A stretch of 64,000 bases of DNA, from the NCBI GenBank assembly GCA_013290125.1, contig JABCYQ010000009.1, positions 1 to 64,000 of the forward strand, given 5' to 3'. Positions 1 through 64,000 of this stretch are shown in pieces. A model generated the notes under the pieces. The model saw only the letters and a list, made by a program, of their open reading frames with translations. It searched no databases and had not been told where the DNA came from. The translations under genes were made by a program, and so were the position numbers. This DNA is from Vulcanimicrobiota bacterium. Lineage in GTDB: Bacteria; Vulcanimicrobiota; Vulcanimicrobiia; Eremiobacterales; Eremiobacteraceae. Within the stretch, counting starts at the first letter, position 1. Each line of letters opens with the position of its first letter.

Positions 1-92
1 GCGTCGCGTACGGTCTTCTCGATGATCGCTTCTTCGTTGAACGCCGGAAAGAACACGCTGACGCTGCGTGTCGCCGGGGCTGCTACGCTCAT
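1..92 (-). CDS. Family 2 glycosyltransferase, N-terminal fragment (runs off the window)
   Basis: Only the first 30 codons are inside the window. They read SVFFPAFNEEAIIEKTV after a short leader, which is the typical opening beta-strand of a GT-A fold family 2 glycosyltransferase (a nucleotide-sugar or dolichol/undecaprenol-phosphate sugar synthase). The ATG overlaps the stop of the upstream GT-C gene as ATGA, so the two are translationally coupled. The pairing suggests a polyprenyl-phosphate-sugar synthase that feeds the neighbouring membrane mannosyltransferase; that is inference. The rest of the protein lies beyond position 1. Confidence 0.75.
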   Translation of the reverse strand, partial: MSVAAPATRSVSVFFPAFNEEAIIEKTVRD

Positions 93-3000
93 ATCCAGCC
101 ATACCAGTTCGGCACGCCGTAATGGAACCACATCTTCTGGTCCCAGGACGCCCACGTGATCGGAGTCGCGTTGAGGATTGGAAGGAAGTAGAGGAAGCCA
201 AGCGCGCAGACCAAGACGTACGCGCTCAGCGCCACGGCCGTGAACGTTCGAGCCGCGCCGCTCGCGCGAGCGCCCTCTTGCCACAGCCGCAGCATGACGT
301 ACGAGGTGCAGAGGCACATGAGCGCCGCGTTGGAGTAGAAATTGTACTCGAAGTCGATGCGGGTCGAGAGCGCCCACGGCAGCCACTGCCAGACATACGC
401 GATCGTCACGAGCAGCATGCCCTTGTGCCGCTCACGCCATGCGAAGATCGCGGCCATCGGAACCGTGATCACCCCCGCCAGCCATACGAACGGGTTCGGC
501 AACGCGATGATCTCGGTGACGAGGTGGTTGGGTCCGGTTCCCCCTAGCTCTTTCCAATAGTACGACACCGGCCGGATCTCAAACGGCCACGACCACCACG
601 CCGACGCGTACGGATGAGTGGCCACGAGATCGTGGTGATAGTGGTACATGATGCTCTGCAGCCAGATAAGCGCAGCGAAGCCTTTGTGGCCGCCCTGGCT
701 CGGGTCCATCGCCGTGTGCACGGCGTGGCTGTAGTTCGGCAGGTAGGAAACCACGTAGATGACGAGCGTCGCAAACGATATCGCGCTGATGTAGAGCGGC
801 AGGCGCGCGGCGAACGGATTTCCCCACGCGAATCGCTCGGTGGCGGCGCGCGCCTTCGACCACAACGCAGGCAAGAATTGCTGCGCGGTGATAAGTGCGG
901 CGACGAACCACAAACACGCCAGGTCGAACAGCCCATACCACTTGCTTGCGACCATGCACGCGATCGAAAGACACGTGAGCACGAACCAGAACCGCCACGG
1001 CTGCGTATCGCGAACGTCGGTGCCCTCGAGGCGGCCTTCGATCGTTCCATCTCGCCCTCGTCGCAAGGTGCCCGATGCGGTCTTCAGATCGCATCCAGCC
1101 GCGGACCATGCCACGGTCGCATCGCCATCGGTGAGCGCGGCATCCTTGAAAGATCGGCGGTCGCCGGACGGCAGCACGAGCGCGTCGCCCTCGTGACTGA
1201 CGCCGTCCGCGAATACCACGGCCGCGCGCTTGCGCGCGTAGCCGAGGTCACGGACGAAGAGCCAGATCGTCACGATTCCGAATGCGGCGACGGCCACGAG
1301 ATACGGCACAAGCGATGCGTTTTCGGTCGAAGGGCTGCCGGCGACGATCGCCTGGACTTTCAAGTATACGAGCACGCCGACGAACGCCGCTACGCCGGCC
1401 CAAATGCCCCGCGCCTCCGGATACGTCACTGGTTTCGGCCGCGCGACGATCTGCGATGCCATGATCAGGCGATACGCGCAATACAGCGTGAGCAGCGCAA
1501 AGAATCCCAAGAAGATCTCGGGCTGTGCGATGCGCGACTGCACGTACCAGTAATCGCCCGTGATCAGCAAGAACACCGCGAGGCTCGCGCCTACCGTGGA
1601 AGACAGCAGCCGTTTCGCGAAGCCGTACAGGAGCGGTAAGGTCAGCACGCCGCAGACGGCGCTCGTCATCCGCGCGCCGTACGGATCACCCTGATGGAAG
1701 AATGCCTGGAAGAACCAAGCGCCGGCCGCATAGAGCAGCTTGACGAACGGAGGGTGCGTCCACTCGTACAGATCCAGACGGTGCAGATATTCCTGCGCGG
1801 CGCGCGCGTAGTAGATCTCGTCGAAATAGCGGTCGGACGGATTGTGCAGCCCAGTAAAGAGCATGACGCCGGCCATGAGCATGAATGCGCCGACGATCAG
1901 GTAGTCGATCCGCGTCCAGCCGATCAGTCCTTCGAAAATCGATCGATAAGCGCCTGACGGAGACCCGGTCTTGAATTTGATCTTGGCGAACGCGGCCGCG
2001 ATCGAGACGTCCATCTCTTCGACGAGATACGAGCCCGCCAGCGCGAAAAGCGCGATGACGTTGACGAACGACAGTATGTGCACTTCGAACGGGTTCAAGT
2101 CCGCGCTCGGCGCGAACAGGTAGCGCAGTGCATACGTGAGATTGAACATGAATGTCGTGGAGAGCAACACGTACGCGACTTTCGAGAGCGCGCTTCGATT
2201 CCAGATAAGCGGCGCCACCGCAAGGGCTGAGAACATATAGCGCTCGTGCACGCGCGTCGTGAGCATGAAGTAGCCGAGCAGCGCGATGAAACATGCCGCC
2301 GCAAAACGGTACTCCGCTTCGGCTCGATCCGCGTTCGGCGCGACCGTGCGCCACATGCGCCACGCAAGCGCCGCGAGCAACACGGCGAAGATCGCGATCC
2401 CCCAGTCGTATTGCGCGAATCCCAGACCAGGAACGCACCAGCCATTGAAGATGCCGCTCGGCAAGCAGACGCGGATGATCTCCGTGTCCGGCTGCCACAT
2501 GTCGCGCACCACGGAATAGAGATTGAACGCGTTGACGGAATTGTATGGATAGACGCTGATGCCGGTATGGTAGCGATCGTAGAGCCACGTCAAAACGGTA
2601 ACGGGATCGTAGCCGGGGGCAAAAGGCATGGATCCGATCCACGCGACGATCCCCCCGATGAACGGAGCGAAGATCGCCCGCCACGGCGTGTGGCTGCGCA
2701 GCTGCCAGACGAGAAAGAGCGGAGCGGTGACCAGCGGCTGCGGTTTCACGAGCACCGCGAACGCGAGCGCGGCCCACGCCCACTCGAACTGATCCGTCAC
2801 GGCGAGGTAGATCGCGAGCACCAAGAACACCGCGGCGACGGAATCTGCCTGCCCCCAATATGCCGAGACGAACCACGACGCCGGATTGAGCACGAATACG
2901 GCTGCCGATGTGACCGCGGCGGCCGCCGGCCAGCGGCGTCGCACGATGAGATAGACGAACACCGCGATGCCGAGATCCGCTATGACCGCCGGCAACTTGC

Positions 3001-3319
3001 ACAACTGGAGCAGCAGACCGTAGTTGGTCGGCTGGTGGAACAAATCGAAGAATTTCGCGACGCACCACAGCACGAGCAGATAGCCCGGCGGGTAGTCCAC
3101 GAAACCGGCTCTGTCGTAGAAAGCCTTGAAACCGTACTTGTCCAGGGCCAACGTCCACGACTCGAAGCTGCCGATGTCCGTCACATGCCCTTGCGATGGC
3201 AACAGCAGGAGGCGGATCACCAGGCCGGCTGCGAGGACGATCAGCAGCCAGATGACATCACGAGACCCGCGCGGTTCTGACCGCGTGTCCGGCTGCTTCA
3301 CTTTCGACACGGCGCTCAC
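89..3319 (-). CDS. Two-module GT-C membrane glycosyltransferase (PMT/GT39-like C-terminal half)
   Basis: A 1076-residue polytopic membrane protein that looks like two GT-C enzymes in one chain. The N-terminal module (about 1-440) has an acidic first-loop motif (TDIGSFESW, about 47-55) and HERYMF near 358, as in polyprenyl-phosphate-mannose-using transferases. The C-terminal module (about 465-1076) has a FDEIYYARAA motif (DE at 500-501) and THPP at 521-524, typical of the dolichyl-phosphate-mannose-protein mannosyltransferase (PMT) family, and ends in many membrane spans. A soluble insert of about 80 residues (roughly 700-780) sits within the second half. The GTG start lies 6 nt past the stop of the polyprenyl synthase gene and the stop overlaps the GT2 start. 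It probably glycosylates exported proteins or envelope polymers; acceptor unknown. Twice the usual PMT length. Confidence 0.8.
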   Translation of the reverse strand: MSAVSKVKQPDTRSEPRGSRDVIWLLIVLAAGLVIRLLLLPSQGHVTDIGSFESWTLALDKYGFKAFYDRAGFVDYPPGYLLVLWCVAKFFDLFHQPTNYGLLLQLCKLPAVIADLGIAVFVYLIVRRRWPAAAAVTSAAVFVLNPASWFVSAYWGQADSVAAVFLVLAIYLAVTDQFEWAWAALAFAVLVKPQPLVTAPLFLVWQLRSHTPWRAIFAPFIGGIVAWIGSMPFAPGYDPVTVLTWLYDRYHTGISVYPYNSVNAFNLYSVVRDMWQPDTEIIRVCLPSGIFNGWCVPGLGFAQYDWGIAIFAVLLAALAWRMWRTVAPNADRAEAEYRFAAACFIALLGYFMLTTRVHERYMFSALAVAPLIWNRSALSKVAYVLLSTTFMFNLTYALRYLFAPSADLNPFEVHILSFVNVIALFALAGSYLVEEMDVSIAAAFAKIKFKTGSPSGAYRSIFEGLIGWTRIDYLIVGAFMLMAGVMLFTGLHNPSDRYFDEIYYARAAQEYLHRLDLYEWTHPPFVKLLYAAGAWFFQAFFHQGDPYGARMTSAVCGVLTLPLLYGFAKRLLSSTVGASLAVFLLITGDYWYVQSRIAQPEIFLGFFALLTLYCAYRLIMASQIVARPKPVTYPEARGIWAGVAAFVGVLVYLKVQAIVAGSPSTENASLVPYLVAVAAFGIVTIWLFVRDLGYARKRAAVVFADGVSHEGDALVLPSGDRRSFKDAALTDGDATVAWSAAGCDLKTASGTLRRGRDGTIEGRLEGTDVRDTQPWRFWFVLTCLSIACMVASKWYGLFDLACLWFVAALITAQQFLPALWSKARAATERFAWGNPFAARLPLYISAISFATLVIYVVSYLPNYSHAVHTAMDPSQGGHKGFAALIWLQSIMYHYHHDLVATHPYASAWWSWPFEIRPVSYYWKELGGTGPNHLVTEIIALPNPFVWLAGVITVPMAAIFAWRERHKGMLLVTIAYVWQWLPWALSTRIDFEYNFYSNAALMCLCTSYVMLRLWQEGARASGAARTFTAVALSAYVLVCALGFLYFLPILNATPITWASWDQKMWFHYGVPNWYGWI

Positions 3320-3325
3320 GCTTCG

Positions 3326-4351
3326 TTACCTGCCGCTCCACGCCTTTACGAACGTCGTCACGTCGCAAAGGCCCGTGGCCAGTTCGATCGCGGCTTCGGC
3401 GTACGTCGCTGCCGCCGATTCAGCTGCGTCGCGCGCGCCACCTGAATCAAGCACGGCGCGTACGAGTTCGACGGTCCGCGTATCAGCGTCGTCAGCCGCA
3501 GTGGCATAGGCCGCTTCGATAACGGAACGCTCGGCGCTCGGACCTTTTTCGAGCGCCCACACGATCGGATATCCTTTCTTGCGGCGAGCGATATCGCCGC
3601 CGCTGGCTTTGCCCGTCGCCGCCGTTTCATCCCACACGCCTGCGATGTCGTCGCGGATCTGGAACTGCAAGCCGAAATTGCGGCCGACCGAGGCGCAGCG
3701 TTCGACATCTTCGGCGGCCGCGCGCGCCGCAAGCGCACCAAGACGCGCGGCGCACGCGAAAAGCGCGGCTGTCTTGCCTTCGATGGTCTGGAAGTACGAT
3801 GCGATCGTCGCGCGGCCGCCGCCTTCCGCGGCGAGATCCGACGCTTGTCCTTCGCACATCGCGACGTGCGCGGATGCAAGCGCGGCGGTCATCTGCGCGG
3901 CAGCCTGCGAGCCGAGCCGAGCCGAGACCGGCGTCAACGCGCGATACGCGAGCGCGCCGACCACATCGCCGCAGTTCACGCCGTGCGCGAGCCCAAAAGC
4001 AGACCAGAGCGTCTCACGGCCATGGCGCAGGCGGTCGCCGTCTTCGATGTCGTCGTGGATGAGCGAGTAGTTGTGGAGCAGTTCGATCGCAGCGCACGCG
4101 GGCAACGCGTCGGCTCGGTCCGCACCGAGATCATGTGCAACCGCAAGGACGAGTCTAGGTCGCAGCCGCTTGCCGATACGGCTGCCAGAGCTCGGTCCGG
4201 CGCCGAAGTGATGGTGAAGCTGTTCGCGGACCGGTTCGCCGCGCACGCCGTCGTCGAGCACGCGATGAAGATACTGCTCGAAATCGTCGAGCGGTGGCGC
4301 GGCGCTCGGGATGGCTATCAGACCTCGATGGCGCGTGCGTCGGGAAACCAT
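3326..4351 (-). CDS. Polyprenyl diphosphate synthase (trans-isoprenyl type)
   Basis: Condenses isopentenyl diphosphate with an allylic diphosphate to make a C15-C20 or longer polyprenyl diphosphate. The first aspartate motif DDIED is at about 100-104 (after LLHNYSLIH) and the second region reads FQIRDDIAGVWDE (DD at 235-236), followed by TGK and GYPIVWALE, the arrangement of GGPP-synthase-like bacterial enzymes. Product chain length cannot be read reliably. The listed ATG overlaps the end of ispH by 34 nt; the first ~20 residues are not conserved-looking, so initiation may be further in. It is downstream of ispH, which supplies its substrates, and upstream of polyprenyl-phosphate-dependent glycosyltransferases. 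Confidence 0.88.
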   Translation of the reverse strand: MVSRRTRHRGLIAIPSAAPPLDDFEQYLHRVLDDGVRGEPVREQLHHHFGAGPSSGSRIGKRLRPRLVLAVAHDLGADRADALPACAAIELLHNYSLIHDDIEDGDRLRHGRETLWSAFGLAHGVNCGDVVGALAYRALTPVSARLGSQAAAQMTAALASAHVAMCEGQASDLAAEGGGRATIASYFQTIEGKTAALFACAARLGALAARAAAEDVERCASVGRNFGLQFQIRDDIAGVWDETAATGKASGGDIARRKKGYPIVWALEKGPSAERSVIEAAYATAADDADTRTVELVRAVLDSGGARDAAESAAATYAEAAIELATGLCDVTTFVKAWSGR

Positions 4352-5175
4352 TCGCGCAGGCGAGCGATCACTTCATCAGCGAGGAAACCGGGAGTGGATG
4401 CGCCGGTGGCGATGCCGATGCGCTCTTCACCTGAGAACCATTCGCGGCGCAAGTCGCCGGCGTTCTCGACGAGGTGTGCGCGTGCGCCCTCCGCTTGCGC
4501 GATCTCGGCGAGATGACGAGTGTTCGCCGAGCGCGTGCCGCCGATGACGACCATGAGGTCGACTTCGCGCGCCAAATCGCGCGACGAGTCCTGTCGCCCC
4601 TGCGTGTCGGAGCAGATCGTGTTGTAGACGCGCACCTCGTAGTTGATGGCGGAGATCTTCCCGACGAGTTCTTTGAACTTATCGCCGTTGAGCGTGCTCT
4701 GCGAGACGATCGCGATACGCCGCAAGCGGCGGATCTCGGTCTCGTCTTGCGGCCATTCGTTCAACACGAGGCAGCCAGGCGCGTGTCCGGCTATGCCCTT
4801 CACTTCAGGGTGGTTCGGATCGCCGAGGATCACGACGCTGCGGCCTTCTTCTGTGAGCCGCGCCGCGAGACGCTGCGTCCGCGTGACCATGGGGCAGGTG
4901 GCGTCTGTGACGCGCAGGCCCTTCTGTTCGGCTGCCGCGATCACTTGGGGCGCGAGGCCGTGCGCCCGCACGAAGAGCGTGCCGGATTCGATGTCGTCGA
5001 GCGAATCGACGTTCTTCAAACCCTTTTCGTCGAGCTCGCGCACGATGAGCGGATTGTGGACGATGTTTCCCATGGTGTGCACGTCGTCGCGCTCGGCGGT
5101 TTCCGAAAGCGCCTTCTTGTACGTGAGCTCCACGCCGAAACAGAAGCCTTGGGTCCGCGCTTTCAGTATTTCCAT
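4318..5175 (-). CDS. ispH: 4-hydroxy-3-methylbut-2-enyl diphosphate reductase IspH
   Basis: Last enzyme of the MEP isoprenoid pathway; reduces HMBPP to IPP and DMAPP with a [4Fe-4S] cluster. The three cluster cysteines are at C12 (GFCFGV), C94 (DATCPMVT) and C188 (NTICSDTQGRQ). The substrate-binding segment NHPEVKG carries the family's conserved His and Glu (H122, E124). At 285 residues it is full length. It starts 1 nt after the plsC stop and overlaps the polyprenyl synthase downstream, so this is one transcript with the next isoprenoid step. Confidence 0.97.
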   Translation of the reverse strand: MEILKARTQGFCFGVELTYKKALSETAERDDVHTMGNIVHNPLIVRELDEKGLKNVDSLDDIESGTLFVRAHGLAPQVIAAAEQKGLRVTDATCPMVTRTQRLAARLTEEGRSVVILGDPNHPEVKGIAGHAPGCLVLNEWPQDETEIRRLRRIAIVSQSTLNGDKFKELVGKISAINYEVRVYNTICSDTQGRQDSSRDLAREVDLMVVIGGTRSANTRHLAEIAQAEGARAHLVENAGDLRREWFSGEERIGIATGASTPGFLADEVIARLREWFPDARAIEV

Positions 5176-5176
5176 A

Positions 5177-5773
5177 TCACCGGTCGGTCAGCAGGCGCTC
5201 GATCGACGCCGAAAGTTCTTCAGTCCATCGCGCGATTTCGACTTTCGTCGGTTTTCGCTCCGTTCCCTGGAATATGAGCGGTGTGCCGATCCTCACTTCG
5301 ACGTGAGCGCCACGCCATTTCCGAACAGCCAATTTCGTGCGAACGAGCCCGACCGGCACGAGTGGACAGCGCGCCGTGGCTGCGATCAATATCGCGCCGC
5401 CGCGCGCTTTTGCGGCGCCATCTTCGTTACGCCGGCCTTCGGGAAAAATGCCGACGCATTCACCGCGTTTGAGCAGTTCGAGCGCATGCTTGATCGCGCC
5501 GAGATCCGCGCGGTCGCGGTCAACCGGAAACGCATGGACGCTGCGCAGGACCGCGCCGATCAGCGGATTTGCGAACAGTTCCCGCTTTGCCATGTAGTGC
5601 AGGACGCGCGGAAACCACGTGCCGAGCAGCGGCGGATCGAGATAGGAGCGATGGTTCGCCGCGACCACAAGCGGGCCGCTTGCGGGCACGTTCTCCGCGC
5701 CGACGACGCGCGCCGCGAACAACGTTGAGGTCAGCGGCCGCAGCACTGCCTTGGTCGCCAAGTACAGTGTCAT
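5177..5773 (-). CDS. plsC: 1-acyl-sn-glycerol-3-phosphate acyltransferase PlsC
   Basis: Acylates lysophosphatidic acid to phosphatidic acid at the inner membrane. The catalytic HX4D motif is NHRSYLD (H41, D46) and the glycerol-phosphate-binding FPEGRRN motif lies near 110. At 198 residues it is a normal short PlsC. Its ATG overlaps the cmk stop (ATGA). The pair cmk-plsC next to ispH is a frequent bacterial arrangement. Acyl preference cannot be told. Confidence 0.92.
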   Translation of the reverse strand: MTLYLATKAVLRPLTSTLFAARVVGAENVPASGPLVVAANHRSYLDPPLLGTWFPRVLHYMAKRELFANPLIGAVLRSVHAFPVDRDRADLGAIKHALELLKRGECVGIFPEGRRNEDGAAKARGGAILIAATARCPLVPVGLVRTKLAVRKWRGAHVEVRIGTPLIFQGTERKPTKVEIARWTEELSASIERLLTDR

Positions 5774-6453
5774 CGCACCGAGGTCACCGCGTGCTCCAGC
5801 CGCGCGACCACTTCTTCGACTGGGATTCCGGAAGTATCGAACTCGACTGCATCACGGGCTTTGGCGAGCGGTGAAGCGGCGCGCGATGAGTCGCGCAGGT
5901 CGCGGCGTTCGATCTCGGCGCGCAGGGCTTCGCGGCTCATCGAGCTGCCACCGGCGCGCAGTTCGGCGAGGCGGCGGTCCACGCGCGCATCGAGACTGGC
6001 GGTGAGATAGAACTTGAAGCGCGCATCCGGCAGCACGACCGTGCCGATGTCGCGGCCCGCCATCACCACGTCTTCGCCGCGCGCGAATTCGCGCTGCACA
6101 CCGATAAGCCGTTCGCGGACGTATGGCATCGCGGCGATCGGCGAGACCGCGCGTGAGACTTGCGTTGAGAACAATTCGACGTCGAGCGGTGCGCCGTCCG
6201 CAAGCAGCTGGTAGCCGAGCGCGCTGCGAATATCGGGCTGGATGCGAAGATCGAGCGAATCGACGAGCAGCGCAACTGCGGCAGGATCATCCGGCGAAAC
6301 GCCGCGCGCGAGCGCGATGTATGCCACCGCTCTGTATAGCGCGCCGGTGTCCAAGAATAAGCAATGAAGCCGCGCTGCGAGGAGCCGCGCGACCGTGCTC
6401 TTGCCGGAAGCGACCGGACCGTCGATTGCGATGTGACGGGGGGCCACGCCCAC
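5770..6453 (-). CDS. cmk: Cytidylate kinase
   Basis: Phosphorylates CMP/dCMP with ATP. The P-loop GPVASGKST is at 12-20, followed by RDIGTVVLPDA and the CMP-binding arginine-rich segments. I chose the GTG at 6453 (227 residues) because an AAAGGA ribosome-binding site (6460-6465) lies 6 nt upstream of it. An in-frame GTG at 6468 would overlap that site and add five residues. First gene of the minus-strand envelope operon and divergent from radA. Confidence 0.95.
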   Translation of the reverse strand: MGVAPRHIAIDGPVASGKSTVARLLAARLHCLFLDTGALYRAVAYIALARGVSPDDPAAVALLVDSLDLRIQPDIRSALGYQLLADGAPLDVELFSTQVSRAVSPIAAMPYVRERLIGVQREFARGEDVVMAGRDIGTVVLPDARFKFYLTASLDARVDRRLAELRAGGSSMSREALRAEIERRDLRDSSRAASPLAKARDAVEFDTSGIPVEEVVARLEHAVTSVR

Positions 6454-6459
6454 AAGAAA

Positions 6460-6465
6460 TCCTTT
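6460..6465 (-). promoter_or_regulatory. Ribosome binding site of cmk
   Basis: AAAGGA on the minus strand, 6 nt before the GTG at 6453. It favours this start over the upstream in-frame GTG at 6468, whose codons the site overlaps. Confidence 0.6.
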
Positions 6466-6540
6466 CACGCCGATGCGCGCGGCGGTCTACTCGTGCGAGT
6501 CGCGATGTTCCCGTGGCGGGCGACATCGGTCCTGCCGCAG

Positions 6541-6546
6541 AAAGGA
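6541..6546 (+). promoter_or_regulatory. Ribosome binding site of radA
   Basis: AAAGGA ending 6 nt before the GTG at 6553. It selects this start over the long upstream open frame, which runs antisense through cmk. Confidence 0.6.
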
Positions 6547-6552
6547 CCGCGC

Positions 6553-7932
6553 GTGGCGAAACGACAGACGACGTATTACTGCGGCGCATGCGGGTTTGAA
6601 GCGCCGAAATGGATCGGCCGCTGTCCGTCGTGCGACGCGTGGAACTCGTTTGACGAGGCCCCACGCGCTCCAAAGCAATCCACGAGTCGCGCCAGCCATG
6701 CCGCGCGGTCACTTGCGGCGCCGCTGCGGATAGCGGACGTCGAGAACGCGGCGGCGAGCAGACTTTCCACTGGAATACACGACTTCGACGATCTGCTCGG
6801 CGGCGGCATCGTGCCGGGCGGCGTGATGCTCGTCGCCGGACCTCCTGGCGTCGGCAAGTCGACGCTGGCGCTCGCGGTCGCTAGCGCGCTTGCAGGCGCG
6901 GGTGCTCTCGCGGGCGGTTCAAAAGTTCTGTACGCATGCGCCGAGGAGTCCGCCGCGCAGACCAAACTGCGCGCCGGCAGATTGTCGGCATCCGATGAGA
7001 TCCTCTTAGCAGCAGGCGATGACGTCGAAGCGATCGTCGCGGCCGCCCGCGCGACGCGGCCCGCGCTGCTCGTCGTGGACTCGATCCAGACTGTTTTCTT
7101 GCCCGAGGTGGACGGCGCGCCAGGTTCTGTCTCGCAGGTGCGCGAGTGCGCGCAGTTGCTGACGCGATTCGGCAAGGAGAGCGCCTGCGCCGTCCTCCTT
7201 GTCGGCCACGTCACGAAAGACGGTTCGATCGCCGGTCCGAAGGTGCTCGAGCACCTCGTTGATGTGGTGCTCTCGTTCGACGGCGAGCACTTGGGCGCGC
7301 ATCGTCTGCTGCGCGCGACGAAGAATCGATTCGGCGCGACCGACGGCGTCTGCGTCTTCGAGATGGCAGAAGGCGGCTTGCGCGAAGTGCGGGATCCGTC
7401 GCACGTCTTTCTCGGAGAACGGCGCGGATCAACACCTGGAGCCACGGTCGTTGCAACGCTCGCGGGTGCGCGGCCGCTTCTTGCCGAGGTGCAGGCGCTC
7501 GTCTCCGCGGCCGGATATTCCAGTCCGCGGCGGCTCGTCAGCGGCCTGGACTACAATCGCGTCTGCATGATCGTGGCGGTCCTCGAGCGGCGGCTCGGCA
7601 TGCAGCTGAGCACGAGCGACGTCTACACAAGCGTGGTCGGCGGACTGCGGGTGGCCGAACCCGCGGTCGATCTCGGGATCGCGGTCGCCATCGTGTCGGC
7701 GCTTCGCGATCGCGCGGTCGCGCACGACATCGTCTGCTTCGGAGAGGTCGGCCTCGCCGGGGAACTGCGGGAAGTCAGCGGCGCGGCGCGGCGCATCGCC
7801 GAGGCCGAGAAACTCGGCTTCAAGCGCGCTATCGTGCCCGCGTCGGCACGCGCGGAATACGCGACTGCGGCGCTCTTGGTCTCATCGGCGCGGACGCTCG
7901 CCGACGCCATCGCCATCGCCTTCGCGGATTGA
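6553..7932 (+). CDS. radA: DNA repair protein RadA
   Basis: RecA-like ATPase that drives branch migration during homologous recombination. The N-terminal zinc ribbon is CGACGFEAPKWIGRCPSC (four Cys), followed by Walker A GPPGVGKSTL, the diagnostic KNRFG motif (TKNRFGATDG) and a C-terminal Lon-like domain. The open frame extends upstream to 6364, but the zinc ribbon begins just after the GTG at 6553, which has a good ribosome binding site. That start gives 459 residues, the usual RadA length. It is divergent from cmk and appears monocistronic. Confidence 0.96.
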   Translation: MAKRQTTYYCGACGFEAPKWIGRCPSCDAWNSFDEAPRAPKQSTSRASHAARSLAAPLRIADVENAAASRLSTGIHDFDDLLGGGIVPGGVMLVAGPPGVGKSTLALAVASALAGAGALAGGSKVLYACAEESAAQTKLRAGRLSASDEILLAAGDDVEAIVAAARATRPALLVVDSIQTVFLPEVDGAPGSVSQVRECAQLLTRFGKESACAVLLVGHVTKDGSIAGPKVLEHLVDVVLSFDGEHLGAHRLLRATKNRFGATDGVCVFEMAEGGLREVRDPSHVFLGERRGSTPGATVVATLAGARPLLAEVQALVSAAGYSSPRRLVSGLDYNRVCMIVAVLERRLGMQLSTSDVYTSVVGGLRVAEPAVDLGIAVAIVSALRDRAVAHDIVCFGEVGLAGELREVSGAARRIAEAEKLGFKRAIVPASARAEYATAALLVSSARTLADAIAIAFAD

Positions 7933-7934
7933 AC

Positions 7935-7997
7935 GCCGTTTGGGCATGATTGAAAGCCGCTTGAGTATGATCGACTGCTGCTTGAGCATGATGGCGC
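7935..7997 (+). repeat. Three tandem imperfect 21-bp repeats upstream of hutH
   Basis: Three consecutive 21-bp units (7935-7955, 7956-7976, 7977-7997) share the pattern GCyGyTTGrGyATGAT followed by five variable bases. The 21-bp period is two helical turns, so a protein could contact all copies on one DNA face. They sit between the radA stop and the hutH start, ending 25 nt before the hutH ATG. An operator array is an inference; no known histidine-utilisation repressor site is recognisable. Confidence 0.7.
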
Positions 7998-8022
7998 GCG
8001 CCGCAAGCCGAATCGACGCGTC

Positions 8023-9555
8023 ATGACGAATCCCCGGCCGATCGCGATCGACGGTACGAACCTGTCGTTATCGCTCGTCGAAGCGATTGCGCGCCGCGGC
8101 GCCAAAGTCTCCCTAGCCGACGCGTGCCGGCCGAAGATCGCCGCGGCGCGCGATCTCGTCGAGCGAACCGTTTCCGCCGGCGACCGCGTGTACGGCGTGA
8201 CGACGGGCTTCGGGCACTTGAAGAACGTCAAGATACCGGCCGAGGATGCGCTCGAATTGCAGCGCAACCTCGTGCGCAGCCATGCGACCGGCGTCGGCGA
8301 ACCGCTGTCGAGCGCTGCCACGCGCGCGTCGGTCTTGCTGCGCGCGCACTCGCTTGCGCGCGGCAATTCCGGGGTGCGGCAAGAGATCATCGATCTTCTG
8401 CTCGCCATGCTCGACCGTAACGTGTTGCCGGTCGTGCCATGTCAGGGCTCTGTCGGTGCGTCGGGTGACTTGGCGCCGCTCGCGCATGTCGCGCTCGTCT
8501 TGATGGGCGAAGGCGAGGCGTGGTACGACGGCCAGCTTCTGCCCGGTGCGCGCGCGCTCTCCGCGGCCGGGCTAGCTCCGTACAGCCTTTCGTATAAGGA
8601 AGGGATATCGCTGATCAACGGCACCCAAGTGATGACAGCGATCGGCGCGCTCGCGCTTTTCGACGCTGAGAACGCTTGCAAGACGGCGGACATCACGGGC
8701 GCGATGAGCCTCGAAGCGTTCCTGGGCAGCGACGCGCCGTTCGTCGAGCGGATGAACGCGCTCAGGCCGCACGCCGGTCAACTCCGCGTCGGCGCGAACC
8801 TGCGCCGCTTGCTTCGCGACTCCGGCGTGATGGCGTCGCACCGCGATTGCGATCGCGTGCAGGACCCGTATTCGTTCCGCTGCATGCCGGTCGTGCACGG
8901 CGCCGTGCGCGACTGCGTGCGATTCGTCAAAGACACGGTCGAGCTCGAGATGAACTCGGTCACCGACAACCCCGTGATCTTTCCCGAAGACGGTTCATTC
9001 GTCAGCGGCGGGAACTTTCACGGCGAACCGGTCGCGCTGGCGATGGACTACCTCGCGATCGCCCTTTCGGAACTTGGCTCTATCGCCGAGCGGCGCGTCT
9101 ACAAACTGCTCGACGGGCTCGAAGGGCTGCCGATGTTCCTCACCGAGCGAAGCGGATTGCGCAGCGGCTTCATGGTGGCGCAGTACACGGCTGCCGCGCT
9201 CGTCAGCGAGAACAAGACGCTCTGCGCGCCTGCATCCGTTGATTCGATTCCGACATCGGCGGGCCAGGAGGACCACGTCAGCATGGGGACGATCTCCGCG
9301 CGCCAATGCGCACGCGTCGTCGAAAATCTGCAGAACGTCCTCGCTATCGAATTGCTCGAAGCCGCGCAAGCGCTCGATTTTCGCGCACCACTCACGTTTG
9401 GGCGCGGCACCGCGATCGCGCACCGCGCGATCCGGGCGCGCGTGCCGCATCTGGACGACGACCGCAATCTGAGCGTCGACATCGCCGCGGCGCGCGATCT
9501 GCTCGCGAGCGGCGAGCTCGTCCGCGCCGTCGAAGCCGAACTTGGTCCCCTCTGA
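8023..9555 (+). CDS. hutH: Histidine ammonia-lyase
   Basis: Deaminates L-histidine to trans-urocanate, the first step of histidine catabolism. The MIO prosthetic group would form from the Ala-Ser-Gly at 146-148 within GSVGASGDLAPLAH. The conserved tyrosine segment VYGVTTGFG is near 57, and the later NGTQ and SAGQEDHVSMG motifs are present. 510 residues, full length. No strong ribosome binding site precedes the ATG. First gene of hutH-hutU-AIM24, 22 nt before hutU. Confidence 0.97.
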   Translation: MTNPRPIAIDGTNLSLSLVEAIARRGAKVSLADACRPKIAAARDLVERTVSAGDRVYGVTTGFGHLKNVKIPAEDALELQRNLVRSHATGVGEPLSSAATRASVLLRAHSLARGNSGVRQEIIDLLLAMLDRNVLPVVPCQGSVGASGDLAPLAHVALVLMGEGEAWYDGQLLPGARALSAAGLAPYSLSYKEGISLINGTQVMTAIGALALFDAENACKTADITGAMSLEAFLGSDAPFVERMNALRPHAGQLRVGANLRRLLRDSGVMASHRDCDRVQDPYSFRCMPVVHGAVRDCVRFVKDTVELEMNSVTDNPVIFPEDGSFVSGGNFHGEPVALAMDYLAIALSELGSIAERRVYKLLDGLEGLPMFLTERSGLRSGFMVAQYTAAALVSENKTLCAPASVDSIPTSAGQEDHVSMGTISARQCARVVENLQNVLAIELLEAAQALDFRAPLTFGRGTAIAHRAIRARVPHLDDDRNLSVDIAAARDLLASGELVRAVEAELGPL

Positions 9556-9577
9556 GATAGTAAGAGGATAGATTCTG

Positions 9578-11232
<1,655 letters not shown>

Positions 11233-11233
<1 letters not shown>

Positions 11234-11925
11234 TGAACGTCCCCGTCTTGCTGCCGACGCAGGCTCGCGACGAGACCTTCGGCGGCGTCACGTATCACAT
11301 CGAAGGCGAACTCGTCCCCGTCCTCCATATCGAACTCTCGTCCGAGAAGATCTACTTCGAACACAATATACTTCTTTGGAAAGACCTCTCGGTCGAGATC
11401 AGCATCATGCCGGTGCCGGGCGCGCTGAAACGTATGCTCGCCGGCATGCCGGTCTTCGTGACGCAGGCAGGTGGGCCGGGCCGGATCGCGTTCAGCCGCG
11501 ATGGCGCCGGCCATGTCCTCGCGATACACATGCAACGCGGCGACGCGATCGACGTTCGCGAGCATCAATTCCTTGCGGCCACGAACGGCATCGGCTATTC
11601 CTTCGCGCGCGTCAAAGGCGCGGCGAGCATGTTCTTCGGAGGCACCGGGTTCTTCATCGACACGTTCAAGTGCCAGTCGGATGCGGGCGTGCTCTGGCTG
11701 CAAGGTTATGGAAACGTCTTCGAAGTGGATCTTGCGGCGGGCGAGCAGATCGACGTCGAACCGGGCGCGTGGCTCTACAAGTCGCAGACCGTGAAGATGG
11801 AGACGATTTTCCAGAAACTCTCCACGGGCATCTTCGCAAGCGGCGGCAACTTGTTTTGGAATCGCTTCACGGGCCCGGGGAAGTTGGGGTTCCAATCGAT
11901 GTCGGTGATGCTAGCCACGGAATAG
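11233..11925 (+). CDS. AIM24/TIGR00266-family protein
   Basis: A 230-residue beta-rich protein of the AIM24 family, whose biochemical role in bacteria is unknown. Family signs are the repeated short beta-strand pattern, the glycine-rich GGPGRIAFSRDGAGH segment, the central FFGGTGFFIDTF and the C-terminal FQKLSTGIFASGG with GPGKLGFQS. No signal peptide or membrane span. The ATG overlaps the hutU stop as ATGA, giving tight coupling to histidine catabolism. No functional link to the pathway is known, so the coupling is worth noting. An open frame extends upstream inside hutU but lacks family sequence. Confidence 0.85.
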
Positions 11926-11940
11926 CGTTCACCCCGTCCC

Positions 11941-12024
11941 TGAAGGGGCCGACTTGAAGGGGCCGACGTTAGTCGGCCCACAATCCGCGCTCCAAATATA
12001 TAGGGCGGACCTCTTCGGTCCACC
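11941..12024. repeat. Palindromic repeat copy a (two hairpins) in a convergent gap
   Basis: Begins with a partial direct duplication (TGAAGGGGCCGAC at 11941-11953). Hairpin 1 has the stem GGCCGAC at 11961-11967 and GTCGGCC at 11972-11978. Hairpin 2 is GGACC-TCTTC-GGTCC within 12003-12024. The last base touches the stop codon of the minus-strand gene. The two hairpins in this order, on the opposite strand, are also seen in copy f at 44029-44087. Could act as a bidirectional terminator although it lacks a long T-tract. Confidence 0.8.
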
Positions 12025-12554
12025 TACGCTGTGGCTTCCGGCGGTCCGTCGATTTTCGTCGGCGGGCGATACGGCTGCCAGGCGGTCGGCGCCGGCGCAT
12101 CGGATTCTTGCGCGACGTGGCGCGGCAGAATCGGTTTGAATACGTTGCGTGGCGTTTCGCCCGCGATCCGCGACGGGATGACGAGACGCTGGACGAGTTG
12201 TTCATGGAGCGCCTGCGTCGACTCTAGACTGGAGCACGTGACGTACGAATCCCACATGCGCCAGCAGACGTACGCGGAAACGAGGCCCGGCAATATCCCG
12301 ATGACGGAGAGCACGCCGACGATCGCGTTGAGACCCGTGAGGATCGCGCCCACCAAAAACGGCCACGCCTGACCTTGCGATGCGAAGTACCAGAAAGCGA
12401 TGAACATCGCGTCGACGAACGCGCACAAGAAGAGCGCTGACGGATTCTTGAACAAGGCGATCGCGAGAAGCGACCACGCCGCGATGGGAATCCAGAACCA
12501 CCGCGCGCGTCCGCGGGCCAGCGCCAGAATGCCCTCCGAGGCGAAGTCTACCAT
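12024..12554 (-). CDS. Unknown membrane protein, 176 residues
   Basis: Not recognised. After a short basic N-terminus there are about four hydrophobic segments (roughly 19-36, 40-58, 65-82, 84-100), then an amphipathic region and a soluble, proline-rich C-terminal tail of about 60 residues (WQPYRPPTKID). Cysteines and a WRMWDSY motif follow the last span. Probably an inner-membrane protein. It lies 99 nt beyond the secreted protein gene at the end of the leucine operon; whether it is co-transcribed is unclear. Confidence 0.7.
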   Translation of the reverse strand: MVDFASEGILALARGRARWFWIPIAAWSLLAIALFKNPSALFLCAFVDAMFIAFWYFASQGQAWPFLVGAILTGLNAIVGVLSVIGILPGLVSAYVCWRMWDSYVTCSSLESTQALHEQLVQRLVIPSRIAGETPRNVFKPILPRHVAQESDAPAPTAWQPYRPPTKIDGPPEATA

Positions 12555-12653
12555 AGCCCTTCATGCTTCGGAGTTCGGTAAGGCGGACCTTTGCAGAATC
12601 GTCAAGCGACGCTCACGCGATTCGGCGGTCTCCTGATATTTGAGACGTTCGCC

Positions 12654-13370
12654 CTACGGCGTGACAAGTCCGCAATGCTTGACGCCTTCGGCACCCGATT
12701 TCAGCCACGCGTACGTCGAGCGGGCGCCGGATCGGTATACGCCCGAGAATGTCATTGAGGTCGGACTCGTGCTGCGCGCCTCGATACCGCCGGTTGTGAA
12801 TTCGCAGATGGGCGCTTGCAAAGCTCGGCCTCCAGCCGTTGCTTTCTTCGTCACGATAAACGCGGAAATCGCGTCTCCCTCTTTGTAGACTTCTGCATTG
12901 ATCTGAATGTACGGGCTTTCAATGGAAAGGTCGGGTCGGCTCCATGTGCCTGCGAGCCTACCGTCTAGAAATGCGCTGACGTGGTCTGAATTTCCGCGTA
13001 GTTCGACCGTGCATGTCGCGCCACATGGTAATCCCCAAACGTCGGAACTCTTAGTGCCGTGGGCGTGACTCCCGCTCACAAAACCCGACGTGCTTTTGGC
13101 CGACGGGTAGCCGTTCGCCAAACCAACCTCAGCAGACGGACCGGGATCGGTTGCCCCGATCATCATCACGCCTATCGTCGTGAACGACCGGTTTTTCCTC
13201 CGAGTATCTATCGCGAAGGCGTACGACACGTCGAAGTCGCGACTGAAATTTCCGGCTACGTAGACCGTGGCTTCCCCGTGCGTTGCCAAAGTTAGGGATG
13301 CCCTCGCGGTATGTGATGATGGCGCGAACGCGACGAGCGACGCGATGATGTAAGCGGCGATTATCTGCAT
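12654..13370 (-). CDS. Unknown exported protein, 238 residues
   Basis: Not recognised. The start at 13370 gives a classical signal peptide (MQIIAAYIIASLVAFAPSS) with a likely cut after ARA near 24. The mature part is beta-rich with two possible disulfide pairs (PCGATC near 120; two more Cys near the C-terminus). The start overlaps the end of the HMG-CoA lyase gene by 10 nt, so it is probably translated from the same mRNA. By eye it is less GC-rich than its neighbours, which may mean recent arrival. No link to leucine catabolism can be read from the sequence. Confidence 0.65.
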   Translation of the reverse strand: MQIIAAYIIASLVAFAPSSHTARASLTLATHGEATVYVAGNFSRDFDVSYAFAIDTRRKNRSFTTIGVMMIGATDPGPSAEVGLANGYPSAKSTSGFVSGSHAHGTKSSDVWGLPCGATCTVELRGNSDHVSAFLDGRLAGTWSRPDLSIESPYIQINAEVYKEGDAISAFIVTKKATAGGRALQAPICEFTTGGIEARSTSPTSMTFSGVYRSGARSTYAWLKSGAEGVKHCGLVTP

Positions 13371-14281
13371 AGCGCTTGCCAAGCCTTGCTTGTCGGTGCG
13401 TGGGAGAGAGAACCCGCGATAAGCGACGTCGCGGCTACGACTTTTTCCAAGGAGACGCCGGTCTCGATCTTCATGCCGTGCAGCATGTACAGAAGATCTT
13501 CTGTCGCGAGATTGCCTGCGGCGCCCGGCGCGTACGGGCAGCCGCCGAAACCGCCTGCGGCGCTGTCGAAAATCGCGATGCCGCATTGCAGTGCAGCGAG
13601 CACGTTGGCCAGCGCGGTGCCGCGCGTGTCGTGGAAGTGCATCGCGCAACGCGCCGGTTCGACATGCGCGAAAAGCAAGCCGCACAAATCGACGACTTGA
13701 TTCGGCGTCGCCACGCCGATCGTATCGCCGATCGAGAGCTCGTCGATGCCGAGGGCTAGGAGACGCGAAGCGACATCGACGACCGCCTGCGGCGAGACCC
13801 GTCCTTCGTACGGACACCCGAAGCACGTCGAGACGTAACCGCGCACGCGCATCCCTTCTGCTTTCGCGCGCTGGACGACGGGCTCGAACCGCGCTATCGA
13901 TTCGGCGATCGACGCATTGATGTTCGCGCGCGCGAACGACTCTGAAGCGGCGGTGAATACGGCGATCTCGCGCGCGCCCGCGGTGATCGCGCGATCCAGC
14001 CCGCGTTCGTTAGGCACGAGCACGGGGTAGCGCACGCCATCGCGAAACCGGACGCGGCGCATCACTTCGTCCGCGTCGGCGAGCTGCGGTATCGACTTCG
14101 GGCTGACGAACGACGTCGCTTCGACCACCTGAAGGCCGGCGTCTGCGAGCGCTTCGATGAACGCGACTTTGCGGTCGGTCGGAACGACTTCTTTCTCGTT
14201 CTGCAGACCATCGCGCGGTCCCACTTCGACAACTGTCACGCGGCTCGGGATCGCGCCCATACGGCTAGGGATCTCGTTCAT
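13361..14281 (-). CDS. mvaB: Hydroxymethylglutaryl-CoA lyase
   Basis: Cleaves HMG-CoA to acetyl-CoA and acetoacetate, the last step of leucine degradation. The N-terminal VEVGPRDGLQNEKEVVPT carries the catalytic Arg-Asp pair. SIGDTIGVATP follows, and GGFGGCPYAPGAAGNLATED contains the signature cysteine. 306 residues, full length. The ATG overlaps the stop of the biotin carboxylase gene (ATGA). Together with methylcrotonyl-CoA carboxylase and the hydratase upstream it forms a liu-type operon. Confidence 0.95.
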   Translation of the reverse strand: MNEIPSRMGAIPSRVTVVEVGPRDGLQNEKEVVPTDRKVAFIEALADAGLQVVEATSFVSPKSIPQLADADEVMRRVRFRDGVRYPVLVPNERGLDRAITAGAREIAVFTAASESFARANINASIAESIARFEPVVQRAKAEGMRVRGYVSTCFGCPYEGRVSPQAVVDVASRLLALGIDELSIGDTIGVATPNQVVDLCGLLFAHVEPARCAMHFHDTRGTALANVLAALQCGIAIFDSAAGGFGGCPYAPGAAGNLATEDLLYMLHGMKIETGVSLEKVVAATSLIAGSLSHAPTSKAWQALCR

Positions 14282-16272
14282 GCGTCGATGCGCACGAGGA
14301 CGTCCCCGGCGGCTACAGTGTCGCCTTGCGCTACCGCGATCTCCGCGATGTTGCCCGCGTGCGGCGCGGCGATGCTGTGCTCCATCTTCATCGCCTCCAT
14401 GACGATGAGCACCTGATGCGCTTGCACGTCAGAGCCGGGGGTCACGACCACCTTGACGATCGTTCCACTCATCGGCGCCGCGACGGATCCTGTCGAGCCA
14501 TGCGCGGCATGCCTATGACCTTTTGCGCTCTCGGCAACCGTGGGAGAGAGCGCAAGTATGCAATCGGCGAAGAATGAGTCGAAAGCTATGCCGATGCCGC
14601 CGCGCAACGGCCACGCGAAAAACGGCCGGCGCGCTCCTGCGACCATCGCTACGTACTCGCCGCCGCCCAGCGCAGAAACGAGAAGCGCCCGATCACCCGC
14701 GGCGCACGACCACGCCATCTCGCGCGGATCCCACGTCAGCCGAACATCGCCCTGAAGCGGCCGCTCGAACGAAACGACGCGTTCGGCTTGCGATTGCCGC
14801 CAAGGTCCCAACGCACGCCATGGATCGGCCGCGCGCGCGCGATCGGCGCCGAAACTCAGTGCGGCGGCAGCGGCCATCACAGCGAGTTCTCGATCGCCCT
14901 CACGCGCAAGCATGCTCTTGTTGAAGTGGCGCTCGATGAAATCCGTCGTGGTGTCGCCGCGCAGAAATGATTCGTGCCGCACGAGCCAGCGCAGGAACGG
15001 GAGGTTCGTTCCGACGCCCCCGATGCGGTAATCGTCGAGCGCGGCCGCCAGCCGCTCGATGCAAGCAGCGCGCGTGCGATCGCTGACGATGAGTTTCGCG
15101 AGCATCGGATCGTAGTCGGTCGAGACGACCGTGCCGGAAGCGACGCCCGCATCGTTGCGGATTCCCGGGCCCTCCGGGAGGCCAAAGGCCGCTATGGTGC
15201 CGGTGCACGGCAGAAATCCGTTGGCCGGGTCTTCGGCGTAGACGCGCACTTCGATCGCGTGGCCGCGCGGCTGCATCTCGTCCTGCGTGAGCGCGAGCGG
15301 TCTGCCAGCGGCGATCCAGAGCTGCTCGCGTACGAGGTCAAGGCCCAAGACGGCCTCGGTGATCGGATGCTCGACTTGCAGTCGCGTGTTCATCTCAAGA
15401 AAGTAGTATGATCCGTCTGCATCGAGCATGAATTCGACGGTGCCCGCGTTGACGTAGCCGACGGCGAGGGCGGCTCGGACGGCGGCCGCACCCATGTGCG
15501 CGCGAAGATCAGGATCGACCGCGGTCGACGGCGTCTCTTCGAGAACCTTCTGATGGCGGCGTTGGATCGAGCACTCGCGCTCGCCGAGGTGGATGCACGC
15601 ACCGCTCGCGTCCGCGAGAATTTGGATCTCGACGTGTCGCGGTGCGGTGAGATAGCGTTCGAGAAAAACCGTGTCATCGCCGAACGCGGCGCGCGCTTCG
15701 CGCTTGGCCCCCTCGATCGCTGGTTCGAGATCGGCAAGATCGCGCACGATCCGCATGCCCTTGCCGCCGCCGCCGGCAGCTGCCTTGACCAGAAGCGGCG
15801 CGCCGATGCGCCGCGCTTCCGCGGCGAGCGCCGCAAACGATTGGTCGTCGCCTAAGTAACCGGGGACGATCGGCACGCCCGCGTCGCCGACGGCCCGCTT
15901 CGCTGCGATCTTGTCGCCCATCGCGCGCATCGCGTGCGGCCGAGGCCCCACAAAGGTGATCCCGGCGGCGGCGCACGCCGTCGCGAACTCTGCGTTCTCC
16001 GAGAGAAACCCATAGCCAGGGTGGATGGCCTCCGCGCCGCTTGATCGAGCCGCCTCGACGATCGCGTCGCTGCGAAGGTAAGATTGGCGCGCGGGCGCAG
16101 GTCCGATGCGCACGGCCGCGTCGCAAGCGCGGACATGCAGAGCATCCTTATCCGGATCGGAATAGACGGCGACCGTGAGGATGCCCATCGCGCGGCACGT
16201 GCGCGCGATTCGAACCGCGATCTCGCCGCGGTTTGCGATCAAGACCTTTTTGAAAGGACGGGCTAGCGCCAC
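14278..16272 (-). CDS. mccA: Methylcrotonyl-CoA carboxylase, biotin carboxylase/BCCP subunit
   Basis: ATP-dependent biotin carboxylation half of an acyl-CoA carboxylase. Order: biotin carboxylase N domain (VLIANRGEIAVRIAR), ATP-grasp with GGGGKGMRIV, biotin carboxylase C domain (EVRVYAEDP), linker domain, and a C-terminal biotinyl domain whose lysine is in VMEAMKMEHS. 664 residues matches MccA/LiuD rather than the shorter AccC. Neighbours (mccB, hydratase, HMG-CoA lyase) support 3-methylcrotonyl-CoA as substrate. GTG start, overlapping the hydratase stop by 10 nt. Confidence 0.92.
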   Translation of the reverse strand: MALARPFKKVLIANRGEIAVRIARTCRAMGILTVAVYSDPDKDALHVRACDAAVRIGPAPARQSYLRSDAIVEAARSSGAEAIHPGYGFLSENAEFATACAAAGITFVGPRPHAMRAMGDKIAAKRAVGDAGVPIVPGYLGDDQSFAALAAEARRIGAPLLVKAAAGGGGKGMRIVRDLADLEPAIEGAKREARAAFGDDTVFLERYLTAPRHVEIQILADASGACIHLGERECSIQRRHQKVLEETPSTAVDPDLRAHMGAAAVRAALAVGYVNAGTVEFMLDADGSYYFLEMNTRLQVEHPITEAVLGLDLVREQLWIAAGRPLALTQDEMQPRGHAIEVRVYAEDPANGFLPCTGTIAAFGLPEGPGIRNDAGVASGTVVSTDYDPMLAKLIVSDRTRAACIERLAAALDDYRIGGVGTNLPFLRWLVRHESFLRGDTTTDFIERHFNKSMLAREGDRELAVMAAAAALSFGADRARAADPWRALGPWRQSQAERVVSFERPLQGDVRLTWDPREMAWSCAAGDRALLVSALGGGEYVAMVAGARRPFFAWPLRGGIGIAFDSFFADCILALSPTVAESAKGHRHAAHGSTGSVAAPMSGTIVKVVVTPGSDVQAHQVLIVMEAMKMEHSIAAPHAGNIAEIAVAQGDTVAAGDVLVRIDA

Positions 16273-17039
16273 GTCGGCTTCCGCTTTTCAAGAAATGCGC
16301 GCAGGCCTTCTTGACCTTCGTCGCTGCTCCGCAGTTCGGCGATCGTGGCAGCGGTCCACTCGCGCGCTTCGCGTTTGTCGAGCGCGAGAACCGTTCGCGC
16401 GATGTTCTTCGCCATCCGCGCCGCTTGCGGCCCGCATGCAAGGACGTCGTCGAGCGTGGCGTCGACCGCTGCGTCCAGCTCTGCTGCCGGCACGACGCGA
16501 TGCACCAATCCGATCCGTAAGGCTCGCTCGGTGCCGAATCGTTCGCCAGTGGTGAACAGCGCTCGCGCGTGGCCGGCGCCGATCTTCCGAAGCACGAATG
16601 GCGAAATCACTGCGGGCACGATGCCGAGACGCGCCTCAGTGAAGCCGAAGATCGCGTCGTCCGCGGCGATCACGATGTCGCATGCCGCGATCAGACCTGA
16701 GCCGCCGCCGAGCGCCGCCGACTGTACTCTCGCGATGACGGGCACCGGACAATCGTCGATCCCCGCGAACAAATCGGACAGCCGCAGTGCGTCAGCGCGA
16801 TTCTCGTCGCGCGAAAGCTCGAGGCTCCGGCGCATGTCGTTGATGTCCGCCCCGCCCGAGAAGGTCGACCCGGCGCCTTCGAGGACCACCGCTCGAACCT
16901 GCGTGTCCGCGGCGATCGACGAGAACGCCTCGCTCAATTCCGCAACCATCCGCACATCGAGCGCGTTGCGCACGTCCGGCCTGTTCATGCGGACGCGCAC
17001 GACTGCGCCGCTACGATCGATCGCTATGGTGTCGGGCAT
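16263..17039 (-). CDS. liuC: Enoyl-CoA hydratase family protein, probable methylglutaconyl-CoA hydratase
   Basis: Crotonase-fold enzyme. The oxyanion-hole segments are FSGGADINDM and AALGGGSGLIAACD, followed by FGFTEARLGIVP. I start at the ATG at 17039 (258 residues); the open frame extends upstream but without family sequence. Placement between the two methylcrotonyl-CoA carboxylase subunits and upstream of HMG-CoA lyase makes 3-methylglutaconyl-CoA hydratase the best guess. Sequence alone would only give crotonase superfamily. Confidence 0.85.
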   Translation of the reverse strand: MPDTIAIDRSGAVVRVRMNRPDVRNALDVRMVAELSEAFSSIAADTQVRAVVLEGAGSTFSGGADINDMRRSLELSRDENRADALRLSDLFAGIDDCPVPVIARVQSAALGGGSGLIAACDIVIAADDAIFGFTEARLGIVPAVISPFVLRKIGAGHARALFTTGERFGTERALRIGLVHRVVPAAELDAAVDATLDDVLACGPQAARMAKNIARTVLALDKREAREWTAATIAELRSSDEGQEGLRAFLEKRKPTWR

Positions 17040-17100
17040 TGACGACCTTTCCGTTATCCCGTAGTAGGGCAAGCATCGCTTGCCGCTCCGCAACGCCGCG

Positions 17101-18708
17101 CTAAAGCCTGAAAACGCCGAATTTCGTCGGCGGCAGCGGCGCGTTCGCCGCCGCAGAGATGCCGAGCGCGAGCACGGCGCGCGTGTCCGCCGGGTCGATG
17201 ATGCCGTCATCCCATAGCCGCGCGGTGCTGTGGTATGGGTTGCCCTCTGCTTCGTATTTCTCGCGGGTCGGGCGCATGAAATCGTCGCGCTCTTCGGGCG
17301 TCAGCGTGCGTCCTTGCCGTTCCAACTGTTCGAGCTTGACGGTCAACAAGACGTTCGCGGCCTGCTCGCCGCCCATCACCGAGATGCGCGCGTTCGGCCA
17401 CATCCACAATTGCCGCGGCCCGTACGCACGACCGCACATGCCGTAGTTGCCCGCGCCGAACGATCCGCCGATGATGATCGTGAACTTCGGCACTTCGGCG
17501 TTGGCGACCGCCATAACCATCTTAGCGCCGTCCTTGGCGATCCCGCCTTCTTCGTATTTCTTGCCGACCATGAAGCCGGTGATGTTCTGCAAGAAGACGA
17601 GCGGAACGCCGCGCTGACAGCACAGCTCGATGAAGTGCGTGGCTTTCAGCGCGCTCTCTGAGAACAGCACGCCTTGATTCGCGAGGATGCCCACGGGCTG
17701 GCCTTCGATGTGGCCGAATCCGCAGACGAGCGTCTGACCGTAGAGCGCTTTGAATTCGTGGAACTCCGAGCCGTCCACGATCCGCGCGATCACCTCGCGT
17801 ACGTCGTACGATTTGCGCCGATCGCTCGGGACGATCCCGTAAAGTTCGCGGCCGTCGTGGCGCGGCGGCTTGGCGTCTCGCACCGGCCAGGGCGTGCGCT
17901 TGCGCGAATTGAGATTGGCCACGATCTCGCGCACGATCGCGAGCGCGTGCTCGTCGGACAGCGCATAGTGATCGCTAACGCCGGAGATCTTCGTGTGCAC
18001 GTCGGCACCGCCGAGATCTTCCGCGCTGACGATCTCGCCCGTCGCCGCTTTCACGAGCGGCGGTCCAGCCAAGAAGATCGTGCCTTGCCCTTTGACGATC
18101 ACGGTCTCATCGGACATTGCCGGCACGTACGCGCCGCCGGCCGTGCACGAACCCAGGACCGCCGCGATCTGCGGAATCCCTTTGCCCGACATGCGCGCTT
18201 GATTGTAGAATATCCGGCCGAAGTGGTCGCGATCGGGGAAAACTTGGTCTTGCAGCGGCAGAAACGCGCCGCCGGAATCGACGAGATAGATGCACGGCAA
18301 GTAGTTCTGCTCGGCGATCTCTTGCGCGCGCAGATGTTTCTTCACCGTCAGCGGATAGTACGTACCGCCTTTGACCGTGGCGTCGTTGGCGATGATGACG
18401 CACTCGCGGCCTTCCACGACGCCGATGCCGGTGACGAGACCGGCCGACGGCGCATCGCCGTCGTACATGTCGCACGCGGCGAGTGCCGACAGTTCGAGAA
18501 ATGCCGAACGCTGATCCAGCAACCGTGCGACGCGTTCGCGCACTGGAAGTTTGCCGCGCGCGGTATGCTTGGCCATCGCGTCCGGTCCGCCGCCGGCGGC
18601 CGCTTGCGCGGTGCGCGATCGCAGTTCGTCGAGCAGACCGAGCATGTGGTCGCGATTTTCGGCGTACAGCGGCGACGAAACGTCGATCCGGCTTTCGATG
18701 ACTGCCAT
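17101..18708 (-). CDS. mccB: Methylcrotonyl-CoA carboxylase, carboxyltransferase subunit
   Basis: Transfers carboxyl from biotin to 3-methylcrotonyl-CoA. Two crotonase-like carboxyltransferase halves are present, with [14 protein letters not shown] in the N half and [18 protein letters not shown] in the C half; the latter is typical of MCC-beta rather than propionyl-CoA carboxylase. Begins at the ATG at 18708 (535 residues, the normal length). A longer open frame runs back over ftcD but only this start keeps the two divergent genes apart. First gene of the leucine operon, 58 nt from the divergent ftcD. Confidence 0.94.
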
Positions 18709-18766
18709 GCCGTAGAATTGTCGCGCGCAAGGGGAGCGGCCTGCCGGAGGCCAAGCGGTCGCATCG

Positions 18767-19645
18767 ATGGCGAAGGTCTTCGAATGCGTGCCGAACATTT
18801 CCGACGGGCGCCGCATCGATGTGATCGAAGCGGTGCGCGCCGCCGCAGCCGCCGGCGAAGGCGTCGCGGTCGTCGACGTCAGTTCGGATGAAGCGCATAA
18901 TCGCTCGGTCATCACGCTCGTCGGCACCGGCGATGGCGTACTCGGCGCGGCGGTCCGCCTCGCCGAAAAAGCAGTCGAATTGATCGACTTGCGGACCCAT
19001 CGCGGCGAGCATCCGCGCATGGGTGCCGTGGACGTCATTCCGTTCATCCCGGTCGGCGATGCGACGATGGATGATGCGGTGCTCCTCGCGCATCGCTGCG
19101 CCCAGGCCGTCTGGGAGCGCGTGCGCGTGCCCTCCTATTACTACGGCGCAGCCGCCACCCGGCCGGAGCGGCGCAGACTCGCGGACGTGCGCAAGGGTCA
19201 GTTCGAAGGTCTGCTCGAGGCCGTCAAACTTCCCGAGCGGCATCCGGATGTCGGCGAGCCGCAGCTCCACCCGAGCGCCGGCGCCGTCGCCATCGGAGCT
19301 CGCGATTTCCTCATCGCATTCAATGTCGATCTCCGGACGGACGACCTCGCGCTCGCAGAGCGGATCGCTGCGGGCGTGCGCCAGACCAGCGGCGGCTTCT
19401 TCGGACTTCAAGCCAAGGGCTTCGTCATCGGCGAAAATCGTGTGCAGGTCTCGATGAACGTGCTTGACTATCGGGCGATTCCGCTCTATCGCGTCGCCGA
19501 AATCGTGCGGCGCGAAGCGGCCGATCGCGGCGTCGGCGTAGACCGCTGCGAACTCGTCGGCCTCGCGCCGCTCGCCGCGGTCGCGGCATCTGCCGCCTAC
19601 TATCTGAACCTCGAATCGATCGACGCGCTGCAAATCACGTGGTGA
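18767..19645 (+). CDS. ftcD: Glutamate formimidoyltransferase
   Basis: Transfers the formimino group of N-formimino-L-glutamate to tetrahydrofolate, giving glutamate. Starts with [11 protein letters not shown] and has [18 protein letters not shown] around the family's catalytic histidine (about 82). 292 residues, which is the transferase domain only; the cyclodeaminase domain of the bifunctional animal enzyme is absent and no separate cyclodeaminase gene is in the window. Overlaps the start of hutI, so the two final steps to glutamate are coupled. Confidence 0.95.
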
Positions 19646-20889
19646 AGAGCGCGAGGGACTACGCGGTCGTCAATGCGACGCTGCTTACTCTTGCGCCGTT
19701 CGCACAAGCCGACGGCTCGATGCCGGCAGACGAGGCCGCTCTCGGAATCATTCAAAACGGAACCGTCGTCGTTCGTGCCGGCCGCATCGCGGCCGCGGGA
19801 ACGCACGCCGAGTGCCGCGCTGCGCTTCTCGAAACCAAAAAAGCGAGCGGCGATTCTTTCCAAGAGTTTGACGTTCAAGGCGCCATCGTCATGCCCGGCA
19901 TGATCGACGCGCACACCCACGCGCTCTTCGCCGGAGATCGCGTTCAGGACTTCGACGACATCGCCGCCGGCCGCAAGCCGCGCCTCGGCATTGCGTATAC
20001 GGTTGAACAGACGCGGCGGTGTACGTTCTCGCAGCTCGTCGCAATCGGCGACGGTCGCCTCACATCGATGGCCGACCACGGCACGACGACCGCGGAAGTA
20101 AAAACCGGATACACGTTGACCACCGCCGGAGAGCTCGATGTGCTGAAGGCGTTTGCGGCGCTCGACGCTCTGCCGCAAGTGCCTCACGTGGTTCCGACTT
20201 TTTGCGGCGCGCATGCACTGCCGCCGGAATTTACCGACCCCGACGCTTTCGTCGATATGTTGATTTCAGAGACGCTGCCGGCAGTGGCTGCGACGAAGAT
20301 CGCCCGATTCGCCGACGCATTTTGTGAGACCGGATTCTTCAGCGTCGAACAATGCCGGCGATTTCTGCGTGCGTGCGCCGATCGCGGCCTGAAGCTTCGC
20401 ATTCACGCGGATGAGCTCCAGCATTCGGGCGGAAGCGTACTTGCAGCCGAACTGTACTGCGCGTCGGCTGACCATCTCAATTTCGCGGACGACCGCGATA
20501 TCGCCGGGCTCGTAAGCGCGGGCACCGTCGCGGTTCTCTGTCCTACTACGACCGAATACCTCGGCCTAGAGCGCTACGCTCCTGCTCGTGAACTGCTCAC
20601 TGCCGGCGTGCCGGTCGCGCTCGCGACCGATTTCAATCCTGGCACTAGCCCGTGTTTTTCGCTGCAGACCGTCGCGCATCTCGCTCGGCGCCGACTGCGC
20701 ATGACCCCCACGGAAGCGATCGCGGGGGTCACCGCGGTACCTGCGGCCTCGCTCGGACTAAAGAGCGAAGCGGGCAGCATCGAGCTAAGCAAGCGAGCCG
20801 ACCTAGCCGTTTTGCAGATCCGTGACTACCGCGAATTCGGGTACTACTACGGCGTCAATCTGGTCTCGTGGGTGACCGTCGGTACATAG
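19639..20889 (+). CDS. hutI: Imidazolonepropionase
   Basis: Hydrolyses imidazolone propionate to N-formimino-L-glutamate. An amidohydrolase with the metal motif DAHTHALFAGDR, then HADELQHSGGS and the catalytic ATDFNPGTSP. About 416 residues, full length. Two adjacent GTG codons (19639 and 19642) both overlap the ftcD stop; either may be used. Upstream genes hutH and hutU are 8-10 kb away on the same strand, separated by the minus-strand leucine operon. Confidence 0.95.
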   Translation: MVKSARDYAVVNATLLTLAPFAQADGSMPADEAALGIIQNGTVVVRAGRIAAAGTHAECRAALLETKKASGDSFQEFDVQGAIVMPGMIDAHTHALFAGDRVQDFDDIAAGRKPRLGIAYTVEQTRRCTFSQLVAIGDGRLTSMADHGTTTAEVKTGYTLTTAGELDVLKAFAALDALPQVPHVVPTFCGAHALPPEFTDPDAFVDMLISETLPAVAATKIARFADAFCETGFFSVEQCRRFLRACADRGLKLRIHADELQHSGGSVLAAELYCASADHLNFADDRDIAGLVSAGTVAVLCPTTTEYLGLERYAPARELLTAGVPVALATDFNPGTSPCFSLQTVAHLARRRLRMTPTEAIAGVTAVPAASLGLKSEAGSIELSKRADLAVLQIRDYREFGYYYGVNLVSWVTVGT

Positions 20890-20959
20890 GAAGCGTCAGT
20901 AATAGACGTTACGGTTGGCGAAGGCCGTTAGTGGGTATTAACATCGTAGCGAGAGCTCG

Positions 20960-21424
20960 ATGAATGAATTAGAAGCCCGATTCCCGAGCGCCCCGTCTGC
21001 CGTATGTGCAGCCAGACGGGCAGCGCGTGCATTTGCGCGCCGCTGCGGCTTTGGTCAATGGGAAGTATCCGATATCGTACTGGCAGTCGGCGAAGCCTGC
21101 AACAACGCGGTCGAGCACGCTCACGTGACCGGCGGCCAATTCACGATGCGCTGCCATGATTCCGAAGGCGCGGTCACGTTTGAGATCGAGGACCGCGGCG
21201 GTGGATTCGAACTCGACGGCAAAGGCGCGACGATCTCGCCCAACGAGCGTGGCGTGCGCGGCCTTGGAATATTTCTCATGCGCTGCTTGATGGACGACGT
21301 GCAGTACACAACGAACGATAGCGGCACGACCGTGCGCCTCGTGAAGCGCATGCACCCTGTGAAGACCGCGCCTGAAGGGGCCGACTTCATGTCGGCCCAC
21401 GTTTCGACGCCGGGGCCGATATAA
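20960..21424 (+). CDS. Anti-sigma-factor-type ATP-binding protein (RsbW/SpoIIAB-like HATPase)
   Basis: Small GHKL ATPase of the anti-sigma-factor/serine kinase type. The N box reads VGEACNNAVEHAH (about 38-50), the G1 box DRGGGFEL, and the G2 region RGLGIFLMRCLMDDV followed by GTTVRLVKRM. In known systems such proteins bind a sigma factor or phosphorylate an STAS antagonist; neither partner is adjacent here. The natural domain ends about residue 134. The last ~19 residues (PEGADFMSAH and beyond) are encoded by a palindromic repeat found in several other intergenic regions, so the tail is repeat-derived. Confidence 0.88.
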   Translation: MNELEARFPSAPSAVCAARRAARAFARRCGFGQWEVSDIVLAVGEACNNAVEHAHVTGGQFTMRCHDSEGAVTFEIEDRGGGFELDGKGATISPNERGVRGLGIFLMRCLMDDVQYTTNDSGTTVRLVKRMHPVKTAPEGADFMSAHVSTPGPI

Positions 21425-21439
21425 AATCGGCCCCTTCAG
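21371..21439. repeat. Palindromic repeat copies b1 and b2, head to head
   Basis: Copy b1 (21371-21400) is TGAAGGGGCCGAC-TTCAT-GTCGGCCCAC. Copy b2 (21412-21439) is GGGGCCGAT-ATAAA-ATCGGCCCC followed by TTCA, in the opposite orientation. They fill the convergent gap between the anti-sigma gene and the phosphofructokinase gene and overlap the last codons and stop of the former. Perfect stems of about 8-9 bp. Confidence 0.85.
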
Positions 21440-21464
21440 CGACCTCGCTCACGTTACGCGACGT

Positions 21465-22706
21465 TTACAAGACCTTCGCGGCGGCGGAAAAGCGCCGCGC
21501 GAATTCGGTCGGCGCCAGCCCAACTTTGGCCGCCAGCGGGCCGAGGCGCGGCTCTTCGAGGTCGGCCGCCTCTAACCGGATCGAGTACTTGCGCAGGACC
21601 TCATAGGCCTCGGAGCGCGTATCCAACACTCGTACGCGAATGCGGCCGGTCGCTGGATCGATCATCTCTGCTAACGGCACCGGCGCGACGTGGCCACCAC
21701 GCAGCGCCACCATCGCACCCGAACCCCCGCCGAGCAGATAGCGTACGGCGCCGTAGCCGAGCGTGCGTGTGTATTCGACGTCGAACGGCACCGGCTTGGC
21801 GCAGCGCAGTTCGTACCCGACATCTTTGGTCACGACGCCGATGTTCAGTCGCAATTCCTTGAGGCGCGCCATCACGGTGCTCTTCACAATCGCGCCGAGA
21901 TCGATATCGGATAAGCGGACGTGGCCGTACGGATCGCGTTCGACATCCTTCAAGCCGGTGAGCTCGCGCTCGTCGAGCCGTTCAGCGATGCCTTCGGCGA
22001 CCACCGCAACGCCGTGGTCGGCGCCGCTGGCGCTCCGCTTGATCATGCTGCCGACGATCACGTTCGCGACGAGGTCGAGCGAAGCGCCCGAAGAGACGAA
22101 CTGCTCGGGGATAACGGCGAGCGTCGCACCAGCGGCTTTGGCGATGCCGACCGCCAGCGCGCCCGATTTGCGGCCCATGCTGATCACGATATACCAACGC
22201 TGCGTGGTTCTCGCGTCCTCCATCAGCGTTTCAACGATGCCGGCGCCGACCGCGCGCGCGGTCTCAAAGCCGAACGAAGGCATGTTATCGGGCAGGGGGA
22301 GATCGTTGTCGATGGTCTTCGGCACGGTCGCGACGCGGATCGATCCGCCGGTGGCTTCGGCGATCTTGGCTGCGCCGAACGTCGTGTCGTCGCCGCCGAT
22401 GCACAAGAGGTGCGTGATCCCGAGCTCGCGCAACGCGCCCACGCAATTGGCCAGCGTTTTCTCGTCTTGCGCCGGATTCGTCCGGGCCGTCCGCAAGATC
22501 GAACCGCCCGTCCAATGGATGCGGCTCACGTCCTCGATGCGCAACGACGTCGCGTGCGTGGCGTCGCCACGAGCAAGCCAGCGATAGCCATCGTAGATGC
22601 CGATCACCGAACAGCCTTCGTTGATCGCTTCTATTGCCGCCGCCCCAATGACCCCGTTGATCCCAGGCGCTGGACCTCCGCCGACCAGAATCCCAAGTGT
22701 TGGCAT
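21465..22706 (-). CDS. pfp: 6-phosphofructokinase, pyrophosphate-dependent type
   Basis: Phosphorylates fructose 6-phosphate. N-terminal GGGPAPGIN is the phosphate-donor loop. The donor-discriminating positions read GGDDT and PKTIDND. In this family, Asp after GGD and Lys before TIDND block ATP and mark pyrophosphate use, whereas ATP enzymes have GGDG and GTIDND. The ISMGRKSGALA and PEQF substrate segments follow. 413 residues, the size of mid-length PPi-PFKs. The stop is 26 nt from the repeat pair b. Confidence 0.9.
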   Translation of the reverse strand: MPTLGILVGGGPAPGINGVIGAAAIEAINEGCSVIGIYDGYRWLARGDATHATSLRIEDVSRIHWTGGSILRTARTNPAQDEKTLANCVGALRELGITHLLCIGGDDTTFGAAKIAEATGGSIRVATVPKTIDNDLPLPDNMPSFGFETARAVGAGIVETLMEDARTTQRWYIVISMGRKSGALAVGIAKAAGATLAVIPEQFVSSGASLDLVANVIVGSMIKRSASGADHGVAVVAEGIAERLDERELTGLKDVERDPYGHVRLSDIDLGAIVKSTVMARLKELRLNIGVVTKDVGYELRCAKPVPFDVEYTRTLGYGAVRYLLGGGSGAMVALRGGHVAPVPLAEMIDPATGRIRVRVLDTRSEAYEVLRKYSIRLEAADLEEPRLGPLAAKVGLAPTEFARRFSAAAKVL

Positions 22707-22709
22707 GGA

Positions 22710-23285
22710 CTACGGCTTTGACGTCGTGGCACGGCTCCCCGTGTCGACCATTGCCTCTAGTTCAGCAAAACGCGGCGTGCCGCGCGGATACAGGCCATCT
22801 GGATATTTCTTGTTCCACAGGCGACTCCGCACGGCAAGATATTCGAAGTTTTCGTAAAGCGACGGTCCGCCTCGTTCACGCAGCACAGCTATGACCGGCC
22901 ACAGCCGCGTCCAGAAACGAACCGCGTTCCCGCTGATCAGGTCCAGGAACAATCGTTCGTCGAGCAGCCCGTTCTTCATGTATGACCCGACCTGTTCGAA
23001 CCAGTCGCAGACGCGCCGCTCTGGGTGCTCGCCCCGCCCGTCCATTGGATCGCGAAGGCCCTCGATAAAGGCAGGATCTTTCACTCTCTCGGGAAGCTCG
23101 TTGCGGACGAATTCCATCCATTCTTGGAACTGGCCGTCCTGCCACGTCTGAAGGACGGCCAGAAGTGCGCTGAGCTGATTGCTCGCCCGCAAATGGCGCA
23201 GTTGGACGATGGCCGCGATGGCGGCAGCCGCGACCACGGCAAAGGTGAAGCCCGAAAAAACGGTGTTCCAGAATTCGAGCGGCAT
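22710..23285 (-). CDS. DUF4760-like single-span protein, paralog A
   Basis: Function unknown. One N-terminal membrane span (about 8-26), then QLRHLRASNQ and a helical cytoplasmic domain of about 150 residues that ends WNKKYPDGLYPRGTPRF. The neighbouring upstream gene encodes a clear paralog with the same layout (QLRHIRAANQ, later NRHPDGTYPKNAPR). The domain resembles DUF4760, a family of unknown role in bacterial membranes. 3 nt separate the two genes, and another 3 nt lead to the PFK gene. Confidence 0.75.
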   Translation of the reverse strand: MPLEFWNTVFSGFTFAVVAAAAIAAIVQLRHLRASNQLSALLAVLQTWQDGQFQEWMEFVRNELPERVKDPAFIEGLRDPMDGRGEHPERRVCDWFEQVGSYMKNGLLDERLFLDLISGNAVRFWTRLWPVIAVLRERGGPSLYENFEYLAVRSRLWNKKYPDGLYPRGTPRFAELEAMVDTGSRATTSKP

Positions 23286-23288
23286 GCG

Positions 23289-23837
23289 CTACTCCGGATA
23301 AATGTCCGCAGGGGAGAGACGCGGTGCGTTTTTCGGGTAGGTGCCGTCCGGGTGACGGTTCTCCCACATCATAGACCGCGACGCGAGCCACTCGAAGTTG
23401 TCGAAAATCTGCGGTCCGCGCACGCGCCGAGCGAGTGCGATGACCGGGCTTAATTTATTCCACGCCGCTATGCATTGCGTGCTCGTAGTGTCCATAAACG
23501 CCTCCTCGGACGTAAGTCCGAGCTTGATGATCGAACCCATCTGCTCCCATTGCGCGAGAAAGGCGACCTCCGGGTGCCGCGCTAGATCGACCGGCGTCTT
23601 CAGGAGGTCTGCGCGGTATTGCGGATCCTCGAGCTTGCGGTCGAGTTCGCCGTGAAAGACGTATTGGATGATGCGCTGAAACTCGGGCGTCGATATTCTG
23701 TTCATCAACTCGAGCGACGCAGTGATCTGATTGGCGGCACGGATGTGCCGCAATTGAAAAATCGCGGCCACAGCTGAGGCCGCAACCACGAGAAACGTCG
23801 CGAGCGCCGAGAGTGCCGAGACCGCGTTCCAGTCCAT
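23289..23837 (-). CDS. DUF4760-like single-span protein, paralog B
   Basis: Function unknown. 182 residues: N-terminal membrane span (about 8-27), QLRHIRAANQ, helical domain, then LASRSMMWENRHPDGTYPK. Same architecture as the following gene, with clear similarity in the post-membrane segment and the C-terminal third, so a tandem duplication that has diverged. It lies 36 nt beyond the clpC stop and could belong to the same transcript. Confidence 0.75.
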   Translation of the reverse strand: MDWNAVSALSALATFLVVAASAVAAIFQLRHIRAANQITASLELMNRISTPEFQRIIQYVFHGELDRKLEDPQYRADLLKTPVDLARHPEVAFLAQWEQMGSIIKLGLTSEEAFMDTTSTQCIAAWNKLSPVIALARRVRGPQIFDNFEWLASRSMMWENRHPDGTYPKNAPRLSPADIYPE

Positions 23838-23873
23838 GGCCGCCGTTTCGCGGCGGCCATGGACTACGCTTCT

Positions 23874-26378
23874 TTACGTTCCGCTGGTCTCCGGGCTCGT
23901 GGATTCGAGCGGCGGCGGCTTGAGCGGCTCGCCGGACTTCTTGAACACGCTCTTGCCGTCTTCCGCATCGAACAGTATGTGATCGCCCACCTTGAACGTG
24001 CCGCGCAGCAGCTCTTCGGAGAGCGGATCTTCCACCATGCGCTGGATGGCACGGCGCAGCGGGCGCGCGCCCATTGCTGGGTCCCAGCCCTCTTTGGCCA
24101 GCAGTTCTCGAGCGGCGTCTGTCGCTTCGAGCGTCATGTGCTGGTTTTCGAGTTCCTTCACGACCTTGGCGAGTTCGAGCCCGACGATCTCCTTGATCTG
24201 CGGCAGGTCGAGTGAATGGAAGACCACGACCTCGTCGATGCGGTTGAGGAATTCCGGCCGGAAGAGATGCTTGATCTCCTCGAGGATTTTGTTCTTCATC
24301 CGCTCGTGCTTGACGGTGGATGAGCCCTCATCTTTGATCGGCCGGAATCCGATCTCGGTGGAGCGCTGCATCCCCGCTGAGCCGACGTTGCTCGTCATGA
24401 TGATGACCGTGTTTTTGAAGTCCACGGCGCGGCCTTGCGAATCCGTCAACCGTCCATCCTCGAGCACTTGCAGCAAGAGGTTGAACACGTCCGGATGCGC
24501 CTTCTCGATCTCATCGAGGAGTACGACGGCATATGGGCGCCGGCGCACCGCTTCGGTGAGCTGGCCGCCTTCTTCGTAACCGACATACCCGGGCGGTGCT
24601 CCCACGAGCCGCGAGACGGCGTATTTCTCCATGTACTCCGACATGTCGATGCGGATCATAGACTCAGAATCGTCGAACATGAACTCCGCGAGCGTGCGCG
24701 CGAGTTCCGTCTTGCCGACGCCGGTGGGGCCGAGGAAGATGAACGATCCGATGGGCCGTTTCGGGCTCTTGAGCCCGGCGCGTGCGCGCCGGATCGCGCG
24801 CGTGACGACTTTGACCGCTTCGTCCTGGCCGATGATGCGCTTGTGCAGCGCATCTTCCATGTGGAGCAGCTTCTTCGTCTCTTCTTCGCGCAGCTTGCTG
24901 ACCGGGATGCGCGTCCACGTGGAGACGATGTGCGCGATCTCATCGGCGCCGACGGTGTTGACCGACTCGCCCTTGCCCGTGCGCTTCTCCGACCACTCTG
25001 CTTCCAGCAGCTGCTTCTTCGTGCGCAGTTTTTCTTCACGGTCGCGGACTTGCGCGGCCTTTTCGAACTCCTGCGCCTTGATGACGGCTTCTTTCTCGGC
25101 CTTGACCTTGCGGATCTCATTCTCGATCTCGCGGATCTCCGGCGGCAGCGCAGTGGACTGCAAGCGGACGCGAGACGCCGCTTCGTCCATGAGATCGACA
25201 GCCTTATCGGGCAAGAAGCGGTCGGTGATGTAGCGATCCGAGAGGCGTGCCGCTGCTTCCAGAGCATCGTCGCCGATCTTCACGCGATGGTGCGCTTCAT
25301 AGCGGTCGCGCAGGCCTTTGAGGATTTCGATAGTCTCTTCGACCGAAGGCTCGCCGACCATGACCGATTGGAAGCGCCGCTCGAGCGCCGAGTCTTTCTC
25401 GATGTGTTTGCGGAACTCGTTGAGCGTGGTCGCGCCGATGCACTGTAGTTCGCCGCGTGCGAGCGCCGGCTTGATGATGTTGCTCGCGTCGATCGCGCCT
25501 TCAGCCGCGCCCGCGCCGACGAGCGTGTGCAGCTCGTCGATGAACAGGATTATCTCGCCCGCGGCGCCGCGGATCTCTTCCATCACGCGCTTCATGCGCT
25601 CTTCGAATTCGCCGCGATACTTCGTGCCTGCCACGAGTCCGGCGAGGTCGAGCGTGATGACGCGCTTGTCGCGCAGCAGATCCGGAATGTCGCCCGAGAT
25701 CACGCGCTGGGCGAGGCCCTCAGCGATCGCGGTCTTGCCGACGCCTGGTTCGCCGATGAGCGCCGGATTGTTCTTCGTACGGCGCGATAGGATCTGGATG
25801 ACGCGTTCGATCTCGGTGGCCCGGCCGATGACCGGGTCGAGTTTGCCTTCGCGGGCGAGCTGGGTGAGGTCGCGGCCGTACGCGTCGAGCGTCGGCGTCT
25901 TGCTCTTGCCTTTTGCTTGGCCGCTCTGGGTCTGCTGTTCGGCGCCGAGCAACGACGTGGTCTGCACGCGGACTTTGGCGGGATCCACGCCGAGATTCGT
26001 CAGCACGCGCGCGGCCACGCCTTCACCCTCGCGGATCAGGCCGAGCAGCAGGTGCTCCGTGCCGATATAATTGTGGCTGAGCTGACGCGCCTCTTCAAAG
26101 GCGAGCTCGATGACGCGTTTTGCGCGCGGCGTGAACACCATCTCCTGCTGCACGGTCTGCCCGCCGCGGCCGACGATCGCCTCGACTTCGGCGCGGACCT
26201 TGGCCAGGTTGACACCCAGCGTCTCGAGCACTTTTGCGGCAAGGCTCTCGCCTTCGCTGATGATACCTAGCAGGATGTGTTCGGTGCCGATGTAGTTGTT
26301 GCCGAGGCGCTGCGCTTCTTCTTGCGCTAAGACGATGCTCCGTCGCGCGCGTTCGGTGAATGGCTCCCACATGGACAT
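23874..26378 (-). CDS. clpC: ATP-dependent Clp protease ATP-binding subunit ClpC
   Basis: AAA+ unfoldase that feeds substrates to ClpP. Two Clp_N repeats (about 1-145), D1 ATPase with Walker A GEPGVGKT at 209-216 and [10 protein letters not shown], a UVR-type middle domain around 420-460 (coiled coil), D2 ATPase with Walker A GPTGVGKT at 550-557 and [13 protein letters not shown]. 834 residues, typical ClpC. Two in-frame ATGs start the gene (26378 and 26372), with AAGGAG upstream. The usual companions ctsR, mcsA and mcsB are absent here. Confidence 0.95.
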
Positions 26379-26824
26379 AAGATAGATGACTCCTTCGGCC
26401 CCGGAACCGGCACGAGCTTGCGCGTCGCGCGTCCCGTCTGACCTATACTATATACGTAAGTATTCGACACTTCCGTTCGAATCCGCTGCCCCTTGAACCA
26501 CCATGCGAAAAGAGAGGACCGCGTGGCCCTCCCGGGACTTAAAACGATGGTGAGAATGGCCTCAAGCGTTTGCCGGTCCTTGCTGCACCGGTGCCCGATA
26601 AAAACGGGGAATCGCATCGGCTTTCGGTCGATTGGGGATACTACCCAATCGCTACGCCCGGGTTACGCAACTCGGATGCGGGCAGTTGTGCGCCCGCTCG
26701 CCGATCGGTGCGTGTAGAGCGGCCCCCGCTTGAGGCTTGGGAAAATGATACTGCCGTCAACACAACATTGTCAAGGAGAATGACGGGATGGCGTTAGGAT
26801 CGTGCGAACTTTCCGCATCGAGAG
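26379..26824. other. 446-bp divergent intergenic region between clpC and folK-mptA
   Basis: Contains the promoters of both genes by position. On the clpC side an AT-rich patch (TATAGTATA, minus strand, near 26445-26453) stands out in GC-rich DNA and may be a -10 element. On the plus side, 26460-26780 has no recognisable RNA or riboswitch. The last 45 nt hold a short leader reading frame with a strong ribosome binding site, annotated separately. Confidence 0.5.
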
Positions 26825-26832
26825 ATGAATGA
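26788..26832 (+). CDS. Possible 14-residue leader peptide upstream of folK-mptA
   Basis: An ATG at 26788 follows AAGGAG (26773-26778) at 9-nt spacing, stronger than anything before the folK-mptA ATG. It encodes MALGSCELSASRDE and stops at 26830-26832, just past the folK-mptA ATG at 26825, in another frame. The arrangement would allow translational coupling of the downstream gene. It may be chance; there is no run of a regulatory amino acid. Confidence 0.35.
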   Translation: MALGSCELSASRDE

Positions 26833-28285
26833 CGCAAAACACAATGTCGCGATCGCGATTGGATCAAACATCGGAGACCGCCGAGGCAACGTCGCCGCAG
26901 CGCTCGCTCGCTTGCGCGCGTTCGTCGACGTCGCCCGTGTGTCGTCGCCGTACGACACGGTGCCAGTTGGCACCAGCGAACAGCCGGATTTCTTAAACCT
27001 CGCTTGCGTCGGGACGACGACGCTGTCGCCCGACGCGCTCGTCAGTGCGCTGCACGACGTCGAACGCGCCGTCGGTCGCCGCGGCAATGGCAAACTTGGT
27101 CCGCGCGCGATCGACCTAGACCTGCTCCTCTACGACCAACTCGTTATCGACGAAGTTGGGATCCGGGTCCCGCACCCCGGCTTGGCCGAGCGTGCGTTCG
27201 TGCTCGTACCACTCGCCGAGATAGCGCCGGGTCTTCTTCATCCGGGCTTGCACAAGTCCGTCGGCGAACTCGCCGCGCGGATAGACGCGAGCGGGGTAAG
27301 GCTCTCCGGCGACGGCGTGCTCACGCGCGTGCGAAGGGATATTCAGGAATCGAGGCCGGCGGTCTCGCTCGCGCTGAATCGCGCGGGGGTCATGGGGGTG
27401 CGGACACTCGTCACGCTGGGTGCAGGATTTGCGGGGCTTCGCACCACGATCGCCACGTTCGATATCTTCGCCGACCTCGACGCGCAGCATAGCGGCGTCC
27501 ACATGTCGCGGTTCTCGCAAGACCTAGAGGATGCTTTGTCCGATGTCATCGTCGCCGACGATCGCGGCATCGATGAGCTGGCGCTCGCGATCGCCGAACG
27601 AGTCGTCCAGAGCCAGCGCGCTGAACGCGCCGAAGTGACGGCGCAGGCCGAAATTGCGCTGCCGCGCGTGACACCGGCCGGCGGAAAGGACACGCGAGAG
27701 TTCTACACCGTCCTCGCGCGTGCCGTCGTGGCAAGCGGCCATCGGCGCCGGCTTATCGGCGTCGAAGCCGAGGGAATAACCGCTTGCCCGTGCGCGCAGG
27801 CGATGGTAGCTGAAGATGCGCGGGCGAGGCTTTCTGTTGCGGGCGTCGAGCCCAAGGAGATCGAGCGGCTGCTTAGCCTCATGCCCGTGGCCACGCACAA
27901 TCAGCGCGGTCGCGGAACGTTGTTCATCGGAGCGGAGCGCGCGGCGGAAATCGCGACGCTCGTGGAGATCGTCGAGCAGTCGATGTCGTCTGAGACGTAT
28001 GATCTGCTGAAGCGGCCGGATGAACTGTTCGTCGTCAACAAGGCGCATGCCACGCCGCGCTTTGTGGAGGATGTAGTGCGCGAGATGCTGCGCTTCGCCG
28101 CCGATGCATTCGCCGATGTCGGGGACGATGGTTTTGTGTTCGCGCGCCAGATCAACTACGAAAGCATCCATAAACACGATGCGGTCGCCGAATCATGCTC
28201 GACTTTCGGCGAGCTTCGCCGCGAACTAGGCGGCGAGACCGGCGTGCGGCACACGACGCTCGAGGAATGGCTATACCCCCAATAG
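26825..28285 (+). CDS. Fusion of FolK (HPPK) with an MptA/FolE2-type GTP cyclohydrolase
   Basis: Two folate enzymes in one 486-residue chain. Residues 1 to about 155 are 6-hydroxymethyl-7,8-dihydropterin pyrophosphokinase (AIGSNIGDRRGN, GPRAIDLDLLLYD, VPHPGLAERAFVLVPLAE). From about 170 to the end is a GTP cyclohydrolase of the COG1469 family: GVEAEGITACPCAQ with the metal-site cysteine, then PVATHNQRGRG and NYESIHKHDAVAES. The ACPCAQ and ATHNQRG wording is closer to archaeal MptA than to FolE2. MptA makes the 2',3'-cyclic phosphate of 7,8-dihydroneopterin; FolE2 makes dihydroneopterin triphosphate. The chain joins an entry and a later step of pterin synthesis. Confidence 0.88.
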   Translation: MNDAKHNVAIAIGSNIGDRRGNVAAALARLRAFVDVARVSSPYDTVPVGTSEQPDFLNLACVGTTTLSPDALVSALHDVERAVGRRGNGKLGPRAIDLDLLLYDQLVIDEVGIRVPHPGLAERAFVLVPLAEIAPGLLHPGLHKSVGELAARIDASGVRLSGDGVLTRVRRDIQESRPAVSLALNRAGVMGVRTLVTLGAGFAGLRTTIATFDIFADLDAQHSGVHMSRFSQDLEDALSDVIVADDRGIDELALAIAERVVQSQRAERAEVTAQAEIALPRVTPAGGKDTREFYTVLARAVVASGHRRRLIGVEAEGITACPCAQAMVAEDARARLSVAGVEPKEIERLLSLMPVATHNQRGRGTLFIGAERAAEIATLVEIVEQSMSSETYDLLKRPDELFVVNKAHATPRFVEDVVREMLRFAADAFADVGDDGFVFARQINYESIHKHDAVAESCSTFGELRRELGGETGVRHTTLEEWLYPQ

Positions 28286-28331
28286 TCTTTCCGATTGGCT
28301 GATCGATTGGATGATTTACGAAGGCCGATTT

Positions 28332-28364
28332 CCTGAAGGGGCCGATTTTATATCGGCCCACTTT
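28332..28364. repeat. Palindromic repeat copy c
   Basis: TGAAGGGGCCGAT-TTTAT-ATCGGCCCACTTTT, the same unit as at 11.9 and 21.4 kb with a compensatory C-to-T/G-to-A change that keeps the stem paired. It lies 47 nt past the folK-mptA stop. Confidence 0.85.
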
Positions 28365-28446
28365 TATTTGCTCCGCTATCACCGGCGATTTCGAAAGCCG
28401 GGGCGCCGAAAGGCGAAAGCCGCCGAAGTCGAGCGGCGGAAGTTGG

Positions 28447-28537
28447 TCATCCCGCTTTTCCGCCGCGTCCCCGGCGCGGACATCGGCCGGTGATGCCGGG
28501 GCAATAAAGTGTGGCCGACTAGCGTCGGCCCCTTCGG
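28447..28537. repeat. Palindromic repeat copy d, long (~90 bp) form
   Basis: Begins CATCCCG, continues CCGCGTCCCCGGCG and a CCGGCG/CGGCCGG partial hairpin, then GTGGCCGAC-TAGC-GTCGGCCCCTTC. The whole unit aligns from end to end with 55402-55490 (copy g), at roughly 75-80 percent identity by eye. Opposite orientation to copy c. Confidence 0.8.
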
Positions 28538-28584
28538 TCTAGTTTTCCAGGCGGTTTTCGATCGAGTCCAGGTTGACGTCGATG

Positions 28585-28938
28585 TTAGGGCTGCAAGCCC
28601 TTCGAGACTTGCGCGCGCCAGCGGCCGACCGCAGCGCGCAGCGCATCGGCTTGCGCCCGAGTTTCGCCAGTGATCTCAATGCCAACATGACACTCAGTGC
28701 CGCGGCCTGTCGGCGTGCTCCAGCGCACGATCCCTTTGTATGGTTGCGGGAAAATAGCGGCCACCGTGAAGCCTTGAGTCACCCCGACCTCGAGCGGCAT
28801 CGGACTAGTCACGCCCATGCCGGACTCGCAGATGTCGCTCGTCGCGGCTGTCGTGATCTTCTCGCCCTTCGCGTCGAATACGACGACGTCCAACGTGACG
28901 CGCACGCGCTCCCAGCGGCGGCGTGTGATCATCGCCAA
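28585..28938 (-). CDS. PilZ-domain protein, putative c-di-GMP receptor
   Basis: 117 residues, a single PilZ domain. The N-terminal RRRWERVRV supplies the RxxxR motif and TSDICESGMGV the [D/N]xSxxG-like motif (here D-I-C-E-S-G-M-G, so the serine position is displaced). It probably binds cyclic di-GMP. No partner domain or adjacent flagellar or cellulose gene. The PAS-GGDEF-EAL protein 8 kb away is the only c-di-GMP enzyme in the window. Confidence 0.72.
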   Translation of the reverse strand: MAMITRRRWERVRVTLDVVVFDAKGEKITTAATSDICESGMGVTSPMPLEVGVTQGFTVAAIFPQPYKGIVRWSTPTGRGTECHVGIEITGETRAQADALRAAVGRWRAQVSKGLQP

Positions 28939-28995
28939 ACCTCATATGCCGTCGTCACTGCGGCTACAATGCGACGCGCGCGCGGGGGTTCCCGC

Positions 28996-29019
28996 CCCGC
29001 CGGCGAAGTGACCGGCGGG
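28996..29019. repeat. GC-rich hairpin in the leader of the S41 protease gene
   Basis: Perfect 8-bp stem CCCGCCGG (28996-29003) and CCGGCGGG (29012-29019) with the loop CGAAGTGA, 15 nt before the GTG of the protease gene. It could hide the initiation region or simply be GC-rich chance. It differs from the convergent-gap repeat family. Confidence 0.5.
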
Positions 29020-29033
29020 AGATCTACAGCCGC

Positions 29034-30002
29034 GTGAACTGGGAACTTTCGGCAGTACCATACTGGCCGATCCACCGGCGCCGGATCGCGCGCAGGCGTG
29101 CGATTGCCTGCGCCATCGCAGCGGCGATTGTCGTGCCGCTCCTCCTGGTGCGGGCGCAGTTGCAAGCCGAACCGGTCGGTCGGCGCGTTTTTGACGCGGT
29201 CACGGCCACAGTGACCGATCGCTACGTCGACCCAGCCTTCCACGGAATCCAGTGGGCCAAGCTCGTCGCGTACTATCGACCGCTCGTCGAAGCGGCGCCC
29301 ACTACTGCCGCGCGCTACGCACTTTTGCGCGCGATGCTCGCGCAGCTCGGCGACAGCCACACGGCGGTCTATTCGCCGGCGGATCTCCGCTCGGACGAAC
29401 TCGAATCGCGAACGCCTACGATCACATGGCGAGATCTCACGCCGCGCGTCGGCTACGTCCGCATCGCGTCGTTTCCCGACAGTTTGTCGACCGCGATCGG
29501 GTGGGCGCTTGAAATCGAAGGACGAAGGCCCGCGATCATTCTCGATCTGCGCGGCAATCCCGGCGGGCAAGTGTCGTCCGTCGATGCCGCGGCGGGTGCG
29601 TTTCTTCCGTCGGGTGCGCTGATCTCGACTGCGACCGGCCGCTGGCCGGCGTTTGAATCCTACAAATTCACAGCCGACACAAGCGCGGGAACAGAGTATC
29701 GCGGAAACCTCGTCGTTCTCGTGGACTCGATGACGTCGAGCGGAGCTGAGACGCTTGCGCGCGCTCTGCAATTCTATCGGCGGGCAACGATCGTCGGCAC
29801 GCGCACGGCGGGCAAGGTCATGGGTGTCGATGCCGAGATTCCGCTCGCCGACGGCGGGCTGCTGCGCGTGGCCACGATGAACATCTGCGGACCGGACGGG
29901 CGCCCGCTCGAGCGGCGCGGCGTTTTCCCGGACGATGTCGCGAACGGCGATTCGGCCCAGCTCCGAACGGCCCTGAAGCTCCTCAGCCGCGCGCGGTCGT
30001 AG
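29034..30002 (+). CDS. S41 family (C-terminal-processing-like) serine protease
   Basis: 322 residues with an N-terminal membrane anchor or uncleaved signal (about 26-41) and a periplasmic S41 domain. The oxyanion and strand motif is DLRGNPGGQV. The catalytic serine is in SMTSSGAETLARAL and the lysine in TAGKVMG, four turns downstream as in Ctp/Tsp peptidases. The PDZ domain normally placed before the catalytic core appears to be missing; the protein goes from the helical N-domain straight to PTITWRDL. Its 3' end overlaps the convergent downstream gene by 20 nt. Substrate unknown. Confidence 0.85.
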   Translation: MNWELSAVPYWPIHRRRIARRRAIACAIAAAIVVPLLLVRAQLQAEPVGRRVFDAVTATVTDRYVDPAFHGIQWAKLVAYYRPLVEAAPTTAARYALLRAMLAQLGDSHTAVYSPADLRSDELESRTPTITWRDLTPRVGYVRIASFPDSLSTAIGWALEIEGRRPAIILDLRGNPGGQVSSVDAAAGAFLPSGALISTATGRWPAFESYKFTADTSAGTEYRGNLVVLVDSMTSSGAETLARALQFYRRATIVGTRTAGKVMGVDAEIPLADGGLLRVATMNICGPDGRPLERRGVFPDDVANGDSAQLRTALKLLSRARS

Positions 30003-30363
30003 AGCGAGGATCCGCGAGCAAAGTTCGAAGCTCGTCGGCCAAGCCATCTTCTTCGATGATCTCCGATTCCGGCGCCGCGGCATGCGTGCGTGCGCGTTCA
30101 TTGGGCGCGACGCCGACGAGCAGCACATCCATATTGCGCGTGTTGAAGCCTTCGTTGATATAGCGTGCGGCCTCGCGGCCGTGCGAAGGCAGCTTCGCGC
30201 ACGAGATCACAACGATGTCGGGCCGATGCAGCGCAAGCGCTTCAAAGAACAACGGCCAACGCGGCTCTGCCTCGGCGAATTCCGGGTAGACGCCAGCGAC
30301 CAGAGCGCGGTGTTCGGCGCATCCGGGGTCGGTGTCGAACTGCAGCAAGACGACGCGTGTCAT
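29983..30363 (-). CDS. Unknown small Rossmann-like protein, 126 residues
   Basis: Starts at the ATG at 30363, 56 nt from the divergent pccB. It alternates beta strands and helices ([26 protein letters not shown]), as in receiver or flavodoxin-like folds, but lacks clear catalytic signatures. The receiver phosphorylation aspartate and the B12-binding DxHxxG motif are not seen. The 3' end overlaps the S41 protease gene by 20 nt in antisense. Soluble. Function unknown. Confidence 0.6.
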
Positions 30364-30419
30364 GCGCGCAGGTTCGCTCGGCGGGTAGCCGCGCCCCTGG
30401 CGAGGAACACCCCGCGTCG

Positions 30420-31970
30420 ATGAATCACGACGCGAAGATGGATCTTCTCGCGCGTAAACGCGCGGAAGCGGCGGCACCCGCCGGGCAAGCCTCGATAGAA
30501 CGCCAGCACGGCCGCGGCAAGCTGACGGCACGCGAGCGCATCGACGCTCTTCTCGACCCAGGAACCTTCGTCGAAACCGACGCTTTTGCCGTGCACCGGT
30601 CCGACGCGTATGGCCTCGGCGACGTGAAGTTCATCGGCGACGGTGTCATCACGGGTCACGGCGCGATCGACGGCCGGCGCGTCTGCATCTTCTCGCAGGA
30701 CTTCACCGTCATGGGCGGATCGCTCGGCGAAGTCTACGCCGAGAAGATCTGCAAGATCATGGATCTCGCGCTCAAGGTCGGCTGTCCGATGATCGGCATC
30801 AACGATTCGGGCGGCGCGCGCATCCAGGAAGGCGTCGTCAGCCTCGGCGGTTACGCCGAGATCTTCTGGCGCAATGTCCAGTCATCGGGAGTCATCCCGC
30901 AGATCTCGCTGATCGCGGGTCCATGCGCGGGCGGAGCCGTCTACAGTCCCGCCATCACCGACTTCATCTTGATGGTAGACAAGATCTCGCAGATGTTCAT
31001 CACCGGCCCCGAGATCATCAAGACGGTGACGGGAGAGGACGTGACGTTCGAGGAGCTCGGCGGCGCGCTCACGCACAATTCGAAAAGCGGTGTCGCGCAG
31101 TTCCTCTGCGCCGACGAAGCGGATGCCTTCGAACAGATCCGCCAACTGCTCTCGTTTCTGCCGCAGAACAATCTCGACGACCCGCCGCTTGCGCAAACCG
31201 GCGACGACCCGGATCGGCGCGACCCGGGCCTCGTCGACGTGATCCCAGCCGAACCCAACATCCCGTACGACATGACCGATATCATCCATCGCGTCGTGGA
31301 CGACGGCGAATTCTTGGAAGTGCAGCCGCTCTACGGCGGTTCACTCGTCGTCGGCTTCGCGCGCCTCGGCGGCCGCAGCGTCGGTATCGTCGCGAACCAG
31401 CCAAAAGTGCTGGCCGGCGTTCTCGACATCGCGTCGTCGATAAAGGGCGCTCGCTTCGTGCGGTTCTGCGACGCCTTCAATATCCCGATCGTCGTGTTCG
31501 TGGACGTGCCCGGTTTTCTGCCGGGCGCGGCCCAAGAATTCGGCGGCATCATCAAACACGGCGCCAAACTGCTCTATGCGTTTGCGGAAGCGACCGTGCC
31601 GAAACTCACCGTCATCACGCGCAAGGCATACGGCGGCGCGTACGACGTCATGTGCAGCAAGCACATCCGCGCGGATTTCAACGTCGCGTGGCCCACGGCC
31701 GAGATCGCCGTCATGGGACCGCAAGGCGCGGTCAAGATCGTTTTCCGCGACGAGATCGCAAAGGCGTCCGATCCTGCCGCGCGCGCGACGCAGCTCGTCG
31801 ACGAGTACGTCGAGCGATTCGCCAATCCGTACATCGCCGCAGAACGCGGATACTTGGACGACGTCATCGATCCCGCAGAGACGCGGCCGCGACTTATCGG
31901 CGCGCTGGAGATGTTGCGGACCAAACGCGTCGCACGCCCGGCGCGTCGCCACGGGAATATTCCATTGTGA
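30420..31970 (+). CDS. pccB: Propionyl-CoA carboxylase beta subunit
   Basis: Carboxyltransferase half of an acyl-CoA carboxylase. Start at the ATG at 30420 gives 516 residues, the PccB norm. Motifs: [51 protein letters not shown] and, in the C half, [10 protein letters not shown] and [12 protein letters not shown]. The last two favour PccB/methylmalonyl-CoA-type enzymes over MccB. Followed by a short epsilon-like gene and pccA. With mutase and epimerase nearby it forms the propionyl-CoA to succinyl-CoA route. The open frame upstream of 30420 is antisense to the previous gene. Confidence 0.94.
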
Positions 31971-32131
31971 CGAACCGCATCGACGTGCCACGTTCCGCTT
32001 CGGCGCCCGAAGCCGCGGCGATCCGGCTTGCGATAGAGACCTTGCTCAAACGCGCACCCGCCGGTGAAGCGCGACGATCGCGATGGGAATCTGCGGCACG
32101 GCGCGAGGCGCTTGACGATCGTGTCCATTAA
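31967..32131 (+). CDS. Small acyl-CoA carboxylase epsilon-like subunit, 54 residues
   Basis: A GTG overlaps the pccB stop (GTGA) and opens a 54-codon frame that ends 11 nt inside pccA. The sequence ([17 protein letters not shown], then [14 protein letters not shown]) has a predicted helix followed by an S-x-W-x-x-A-x-R motif, the pattern of acyl-CoA carboxylase epsilon subunits (AccE/PccE), which stabilise the alpha-beta complex in actinobacteria. Position between beta and alpha genes fits the role. Very short, so the assignment rests on motif and context. Confidence 0.62.
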
Positions 32132-33914
32132 GAAAATACTGATCGCGAACCGCGGCGAAATCGCGATCCGCGTCATGCGCGCGTGCCGCGAACTCGGGAT
32201 AGCAAGCGTCGCGGTCTATTCCGAGCCCGATCGCTTCTCCGCGCACGTCACGGCGGCCGATGAGGCGATGTTCATCGGACCGGCCGCAGCTGCGCAATCG
32301 TACCTCGACGTCGAGAAGATCCTCACGGCCGCCGCACGCACCGGCTGCGACGCCGTTCACCCCGGCTACGGATTCCTTGCCGAGAACGCAAGCTTTGCGG
32401 CGCGCTGCGCGGAGGCGGGCCTCTGCTTCGTCGGTCCGTCGGCCACCGCGATCAAGCGGATGGGCGATAAGATCTCGGCGCGCGCGGTCGCGCACGAAGC
32501 GGGCGTTCCCGTCGTTCCCGGTACGATCGAGCCCGTGGCCGGCCCCGATGCCGTACGCGATTGGGCGGAGCACGTCGGCTATCCCATAGCGATAAAAGCC
32601 TCCGCCGGCGGGGGCGGCAAAGGCTTGAAGATCGCTCGCGGACCGGGCGACGTGGACGCGGCCTTCTCGCTTGCGAGCAAAGAGGCCGTCGCCTATTTCG
32701 GCGACGGCACTTTGTATGTCGAACGCTATCTCGAGCGCCCGAAACACGTCGAGGTCCAAGTGCTGGGCGACAAGCACGGCAACGTCGTCCACCTCGGCGA
32801 GCGCGACTGCTCGCTGCAGCGCCGCCATCAGAAGGTGGTCGAAGAAACGCCGGCGCGCATTTTACCGACAGTCCGGCAGAAGCTGCAGGCTGCCGCCGTC
32901 AAGCTCGGCGCCGCGATCGGATACGACAGCGCGGGCACGATCGAGTGCCTGGTGGAGGGCGACGAGTTCTTCTTTCTCGAGATGAACACGCGCATCCAAG
33001 TCGAGCACACCATCACCGAGATGACGTACGGCGTGGACCTCGTCAAAGCGCAGATCCGCATCGCCGCGGGGGAGCCGCTCTGGTTCACGCAAGGTCAACT
33101 CACGCCGCGCGGCCATGCCATCGAAGTTCGCGTCAACGCCGAGACGCCGACCGCCGATTTTCGGCCTTGCCCGGGCACGATAACCCGATATATCGAACCG
33201 GGCGGGCCCGGCGTGCGCGTCGATTCCGGCGTCTTCAAAGGTTGGACGATTCCCGAATCGTACGATTCTCTGCTCGCAAAACTCGTCGTCTTAGGTCAGG
33301 ACCGGCCGGAAGCGATCGCGCGCCTGCGTCGAGCGATCGGCGAATTCCGCATCGAGGGAGTAGACACGACACTTCCGTTTGTCGCGTTGCTGCTTGATGA
33401 TGATGAATTCAAACGCGGCGACTACGCCACGCCGACGATCGAGCGCTTCATGCGCGAGCGCGGCAACGCGGTCGCCGCGGCGTATGCGGATGGCGCAGCC
33501 GAAAATGATGGCTTGCTGCAAACCGCTGAAAGTGGACCGCCGACCGAAATCGCGGTCGAAGTGGACGACAAGCGCTTCGCGGTACGAGTGTTCGGTCTGG
33601 CCGACACGGCAGCAGCGAAAAGATCGCAGGTCCCGGCGCGGCGATCGTCGGCCCACGACGCACGTTCGAAAGCGCGATCGGCCGACGGCGAGCATGTGAT
33701 CTCGCCGATGCACGGCATCATCGCTCAGCTGCGAGTAGCCGCCGGCGATACGGTGGCAGAGAACCAAGTCGTCGCGATCGTCGAGGCGATGAAGATGATG
33801 AACGAGATCGTCTCGCCGCGCGCGGGCAAAGTCGGATCCGTCGACGTGAAGATCGGCGAGACGATCGAGAGCGGAGCACCGATCGTCTCGTTCGACGGAA
33901 AGACGGGAGCCTAG
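32121..33914 (+). CDS. pccA: Propionyl-CoA carboxylase, biotin carboxylase/BCCP subunit
   Basis: Biotin carboxylase with carrier domain. Order: ILIANRGEIAIRVMRAC, ATP-grasp with GGGGKGLKIA, MNTRIQVEHTITE, then a short linker and a C-terminal biotinyl domain with the lysine in VEAMKMMNE. About 597 residues from the GTG at 32121. The linker is shorter than in MccA. The start overlaps the epsilon-like gene and the end overlaps the convergent DUF1761 gene by 4 nt. Substrate propionyl-CoA by context. Confidence 0.92.
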   Translation: MSIKKILIANRGEIAIRVMRACRELGIASVAVYSEPDRFSAHVTAADEAMFIGPAAAAQSYLDVEKILTAAARTGCDAVHPGYGFLAENASFAARCAEAGLCFVGPSATAIKRMGDKISARAVAHEAGVPVVPGTIEPVAGPDAVRDWAEHVGYPIAIKASAGGGGKGLKIARGPGDVDAAFSLASKEAVAYFGDGTLYVERYLERPKHVEVQVLGDKHGNVVHLGERDCSLQRRHQKVVEETPARILPTVRQKLQAAAVKLGAAIGYDSAGTIECLVEGDEFFFLEMNTRIQVEHTITEMTYGVDLVKAQIRIAAGEPLWFTQGQLTPRGHAIEVRVNAETPTADFRPCPGTITRYIEPGGPGVRVDSGVFKGWTIPESYDSLLAKLVVLGQDRPEAIARLRRAIGEFRIEGVDTTLPFVALLLDDDEFKRGDYATPTIERFMRERGNAVAAAYADGAAENDGLLQTAESGPPTEIAVEVDDKRFAVRVFGLADTAAAKRSQVPARRSSAHDARSKARSADGEHVISPMHGIIAQLRVAAGDTVAENQVVAIVEAMKMMNEIVSPRAGKVGSVDVKIGETIESGAPIVSFDGKTGA

Positions 33915-34315
33915 GCCTTCGCGCGCCACCCGCCGACGATCGCGCTCGCGATCACTTGGCCGACGATGACATACGCCGAATCAAACGCCCACAGGCCGAT
34001 CGAGCGCTGTTCGAAGAGCGACGTCGTCAGGACCGTGCTCGCATAGAACACGATGCACATGAAGATCGCGAATTGTACGCCGTCGCCGGCGCTTGATTCT
34101 TTTGATTTCCCAAGCGCTATCGCTGCGCCGTAACTGAACAGCCATCCCATCAAGAACGCGCAGACATACGGTACGAGCGCTGGTGCGGCCTGAGCCTTCG
34201 TCAATCCGGTCAGCGCCAGCCACTGATTGCTGAAGACGGTGAAGTAGATCCCGCCCCATGCGAAATACGCGATGGCCGCGACGAACACCGCAAGATGATT
34301 GATGCGATTTGTCAT
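33911..34315 (-). CDS. DUF1761-family membrane protein
   Basis: About 134 residues from the ATG at 34315, with four hydrophobic spans: LAVFVAAIAYFAWGGIYF, VPYVCAFLMGWLFSY, FAIFMCIVFYASTVL and FDSAYVIVGQVIASAIVGGW. The first-span FAWGGIYF and the final GG-W match the DUF1761 pattern. Role unknown. Divergent from the methylmalonyl-CoA mutase gene. A longer start at 34348 would overlap the mutase leader. Confidence 0.75.
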   Translation of the reverse strand: MTNRINHLAVFVAAIAYFAWGGIYFTVFSNQWLALTGLTKAQAAPALVPYVCAFLMGWLFSYGAAIALGKSKESSAGDGVQFAIFMCIVFYASTVLTTSLFEQRSIGLWAFDSAYVIVGQVIASAIVGGWRAKA

Positions 34316-34395
34316 GCTACCTTCCAATGCGAAGAAGACGCCGAACAAGAGCGTTCCGCGAAGGCCGATTCTTCTTCGGGCCGAACGTCCCCCGC

Positions 34396-35991
34396 ATGAA
34401 ACGGCGCGTGACTGAAAGCGGCATCGATATCAAACCATACTACGAGCTCGAAGATGTAGCGGATCTTGATCTCGAGCGCCAATCGCCGCCCGGCGACTAT
34501 CCGTTCACGCGCGGAATCCAAAACGATATGTATCGCGGACGGCTGTGGACCATGCGCCAGTACGCCGGCTTCGCATCCGCCAAGGAGTCGAACGAACGCT
34601 ATCGCTATCTGCGGGCGCGCGGTCAGACCGGACTCTCAGTCGCGTTCGATCTTCCCACGCAGATGGGCATGGATTCGGATTCGCCTCGCGCGCTCGGAGA
34701 AGTCGGACGGACGGGCGTCGCCATCTGCACCGTCGACGACATGGCCGCGCTGTTCGACGGCATCGCGCTCGACGAAGTCAGCGTCTCCATGACCATCAAC
34801 GCGCCTGCGGCAGTGATCCTGGCGTTCTACCTCGCGGTGGCGAAACGGCGCAGCATCCCGTTCGCAAAGCTATCCGGAACGTCACAGAACGACATCCTCA
34901 AAGAATATGCCGCGCGCGGCACCTATATCTATCCGCCAGGGCCGTCCATGCGGCTCGTCACGGACCTCATGCGCTATTGCGCGTCGGACGTTCCGGGTTG
35001 GAACACGATCAGCGTGAGCGGCTATCACATCCGCGAAGCTGGTGCCACTGCCGCGCAAGAGCTCGCCTTCACGCTTGCCAACGCGCGCGCATATCTCCGC
35101 GCCGCTGTGGACAGCGGACTTCCGGCGGATACGATCGCGCCGCGCATGTCCTTTTTCTGGAATGCACACAACAATTTCTTCGAGGAAGTCGCAAAGTTCC
35201 GCGCCGCGCGCACGCTCTGGGCGCAGATCGTACGCGACGACTTCGCGGCTGCATCTCCGAAATCGTGGCTCATGCGCTTCCACACGCAGACCGGCGGATC
35301 CACGCTCGCGGCGCAGGAACCGGACAACAACGTCGTGCGCGTCGCGCTGCAGGCGCTCGCCGCTGTCCTCGGGGGCACGCAATCGCTCCATACGAACGGC
35401 AAAGATGAAGCGCTGGGATTGCCGACGCGAGCGTCGGCTAAACTTGCGCTGCGCACGCAGCAGATCATCGCGCACGAGAGCCACGTGACCGACACGGCGG
35501 ATCCGTTGGGCGGTTCCTACTACGTCGAACGCATGACAGCGGATATCGCGGCGGCTGCGTCATCGATCATGTCAGAGGTAGAGAAACGCGGCGGCGCCGT
35601 GGCTGCGATCGAGAGCGGTTGGGTCCAAGCACAGATCGCGGACAGCGCCTATCGCGCGCAGCGGCGCGTCGAAGCCGGCGAAGACCAGATCGTGGGCGTC
35701 AACGCGTTCGTCGATCCGGATGTCTCAAGTCCGAGCGGAGCAACTGAAGTACAGCGAATCGACCCCGCCTTTGAACGCGCGCAGCACGATGCGCTCGCAG
35801 CATTCCGCGCGCGGCGAAACGGACAGCTCGTCTCCGAGCGGCTCGCCGAGATCAAGCGCGCCGCCGCTTCCGGCGCACCGCTCATGCCGGCGTTCATCTC
35901 GTCGGTCGACGACTGCTGCACGCTCGGTGAGATATGCGACGCTCTCCGGGAGATCTTCTCGGCGCATCACCCAGCGGCGGACGTCCGATGA
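34396..35991 (+). CDS. Methylmalonyl-CoA mutase, catalytic (large) subunit without B12 domain
   Basis: Isomerises (R)-methylmalonyl-CoA to succinyl-CoA. TIM-barrel catalytic domain: PFTRGIQNDMYRGRLWTMRQYAGF, LSVAFDLPTQMGMDSD, KLSGTSQNDILKEY and HTQTGGSTLAAQEPDNN. Start at the ATG at 34396 gives 531 residues; a longer reading to 34309 adds a basic extension. The C-terminus stops before any DxHxxG cobalamin-binding domain, so a separate B12-binding subunit must be encoded elsewhere. The stop overlaps the epimerase ATG. Confidence 0.93.
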   Translation: MKRRVTESGIDIKPYYELEDVADLDLERQSPPGDYPFTRGIQNDMYRGRLWTMRQYAGFASAKESNERYRYLRARGQTGLSVAFDLPTQMGMDSDSPRALGEVGRTGVAICTVDDMAALFDGIALDEVSVSMTINAPAAVILAFYLAVAKRRSIPFAKLSGTSQNDILKEYAARGTYIYPPGPSMRLVTDLMRYCASDVPGWNTISVSGYHIREAGATAAQELAFTLANARAYLRAAVDSGLPADTIAPRMSFFWNAHNNFFEEVAKFRAARTLWAQIVRDDFAAASPKSWLMRFHTQTGGSTLAAQEPDNNVVRVALQALAAVLGGTQSLHTNGKDEALGLPTRASAKLALRTQQIIAHESHVTDTADPLGGSYYVERMTADIAAAASSIMSEVEKRGGAVAAIESGWVQAQIADSAYRAQRRVEAGEDQIVGVNAFVDPDVSSPSGATEVQRIDPAFERAQHDALAAFRARRNGQLVSERLAEIKRAAASGAPLMPAFISSVDDCCTLGEICDALREIFSAHHPAADVR

Positions 35992-36395
35992 GCGGCCGCA
36001 CGCTCGATCACGTGGCGCTCGTCGTCGCAGACCTAAAGGAAGCAGAACAGCTGTATACCGTGCTTGGCTTCGATGTCCGCTACCGCGAGCGCGTCGCAGA
36101 CCAAGGAGTCGACATCGTCGGGATGTCCGCGGGCGATGAGACCATCGAATTGCTCAAACCGCTCGATCCGGCGTCGCCGCTCGAACGCTTTCGCGGCGAC
36201 CACAGGACGCGGCTGCATCATGTCGCGTACCGCGTAGCCGACATCGAGGTGGAACTGGCCCGTCTGAGCGACGCAGGCTTGCGGCTGATCGATCAGCATC
36301 CTAGGCGAGGCGCACACGGCAATCTCATCGCGTTCATCCACCCGAGTTCCACCGGCGGCACGCTCGTGGAGGTGTGTCAGCCGCCCGCGGACTAG
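35988..36395 (+). CDS. mce: Methylmalonyl-CoA epimerase
   Basis: Interconverts the (S) and (R) forms of methylmalonyl-CoA, linking propionyl-CoA carboxylase to the mutase. A VOC-fold dimer subunit of 135 residues with metal ligands at DHVALVV (His), RLHHVAYRV (His) and TLVEVCQ (Glu). ATG overlaps the mutase stop (ATGA). Confidence 0.93.
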   Translation: MSGRTLDHVALVVADLKEAEQLYTVLGFDVRYRERVADQGVDIVGMSAGDETIELLKPLDPASPLERFRGDHRTRLHHVAYRVADIEVELARLSDAGLRLIDQHPRRGAHGNLIAFIHPSSTGGTLVEVCQPPAD

Positions 36396-36448
36396 GCGCC
36401 CGGTCCCGTCCAGCCGATAATGAACACTGGGGTGCCAAGACGGAACGC

Positions 36449-38551
36449 GTGAAAAAATCAATCGAGAGGACCGACCGGTCGGCAGGCGCTCGGTTCCTTC
36501 ATGATTCGGGTGTCGAGAGCGTCATCGTCACGGACGATGAGGGCAATATCACCATTTGCAGCCCGGCCGCCGCGTCGCTTTTCGGCTATGACGCCTTAGC
36601 GCTCGTAGGGCGAAAAATCGGCGCGATCGTCGAGGATCGCGGGCGTGCCGCTACGGTCCCGCCGGCCGCCGGCTTCACGGGCGTGGGTTTGCGGAAGAAC
36701 GGCGATGCGTTTGGGCTCGACGCCGCCGTCGTCGAGATCAATAGCAGCGGCTCGCCGACGTACGTCTGGTCGGTGCGCGATCAAGCAAGCACATCGATCC
36801 GTAAGGACCGATTCGACGCGCTCTGGCGTCTGAGTATTCGCTCCGACCTCGACTCGCGCGCGCAGATGACGGCGGTGATGGATGAAGGCCGGCGAACGCT
36901 CGTTCTTGATTTTGCGGCGCTCGGTCATGTAGAAGATGCGTTCTTCATCCTCGATGCGGCGCTGCCGGAAGATCCCGACAAGGAACCCGGGACGCGCGTC
37001 CAACTTCGTGCGACGTTTTCCGGCGTGGTCGTCGCGGCGAAGAGCACGGTCCAACTGCGAGGCGAATCGAATGGGCGGGGCGCGTCCATCGGAACCACGT
37101 TCACAAGCGACGGCAAGGAATACGTCCTCACCTTCGGCGCGAACGCGCCGCGCGTCGGCGACTTTTCCGTCGACGACGTTTTATACGTAGAACTTCTTGC
37201 AGCATGCGTGGCGCGCTTGGCCACGCAGGGCGAACGCGCGGTCGTGCTGACCAAGATCGCGTTTGAGGACGACCTCACAGGGCTACCGAACCGAGCCTTC
37301 TGCATCGCGCGGCTGAAAGAGCGTTTCGCCGCCTCGGCCCATCGCACGGACCGATTCGGACTCTTCCTCGCCGGACTCGACGGCCTGAAGAGCGTGAACG
37401 ACCTCGGCCGCTCCGTCGGAGACGCCGTGCTGGTCGAAGCGGCGAGCCGATTGCGCGAAGCCGCGCCGGGAGCCGACCTGATCGCTCGTCTGGATGGGGA
37501 TCAGTTCTGCGTCATCGCGACTGGAGCGACGTCGGCCGACTCCGAGCGGCAGGCCAAGGCAATCGCCGACGCTCTCGCCAGGCCATTCGAGGTCGAAGGC
37601 CATCAAATCGCCATCACGGCGTGCGTTGGCGTCGCGCTCTTCCCCGGTGACGCTGACGATTGCGAGACATTCGAAGCGAACGCACGCGAGGCGCTCGTCC
37701 GCGCCAAACAGTCGGGCCCGGGGACCATCTGCTTTTTCAGCGCCGAGATCAGCGCGAACTTGGAAGCGCGGCGCTTTCTGCACGAGGCCCTTCGCGGCGC
37801 GCTCGATCGCAAGGAATTCGTTCTCCAATATCAGCCGCTCGCCGATCTGTCGACCGGTTCGATCATCGGCGCCGAAGGCTTGATCCGCTGGAACCACCCG
37901 AAGCGCGGGCTCGTCATGCCGAACGACTTCATCGCGGCGGCGGAGGAGTCGGGCCTTATGATCCCGATCGGCGCGTGGGTCATGCGCGAGGCCTGCCGGC
38001 AATGCCGGATCTGGGAGGACGAAGGCCTCGATTTGCGCGTGACGCTCAACGTCTCGGCCAAACATTTCCAGTCTCCGCTCTTCGTCCGTCAGATGGCCGC
38101 GGCCATCGCTCAAGCGGGAGTGAGCGCGGCGAAGGTCGGCATCGAGATCACAGAAGCGGTGGCGATGCAGCATCCGGGCACCGTGCAGATCGTTTTGGGC
38201 GAGCTACGTAAGCTCGGGGTGCGGATCGCGCTCGACGATTTCGGAACCGGCTACTCGTCGCTCGCCTATCTCAAGAGTTTGCCGGTCGACATCATCAAGA
38301 TCGACCGCTCGTTCGTCGGCGGGATTCCAACCGACAACGACGACGCCTCGATCGTCCGCGCGATCATCGCATTCGCGCTCTGCACCGGGCGCGAGGTGCA
38401 TGCCGAAGGCGTCGAGTCGCTCGAACAGGCGCGTTGGCTGCAAGCCGAAGGTTGCGATTCGGCGCAAGGATATCTGTTCGGCAAGGCGATCACGGCGTCG
38501 AGCTTCGCCGGATTCGTCAAGACATATAACGCGGAGCGAACAAAGCCCTAA
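36449..38551 (+). CDS. PAS-GGDEF-EAL protein; GGDEF degenerate, EAL intact
   Basis: Likely cyclic-di-GMP phosphodiesterase. An N-terminal PAS-like segment (SVIVTDDEGNITICSPAAASLFGYD) is followed by a middle region without clear motifs, a GGDEF domain and an EAL domain. The GGDEF signature reads RLDGDQFCV, with Asp at the first Gly and Gln at the Glu, so cyclase activity is doubtful. The EAL side keeps EGLIRWNHP (ExLxR), NVSAKHFQ, ITEAVAM, LDDFGTGYSSLAYL and KIDRSFV, the metal- and substrate-binding set. About 700 residues from the GTG at 36449. No membrane span. Confidence 0.88.
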   Translation: MKKSIERTDRSAGARFLHDSGVESVIVTDDEGNITICSPAAASLFGYDALALVGRKIGAIVEDRGRAATVPPAAGFTGVGLRKNGDAFGLDAAVVEINSSGSPTYVWSVRDQASTSIRKDRFDALWRLSIRSDLDSRAQMTAVMDEGRRTLVLDFAALGHVEDAFFILDAALPEDPDKEPGTRVQLRATFSGVVVAAKSTVQLRGESNGRGASIGTTFTSDGKEYVLTFGANAPRVGDFSVDDVLYVELLAACVARLATQGERAVVLTKIAFEDDLTGLPNRAFCIARLKERFAASAHRTDRFGLFLAGLDGLKSVNDLGRSVGDAVLVEAASRLREAAPGADLIARLDGDQFCVIATGATSADSERQAKAIADALARPFEVEGHQIAITACVGVALFPGDADDCETFEANAREALVRAKQSGPGTICFFSAEISANLEARRFLHEALRGALDRKEFVLQYQPLADLSTGSIIGAEGLIRWNHPKRGLVMPNDFIAAAEESGLMIPIGAWVMREACRQCRIWEDEGLDLRVTLNVSAKHFQSPLFVRQMAAAIAQAGVSAAKVGIEITEAVAMQHPGTVQIVLGELRKLGVRIALDDFGTGYSSLAYLKSLPVDIIKIDRSFVGGIPTDNDDASIVRAIIAFALCTGREVHAEGVESLEQARWLQAEGCDSAQGYLFGKAITASSFAGFVKTYNAERTKP

Positions 38552-38599
38552 GCGCTCGGCTACGAAGAGTCGGACGGCGACGGCGCGAACGACGGGCGC

Positions 38600-39754
38600 A
38601 TGACCGCACCGCGCGCGTTCCGTCTCATCCTGATTTTGATCGCGTGCGCGGTGGCTGCTTGCGCTCGAAGCGATCGATTCCCATTCAGCGGCACGGTGAT
38701 CAGAGATTCGGCGCTCGTCGGCAGCACGGTGGGCGGACGCGTCACATCGGTGCGGGTCTCGGCCGGCGACAGCGTTCGGGCGGGCCAGGTCCTCGTGACT
38801 TTCGATGACGCCGACGAACGAGCGGCGGTCGCGGCGGCGCAAGCACAAGCGCGTCAAGCGGCAGCGAACTATGACGATCTCGCCGCCGGGCCTCTCCAAA
38901 GCGAGATCGCGCAAGCCGAAGCCGAAGCCGCGGGGTCGCAAGCCGTGTATGAGCAGGCGCTGCGAGGGAATCGCGGCCGGGTCGCGTCGGCGCGCGCGTC
39001 GGCGCGCGCGGCGGCAGACGCATACCGGCAAGCGGCTGCTCAGGCGGATCTGGCTGAGAAAACGGCGCGCCGCCAAACGTCGCTCTACGCGCAGGGCGCG
39101 GTCTCCGCGCAGACCGCCGACGAGGCGGTCGCAGGCTATCGCTCGGCTGTGGCCGCGATGGGGGCCGCACGAGCTCGCATGCAAGACGCGCGCGCTCAGG
39201 CATCGATCGTGGAACGCGCAGACGTCCCCGAGCAGACGAATGCGGCGGCACAATCCTATCAGGCAGCGCTTGCGCGCGCTGCGACCGTGCGAGCAGGTAC
39301 GCGGCCGCAGACGTTGACGGCCGCACGGTTTGCGCTCCAAGCGGCGCAAGCGCAGGTCGCCGCACAATCCGCGCGACTCGAACAGTGCGTTGTCCGGGCT
39401 CCGGCCGACGGCACGATCAGCGCGATCGATCTTCGTCCGGGAGATATCGTCGCTCCAAACGTCGGTATCGCAACGGTTGAGGAAAGGCGGAATCCGTACG
39501 TCCGCATCTACGTCGATCAGGCGAACATCGGCCGCTTTTCTCTCCGTGCTAAGGTCGACGTCCAATCCGACGCCTTGCCCGGACGCGCTCTCACAGGCAC
39601 GATCGAGCAGATCGATTCCGACGCTCAGTTCACACCGCGTGATGTGGAGACGCCGGAAGATCGCGCCTCGCTGACGTTCGGCGTCAAAGTCCGAATCGAC
39701 GATCAGGGCGGCGTCGTGCGCGCGGGGACGACGGCAAGCGTCGCGCTGCCTTGA
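38600..39754 (+). CDS. HlyD-family membrane fusion lipoprotein of an ABC exporter
   Basis: 384 residues. Lipoprotein signal LILIACAVAAC (acylated Cys about 21). Then a half lipoyl motif (GGRVTSVRVSAGDSVRAGQVL), a long Ala-rich helical hairpin (about 70-230) and the returning APADGTISAIDLRPGD lipoyl half plus a beta-barrel. Links an inner-membrane ABC pump to an outer-membrane channel. A 12-bp tandem repeat in the hairpin (about 38988-39012) encodes an ASAR repeat. First gene of MFP-ATPase-permease (YbhGFSR-like). Confidence 0.88.
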   Translation: MTAPRAFRLILILIACAVAACARSDRFPFSGTVIRDSALVGSTVGGRVTSVRVSAGDSVRAGQVLVTFDDADERAAVAAAQAQARQAAANYDDLAAGPLQSEIAQAEAEAAGSQAVYEQALRGNRGRVASARASARAAADAYRQAAAQADLAEKTARRQTSLYAQGAVSAQTADEAVAGYRSAVAAMGAARARMQDARAQASIVERADVPEQTNAAAQSYQAALARAATVRAGTRPQTLTAARFALQAAQAQVAAQSARLEQCVVRAPADGTISAIDLRPGDIVAPNVGIATVEERRNPYVRIYVDQANIGRFSLRAKVDVQSDALPGRALTGTIEQIDSDAQFTPRDVETPEDRASLTFGVKVRIDDQGGVVRAGTTASVALP

Positions 39755-40692
39755 CGGCGCCGATCCGCGCCGAGAAACTCACCAAACGCTACGGCGACCA
39801 CACGGTGGTCAACGGTGTATCATTTGAGGTCCCGGCGGGGTCGGTCTTCGGATTCTTGGGCCCGAACGGCAGCGGCAAATCCACGACGATCAAGATGCTG
39901 TGCGGATTGGTGCAGCCGAGCGGCGGCGACGCGACGGTCGCCGGCTTCGATGTGGAGCGCGATGGGGATGGCGTGCGCCGTTCGATCGGGTACGTCTCGC
40001 AGTCGTTCTCGCTTTACGGCGATCTGACGGTCGACCAGAATCTCGAGTTCTACGCGCGCGCGTATGATCTGGATCTGGACCGCCGAGGCGTGCGCAAGTC
40101 GGCCGTCATGTCGATCACGGGGCTTGCACCGTTTGCGGCGTATACGGCAAGCACGCTATCGGGCGGCTGGAAACAAAGACTCGCGCTCGCGTGCGCGCTG
40201 CTGCACGAACCTCGCGTCCTTTTCATGGACGAACCAACCGCCGGCATCGACCCGGTGGCGCGGCGCGAACTATGGGATCTCCTATTCACGCTCGCGGGCG
40301 AAGGCGTCACGCTTTTCGTCACGACGCACTACATGGATGAAGCGGAGCGCTGTTCGCGCGTTGGATACATCTTCGAAGGCGACCTCATCGCGCTCGGCAC
40401 GCTCGACGAGTTGCGCGCGCTGCAGGACGTCAATCCGCCCGGAACCGTGCGTTACAAGATCTCGGCGCATGACGTCATGCAGGCGTTTGCGCGCGCCCGC
40501 GCTCTGCGGTACGTCCGCGACGTCACGATCTTCGGTCGCGATCTCCACATCGTCGCGGATGCGAGCGCGAGCGAAGCGCGCGTGCACGACGATCTGTCGG
40601 CCTCTGGCGGCAGCGTCGGCCAAGTGTCACGCATAGAGCCTTCGCTGGAAGACGTATTCGTAGCACTGACGCGGGCGAGAGGCGCCTCGTGA
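39751..40692 (+). CDS. ABC exporter ATP-binding protein
   Basis: 313 residues, one nucleotide-binding domain: Walker A GPNGSGKSTT, Q-loop YVSQSFSLYGDLTV, signature LSGGWKQRLALA, Walker B VLFMDEPTAGIDP and the H-loop HYMDEAE. An extra C-terminal region of about 80 residues follows, as in YbhF/CcmA-like ATPases. Probable TTG start overlapping the stop of the fusion protein (TTGA). Confidence 0.93.
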   Translation: MTAPIRAEKLTKRYGDHTVVNGVSFEVPAGSVFGFLGPNGSGKSTTIKMLCGLVQPSGGDATVAGFDVERDGDGVRRSIGYVSQSFSLYGDLTVDQNLEFYARAYDLDLDRRGVRKSAVMSITGLAPFAAYTASTLSGGWKQRLALACALLHEPRVLFMDEPTAGIDPVARRELWDLLFTLAGEGVTLFVTTHYMDEAERCSRVGYIFEGDLIALGTLDELRALQDVNPPGTVRYKISAHDVMQAFARARALRYVRDVTIFGRDLHIVADASASEARVHDDLSASGGSVGQVSRIEPSLEDVFVALTRARGAS

Positions 40693-41810
40693 GACGGCCG
40701 TTCAATCTGCACGGCTACGGCGCCGTGCTCTTCAAAGAGCTCATCCACGTCACGCACGATCGGATGACGCTGGTCCTCGCGTTGATGCTGCCGATCTTCC
40801 AACTGCTGCTATTCGGCTATGCGATCAACACGCGCGTCGATCATATCGGCACCGCGTACTTCGACGAGGACCGCGGTCCCGACTCCGTGCAGCTGCTCGA
40901 CGCGCTGCGTGCTTCCAACGAGTTCGACTTGGTCTATAGCGCGTCTTCGCGAGCGGATCTGCGCTCGCGCATCGTGGGCGGGCGCGTGCGCGTCGCGGTG
41001 GATATCCCGCCGAATTTCAGCGCCGACATACGCCTCGGTCGCCCGGCTACCGTCCAGGTGCTCGTCGACGGCTCCGATTCATCGATCGCGCAGGAGGCGC
41101 TGGCGTCGAGCGGCGCCATAGGGCAGGCGCTGTCGGCGCGCCTCGGGCGAGCGAGTCTCGCGCCGCAAGTCGTGGACGTGCGCACGCGGGTATTGTTCAA
41201 TCCGAGCCTGCGCAGCGCGAACTACTTGGTGCCGGGATTGATCGGCGTGATCATGCAGATCATCACGATATTCCTGACCGCGCTTGCGATCGTCGGAGAA
41301 CGCGAGCGCGGCACGCTCGATCAGTTGCTCGTTACGCCGATCGGTGCGACCGGTCTCATGTTGGGAAAGATCACGCCCTACGCAGCGATCGGATTCATCG
41401 ACTTCTTACTCGTCCTGACGGCCATGCGATTTGTGTTCGGCGTGCCGATCGCCGGGAGTCTTCTTCTTCTCTTGTTCTGCGCGCTCGGCTTCTTGGTGGC
41501 CGCGCTCGGTCTCGGTTTGATGATCTCGACGATCGCGCGCACGCAGGCGCAGGCCATGCTCATGTCGTTCGCGGTCATGTTGCCGTCGATCTTGCTCTCG
41601 GGCTTCTTCTTCGAGCGCGATGCGATGCCGCTCGTGATGCAGTGGGTCGGCTTTGCGATTCCGCTGACGTACTTCCTCGAGATCCTGCGCGGCATCGTAT
41701 TACGCGGCGCGGGCGTGGATACGCTATGGCCCTCCATCACCGCCGTGTTCGCGCTCGGAACCGTGTTGATCGGCATAGCAAGCGTCCGCTTCGCCCGTAG
41801 CACCGATTGA
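40689..41810 (+). CDS. ABC-2 type exporter permease
   Basis: 373 residues. One N-terminal span (MTLVLALMLPIFQLLLFGYA, after FKELIHVTHDR), a periplasmic domain of about 140 residues, then five C-terminal spans with the ABC-2 signature GERERGTLDQLLVTPI. Matches the YbhS/YbhR type. GTG start overlaps the ATPase stop (GTGA). Substrate unknown. Confidence 0.9.
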   Translation: MRRPFNLHGYGAVLFKELIHVTHDRMTLVLALMLPIFQLLLFGYAINTRVDHIGTAYFDEDRGPDSVQLLDALRASNEFDLVYSASSRADLRSRIVGGRVRVAVDIPPNFSADIRLGRPATVQVLVDGSDSSIAQEALASSGAIGQALSARLGRASLAPQVVDVRTRVLFNPSLRSANYLVPGLIGVIMQIITIFLTALAIVGERERGTLDQLLVTPIGATGLMLGKITPYAAIGFIDFLLVLTAMRFVFGVPIAGSLLLLLFCALGFLVAALGLGLMISTIARTQAQAMLMSFAVMLPSILLSGFFFERDAMPLVMQWVGFAIPLTYFLEILRGIVLRGAGVDTLWPSITAVFALGTVLIGIASVRFARSTD

Positions 41811-41911
41811 ATCGATTGACTGAAGCGGCCCCTTAAAAACAAAAAACCCGGGAGCGCGTCGCCTTGGCAACGCTGCTTCCTGGCTGGAACTTATGTTCGA
41901 TGCGGCGTGCG
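41811..41911. other. Convergent gap with terminator-like hairpin and a half repeat
   Basis: Between the permease (+) and murQ (-). 41821-41834 reads TGAAGCGGCCCCTT, a possible broken half of the palindromic repeat family. On the minus strand, an imperfect GC-rich stem (41849-41883, loop near AAGG) is followed by a T-rich run (TTTTTTGTTTTT, complement of 41835-41846), a fair intrinsic terminator for murQ. Confidence 0.5.
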
Positions 41912-42817
41912 TTATTCCTGCTGTTTGTAGCGGTCGAGAACGCCTCGCAAACTGCCTCCCGCCGCAGCCAGCCGCTCGGCCGCCTGCGCCGGAGTCTGTG
42001 CGCCCGACACGATCTGCACAACCGCCAGCCTGACATACCACGCGTTTGCTTCAAGGGCTGCCATAGCGACTTGGCTCGACGCTCCGCTCAAGGTCATCAC
42101 CAGGCGCAGCGCTCGTGCACGTAACTTCGCATTGCTCGCGCGCAGATCCACCATGAGATTTCCATGCACTTTGCCCAGTCTCACCATCACCGCGGTACTG
42201 ATGCTGTTCAACACGAGCTTTTGCGCGGTTGCTGCCTTCAGACGCGTCGAGCCTGCCAATACTTCCGAGCCCGTCTGCACCACGATCGCGATATCGGCGA
42301 CCGCAGCAAGTGCGGAATCCGGTGTGTTCACGATCGCGATGGTCAGCGCGCCGATATCGCGCGCACGTTGGATCGCTCCAATGACGTACGCGGCACCGCC
42401 GCTTGCCGAGATGCCCACGACTGCATCGCCCAAAGCTATCCCAGCGCGCTGAACTTCTGAAGCGCCTGCCGCTTCATCGTCTTCTGCCGCCTCGACCGCC
42501 TCGGTGAGTGCGCGCGAGCCGCCGGCGATGTGACCGATGATGAGGTCCTTTGTCGAAAACGTGGGCGGTATTTCCGCGGCGTCGAGAACTGCGAGTCTTC
42601 CGCTAGTCCCTGCGCCGAAGTAGTGAAGCCTGCCGCCACTGCGCAAGCGCGGCACGATCGCGTCGACAACCTCGGCTATCGTGTCGATCTCGAGGGCCAC
42701 GGCCCCAGCGACCTTTCCGTCCTCGGCATTGATGCGCCGGAGCATCTCGCGCGTTTCCAGCACGTCAAGATCCGCGGTGTCGGCGTTCTCGGTTTCGGTG
42801 AGCGGCAGTTCGGCCAT
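41912..42817 (-). CDS. murQ: N-acetylmuramic acid 6-phosphate etherase MurQ
   Basis: Cleaves the lactyl ether of MurNAc 6-phosphate to GlcNAc 6-phosphate and D-lactate. SIS domain with FGAGTSGRLAVLDAAEIPP, ISASGGAAYV, GSTRLKAATAQKL and KVHGNLMVD. I start at the ATG at 42817 (301 residues), which places the conserved TET motif at the family's usual distance; a GTG at 42835 is possible. Works with AnmK and NagZ encoded 4-7 kb away. Confidence 0.93.
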   Translation of the reverse strand: MAELPLTETENADTADLDVLETREMLRRINAEDGKVAGAVALEIDTIAEVVDAIVPRLRSGGRLHYFGAGTSGRLAVLDAAEIPPTFSTKDLIIGHIAGGSRALTEAVEAAEDDEAAGASEVQRAGIALGDAVVGISASGGAAYVIGAIQRARDIGALTIAIVNTPDSALAAVADIAIVVQTGSEVLAGSTRLKAATAQKLVLNSISTAVMVRLGKVHGNLMVDLRASNAKLRARALRLVMTLSGASSQVAMAALEANAWYVRLAVVQIVSGAQTPAQAAERLAAAGGSLRGVLDRYKQQE

Positions 42818-42982
42818 ACTCGTCGGGCGTTCCACCTCCGTCTCAGCCGCCCTTGGTCGCAGTAGGCGCGGACCAAAGGCCAGGCGACGCCTGCTACGAA
42901 TTCGTCATCTGCGCGATACGGCGAGGCGGTAGCGCGATCCGCCCGCATGAAATCATACCTCGGGTCGTTAGTTCGGTCCGAG

Positions 42983-42989
42983 AAGGAGG
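42983..42989 (+). promoter_or_regulatory. Ribosome binding site of the NirK-like gene
   Basis: AAGGAGG, 5 nt before the ATG at 42995. It sets the start and rejects the earlier in-frame ATG at 42947, which lacks such a site and would place a non-hydrophobic stretch before the lipoprotein signal. Confidence 0.7.
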
Positions 42990-42994
42990 CTCGC

Positions 42995-43999
42995 ATGAAA
43001 GGCATGTCGTCGCGGGTGGCTCTGCTGACCGCGCTCATCGCACTTCCCGCGTGTAACGGGCAGTCGGGGGCGGATCGAGCTGCGCCGGACGTCCAAGTGC
43101 CTTCAGTATCTGCGGTCGTCACGAAGACCACGGCCGACTACCAAATTCCGGCGCCGCAAACTCATCCGGAGCTGCTGCCGCCAATTCCGAACGGCAATAT
43201 TGTCTCGGCAAATCTCGTGTTGCTCGATCGTACGATCGAGATCGCCCCGGGCATCAACTACCGCGCGTGGACTTTCAACGGCACGGTCCCTGGACCGGTC
43301 ATCCACGCGAAGGTCGGGGACGAGATCGACGTCACGCTGACCAATAAGGCGATGATGGGTCACTCCATCGATTTCCACGCGGCGCTCGCCCCGCCGGACG
43401 TCGCGTATCAGACCGTTCAGCCGGGAAAGACGCTCCATTTCTCCTGGGTGGCGCGCTATCCCGGGGTGTTTCTCTATCACTGCGGCACGCCGCCGGTACT
43501 TGCGCACATCAGTAACGGCATGTACGGCGCGATCATTATCGATCCGGAAGCAGGCTGGGGTTCGGACGCCCAATCATTTGTGCTCGTGCAGAGCGAATTC
43601 TATCCGGCCCTGTATCCCGGATCGAAAGACGAATACTACGGCGACATCACAAAAATGAAGACCTCGGTGGCGGACGTCGTGACGTTCAACGGACTTGCAT
43701 TCCGCTATCGAGGTGATCCGTTGCGGATCAAGGTCAATCAGCCGGTCCGCGTGTTCGTGGTGGATGCCGGCCCGAGCCATTTCTCGGCGTTCCATATCGT
43801 CGGAACGGTTTTGAGCCGCGTGCTCGCCGACGGCAATCCAGCGAACTCGCTCGTGGGGATTCAAACGGCATCGATTCCGCCTGGCGGCGGCGCGGTCGTG
43901 GAGTTCACGGTTCAGCAGGCGGGGAAATATCCTGTCGTGACGCATTCGTTCGGCGACGCGGATGCGGGAGCGCTCGGCCTGTTCGAGGCCACCGATTAG
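42995..43999 (+). CDS. Two-domain multicopper oxidase of the copper nitrite reductase (NirK/AniA) type
   Basis: 334 residues, lipoprotein signal (ALIALPAC, Cys 20), so anchored in the cell envelope. Type 1 copper ligands: H123, C163, H171, M176. Type 2 ligands: H128, H162 and probably the C-terminal His in PVVTHSFGDADAG. The catalytic Asp (D126 in HSIDFHA) and a second-domain His (GPSHFSAFH) are present, matching the NirK plan of H95/D98/H100/H135/C136/H145/M150/H255/H306. It probably reduces nitrite to NO, but related two-domain oxidases exist. No nor or maturation gene is nearby. It has a strong ribosome binding site. Confidence 0.75.
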   Translation: MKGMSSRVALLTALIALPACNGQSGADRAAPDVQVPSVSAVVTKTTADYQIPAPQTHPELLPPIPNGNIVSANLVLLDRTIEIAPGINYRAWTFNGTVPGPVIHAKVGDEIDVTLTNKAMMGHSIDFHAALAPPDVAYQTVQPGKTLHFSWVARYPGVFLYHCGTPPVLAHISNGMYGAIIIDPEAGWGSDAQSFVLVQSEFYPALYPGSKDEYYGDITKMKTSVADVVTFNGLAFRYRGDPLRIKVNQPVRVFVVDAGPSHFSAFHIVGTVLSRVLADGNPANSLVGIQTASIPPGGGAVVEFTVQQAGKYPVVTHSFGDADAGALGLFEATD

Positions 44000-44028
44000 T
44001 TTTGGTTGCGTAACCAGAACAAAAACGA

Positions 44029-44087
44029 GGCGAACCAAAAGGTCCGCCCCACAAACAGGTGGGCCGACATAACGTCGGCCCCTTCAG
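44029..44087. repeat. Palindromic repeat copy f (two hairpins)
   Basis: Hairpin 1 is GGCGAACC-AAAA-GGTCCGCC (44029-44048). Hairpin 2 is GGGCCGAC-ATAAC-GTCGGCCC (44061-44081), followed by CTTCA. The order is the reverse complement of copy a at 11941-12024. Lies in the convergent gap between the NirK-like gene and the porin gene. A short duplication (CCTTCAGACGG twice) follows at 44082-44102. Confidence 0.8.
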
Positions 44088-44112
44088 ACGGCCTTCAGAC
44101 GGCTCGTCCCGG

Positions 44113-45708
44113 TCAGAACACCAGCTGCGTGCTGAAGAACAGCGCGCGGTTGTCGTTTGTCAGGATGTACGATCCGTTCGGAATCCCGGTGCCGGGCACC
44201 AGCGGTTCGGGTACGTTCAGACCCCAGTTGAGGTACGTCACGCCGACGCGAACGGTGTTGCCGACGTAGTGATAGATGCTGCCGTACGTCATGCGGCGAT
44301 CGTTCGCCTGACCCGTGTAGTAGTAGGTGTAGAACGGCGTGCCGTTCAGACCGGTGTTGCCGTTGATCACCGAATTGTAGCCTGTGCCGGCGAAGCCGAT
44401 CTCAGCGTATGAGTTCCCATCGGCGGCGGCGCTGTTACCGAGGAGGCCCTGCACCCAGATCGCCCGGCGGTCGATCCAAGCTGAGTGCGTCGTGGGATCG
44501 TTGCCGAAACGCTGCAGCCCTTCGATCGCGAGCGACGCGTCCGGTGAGAACTTGTACGAAGCGGCGATCGAACCGGCCGCGAGCGGCTGATTGAAGCTCA
44601 AGAAGTTCTGCTTCACTGTCGACCAGATCTTCTGCGGCAACGCCGACTGGTTGAGGACGTCGGCACCGACCGTGAGTTTCGGCGTCGCGGCCCAGCCCGC
44701 GTGCGTCATCCACGCGAACTGCGTGTGCGGCGTCGACCCGGTGGAGGCAAGGCCTGTCGGAACGTAGCCGAACGGCAGATTGCTGCCAAGATCTGGTCCG
44801 TTCTGCTGGCCAAAGCCGATGAATCCGTTCACGCGGCCATTGAAGCCGAGCTGTCCGCCGTTGAAATAGTCGTTCGAGAACGTCAGCCCCAGGTCGCCGC
44901 TCGCGCTGTACTTGCCGACAAGAGTGTAGAGCGGCGAGTTCTTGAAGTTGTATTTGATGTAGGCGTAGTTGATGCGCAACACGCCCTGGTCGTTGTAGGT
45001 ATTCGTCGAAGGCGTCACGTTGTCGAAGCCGTTGACGTTCGCTTGGCCGAAGTAGTTCTTGTTCTCCAGCCGGATGGCGTAGCTCGTCTGCTTGTCCACG
45101 TTGCCGCTCAAGATCAGCCGGATCACTTCAAGCCCCGTACCGCGCGCGTTGGTGCCTTGGTTGTACGTGGTCACGCCGTCGCTCACGGCGGTGTTGGCCT
45201 TGAACGGCACGCCCTGATTGTTGAATGCGCGGACGGTTTCCGTATATGTGCCGGGCGCGCGCACGTACGAGTACAGGTGCACTTGCGCTCGATCGGCGTT
45301 CGAGGCGAGCGTTGCCACCTGCTGCGTCAGCGCAGTCTGCGCCGTTTGGAGACTCTTGATCTGCGTGCCGTACGTGTCGAGCAGCAAGCGCGCATCGGCG
45401 ACGGAGCGCTGCGTCACCTTCATCGCGCCAGCCGGGTTGTCGAGCTGAAACTCGAGCTCGCTGACGACGCGATCGACGAGAATCGACATCTCATAACGCG
45501 TGATCGGACGCTTGCCGTGGAAGTATCCGTCGGGATACCCTTGGAGATAGCCCGCGTCATGGAGTCGGACGATAGCCAGATATGCCGGATCCGAGGGGGA
45601 TACATCGGCGAACGGGTTGTTCGGGTCCGCCGCGGCTGCAGGCAGCGCGCGCCCGACGGCGAGCACGCAAACCAGAATCGCCAGCGCGTATCGCATCCAG
45701 TATTTCAC
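44113..45708 (-). CDS. SLH-domain outer-membrane porin
   Basis: 531 residues. Signal peptide to about 27 (AAAA). One SLH domain (about 30-82: NPFADVSPSDPAYLAIVRLHD, ITRYEMSILV), a coiled coil (about 100-140) and a beta-barrel of many short amphipathic strands that ends in Phe (STQLVF). The plan matches SLH porins of diderms such as cyanobacteria and Deinococcus, where the SLH part holds secondary wall polymer and the barrel forms the pore. 310 bp of upstream DNA carry candidate operators. Solute unknown. Confidence 0.88.
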   Translation of the reverse strand: MKYWMRYALAILVCVLAVGRALPAAAADPNNPFADVSPSDPAYLAIVRLHDAGYLQGYPDGYFHGKRPITRYEMSILVDRVVSELEFQLDNPAGAMKVTQRSVADARLLLDTYGTQIKSLQTAQTALTQQVATLASNADRAQVHLYSYVRAPGTYTETVRAFNNQGVPFKANTAVSDGVTTYNQGTNARGTGLEVIRLILSGNVDKQTSYAIRLENKNYFGQANVNGFDNVTPSTNTYNDQGVLRINYAYIKYNFKNSPLYTLVGKYSASGDLGLTFSNDYFNGGQLGFNGRVNGFIGFGQQNGPDLGSNLPFGYVPTGLASTGSTPHTQFAWMTHAGWAATPKLTVGADVLNQSALPQKIWSTVKQNFLSFNQPLAAGSIAASYKFSPDASLAIEGLQRFGNDPTTHSAWIDRRAIWVQGLLGNSAAADGNSYAEIGFAGTGYNSVINGNTGLNGTPFYTYYYTGQANDRRMTYGSIYHYVGNTVRVGVTYLNWGLNVPEPLVPGTGIPNGSYILTNDNRALFFSTQLVF

Positions 45709-45817
45709 AGTTACGATCTTCCTTTACTTGAAAAGTAGACGGTGCGGAAAGCAACGGTAGTTTTCCAGCAAGGTTCCTTTTCGCAGCCCCGAGGCGTTCC
45801 TCTCGGGCGCTTCGGTC

Positions 45818-45834
45818 GTTAACCTAAAGTTAAG
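45818..45834 (-). promoter_or_regulatory. Two 11-bp-spaced TTAAC repeats, Pho-box-like, upstream of the porin
   Basis: Minus strand reads CTTAAC-TTTAG-GTTAAC, two near-identical hexamers with 11-bp spacing, about 110 bp before the porin ATG. Spacing and wording resemble the PhoB/PhoP-type direct repeats of cyanobacteria and Firmicutes. Regulation by phosphate is speculation from that likeness. Confidence 0.35.
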
Positions 45835-45891
45835 CGCGCCATAATGAGCGGCCGCCCCACCTTAATCTCGACACGAAACCACTAGTTCTCC

Positions 45892-45911
45892 AGTAATTCT
45901 ACCGCATTACT
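45892..45911. promoter_or_regulatory. Inverted repeat upstream of the porin
   Basis: AGTAAT and ATTACT, perfect 6-bp arms with 8 nt between, in an otherwise GC-rich region. Size and symmetry fit a dimeric regulator site. About 190 bp before the porin ATG. Confidence 0.35.
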
Positions 45912-46016
45912 AGACATTAGCCGAACCCTTGCTGCGCGGCAATCCGCGAAAGGTCCCAAGTTGCGACTCAATAGGCCTATCCCTTGGGTCGCGCGCACAG
46001 CGCGAGCCAGCGTCGC

Positions 46017-47222
46017 TCACCGCAACGCAATATCTCTCATCAACGACCCGTAGTTCTCGCCAGGCACGATCTTGCCGAGCACAGCAGGCCCGCGAGCGCC
46101 GGTCGCCGCCGGTACGTTGGCGCTGCGTCCCCGTAGACATTCCACAGCGAGCAGAGCGAACGCCATCGCTTCTTTCGCATCCGCCGGCAAGCCGAAATCG
46201 TCCGAGCGATCAAGTATCGGCGGCGTCGCAAATCGCAGGCCAAGAGCATCGCGGAGGTGCGCCAGAAGGGTGGGATTGCGCGCGCCGCCGCCGCTTGTCA
46301 CGATGCGGCTTACACCAGACGGGATTGCGCTCGCGATCGAGAGCGCCGCGCTGGCTGTCAGCGTCGCGATCGTCACTTCAACGCTGCAGCCCAAGGTCGC
46401 GGCTCGCGCGAGCACCGACGTGAAATATTCGGGACCAAACATCTCGCGCCCGGTCGTCTTCGGCGCGGCCCTCGAGAAATACGGATGCTCGCTCAGCCAG
46501 GCGAGCAACGCGGGATCGGGCGAAGCGGCCGACGCGATCAGTCCGTCGCGATCGTAACCCTGACGACCCTGCGTGTGATGATCCACCGCAAGGTCGATCA
46601 GCATGTTGCCCGGTCCGATGTCGAACGCCGTCACGGCATCGAGCGCGCAGCCGACGGGCAGCAGTGTCAGATTCGCGATGCCGCCGATATTCAGCGCGAC
46701 GCGCGTTTCGGTTTGGTCGCGCAGCATGACGAAGTCGAGATACGGAACGAGCGGCGCGCCCTGCCCGCCTGCCGCCATGTCGCTCACACGGAAGTCCGCG
46801 ACGCAGGTCACCCCGGTCCGCGCCGCGATGACCGCCGGCTCGCCGAGCTGCAAAGTGGACGCGGTGAATCCCGGCGCTCCGTCGTCGTCCGGCAGATGAT
46901 AGATCGTCTGACCGTGTGATCCGATCACGTCCACTCCGCGCAGCGGCGACCCGCCGACGACACTCGCCGCCGACGCGAACGCTTCCCCCAGAGCGAAGTT
47001 GAGCGCGCAGATATCTCGCGCGGCGGCGTATGGAGATTTCGGGGCTCCGCTGTGAGCGAGCGCCGCCAGCAATGATAATCGCACGTCCGGCGGATAGGGT
47101 ATCGTCGCGAATTCCTTGAGCTTGCGCGGCCGCGCGGCGGCCCCAGGCGCAGATTCGATCTCGACGATCGCGACATCGATGCCGTCCATCGACGTGCCCG
47201 AGATGAGCCCCATCGCGATCAT
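46017..47222 (-). CDS. anmK: Anhydro-N-acetylmuramic acid kinase
   Basis: Hydrolyses and phosphorylates 1,6-anhydro-MurNAc to MurNAc 6-phosphate during peptidoglycan recycling. ASKHA-fold kinase with MGLISGTSMDGIDVA at the N-terminus, GSHGQTIYHLPD, NIGGIANLTLLP and FDIGPGNMLID, and the C-terminal VTSGGGARNP. 401 residues from the ATG at 47222; an in-frame ATG at 47267 would overlap the upstream gene. Product is the substrate of MurQ. Confidence 0.95.
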   Translation of the reverse strand: MIAMGLISGTSMDGIDVAIVEIESAPGAAARPRKLKEFATIPYPPDVRLSLLAALAHSGAPKSPYAAARDICALNFALGEAFASAASVVGGSPLRGVDVIGSHGQTIYHLPDDDGAPGFTASTLQLGEPAVIAARTGVTCVADFRVSDMAAGGQGAPLVPYLDFVMLRDQTETRVALNIGGIANLTLLPVGCALDAVTAFDIGPGNMLIDLAVDHHTQGRQGYDRDGLIASAASPDPALLAWLSEHPYFSRAAPKTTGREMFGPEYFTSVLARAATLGCSVEVTIATLTASAALSIASAIPSGVSRIVTSGGGARNPTLLAHLRDALGLRFATPPILDRSDDFGLPADAKEAMAFALLAVECLRGRSANVPAATGARGPAVLGKIVPGENYGSLMRDIALR

Positions 47223-47235
47223 CGGCCGCACGAAC

Positions 47236-48348
47236 CTAACGCTTCCACGCGTCGACTTCGTCCGCAATCGCGTCGTGTATCTTGCCGCGCGCCCGAAGGA
47301 TCGAGGCGCCGTCGCGCGTGAGATGGACGCGATTGGTCAGGAAGGCGACAGTGAGGTCGCGCGTCGGATCGACCCAGAGCGAAGTGCCGGTGAAACCGGT
47401 GTGGCCGAACGAGAGCGCCGAAAGGCGTGCGCCGCTCGAATGCGCGTCGTCCGCCTTCAACGCCCAGCCGAGCCCGCGCCGTTCTCCGTTCCCGACCGCG
47501 TGCTCTCGGGTCGCCTCCAGCGCTGAAGCGCGCGAGATGACGCGCCCGCCCGCCGATTGTCCGGCCGTGCGATAGAGCTCTCCCAGCGCCGCCACATCGG
47601 CGGCCGTCGCGAACAATCCAGCGTGACCAGCGACGCCGCCCATCGCCCAACAATTCTCGTCGTGCACTTCGCCGCGCAGCAATCGCCCGCGCCACGGATC
47701 GTTCTCCGTGCAGGCGATACGCGGACGGAGCTCTTGCGTCGGACGATAGCGCACGTCCGCCAAGCCCATTGGAACGCAGACGAGCGTCGCGATCGCCTTC
47801 TCCAATGGCTCGTTCGCAAGCCGCGAAACCATTTCGCCGGCCAGCATGAAGCCGAGGTCGCTGTACTCGACGGCTTCACCCGGCGCGGCTTCGAGCGAGG
47901 TCGCGCACACTCTGGCGATGACCGGCTTCAAGCCGAGTTCTTCGCGGAAGCTCACGTGCGCTGGGAGTCCCGACGTGTGCGTCAGTAGATGTTTGACCGT
48001 CACGCGCGCTCGGCGCGGATCCTTGCCGGCGAATTCGGGGAGCACATGAACGATCGGGTCGTCGAGCGCGAGGGCGCGGTGGTCGTGCAGCGCGAGCAGC
48101 GCGGTCGTGGTATAAAGTTTGGTCAGCGATGCCAGGTCGAAGATCGCACGGCCGTCGATCCCTGCGTCGCCGGGAGCATAGTTTCCCACAGCGACGTGCT
48201 CGACCGTCTCGCCCGCCACGCGCACGTGGAGCGCAGCGGCCGAGTATGCCTCGCCCAGTTCGGCGTGCAGGATCGCACGCGCGCTTGGCAGCGAGACCTG
48301 CGCGCGCTCTGACGATGAGGCGTCCGAACCTGCGCGATCCGTCGTCAC
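47236..48348 (-). CDS. Serine hydrolase of the class C beta-lactamase fold, possible muropeptide amidase (AmiE-like)
   Basis: 370 residues, no signal peptide visible. SxxK motif is SLTK (in DLASLTKLYT), YxN-like is YSD (YSDLGFMLAGE), and the third triad element is FGHTGFTG. Such proteins hydrolyse amides or esters, and B. subtilis has one (AmiE/YbbE) next to NagZ acting on muramyl peptides. The same gene order (nagZ followed by this gene) makes that role plausible here. GTG overlaps the nagZ stop (GTGA). A longer start would run into nagZ. Confidence 0.8.
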   Translation of the reverse strand: MTTDRAGSDASSSERAQVSLPSARAILHAELGEAYSAAALHVRVAGETVEHVAVGNYAPGDAGIDGRAIFDLASLTKLYTTTALLALHDHRALALDDPIVHVLPEFAGKDPRRARVTVKHLLTHTSGLPAHVSFREELGLKPVIARVCATSLEAAPGEAVEYSDLGFMLAGEMVSRLANEPLEKAIATLVCVPMGLADVRYRPTQELRPRIACTENDPWRGRLLRGEVHDENCWAMGGVAGHAGLFATAADVAALGELYRTAGQSAGGRVISRASALEATREHAVGNGERRGLGWALKADDAHSSGARLSALSFGHTGFTGTSLWVDPTRDLTVAFLTNRVHLTRDGASILRARGKIHDAIADEVDAWKR

Positions 48349-49916
48349 GGCGCGACACTCGCGAGCATCACGGGCGAGGAACCGCGTGCTTTGGCTAAGC
48401 CTGTGATCACGGCGCATACGGCGGCGAGCCCAGCCGGATCGTCGCCGAACGCGGCAAGTACCGTCGCATCATGCGGTAGCATGTCCGCATCGTACGGCTC
48501 GCGCGCCATCACGACGACAAACGGCACGCCGCGTTTGACGAGGTCCGCCACGGCATGGAGCTGATTCGGGTGGGTCACGGCTCGATACGTCACGCACACG
48601 ATCGCCGCAGCGCTGGCGGCGCGCGACGCGATATCGCGCAGGATGTCTTCCGAAGGATCGGCGCCGGCCGACACTTCATCCACCTCAGCGAAATGTGCAC
48701 GCAGCGATGCGCCGAACGACGCGGCATTTGCCGCACCGTTCTCGACCAGCGTCGACGTCTTACCGCCGAAAGTCACCACCAGCAGCCGTTCGTGCGCGCC
48801 GATGGACAACGGCAGCATCCCGCCCGGATCACGCACGAGCGTTATGCCTCGCCGCGCGCAATCGACTGCGCGCGTTCGGCGCTCGCCTGAGCCGACATCT
48901 GCCAGCGTAATGCTCGCATGCGCACGCGGCTTCTCGCGGAGCCGCGCGACGCGCGCGAGACTGAGCGCAACCTCCACTTCATCAAGTGTACCGTCGAGGA
49001 CCGCGCTTTCCAATGCTCTGTGCGCGTCGATCGCGGCGTCGAGCGAACTTGAGAAGAGCACGAGATCGGCGCCGGCTGCGACGGCCCGCACCGCCGCGTC
49101 TCCGGGCGCATACGAACCAGAGACAGCGCGCATCTGCATGCAATCGGTGCAGATGACGCCGTCAAAACCAAGCTCCTCGCGCAGCAAGCCGCGCATGATC
49201 GATCGCGACATGGTCGCGGGCTTGCGCGCGGGTTCCAGCGCAGCAAACCAGATGTGCGCCGCCATCACCGCGTCCACTTCTGCCGCTATCGCGGCCGCGA
49301 AGGGCACGAGGTCGATCGCGCGCAGTCGTTCCAGCGAATGTTCGATGACCGGCAGATCGATATGCGAGTCCACGAGCGAATCGCCGTGGCCGGGAAAATG
49401 TTTGGCGGCGGCTTTCACGCCCGACGCGTGCAGCCCGCGAATCGCGGCGGCCACGTGTTCTCCGACGCGCGCGGGCCGATCGCCGAACGAACGAACGCCG
49501 ATCACCGGGTTGCGCGGACTCGTGTTCACGTCGGCCACCGGAGCGAAATCAAGCGTGATGCCGAGGGCCGACAATTCTTCGCCGATCGCGGCGTATATCG
49601 ATTCGGTCAGCGTAGGATCGTCAGCGGCGCCGAGCGACATGGCCGATGGCATCCAGGTGCCGACGCCGCCGATGCGCGACACATTACCGCCTTCTTCATC
49701 AATAGCGATCAGGAGCGGGGGCGAACCGCTCTGGACCGAGTCTTGCAATCCGTCGACGAGCGCTCGTGTCTGGCTTGCGGAGTGTATGTTGCGTTTGAAC
49801 AGGACGGCACCGGCCAAGCCCCCAATGAAGTGTGCCGGCGCCTGCTCGATCGTCGTTCCATCGAACCCGATCGCAAGCAACCCGCCGACGCGGGCCGCGA
49901 TCGCAGATCTTCCCAC
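48345..49916 (-). CDS. nagZ: Beta-N-acetylglucosaminidase NagZ (GH3)
   Basis: Removes GlcNAc from muropeptides. GH3 barrel with the catalytic histidine-aspartate loop KHFPGHGDSLVDSH at 172-185 and the nucleophile in ICTDCMQM. A C-terminal domain of about 180 residues follows, as in the longer Gram-positive NagZ rather than the short E. coli form. 523 residues. No signal peptide, so probably cytoplasmic. First gene of the nagZ-hydrolase-anmK operon; divergent from the M16 pair. Confidence 0.92.
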   Translation of the reverse strand: MGRSAIAARVGGLLAIGFDGTTIEQAPAHFIGGLAGAVLFKRNIHSASQTRALVDGLQDSVQSGSPPLLIAIDEEGGNVSRIGGVGTWMPSAMSLGAADDPTLTESIYAAIGEELSALGITLDFAPVADVNTSPRNPVIGVRSFGDRPARVGEHVAAAIRGLHASGVKAAAKHFPGHGDSLVDSHIDLPVIEHSLERLRAIDLVPFAAAIAAEVDAVMAAHIWFAALEPARKPATMSRSIMRGLLREELGFDGVICTDCMQMRAVSGSYAPGDAAVRAVAAGADLVLFSSSLDAAIDAHRALESAVLDGTLDEVEVALSLARVARLREKPRAHASITLADVGSGERRTRAVDCARRGITLVRDPGGMLPLSIGAHERLLVVTFGGKTSTLVENGAANAASFGASLRAHFAEVDEVSAGADPSEDILRDIASRAASAAAIVCVTYRAVTHPNQLHAVADLVKRGVPFVVVMAREPYDADMLPHDATVLAAFGDDPAGLAAVCAVITGLAKARGSSPVMLASVAP

Positions 49917-49996
49917 GCTGCGTGGCGTACAAGAGGCAGAGAGAGCGTACCTTCCCGCGCGCCGACCGCCGAACGCCGTTCTGATAAGGATTGGGC

Positions 49997-52657
49997 ATGC
50001 ATTTACGAGGCTTTCTTATAGTCGCTGTCATCGCCGCCATCGTGCAGTCCGCGCACACTGCGGCGCGCGCCGCTTCCGATGTCACGCGAGCCACGCTGCC
50101 CAACGGGCTACGGGTCATCTTGGTCCGTGATCCGCTCGCACCGGTCGTCACGGTGATGGATAATTACATCGTCGGCGCCGACGAGACGCCAATCGGATTT
50201 CCCGGCATGGCGCATGCGCAAGAACACATGGCGTTTCGCGGCTGCGACGGCATAACCGCCGATCAGACCGCTGCGATCTTCGCGCAGCTCGGCGGAAACG
50301 GCGACGCGGACACGCAGCAGACCGTCACGCAATATTTCGAGACCGTTCCAGCGCAGGATCTCGGCGTGGCACTGCACGTCGATGCCGCGTGCATGCGCGA
50401 CATCGTCGATTCCGAAGGCCAGTGGGTGCAGGAACGAGGCCCGATCGAACAAGAGGTCGCGCAGGATCTCTCCAATCCGCTCTATCACTTCTTCACGCGG
50501 CTAGGCGCCGACATGTTCGCCGGCACGCCGTACGCGCACGACGCGCTGGGGACGCGTCCGTCATTCAACGCGACGAACGGCGCGCTGCTCAAGAAATTCT
50601 TCGACAGCTGGTATGGTCCGAACAACGCCGTGCTCGTCATCGCGGGCGACGTCGAACCCAACGCCACGTTGGCGATGGTGCGCTCCATGTACGGCGACAT
50701 CAGCCCCCGCGCGCTGCCGGCGCGCCCGGCGATCGATCTGTCGACGGTGAAGTCCGATACGTTTTCACTCGACAGCGATCTGCCGGTGAAGTTCGCGACG
50801 ATCAGCTATCGATTTCCAGGGACGTCGAACCCTGACTTTCCGGCGGCTCGAATACTAACCGATGTTCTTGGTAGCCAGCGCGCCGATCTCTACGCGCTCG
50901 GACCGCAAGGCAAAGCGTTGAACGCCGGATTTCAGTTGGTCGTCTCGTATCCGCGCGCGTCGGTCGGACTAGCCTACGCGGCGCTCGCGCCGACCGCAGA
51001 TGGCGACGCGGCCAATGCGCTTCTGCGCCAGATCATATCGAGCTACGTGAAGTACGGCGTGCCGAGCGACCTCGTCGAAGCGGCGAAGCGCCAAGAGATC
51101 GCAAGCGCCGAATTCAATCGCACGTCGATCAGCGGGCTTGCCGCGGCGTGGTCGCAGGCGGTAGCGGTCGAAGGGCGCTCGTCTCCCGACGACGACGTGG
51201 ATGCGATTCGCAACGTCACAATCGCGGATGTCGATCGTGTCGCGCGGACATATATGCAGGGCGCCACCGTGACCGCGACGCTCAATCCCAAACCATCTGG
51301 CGCTCCGACCGCGCAATCGGGATTCGGCGGCACCGAGACAAATGCGGTCTCGCCCACAAAAACGGTCGTGCTTCCGGCGTGGGCGCAGGCGGCACTCGCG
51401 TCGCTCTCGCTGCCGCTCCCGAGCGCGGCGCCCTACGACACGACGTTGCCCAACGGTCTTCGTCTGATCGTGCGACAAGAGACCGTAAGCCCGACGGTCA
51501 GCGTGACCGGTGAAGTCCGTCAAGAACCCGCGCTGCAAGTGCCGGCGGGCGAGGAAGGTTTGGATTCGCTTCTCGGTCAGCTCTTCCCATACGGCTCGAC
51601 CACGTACGATCGATTGGCATTTCAGAAACAGCTCGACGATATCGCGGCGAGCGAATCCGCCGGGGCGTCGTTCTCACTGTCCGTGCTCGCGCAGCATTTC
51701 GATCGCGGCATGCAGTTGCTTGCCGACAACGAACTGCATCCCGCGTTGCCCGCAGCCGCGTTTCCGATCGAGCAGACAAATCTCGCTCAAGCGCTGACCG
51801 GCCAGCTCGCGAGCCCCTCCTATAAACAGTCGCGCGCGATAGACCTCGCCCTGCTCCCGTCCGGTGATCCGGCGCTTCGTGAAGCGACTCCGGCATCGGT
51901 CGCAGGCCTGACACTCGCGGACGCGCAGTCGTACTACGGCGCGGCGTTCCGGCCGGACATGACCACGATCGTCGTCATCGGCGACGTCACGCCGGAGCAG
52001 GTGCGCGCTTCTGTTTCGAAATGGTTCGGCGCTTGGACGGCCCAAGGCGCGCGACCGGTCACGGACTTGCCGCCGGTCGGAGCCAACGCACCATCGAGCG
52101 CCGTCGTTCCCGACACATCGAGGGTTCAAGACTCGGCGACGATGATCGAGAACATCGGCGTCGTCCGTTCTGATCCGGACTACTACGCGCTGCAAGTCGG
52201 CAACCACGTCTTGGGCGGCGGTTTCTACGCGACCAGACTGTATCGCGATCTGCGCGAGAAGGCCGGACTCGTCTATTTCGTCGGCAACCAGCTGCGCGTC
52301 GGGAGGACGCGCTCGACATTCAGCATCGATTTCGCCTGCGATCCGCAAAACGTCTCCAAGGCGCGCGGATTGATCGTGCGCGACGTCACCGCGATGCAAA
52401 CGAAGCCGGTGACGCCGGGTGAGCTTCAGCAAGCGAAAGCGCTGCTGCTGCGCCAGATCCCGCTTGCGGAATCGAGCGAGGACGACGTCGCATCGGGACT
52501 GCTCGCGCGCGCGACGAGCGGGTTGCCGCTTGACGAACCGGATCGGGCCGCACGGCGATATCTGAACATCGACGCAGCGCAAGTCCAAGCCGCGTTTCAC
52601 AAATGGATCCGCATCGGCGGCTTCGTCGATGTCGTGCTAGGGCCGAACCCGCTCTAG
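49997..52657 (+). CDS. M16 family zinc metallopeptidase, tandem copy 1
   Basis: Exported insulinase-type peptidase, 886 residues. Signal peptide to about 28. Zinc motif HAQEH (H73, E76, H77) with the further Glu in ERGPIEQEVAQD. Two M16 core plus M16C halves, with the second, inactive half around 460-886 (YDTTLPNGLRLIV). Start at the ATG at 49997, 7 nt after AAGGA. A second, similar gene follows with 62 nt between. Confidence 0.93.
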   Translation: MHLRGFLIVAVIAAIVQSAHTAARAASDVTRATLPNGLRVILVRDPLAPVVTVMDNYIVGADETPIGFPGMAHAQEHMAFRGCDGITADQTAAIFAQLGGNGDADTQQTVTQYFETVPAQDLGVALHVDAACMRDIVDSEGQWVQERGPIEQEVAQDLSNPLYHFFTRLGADMFAGTPYAHDALGTRPSFNATNGALLKKFFDSWYGPNNAVLVIAGDVEPNATLAMVRSMYGDISPRALPARPAIDLSTVKSDTFSLDSDLPVKFATISYRFPGTSNPDFPAARILTDVLGSQRADLYALGPQGKALNAGFQLVVSYPRASVGLAYAALAPTADGDAANALLRQIISSYVKYGVPSDLVEAAKRQEIASAEFNRTSISGLAAAWSQAVAVEGRSSPDDDVDAIRNVTIADVDRVARTYMQGATVTATLNPKPSGAPTAQSGFGGTETNAVSPTKTVVLPAWAQAALASLSLPLPSAAPYDTTLPNGLRLIVRQETVSPTVSVTGEVRQEPALQVPAGEEGLDSLLGQLFPYGSTTYDRLAFQKQLDDIAASESAGASFSLSVLAQHFDRGMQLLADNELHPALPAAAFPIEQTNLAQALTGQLASPSYKQSRAIDLALLPSGDPALREATPASVAGLTLADAQSYYGAAFRPDMTTIVVIGDVTPEQVRASVSKWFGAWTAQGARPVTDLPPVGANAPSSAVVPDTSRVQDSATMIENIGVVRSDPDYYALQVGNHVLGGGFYATRLYRDLREKAGLVYFVGNQLRVGRTRSTFSIDFACDPQNVSKARGLIVRDVTAMQTKPVTPGELQQAKALLLRQIPLAESSEDDVASGLLARATSGLPLDEPDRAARRYLNIDAAQVQAAFHKWIRIGGFVDVVLGPNPL

Positions 52658-52719
52658 GTGTGACCCGCGGGCTCATTCGCGTCCGAGGCGATTCGCACTC
52701 GGACACGAATGGTACCGAT

Positions 52720-55380
52720 ATGGATATTCGGCCGATTCACCTCGCCGCATTTGCGCTTTTCGTAGCCGTCTCGATCGCCGCGGCGCCCGCGTTTGCGGAT
52801 GCGCCCTCAGTCGCGCGCGCCACGTTGGCTAACGGCTTGCGCGTCATCGCCGTGCGCGATACGCTCGCCCCCGTCGTCACGACCGAGATGAATTATCTCG
52901 TCGGCTCCGAGGATGATCCGCCGGACGTGCCGGGTATGGCGCACGCGCAAGAGCACATGCTGTTCCGCGGCTCGACCGGAGTCAGCGGCGCGCAGCTCGC
53001 GAGCATCGCTGCGGGGTTAGGCGGCGACCTCAACGGCGACACGCAGCCGACGGTGACGCAATACGTCTTCACCGTGCCTGCCAATGCGCTCGAAGTGGTG
53101 CTGCGCGTCGAAGCCGACCGCATGCGCGGCGCGCTGCTCTCGCAGGATGACTGGGTCAAGGAACGGGGCGCTATCGAGCAAGAGGTCTCGTCCGATCTTT
53201 CCAATCCGATCTATCAAGCGCGCGCTGATCTGCTCGCGGACATGTTCGTCGGCACGCCGTACGCCGCGCCGGGCGTGGGCACGCGCGATGCCTTCGATTC
53301 GTTAAGCGCGACCACGATCAAATCGTTTTACGACCTGTGGTACCGTCCCAACAACGCGGTCCTCGTGGTGGTAGGCGATGTTGATCCGTCAGCCGTCATC
53401 GCCGATGCGACGCGCCTGTTCGGAGCGATCCCGTCCGCGCCGTTGCCGGCCCATCCGTCGTTTGCGTTGCCGTCGCCGAAATTGGCAGACGTGACGTTCG
53501 ATACTGCGCTTCCGCTGGGATTTGCGCTTGTCGCATACCGCTTCCCGGGCTCGGACAGCCATGACTTCGCCGCCGCGGAAATATTGGCGAACGTCATGGC
53601 CGATGAGCGTTCTCCGTTCTTCAGCGGTTTGCCGCACGACAAGGTCTACAACGCTACGTTCGTCTTGGACGACATGCCGAAAGCGAGTTTGGGACTTGCG
53701 ATGGCATCCGCGCTCAAGCCGCAGTTCGTTCCCGACGTCAAGCGTTGGGTATCGATGAACGTCGCCGATTCGATCAGCGCCGGATTCTCCGCCGACCTCG
53801 TGCTCGATGCCAAACGAAAGGCGGTCGCGCAGGCGCTCTTCCAGCGTTCGTCGATCGAGGGATTGGCGCAGGCGTGGAGTGAGGCGGTGGCGGTCGAGGG
53901 ACGTTCGTCGCCCGATGACGATATCGCCGAGATCAACGCGGTCTCCACAGACGACGTGAATCGCGTCGCGGGCAAGTACCTGAATGCAAGCACGGAACTC
54001 ACTGCCGAACTCACGCCGCGCGATTCCGGCACGGTGGTACCTGGCGACGCATTCGGAGCATCCGAGTCGTTTTCTCCACAGGCCGCCGAGTCGGTCGCGC
54101 TTCCGGACTGGGCGGCTTCCGTCGTCCAATCGACAGATGTCCCCCCGTCGACGCTGCATCCGCTCGATACGTCGCTGCCGAACGGCCTTCGCATTATCAT
54201 CCAATCCGAGCGCGGAAGCGGCGCCGTCACGGTCGTCGGCCATGTTCGAAATGACCCGGACATCGAGGCGCCGCCTGGCAAGGAAGGCGTCTCGCTCATG
54301 CTCGATCAGCTTTTCTCCGCCGGCTCGGCGTCCGAATCGCCCTTTGACTTCTTCACGGACGTCAGCCGGATCGGCGCTGAAGAACACGCGGGTTTTGCGT
54401 TCTCTCTGCGCGTGCCTGCGGCAGGCTTCGACCGCGGCATGCAGCTGCTCGCCGACAACGAGATGCGTCCTCTCTTTCCACCGCAGAACTTCGAATTGCT
54501 TCGCAATGCAGTCGCCGACCGTGTTCAAGGCACGTCCGTGACACCTGAATACCGCTCTGCGGCAAGTCTCTATGCGGCGCTGTATCCAAAAAACGACCCG
54601 GTTCAACGCGTCGCCACCGTCGCGTCCGTCGAAGGCCTGAGCCTGCAGGACGTACGCGACTATTTCAAAGCCACGATCCGGCCCGACCTGACGACGATCG
54701 TCGTAGTAGGAGACGTGGACACCGACCACGCGCTTGCGATCGTGCGGCGTTATTTCTCAGATTGGCATTCATCTGGTGCGCCGCCCGCGACGACGCTGCC
54801 GCCCGCACCGCGCAACGCCGGCGCGGAGGTGGCTATTCCATCGCTTGGCGCCGTGCAAGATAGCGTGACGTTCGCCGAGACGATGGGCGTTCGAGCGGGC
54901 ACGATCGACTTCGACGCGCTATCGTTAGGCGATCAGATGCTTTCGTCCGAGTTCTACGCCAGTCGCCTCTATCGCGATCTTCGCGAACAATCCGGTCTCG
55001 TGTATTACGTGACGACGAGATTCAACGCCGACGGCGGCCGTTACGCGTACGAAGTCCAGTGGGGCTGCGATCCGCGGAACGTGGCGCAGGTGGCGGGCAT
55101 CGTGCAGCGCGATCTCCAGTCCATGCGCACGACTCCGCCTACCGTTGACGAGCTCTTGCGAGCCAAATCGCTTGCGGTGCGCGCGTTACCGCTGCAGGAG
55201 TCGAGCCAGAGCGGCGTCGCCGAAACTCTTCTCGACCGCGCTTCGGCGGGTCTGCCGCTCGATGACGCTTCAGCGCAAGCGCGCTTCCTGCAGATCACGG
55301 GCCCGCAGATCACGGCTGCGTTCGCGAAGTATATCCGTCCGGGCGACTTCGTACAGATCGTCCAGGGCCCCACGCCGTAA
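52720..55380 (+). CDS. M16 family zinc metallopeptidase, tandem copy 2
   Basis: 886 residues, the same length as its neighbour. Signal peptide to about 26 (PAFADAPS). Zinc motif HAQEH (H75, E78, H79) with ERGAIEQEV. Same two-half layout, with LDTSLPNGLRIII opening the second half. Clear paralog of the preceding gene. The start is the ATG at 52720; the open frame extends upstream without family sequence. Its stop is followed by the long repeat copy g. Confidence 0.93.
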   Translation: MDIRPIHLAAFALFVAVSIAAAPAFADAPSVARATLANGLRVIAVRDTLAPVVTTEMNYLVGSEDDPPDVPGMAHAQEHMLFRGSTGVSGAQLASIAAGLGGDLNGDTQPTVTQYVFTVPANALEVVLRVEADRMRGALLSQDDWVKERGAIEQEVSSDLSNPIYQARADLLADMFVGTPYAAPGVGTRDAFDSLSATTIKSFYDLWYRPNNAVLVVVGDVDPSAVIADATRLFGAIPSAPLPAHPSFALPSPKLADVTFDTALPLGFALVAYRFPGSDSHDFAAAEILANVMADERSPFFSGLPHDKVYNATFVLDDMPKASLGLAMASALKPQFVPDVKRWVSMNVADSISAGFSADLVLDAKRKAVAQALFQRSSIEGLAQAWSEAVAVEGRSSPDDDIAEINAVSTDDVNRVAGKYLNASTELTAELTPRDSGTVVPGDAFGASESFSPQAAESVALPDWAASVVQSTDVPPSTLHPLDTSLPNGLRIIIQSERGSGAVTVVGHVRNDPDIEAPPGKEGVSLMLDQLFSAGSASESPFDFFTDVSRIGAEEHAGFAFSLRVPAAGFDRGMQLLADNEMRPLFPPQNFELLRNAVADRVQGTSVTPEYRSAASLYAALYPKNDPVQRVATVASVEGLSLQDVRDYFKATIRPDLTTIVVVGDVDTDHALAIVRRYFSDWHSSGAPPATTLPPAPRNAGAEVAIPSLGAVQDSVTFAETMGVRAGTIDFDALSLGDQMLSSEFYASRLYRDLREQSGLVYYVTTRFNADGGRYAYEVQWGCDPRNVAQVAGIVQRDLQSMRTTPPTVDELLRAKSLAVRALPLQESSQSGVAETLLDRASAGLPLDDASAQARFLQITGPQITAAFAKYIRPGDFVQIVQGPTP

Positions 55381-55401
55381 ATCGATATCACGATATTCGA
55401 C

Positions 55402-55490
55402 ATCCCGATATTCCGTCGCGTCCCCGGCGAAGACGTCGCCGGATGAGGCCTTGGGAAAAAACGTGGGCCGACATAAAGTCGGCCCCTTCA
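55402..55490. repeat. Palindromic repeat copy g, long (~90 bp) form
   Basis: CATCCCG, then CGCGTCCCCGGCG-AAGAC-GTCGCCGG (a hairpin) and GTGGGCCGAC-ATAAA-GTCGGCCCCTTC. Aligns with copy d (28447-28537) over its whole length. Convergent gap between the second M16 gene and a minus-strand exported protein. Confidence 0.85.
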
Positions 55491-55510
55491 AAATGGCAAG
55501 GCATGTATTC

Positions 55511-55888
55511 TTAAAGGACGCTGATCGCCACCGCGATGAGCGCATCCCCGCGGTCGAAACCCTCAACTCGGATCCGCACGCCTGGCCGGATGTCGGCGAT
55601 ACTTCCGGGCTCTCCGCCGACGTCGATCGAGGTGGTCGGCGTGACCGTGATCGTGACGTCTCGTCCCTTCGTCGCCAGCACGACGGCGTTGGCGGCGTAT
55701 TCGACCTTCGACACGCGGCCCACGAACGTGAAGCTTCCCTGATCCTTTGAAGCGGCCGACGCCGATGGCGTGGCGGCCGGCCGGGGATGGCCCTGCAGCG
55801 GAGAAGCAATGGCGACGCCCGCGAATGCCGCGCACAGCAGGCTCGCCAGGATCAACGCATGTGACTTCGTTCGGAGGTTCATCATCAT
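55511..55888 (-). CDS. Exported DUF5666/OB-like small protein, 125 residues
   Basis: Signal peptide (SLLCAAFAGVAIASP, cut about 29), then an alanine/serine-rich linker and a beta-rich domain (FTFVGRVSKVEYAANAVVL, DVTITVTPTTSIDVGG, PGVRIRVEGF) like the DUF5666 OB-fold family. Role unknown. Starts with three tandem ATGs; the first is used here. Divergent from the next gene. Confidence 0.7.
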   Translation of the reverse strand: MMMNLRTKSHALILASLLCAAFAGVAIASPLQGHPRPAATPSASAASKDQGSFTFVGRVSKVEYAANAVVLATKGRDVTITVTPTTSIDVGGEPGSIADIRPGVRIRVEGFDRGDALIAVAISVL

Positions 55889-56036
55889 CGATAACGTTTG
55901 GCGGCAAGCAAGCGTTCCGCGCTGACTATGACCAATCCAGAGGCTGCTGACCTTGCATGCTGATTGTCGGCCATAGATCTCGCTCGAACTTTCTCCACAA
56001 GGATGTGCGGCGTCTCACACGACAAGTAGCACGGGC

Positions 56037-56777
56037 ATGCCCAAAGCGGTACGTTTGCTATCCCGATTCTTGGCCATGATGCTCATCGTCGCCTTGGTCC
56101 GACCGTCTGCGCTCGCCGCCACGACCGTCGTAGCCGAGCTCGGATCGGCACCGCTGCTAGGCCAGACCACGACGCTCGCGCAACTCCAGGTGAACGTCGC
56201 GCGTAATGAAAGCCGGCTCGCTTCCGCTGCGGCGCTCGCCGGAATGACCCCCGAGGAGTTTCTGACCTTCCGCGACGCGGTCGAGACCGTCAAACCTGCT
56301 TGGGGACTCGTGCCGCGCCATCTCTCGGCGATGACGTGGTTCGACGGCTCGCGCGTGCGCGTCATCCACGACGTGCTGATCCCAGCCGCCACGTACGGCT
56401 TCGAATACGACGAGTCGACCGCGAATGCGCGGCTGCGCATTTTCGTTCCCGTCGCGTGCGGTAATCTCTCGATCTTGCGCGAGCGGATCGTTCGCGCGGC
56501 AGTCATTCCGCCGAAGCGCGAAGTCTCGTCTCGACCGGTCGCGATGATCCCGCCCGACCTCACGACGCCGCCGCCTGCGCCCGCCTCGGTCAATACGCCC
56601 GCGACGTCCGCAGCGCCGTCGCCGATCCCGTCGCCGACCACGATCTATCTCGGGTCGCGTCCGAAACACGGCATCTGGCCATTCTTTGCGGTGCTGTTCG
56701 GGTTCTTGGACTTCGGCGGCGGGAGCGGCAGCGGAGGGCCGATCCACAGTCCCTCATGCGCCTGCCGGCCGCACTAG
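56037..56777 (+). CDS. Unknown exported or anchored protein, 246 residues
   Basis: Signal or N-terminal anchor (MMLIVALVRPSALAATT, about 14-29), a globular part, a proline-rich linker (TTPPPAPAS, about 178-208) and a hydrophobic segment near the C-terminus (GIWPFFAVLFGFLDFGGG, about 214-231), ending in Cys-rich CACRPH. No family recognised. The stop is 4 nt from the convergent mqnD stop. Confidence 0.6.
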   Translation: MPKAVRLLSRFLAMMLIVALVRPSALAATTVVAELGSAPLLGQTTTLAQLQVNVARNESRLASAAALAGMTPEEFLTFRDAVETVKPAWGLVPRHLSAMTWFDGSRVRVIHDVLIPAATYGFEYDESTANARLRIFVPVACGNLSILRERIVRAAVIPPKREVSSRPVAMIPPDLTTPPPAPASVNTPATSAAPSPIPSPTTIYLGSRPKHGIWPFFAVLFGFLDFGGGSGSGGPIHSPSCACRPH

Positions 56778-56781
56778 CGAT

Positions 56782-57618
56782 CTAACCGACGAAGTCGATC
56801 TCGCCGACGTCCGGCACCATGCCGGCATCGACTCCGCATCGCAAGAAAAGCCGGATGCTGCTCCGTCCTTCTTCTCCCATGTCGACGGTTCTGCTGTTGA
56901 CGTACATGCCGACGAACTTGTCTGCGGTGGACGTCGCGAGGCCGCGCGCGTATTGCATGGCCCATTGCAAAGCGTCGGCGCGATTGGCCAATCCGAACTC
57001 GATGCTCGCGCGCAACTGGCGCGACGCGTCGCGCTTCACTTCCTCGGGCAAGTCGCGCCTGATCGTGTTCACACCTAAGGGCAGGGGCAGACCAGTGGTT
57101 TCATACCACCACGTGCCGAGATTGACGATGGAACTCAGTCCAAGGCTGGCGTGCGTGAGCTGGCCTTCGTGGATGAGCAGGCCATAGTCCGCTCGCCCCT
57201 GCGCGACGGCTTCCATGATCGTGTCGAACGGCATGACGACCGGCGTGAAATCACCGACGCACAAGCGCAGCGCGAGATACGCACTTGTCATAAGACCGGG
57301 AACGGCGATCGTGGCACCGTGGAGCTTCGCCGCATCGACCGCGTCGCGCGCGACGACGATCGGTCCGTACTCGCGCTCGCCCATGGATGCCCCATGCGTC
57401 AAGATCGCATACTTGTCGGCGACGTACGCGTACGCGTGAACGCTGATGGCCGTCGTGTCGAGCTTGCCTTCCTTCGCCCAGTCGTTGAGCGTCTGGATAT
57501 CGCGCAAGATGTGTTCGTATTGCAGACCGTTCGTCGGCACGCGGCCGCTCGCCAATCCATAGAACATAAAGGCATCGTCTGAATCGGGTGAATGCCCGAG
57601 TGTAAGCGTTCGCGACAT
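56782..57618 (-). CDS. mqnD: 1,4-dihydroxy-6-naphthoate synthase (MqnD)
   Basis: Periplasmic-binding-protein-like enzyme of the futalosine (menaquinone) pathway that converts cyclic dehypoxanthinyl futalosine to dihydroxynaphthoate. N-terminal LGHSPDSDDAFMFYGL, then ISVHAYAYVADKYAIL, PGLMTSAYLALRL and HEGQLTHASLGL are the MqnD hallmarks; MqnA is similar but has other N-terminal wording. 278 residues from the ATG at 57618. The other futalosine genes are not in the window. Indicates menaquinone made without MenF-MenE. Confidence 0.88.
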   Translation of the reverse strand: MSRTLTLGHSPDSDDAFMFYGLASGRVPTNGLQYEHILRDIQTLNDWAKEGKLDTTAISVHAYAYVADKYAILTHGASMGEREYGPIVVARDAVDAAKLHGATIAVPGLMTSAYLALRLCVGDFTPVVMPFDTIMEAVAQGRADYGLLIHEGQLTHASLGLSSIVNLGTWWYETTGLPLPLGVNTIRRDLPEEVKRDASRQLRASIEFGLANRADALQWAMQYARGLATSTADKFVGMYVNSRTVDMGEEGRSSIRLFLRCGVDAGMVPDVGEIDFVG

Positions 57619-57675
57619 GACGTTTCGTTTCGCGCAGGAAGGCGTTTTCTCCGCCCCCGAATACATGAAGCAATC

Positions 57676-58035
57676 ATGGAAGCAAACTCCCAGCCTGTCG
57701 AAAGCGCAGTCGAAAGCGCGCCGGCTCCGGCGATCACCGAAGAAGCGATCCGCGAAGAATTGAAAAATGTCGTCGACCCGGAGATCGGGCTCGATGTGGT
57801 CAGCCTCGGCCTGATCTACGACATCAAGATCGACGGAGCGAAGGTCGACGTCGTCATGACCCTCACGTCGCCCGGCTGCCCGGTGGCCGGTTCTTTCATG
57901 GCGAGCGTTCAATCCGCAGTCGCGCAGGTGCCCGGCGTCGCCGATTGTCATGTGGACCTCACGTTCTCTCCCCCATGGGATCCGCGCACCATGGCGAGCG
58001 ACGAGGCCAAGATGATGATGGGCTTCTACTATTAA
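57676..58035 (+). CDS. MIP18/SufT-like Fe-S cluster assembly protein
   Basis: 119 residues, DUF59/MIP18 domain: DPEIGLDVVSLGLIYDIKI, MTLTSPGCPVAGSF with the conserved Cys, and FSPPWDPRTMASDEAK. In bacteria such proteins (SufT, PaaD) help insert or repair Fe-S clusters. It begins with a short VESAVESAPAP repeat. The stop codon overlaps the apparent ATT start of the next gene (ATTAA). No suf genes nearby. Confidence 0.85.
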   Translation: MEANSQPVESAVESAPAPAITEEAIREELKNVVDPEIGLDVVSLGLIYDIKIDGAKVDVVMTLTSPGCPVAGSFMASVQSAVAQVPGVADCHVDLTFSPPWDPRTMASDEAKMMMGFYY

Positions 58036-58768
58036 CAACGCCGTCTCTATCCGGCGCCTTAGCAAACGATTCGGAACGATCTCGGCAGTAGACGACCTCT
58101 CGTTCGATGTCGCGCAGGGCGAGTTTTTTGGCTTTCTCGGGCCCAATGGCGCGGGCAAGACCACCACGATCAACGCGATCGTCGGATTGGCGACGTTCCA
58201 CGAAGGGACGATCGAAGTCTTCGGTCACGACGTCGTGCGCGATTTCCGCGCGACGCGGGCTCTCATCGGCCTCTCGCCGCAGGAATACAACTTCGACCGC
58301 TTCCTCACCGTCGAAGAGATATTGGTCTTCCAGGCCGGATATTTCGGCGTACCCGCGCGCGAGGCGAAGCGGCGCACTGCCGCGCTGCTCGAGCGTTTTG
58401 GCCTGACCGACAAACGGCGCGCCACGCCGCTGCAGCTCTCGGGCGGCATGAAGCGCCGGCTCACGCTCGCGCGTGCCCTGGTCCACCAGCCGCGCATGCT
58501 CATCTTGGACGAACCTACAGCGGGCATGGATGTGGAGCTGCGGCTTGAGCTCTGGGATTTCTTGCGCGAGTTGAACGCCGACGGCATGACGATCCTCATG
58601 ACATCGCACTACCTCGAAGAGGTCGAACTGCTCTGCCAGCGCATCGGTATCATCAACGAAGGCCGCTTAGTCGCCCTTGAAGACAAGAGCTCGCTGATGG
58701 AGCGGCACGGCTCGGCGTCGCTGCAGGACATCTTCCTCGACCTGGTCGGGAGGCACGCGCGTGGTTAA
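58031..58768 (+). CDS. ABC exporter ATP-binding protein with probable ATT start
   Basis: 245 residues, complete nucleotide-binding domain: GPNGAGKTTT (Walker A), Q-loop SPQEYNFDRFLTV, signature LSGGMKRRLTLA, Walker B LILDEPTAGMD and H-loop HYLEEVE. In the frame that contains Walker A, the last in-frame stop is at 58016-58018 and no ATG, GTG or TTG lies before Walker A; the first TTG (58187) is after it. The sequence from ATT (58031), NNAVSIRRLSKRFG, is the expected N-terminus. ATT initiation or a start by coupling to the sufT stop is therefore likely. Sequence error is the alternative. Confidence 0.85.
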   Translation: MNNAVSIRRLSKRFGTISAVDDLSFDVAQGEFFGFLGPNGAGKTTTINAIVGLATFHEGTIEVFGHDVVRDFRATRALIGLSPQEYNFDRFLTVEEILVFQAGYFGVPAREAKRRTAALLERFGLTDKRRATPLQLSGGMKRRLTLARALVHQPRMLILDEPTAGMDVELRLELWDFLRELNADGMTILMTSHYLEEVELLCQRIGIINEGRLVALEDKSSLMERHGSASLQDIFLDLVGRHARG

Positions 58769-59525
58769 CTACGTCGGATTGTTCACGCTCGTGCGGCGCG
58801 AGATGAAGCGAACGCTGATGGTCATCAATCAGGTGATCTGGCCGCCCGTCATCATGACGCTGCTCTTCCTCTTCATCTTCGGCTTGTCGCTCGGCTCGCG
58901 GATCAAGACGCTTGGCGGCGTCTCGTACGTCGAGTTCCTGATGCCCGGCCTCGTGATGCTCAACGTCATCTCGTCGAGCTACGACGAAGCGTCGTCATCG
59001 ATCTTCCAGCACCGCTTCATGAATTCGATCCAGGAGCTGCTCGTCGCGCCGCTGTCGTATCTCGAACTGCTCGTCGGCTTTCTCACCGGCAGCGTCCTGC
59101 GCGGCATGGTCATCGGCACTATGGTCATGTTCATCGGCCTGCTTGTGGTGCACGTCGGGCCGGGAAATATCGGAGTCTATCTTTTCTTCATGGCGATGAC
59201 GTCGCTTTTGTTCTCGGCGATCGGTATGGTCGGCGGCTTGCTCGCGAAGACCTGGGACAATCTCGCGATCGTCAACACGTTCATCATCACGCCGCTCACA
59301 TACGTCGGCGGCGTGTTCACAAGCCTAGCGCTGTTGCCGGCATTCGTCCAGCGCTTCGCGCTCATCAATCCCATGCAGTACATGGTCGACGGCTTTCGGT
59401 ATTCGTACACGGGATCGGTCGATATCAGCTTGGCGGCCGATGCGGCTGTGGTGAGCGTTCTTGCGGCTATCGTGCTCGTGGTGGCGTTCGAGATGATGCG
59501 CCGGGGCGTCAACCTGCGCGTCTAG
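58761..59525 (+). CDS. ABC-2 type exporter permease
   Basis: 254 residues with about six spans (WPPVIMTLLFLFIFGLSLG first), the ABC-2 signature HRFMNSIQELLVAPLSYLELL and TLNxx-like PLTYVGGVFTSLALLP. GTG start, overlapping the ATPase stop by 8 nt. Forms an exporter with the upstream ATPase. Substrate unknown; drug and polysaccharide exporters (NodJ/DrrB) share this shape. The stop is 2 nt from the convergent thioesterase stop. Confidence 0.9.
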   Translation: MVNYVGLFTLVRREMKRTLMVINQVIWPPVIMTLLFLFIFGLSLGSRIKTLGGVSYVEFLMPGLVMLNVISSSYDEASSSIFQHRFMNSIQELLVAPLSYLELLVGFLTGSVLRGMVIGTMVMFIGLLVVHVGPGNIGVYLFFMAMTSLLFSAIGMVGGLLAKTWDNLAIVNTFIITPLTYVGGVFTSLALLPAFVQRFALINPMQYMVDGFRYSYTGSVDISLAADAAVVSVLAAIVLVVAFEMMRRGVNLRV

Positions 59526-59527
59526 CG

Positions 59528-59992
59528 CTAGTTCACCACTCTGCTCTTCGAGGTCAGCACGGTCAGCGGACGGCCTTCGTATTTCTCGATTTGCATCCGC
59601 CGCTCGTCAGATAACGGTATCGACCTGCCGGTCGTCACATCGAACATGACCTGGGCGGTGTTGACCTCGGCGATGAGCAGACCGGTGTCGGCATTCTTGA
59701 TCTCGTGCTCGACGAGAAAACTCGAGCGGCGAAGTTCGGTGACTCGGCAACCCACGGTGAGCTTGTCGCCGAGATGGGCCGGCGCCTGATAGCGCGCGGT
59801 GAGTTCTGCCAACACGAAGTCGAACTCCTCGACTTTCGTGATGCCCGTTATCACCATCCAGTACTCGTTGCGGACGGTCTCGCAATACGTGAGATATTGC
59901 GCGTGGTTGACGTGGCGCATGCCGTCGATGTCGCGGAACGCTACCGTGATCGGGCGGATGAATTTGAAACGCGATTCAGGCACGTCGGTCAA
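59528..59992 (-). CDS. Acyl-CoA thioesterase (hotdog fold, YbgC/FadM type)
   Basis: 154 residues. Hotdog fold with the active-site segment FRDIDGMRHVNHAQYLTYCE (Asp and His of the YbgC family) and EIKNADTGLLIAEV. Hydrolyses acyl-CoA thioesters in the cytoplasm; substrate length unknown. Confidence 0.88.
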   Translation of the reverse strand: MTDVPESRFKFIRPITVAFRDIDGMRHVNHAQYLTYCETVRNEYWMVITGITKVEEFDFVLAELTARYQAPAHLGDKLTVGCRVTELRRSSFLVEHEIKNADTGLLIAEVNTAQVMFDVTTGRSIPLSDERRMQIEKYEGRPLTVLTSKSRVVN

Positions 59993-60019
59993 AGACTCCT
60001 TATCGTGGCGAGCGATGGG

Positions 60020-60895
60020 TCAGCGCTCCTTGTTGCGTTCGGCCAGCGCCTTGACGACTTTGAGCGCGATCGCGCCGCCGGGCACGACGAGGTTGATGGT
60101 CTCGGCGCCGAGGTCGAAGAGCGTCTCGGGTTGGAAGATCGCGCCGAGTGACGGCGCCGATTTGTCGGTGTCGGCCCGCATCTCACCGGTGATCGCATCG
60201 AGCGAAAAATGGGCCGTCTTGTTTTTGGATGGCCACGAGAACGTGAACGCAAACAATGGGCGGAAATACAGATCGATGCGGTCGACGGTGACGGTCTCTT
60301 CAGTCACTTCGTCGGCTTCCGGCGGTTTCACATCGTCGCCTAAGAGCGTGCGCACGACCGTGGATGCGCGCACCGTCGGCGTGATGACCTGAGCGTTCTC
60401 CGGCGCGAACGTGCCGTCGGGGATGACCGAGTTCGGGGCTGCGACGTACGGTCTGGCGTCGATGGGCTTGCCGCTGACGCCGTCGAGCCAGAGATCTTTG
60501 CTCTCTTCGCGGATGTAGTGCTCGACGACCGGAACCGCTATCTGCGGCTGCTGGCCCGGCGTGACCGTGTGCTCGGTGCCGCCGACGCTGACGGTCTTCA
60601 CATACAGCGCCTTGACGGGGACGTTGTACGTCTCGCGCCGATCGTAGACGAATCTCAGCCGCGATGTGGCGTGCCACATCGGCTCATATCGCAGGCCATT
60701 CTCTTCGATGTCGATGTCGGTGTCTTTGGGTCGCTGAAGCAGTCGCATCATCGCGCCGAATGCCGACGGTTTGAATGCTGCCGCCCGCCCGCGCGCTTCA
60801 GCCGCAGACATGCTCGTTGTGAGGCAATATGCGCCTTTTTCGGCGATCACCACATCCATGAGCGGCTGCCTTCGTGCTACGGGGTCGAAATCCAT
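60020..60895 (-). CDS. Unknown cytoplasmic-looking protein, 291 residues
   Basis: Not recognised. No signal peptide or obvious membrane span. Segments such as ETYNVPVKALYVKTVSVGG, HYIREESKDLWLDGVSG and LYFRPLFAFTFSWPSKNKT suggest a beta-rich domain, with ETINLVVPGGAIALKVVKAL near the C-terminus as a possible amphipathic helix. 27 nt upstream of the thioesterase gene on the same strand, so possibly one transcript. Confidence 0.65.
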   Translation of the reverse strand: MDFDPVARRQPLMDVVIAEKGAYCLTTSMSAAEARGRAAAFKPSAFGAMMRLLQRPKDTDIDIEENGLRYEPMWHATSRLRFVYDRRETYNVPVKALYVKTVSVGGTEHTVTPGQQPQIAVPVVEHYIREESKDLWLDGVSGKPIDARPYVAAPNSVIPDGTFAPENAQVITPTVRASTVVRTLLGDDVKPPEADEVTEETVTVDRIDLYFRPLFAFTFSWPSKNKTAHFSLDAITGEMRADTDKSAPSLGAIFQPETLFDLGAETINLVVPGGAIALKVVKALAERNKER

Positions 60896-60914
60896 ACCGG
60901 GCGGGAACCCGGGT

Positions 60915-61865
60915 TCACTCCTGCATCGCAGACGTGCTGCCGCGATCGAAGAACAGATAGTCGTCGATCGAATCGAAGAAATGGTAGTGCCCGAGCGTAT
61001 AGGTCAACTGGTCGTAGACCGATGATCCCAGGCCGAAGAATGAGCCGCCGTCGCGAAGACTCGACGTCGTGCTCTCCTCGCGAAGCAGCCACTGGCCATG
61101 GAAGTTCATGTACCGTATATCCCAGTTGGCGGTGGTCGCGGAACAGCCGTTGAAGATCCCGGCGACCGTCAAGCGCTCGGGCTGAAACGTCGCCTCGTCC
61201 ACCCACATCCCACGCACCCGATATTCGCCTGGGTCCTCGACCGCCGTGAGCGCCAAATGCCAGCATGGCCCCGCGTCGCACTGTTCTTCACCGACGAGCG
61301 TGGCCGTATAGTATCGCGCCGTGACCGTCACTCGGCCGAGCACCGCGGCGTTCGCGTCGCTCGTGGCTTGCGGATGCGGATGGAAATCCACCGCCGAACG
61401 CGGTACGAATCCGAAGGAGTAGTACGGCGAGATGCGCGGCACACCGTATGGCGTATTGACGCCCTCGTGGGGAGAGAAATCCCACCCGAGAATCGAGAAT
61501 CGCGTGCCGTATACGCTGGGCTGCTCGTTTGACGAATAGAGCGGCGCTTGCTGCGTGATGACGAAGTCGTCCGCCGTTCGCACCCACGCTTGGAAGCCTT
61601 CGGCGTAGAGCGATCCCCGGACTTTCGCGCGCACGTCGACGAGATAGCGCATATACGGCGGATACGTACGGTCGCGCCACGTCTGCACGGCGCGGTCCAA
61701 GATCGTATCGGCCTTGGTCGCGATAGTCGGATCGCCTGCAGACGGCGTCGGCTGTGTGGTCGCTACTGCCGCCGGCGCCGGAGCCGCCGCCGCGATCTGC
61801 GAAAGCGATGGCGCGGATAGCCCGACCACGATCGCTGCGGCAAGCGGCGCCAATGAACCGATCAT
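60915..61865 (-). CDS. Unknown exported protein, 316 residues
   Basis: Starts at the ATG at 61865, giving a signal peptide (LAAAIVVGLSAPSLSQIAAAAP), an Ala/Pro linker and a mature domain of mixed beta content. It has one cysteine pair (EEQCDAGPCWHL). WD and YMNFHGQWLLREES near the C-terminus may mark a beta-barrel-like or lipoprotein-type carrier domain. No family recognised. Divergent from the cupredoxin gene. Confidence 0.65.
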   Translation of the reverse strand: MIGSLAPLAAAIVVGLSAPSLSQIAAAAPAPAAVATTQPTPSAGDPTIATKADTILDRAVQTWRDRTYPPYMRYLVDVRAKVRGSLYAEGFQAWVRTADDFVITQQAPLYSSNEQPSVYGTRFSILGWDFSPHEGVNTPYGVPRISPYYSFGFVPRSAVDFHPHPQATSDANAAVLGRVTVTARYYTATLVGEEQCDAGPCWHLALTAVEDPGEYRVRGMWVDEATFQPERLTVAGIFNGCSATTANWDIRYMNFHGQWLLREESTTSSLRDGGSFFGLGSSVYDQLTYTLGHYHFFDSIDDYLFFDRGSTSAMQE

Positions 61866-62046
61866 GAATGCTGCGCCTGGACCCCCAGATTTTCTACGTC
61901 GAATGCGGAGTAGGCTTTGGACCCCGGCCGAAAACCGCCTCCTCGACGTAGTGTACCCAACCGGACTCACAATCACCCGAGAAATGGCGAGCGTCCGCTC
62001 GTACCGAACCCGGCCGTGGTCACCTATCCTCTCTGGAGCTATCTGT

Positions 62047-62562
62047 ATGTCGAGTTCAACATTCGCAGCCTCGGTTTTGATCGTCTCCGTTCTGTTCGCC
62101 GGATCAAGCGTGACGGCCGCAAATGGCGTGCCTGGTCCCGTCTACATCCACATGAACGGCGGCAATCATTTTCTCGAACCCGTCGTTGCCGTCGTACCGG
62201 GCGAGCAAATCGTCTTCGTCAGCCAAGATACAGGCGGCGCGCACACGATTGTCGGATTCGATCCGACAACGGGGCAGCCGATCGGACCGATCAACGGATT
62301 AGTTCAGGCTTCGAAGAGCGATGCGGTCACGACATATGCCGTCCGCATCAGTCGCGCCGGCGTGTACAACTATTACTGTTCCATTCATGCATCGCTCGCG
62401 AAGATGTTAGGGGGCGCGGTTCAGCCTGCGGTGCGCCCCGGGGTTGACGGCTTCAAAGGTGCAATGGCCGGCGTGGTGATCGTGACGACCGACAGCGCGC
62501 TCCTTCAAGGTAATCCGGCGACCAGCCGCGAGAAGGTAGTCCCCGGCTACTTCGGCGGCTAA
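62047..62562 (+). CDS. Exported blue-copper (cupredoxin) protein
   Basis: 171 residues. Signal peptide to about 25. Cupredoxin with probable copper ligands H66 (GGAHTIVGFD), C111, H114 and M120 (YYCSIHASLAKM). Electron carrier or sensor in the periplasm. A ~15-residue proline/glycine insert follows the metal site. Possible electron donor to an oxidase such as the NirK-like protein 18 kb away; inference only. First of a run of short exported proteins. Confidence 0.82.
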   Translation: MSSSTFAASVLIVSVLFAGSSVTAANGVPGPVYIHMNGGNHFLEPVVAVVPGEQIVFVSQDTGGAHTIVGFDPTTGQPIGPINGLVQASKSDAVTTYAVRISRAGVYNYYCSIHASLAKMLGGAVQPAVRPGVDGFKGAMAGVVIVTTDSALLQGNPATSREKVVPGYFGG

Positions 62563-62591
62563 CACGCCGTTTCAAAGGAAAGGACCCGGCT

Positions 62592-63008
62592 TTGAAAAGC
62601 ATGACAATCCCCATCGCTCTCGTAGTCGCGGCGTCCATCACCGCTAGTCTTGCCAGCGGAAGTCCACGAGCGCAAGCGGACAACGTGTTCACCACGTGCC
62701 CGGCCTTCACTGGACATGCATGGGTCAATCCGTATCCGCCGCACAACGGCGGAACGACCTTCCAGCTTGGGCTGAGCGGCAAGGGCGTCGATTGCGCGTT
62801 CGCCGCGACGTGGGCGAAGAAGTTCACGGCGCAGCATTTCTCCACGGGCGGCAACGGGCTGAGTTTCGCAAATCCCAAGGGGCCCGCGGGCTGGAAATGT
62901 CATGCCGGATTGGATCAGAAAGGCTTCGCCTACCAAGGCAGTTGCACGAAAGACAATAGCATGGTAAAGGGCATCTCCACAACTTTTGATTGGAGTCCGA
63001 ACAGTTGA
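62592..63008 (+). CDS. Unknown exported protein with four cysteines, 138 residues
   Basis: TTG start (62592) chosen because AAAGGAAAGGA ends just upstream; an ATG at 62601 is 17 nt from it. Signal peptide to about 29, then a compact domain with Cys at about 36, 67, 102 and 117 (TTCPAFTG, VDCAFA, WKCHAG, GSCTKD), consistent with two disulfides. No family recognised. Stop overlaps the next start (ATGA). Confidence 0.7.
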   Translation: MKSMTIPIALVVAASITASLASGSPRAQADNVFTTCPAFTGHAWVNPYPPHNGGTTFQLGLSGKGVDCAFAATWAKKFTAQHFSTGGNGLSFANPKGPAGWKCHAGLDQKGFAYQGSCTKDNSMVKGISTTFDWSPNS

Positions 63009-63571
63009 TGCGTGTCATCGCGGTAGTGCTTTGCGGGTTTGCGCTCTGCGTGCTCGGCGCATGTGCTAAAAATTCCACGACGACCACGCAATCGACCGCG
63101 ACGGCGTCGCCTGAGGCGACTGATTCTGGCGGCGCGATCGTGGGTGCGGATTCGATGCCGACGCCGGTTTCATCGCCGACGCCGCCGTGGGGCAAGTTCG
63201 ATTTCAGTCCCGACCTCGTCGTCGCGTTCACGCCGGTGTGCTTCGCGGCACCAGCGGGCGCTGATCCGAAAAGCGGCTACACGCTGAATTTCGGGGATAA
63301 CGACCAAATTAGCTACGGCAAACTGCGCATACCCGACTATGCCGGCGCGGACGGCACGTTCAGCGAATCGGATAAACTGCTTGCGTCGGATCCGGCGCTC
63401 GCGATCGTCTTCAAGACGAATTCGTTCGTGGCGACCAAAGACAGCACGATCGCCACGAGCCTGACTGAACACGGGCTCCACGGGGTCGCGCAGTTGGGAG
63501 ATTTCAGTTTGAACGGCAGTACGGCGAACGTCGGTTCAATCACGTGGGAATGCGCGGCACTAACACAATAG
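63008..63571 (+). CDS. Unknown lipoprotein, 187 residues
   Basis: Lipoprotein signal with lipobox LGAC (Cys about 19), a Thr/Ser/Pro-rich linker (TTTTQSTATASPEATDS and PTPVSSPTPP) and a small folded domain ending WECAALTQ. Overlaps the previous gene by 1 nt (ATGA) and the next by 22 nt. No family recognised. Confidence 0.7.
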   Translation: MRVIAVVLCGFALCVLGACAKNSTTTTQSTATASPEATDSGGAIVGADSMPTPVSSPTPPWGKFDFSPDLVVAFTPVCFAAPAGADPKSGYTLNFGDNDQISYGKLRIPDYAGADGTFSESDKLLASDPALAIVFKTNSFVATKDSTIATSLTEHGLHGVAQLGDFSLNGSTANVGSITWECAALTQ

Positions 63572-64000
63572 CGGGCCTTGCTGGCGTGGCCGTCACGTTT
63601 GTCGTCGTGAGCGCCGCTCTCGGCGATCTCTCGCCGGCGCCGCGCGTCGATGTGGCTTATGACATGATCGCTCGGATCATCGTCTCGGGAACGCCGCCTC
63701 CGCCGGATAGTTTCGAAGCTGATTCGGAGCGGCTCGCCACAATGCCGCCACCGAAGTACAACAGCGGAGCCGGCATCGCGAGCACGGGAACTGCGACCGG
63801 ACTCCTCGGCGGACTCTTGAGCGCCATACCTGGCGTGGGTTCGTTCCTTGCGATGGGCGCTTCGATGGCTGCCGGTGCGGCCGAGAACGCCGCCCAAAAA
63901 CGAGCCCAAGACGAGAACGCCGCTCAGTCCAGGGCTCTCATGAGCGCCGGAAGGATCACGCAGTTCGCGTATTATCGCGGCTGGCGGCGAGTCTCGACTG
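63550..64000 (+). CDS. Exported glycine-zipper protein, 5' part (runs off the window)
   Basis: Open from ATG 63550 to the window edge (150 codons). N-terminal hydrophobic segment (IAGLAGVAVTFVVVSAALG), a short exported region, then a glycine-rich hydrophobic stretch (GTATGLLGGLLSAIPGVGSF) and AMGASMAAGAAENAAQ, a glycine-zipper-like membrane segment, followed by a basic helical part. No family recognised. Overlaps the lipoprotein gene by 22 nt. Confidence 0.6.
   Translation, partial: MRGTNTIAGLAGVAVTFVVVSAALGDLSPAPRVDVAYDMIARIIVSGTPPPPDSFEADSERLATMPPPKYNSGAGIASTGTATGLLGGLLSAIPGVGSFLAMGASMAAGAAENAAQKRAQDENAAQSRALMSAGRITQFAYYRGWRRVST

Follow-up and report, generated by a model that had tools for sequence, protein, structure and literature searches.

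The gene examined here, which encodes an RsbW-like protein, raises the question of how a protein comes to end in the sequence of a dispersed repeat. Within the window, the whole 64,000-nt stretch of DNA that was analysed, its reading frame enters a 68-bp palindrome at C21372 and is ended by a TAA in the second hairpin loop of that palindrome, which bears out the initial annotation of a frame that crosses the palindrome and stops inside the second repeat copy. The features of the locus are as follows.

20960-21424, plus strand: gene of the RsbW-like (HATPase_c_2/GHKL) protein, 154 aa, stop codon TAA at 21422-21424
20981-21346, plus strand: complete HATPase_c_2 domain (Pfam PF13581), residues 8-129
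21371-21424, plus strand: repeat-made codons P138-I154 and the stop; the first base of the first codon (CCT) is flank
21372-21439, no strand: inverted REP pair (BIME/REPIN), 68 bp
21374-21398, plus strand: first REP, with GAAG head (21374-21377), 8-bp stem and TTCAT loop
21412-21437, minus strand: second, inverted REP, with 9-bp stem, ATAAA loop holding the TAA of the reading frame, then CTTC (the GAAG head on the minus strand)
21465-22706, minus strand: convergent phosphofructokinase-family gene (Pfam PF00365); the REP pair fills the tail-to-tail gap

The RsbW-like protein and its tail

All 127 positions of the HATPase_c_2 profile (PF13581, 1-127) matched residues 8-129 of the protein with an E-value of 1e-29, and the best solved relative, the RsbW structure 6m36 (PDB), aligned to residues 4-131. 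The GHKL domain typical of RsbW-type anti-sigma serine kinases is therefore present and, as had been proposed from the sequence, complete before the tail begins. Since the curated RsbW/SpoIIAB models scored far below their cut-offs (NF003144, 74.7 bits against 145; TIGR01924, 61.7 against 155; TIGR01925, 55 against 135), the protein is termed only RsbW-like.

The C-terminal peptide of the protein runs through ...EGADFMSAHVSTPGPI and extends 25 residues past the last lysine of the domain. Its repeat-derived part comprises 16 whole codons (E139-I154) and two of the three bases of P138, giving 17 residues (PEGADFMSAHVSTPGPI). The repeat-made nature of the tail was thus upheld, while its length had been put slightly too high at about 19 residues and its start, at 21362, too early; the repeat proper begins about 10 nt further in, at 21372. 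A peptide of the same type, PEGADFISAH, had been noted in a non-coding copy, and the intergenic half copy at about 28332-28367 does read so in the same frame.

When folded as RNA, the whole palindrome gave -46.6 kcal/mol. Its two hairpins, with stems of 8-9 bp, gave -18.1 and -18.7 kcal/mol and are short palindromes in the 20-50 nt range expected of REPs.

The repeat family and its transposase

The alignment of recovered copies comprised at least 42 full-length palindromes together with some half copies. The consensus of the REP pair was CTGAAGGGGCCGAC-TTTAT-GTCGGCCC-linker-GGGCCGAC-ATAAA-GTCGGCCCCTTCAG, and the unit of the family is CTGAAG followed by GGGCCGAC-TTTAT-GTCGGCCC. The units occur mostly as inverted pairs with a variable linker; such pairs accounted for 49 of 85 clusters, and the inversion is visible in the copy alignment. 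Of the three frames through the REP pair, one is closed immediately by the TGA of CTGAAG, another reaches a stop in the second loop, and the third, with no stop anywhere in the consensus, is open (EGADFMSAHVTFARADIKSAPS). The RsbW-like gene uses the open frame, and because its linker differs in length from the consensus, this frame reaches the TAA of the second loop.

To count the copies, a one-hairpin pattern with two mismatches allowed was matched to both strands of the genome (G000) and of two congeners (G001 and G002), with the reversed pattern as control. The pattern gave 399 strand matches (207 + 192) in G000, a figure that exceeds the number of hairpins because one hairpin can match on both strands, against 23 (12 + 11) in G001 and none in G002; the reversed control gave none. 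The family thus shows the high-copy, species-specific amplification of REPs. Elsewhere, a DNA search of 40 relatives turned up no more of the GAAG family than traces, in G012 and G013. A second, GTAG-headed family gave 318 strand matches in G001, 49 in G000 and 5 in G002. With at least 42 full-length copies, and 399 strand matches against none for the reversed control, the palindrome in the reading frame is not a product of chance.

Further copies were present within the window:

11955-11985, no strand: hairpin copy, intergenic
about 28332-28367, no strand: half copy that reads PEGADFISAH in frame, intergenic
about 28503-28536, no strand: inverted half copy with a different loop, following the previous one
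44055-44087, no strand: half copy, intergenic, between convergent neighbours
55450-55490, no strand: half copy, intergenic, between convergent neighbours

At 28333-28536, the two half copies lie about 135 nt apart with unrelated DNA between them, where a short linker is usual.

The setting of the copies was analysed in a sample of 151 hairpins, picked by repeat similarity and from the first contigs rather than at random, with genes called by a simple codon-usage caller whose single calls carry error. Nearly all of these hairpins (146, 97%) were intergenic; four, forming two pairs, fell within the 3' ends of genes, and the last was at a questionable gene start. Where the genes on both sides were called (83 clusters), 46 clusters were in a convergent, 31 in a same-strand and 6 in a divergent setting, and the median distance of a cluster to a gene 3' end was 31 nt. 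The convergent setting was enriched relative to the adjacent gene pairs of the window (46/83 against 10/51; Fisher p 6e-5). The copies thus have the extragenic location and the preference for 3' ends that characterize REPs.

The genome contains one Y1_Tnp gene, a RAYT of 170 aa (G000:C26:229-741), which passed the NCBIfam model NF047646 (REP_Tyr_transpos, REP-associated tyrosine transposase) with 91.8 bits at a cut-off of 80. It is preceded by four direct hairpins, TGAAGGGGCCGAG-TTTAT-CTCGGCCC, and followed by three inverted hairpins, all of the GAAG family, as expected of a cognate RAYT. Together, the GAAG hairpins and the RAYT between them bear the signature of a REP family and its transposase. 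The RAYT itself ends in REP sequence of its own downstream hairpin (...SGGIGIKGWADIKSAPSSVNSSGQTFGPT; L094, G000:C26:1-4000, ORF 229-741). The RAYTs of relatives end about 5 residues after the G-x-(L/V)-D motif, some 20 residues earlier.

These properties match those of the known REP/BIME/REPIN systems with their RAYT (TnpA_REP): a short, GC-rich hairpin whose 5' foot bears a conserved tetranucleotide, inverted pairing, copies in the hundreds in intergenic DNA and at gene 3' ends, and a RAYT between inverted hairpins (PMC2817692, PMC3116915, PMC8266576). The family differs from them in its head, which is GAAG preceded by CT and not GTAG or GTGG; the GTAG family of G001, which flanks the RAYT of that genome, is canonical. 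The tetranucleotide is most often GTAG, so that a GTAG or GTGG head is a usual rather than a strict feature of REPs (PMC8266576). In the published cleavage model, CT is selected via A3 and G4 of the head (PMC8266576). Most copies carry CT directly before GAAG, and by analogy with that model GAAG would retain the A3 and G4 needed for the choice of CT. The GAAG family adjoins the RAYT of G000 (L094:1-180), and the RAYTs of G001, G002, G004 and G006 adjoin hairpins with GTAG-type ends.

Orthologs and other gene ends

A relative of the RsbW-like protein was present in all 41 genomes searched. The initial annotation had regarded the tail as an addition, possibly made after loss of the original stop, a view at odds with any similar tail in orthologs that lack the repeat. 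No PEGADFMSAH-type tail was found in any ortholog in the 41 genomes, both congeners included. Orthologs were also expected to stop earlier, and those of the two congeners do: past the last domain lysine, G001 (80% identical) has 7 residues, ending in KRAHPAPM, and G002 (64% identical) has 11, ending in KRSPHRHLNEAV, against the 25 found here. Across the wider family, tail length ranged from 5 to 51 residues; the last part of the longest tails (48-51 residues, in G003, G009 and G010) overlaps the convergent phosphofructokinase gene in antisense.

The closest ortholog makes an imperfect control. In G001, the stop codon of the gene is the TAG of a GTAG-headed REP, a member of another family, which heads an array of four units. 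With a REP of its own at the end, the RsbW-like gene of G001 gives no view of the empty site, and only G002 is repeat-free at this gene end among the two congeners. In two sister species, the same gene end has thus been remade, in each by its own dominant REP family. When the flanks of the repeat were rejoined without it, all nine junctions stayed open for at least 40 codons. Given this result and the variable tails in the family, the repeat may either have lengthened a short tail or have capped an open frame. For the proposed addition, the repeat origin of the tail, its position beyond the domain and its lack of a counterpart in orthologs therefore stand; an original stop may have been lost, which would fit the genus, and the insertion may not have been a clean one into an unchanged gene end.

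The sampled hairpins of the GAAG family overlapped seven gene ends. Two of these use the open frame, that of the RsbW-like gene and that of an acetyltransferase gene (G000:C40, L069), which ends in KKLSEGADFMSARQTKRGPT in the same REP frame; the orthologs of the latter in the congeners (88% and 59% identical) end in VFVKPIRRT and VFLKRF. Of the two, the acetyltransferase gives the cleaner example of extension. The other five genes have the TGA of the GAAG-family head as their stop codon. This frame use departs from one third weakly at best (p 0.045), and we base no claim on it. For one ortholog pair, both stops are REP-derived and come from different families: the G000 gene (L230) stops at the TGA of the GAAG family, and the G001 gene (L231) at the TAG of a GTAG-type hairpin, GGCGCGCC-TTTAT-GGCGCGCC.

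Origin of the tail

The palindrome is very probably a REP pair of a species-amplified family, most likely spread through the genome's own RAYT, that inserted at the end of the RsbW-like gene and left a tail most likely near-neutral. In this course of events, the family would have been amplified in the species by the RAYT that its genome encodes, and one REP pair would have inserted, probably as single-stranded DNA beside a CT, into the short gap between the convergent genes, either just upstream of the RsbW-like stop codon or across it. The RsbW-like frame would then have entered the REP pair in its open frame and run to the TAA of the second loop, placing 17 repeat-encoded residues behind the finished ATPase domain. 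No close relative showed the empty site of this gene, so we infer the insertion from the distribution of the repeat. Given how freely the RsbW-like protein varies at its C-terminus within the family, the tail is most likely near-neutral, and nothing found in the analysis pointed to a function for it.

It is distinctly less probable, though a reading to be taken seriously, that the repeat capped a frame that was already open and ran antisense into the phosphofructokinase gene, so that the present tail would replace a longer one. The long overlapping tails of G003, G009 and G010 are consistent with this, as are the open codons in all junctions tried after removal of the repeat from the window. 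The congeners, which are closer relatives, have short tails, however, and the gene of G002 stops without any repeat. A rather improbable alternative is that the palindrome serves as a transcription terminator, dispersed between convergent genes and acting in both directions, whose overlap with coding sequence is incidental. Strong hairpins, the position at gene 3' ends and the enrichment between convergent genes would suit such a role, but the RsbW-like locus has no terminator-like site with a T run, the consensus past the hairpin being ACGTT, and a scan of the site for a sigma-70 promoter or an intrinsic terminator found neither. The species-specific amplification and the RAYT linkage point instead to a mobile element, whose hairpin may nonetheless terminate transcription as a side effect.

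Selection for the tail or for the in-coding hairpin is very unlikely. It might, for instance, tune expression of the anti-sigma-type protein by ribosome stalling, an effect reported in E. coli for REPs within 15 nt of a stop (as cited in PMC12306157), or place a shared peptide (EGADFMSA) on several proteins, and recurrence of the frame in the acetyltransferase argues for it. Against this, no more than two of the sampled gene ends use the open frame, in unrelated proteins of a single species. We give little credence to the idea that the stop-free frame of the GAAG family (EGADFMSA...) is recurrently added to the C-termini of unrelated proteins, with the tail or in-coding hairpin being kept for tuning the protein level. 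An error of assembly or base calling that creates the frame is scarcely to be expected either. The draft genome comprises 55 contigs, and a single indel upstream of the repeat could shift the gene into the TGA frame, which stops at once; on the other hand, typical reads are longer than the 68-bp element, the frame of the domain remains unbroken as far as the repeat, and the acetyltransferase is an independent locus with the same frame.

The favoured reading, insertion of a mobile REP pair, places the locus among known cases. In Coxiella burnetii, the mobile palindromic element QMITE2 lies in frame at the 3' end of enhC and gives the last 33 residues of EnhC, and a 3'-end bias of such overlaps has been described (PMC5896051). 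The likeness is that of an in-frame mobile element supplying a C-terminus, but QMITEs, as MITEs that carry terminal inverted repeats, are longer, and they are not RAYT-linked REPs. The Rickettsia palindromic elements, as described in PMC3733652, are likewise palindromic repeats translated in unrelated proteins; according to that description they decorate reading frames internally and in numbers, whereas 97% of the copies sampled here were intergenic and the coding cases lay at gene ends. Intragenic GTAG/CGTC REPs that supply stop codons have been reported (PMC3733652); here it is instead the open frame of a GAAG family that adds a 17-residue tail, and the immediate stop in the other frame is TGA. 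The repeat-encoded protein end is thus real, but a known side effect of such repeats. Because stop codons and protein ends supplied by REPs have already been published, the RsbW-like tail is a further instance, a clear example of REP amplification rewriting gene ends that leaves the general picture unchanged. RAYT-linked REPs are hereby documented in this lineage, one family with a GAAG head; this head, a RAYT with a REP-encoded end and the presence of different families at the same gene in sister species are the modest new points.

Stop codons were also supplied by the GTAG family in G001, where five sampled genes take theirs from its ATG-TAG. All five (L098, L148, L157, L162 and L229) end in Met (ATG TAG), which suggests that the AT before GTAG may belong to the outer end of the element in this family. 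The RAYT gene of G003 (L186) ends in ATG-TAG followed by a hairpin, and its stop may be REP-derived too.
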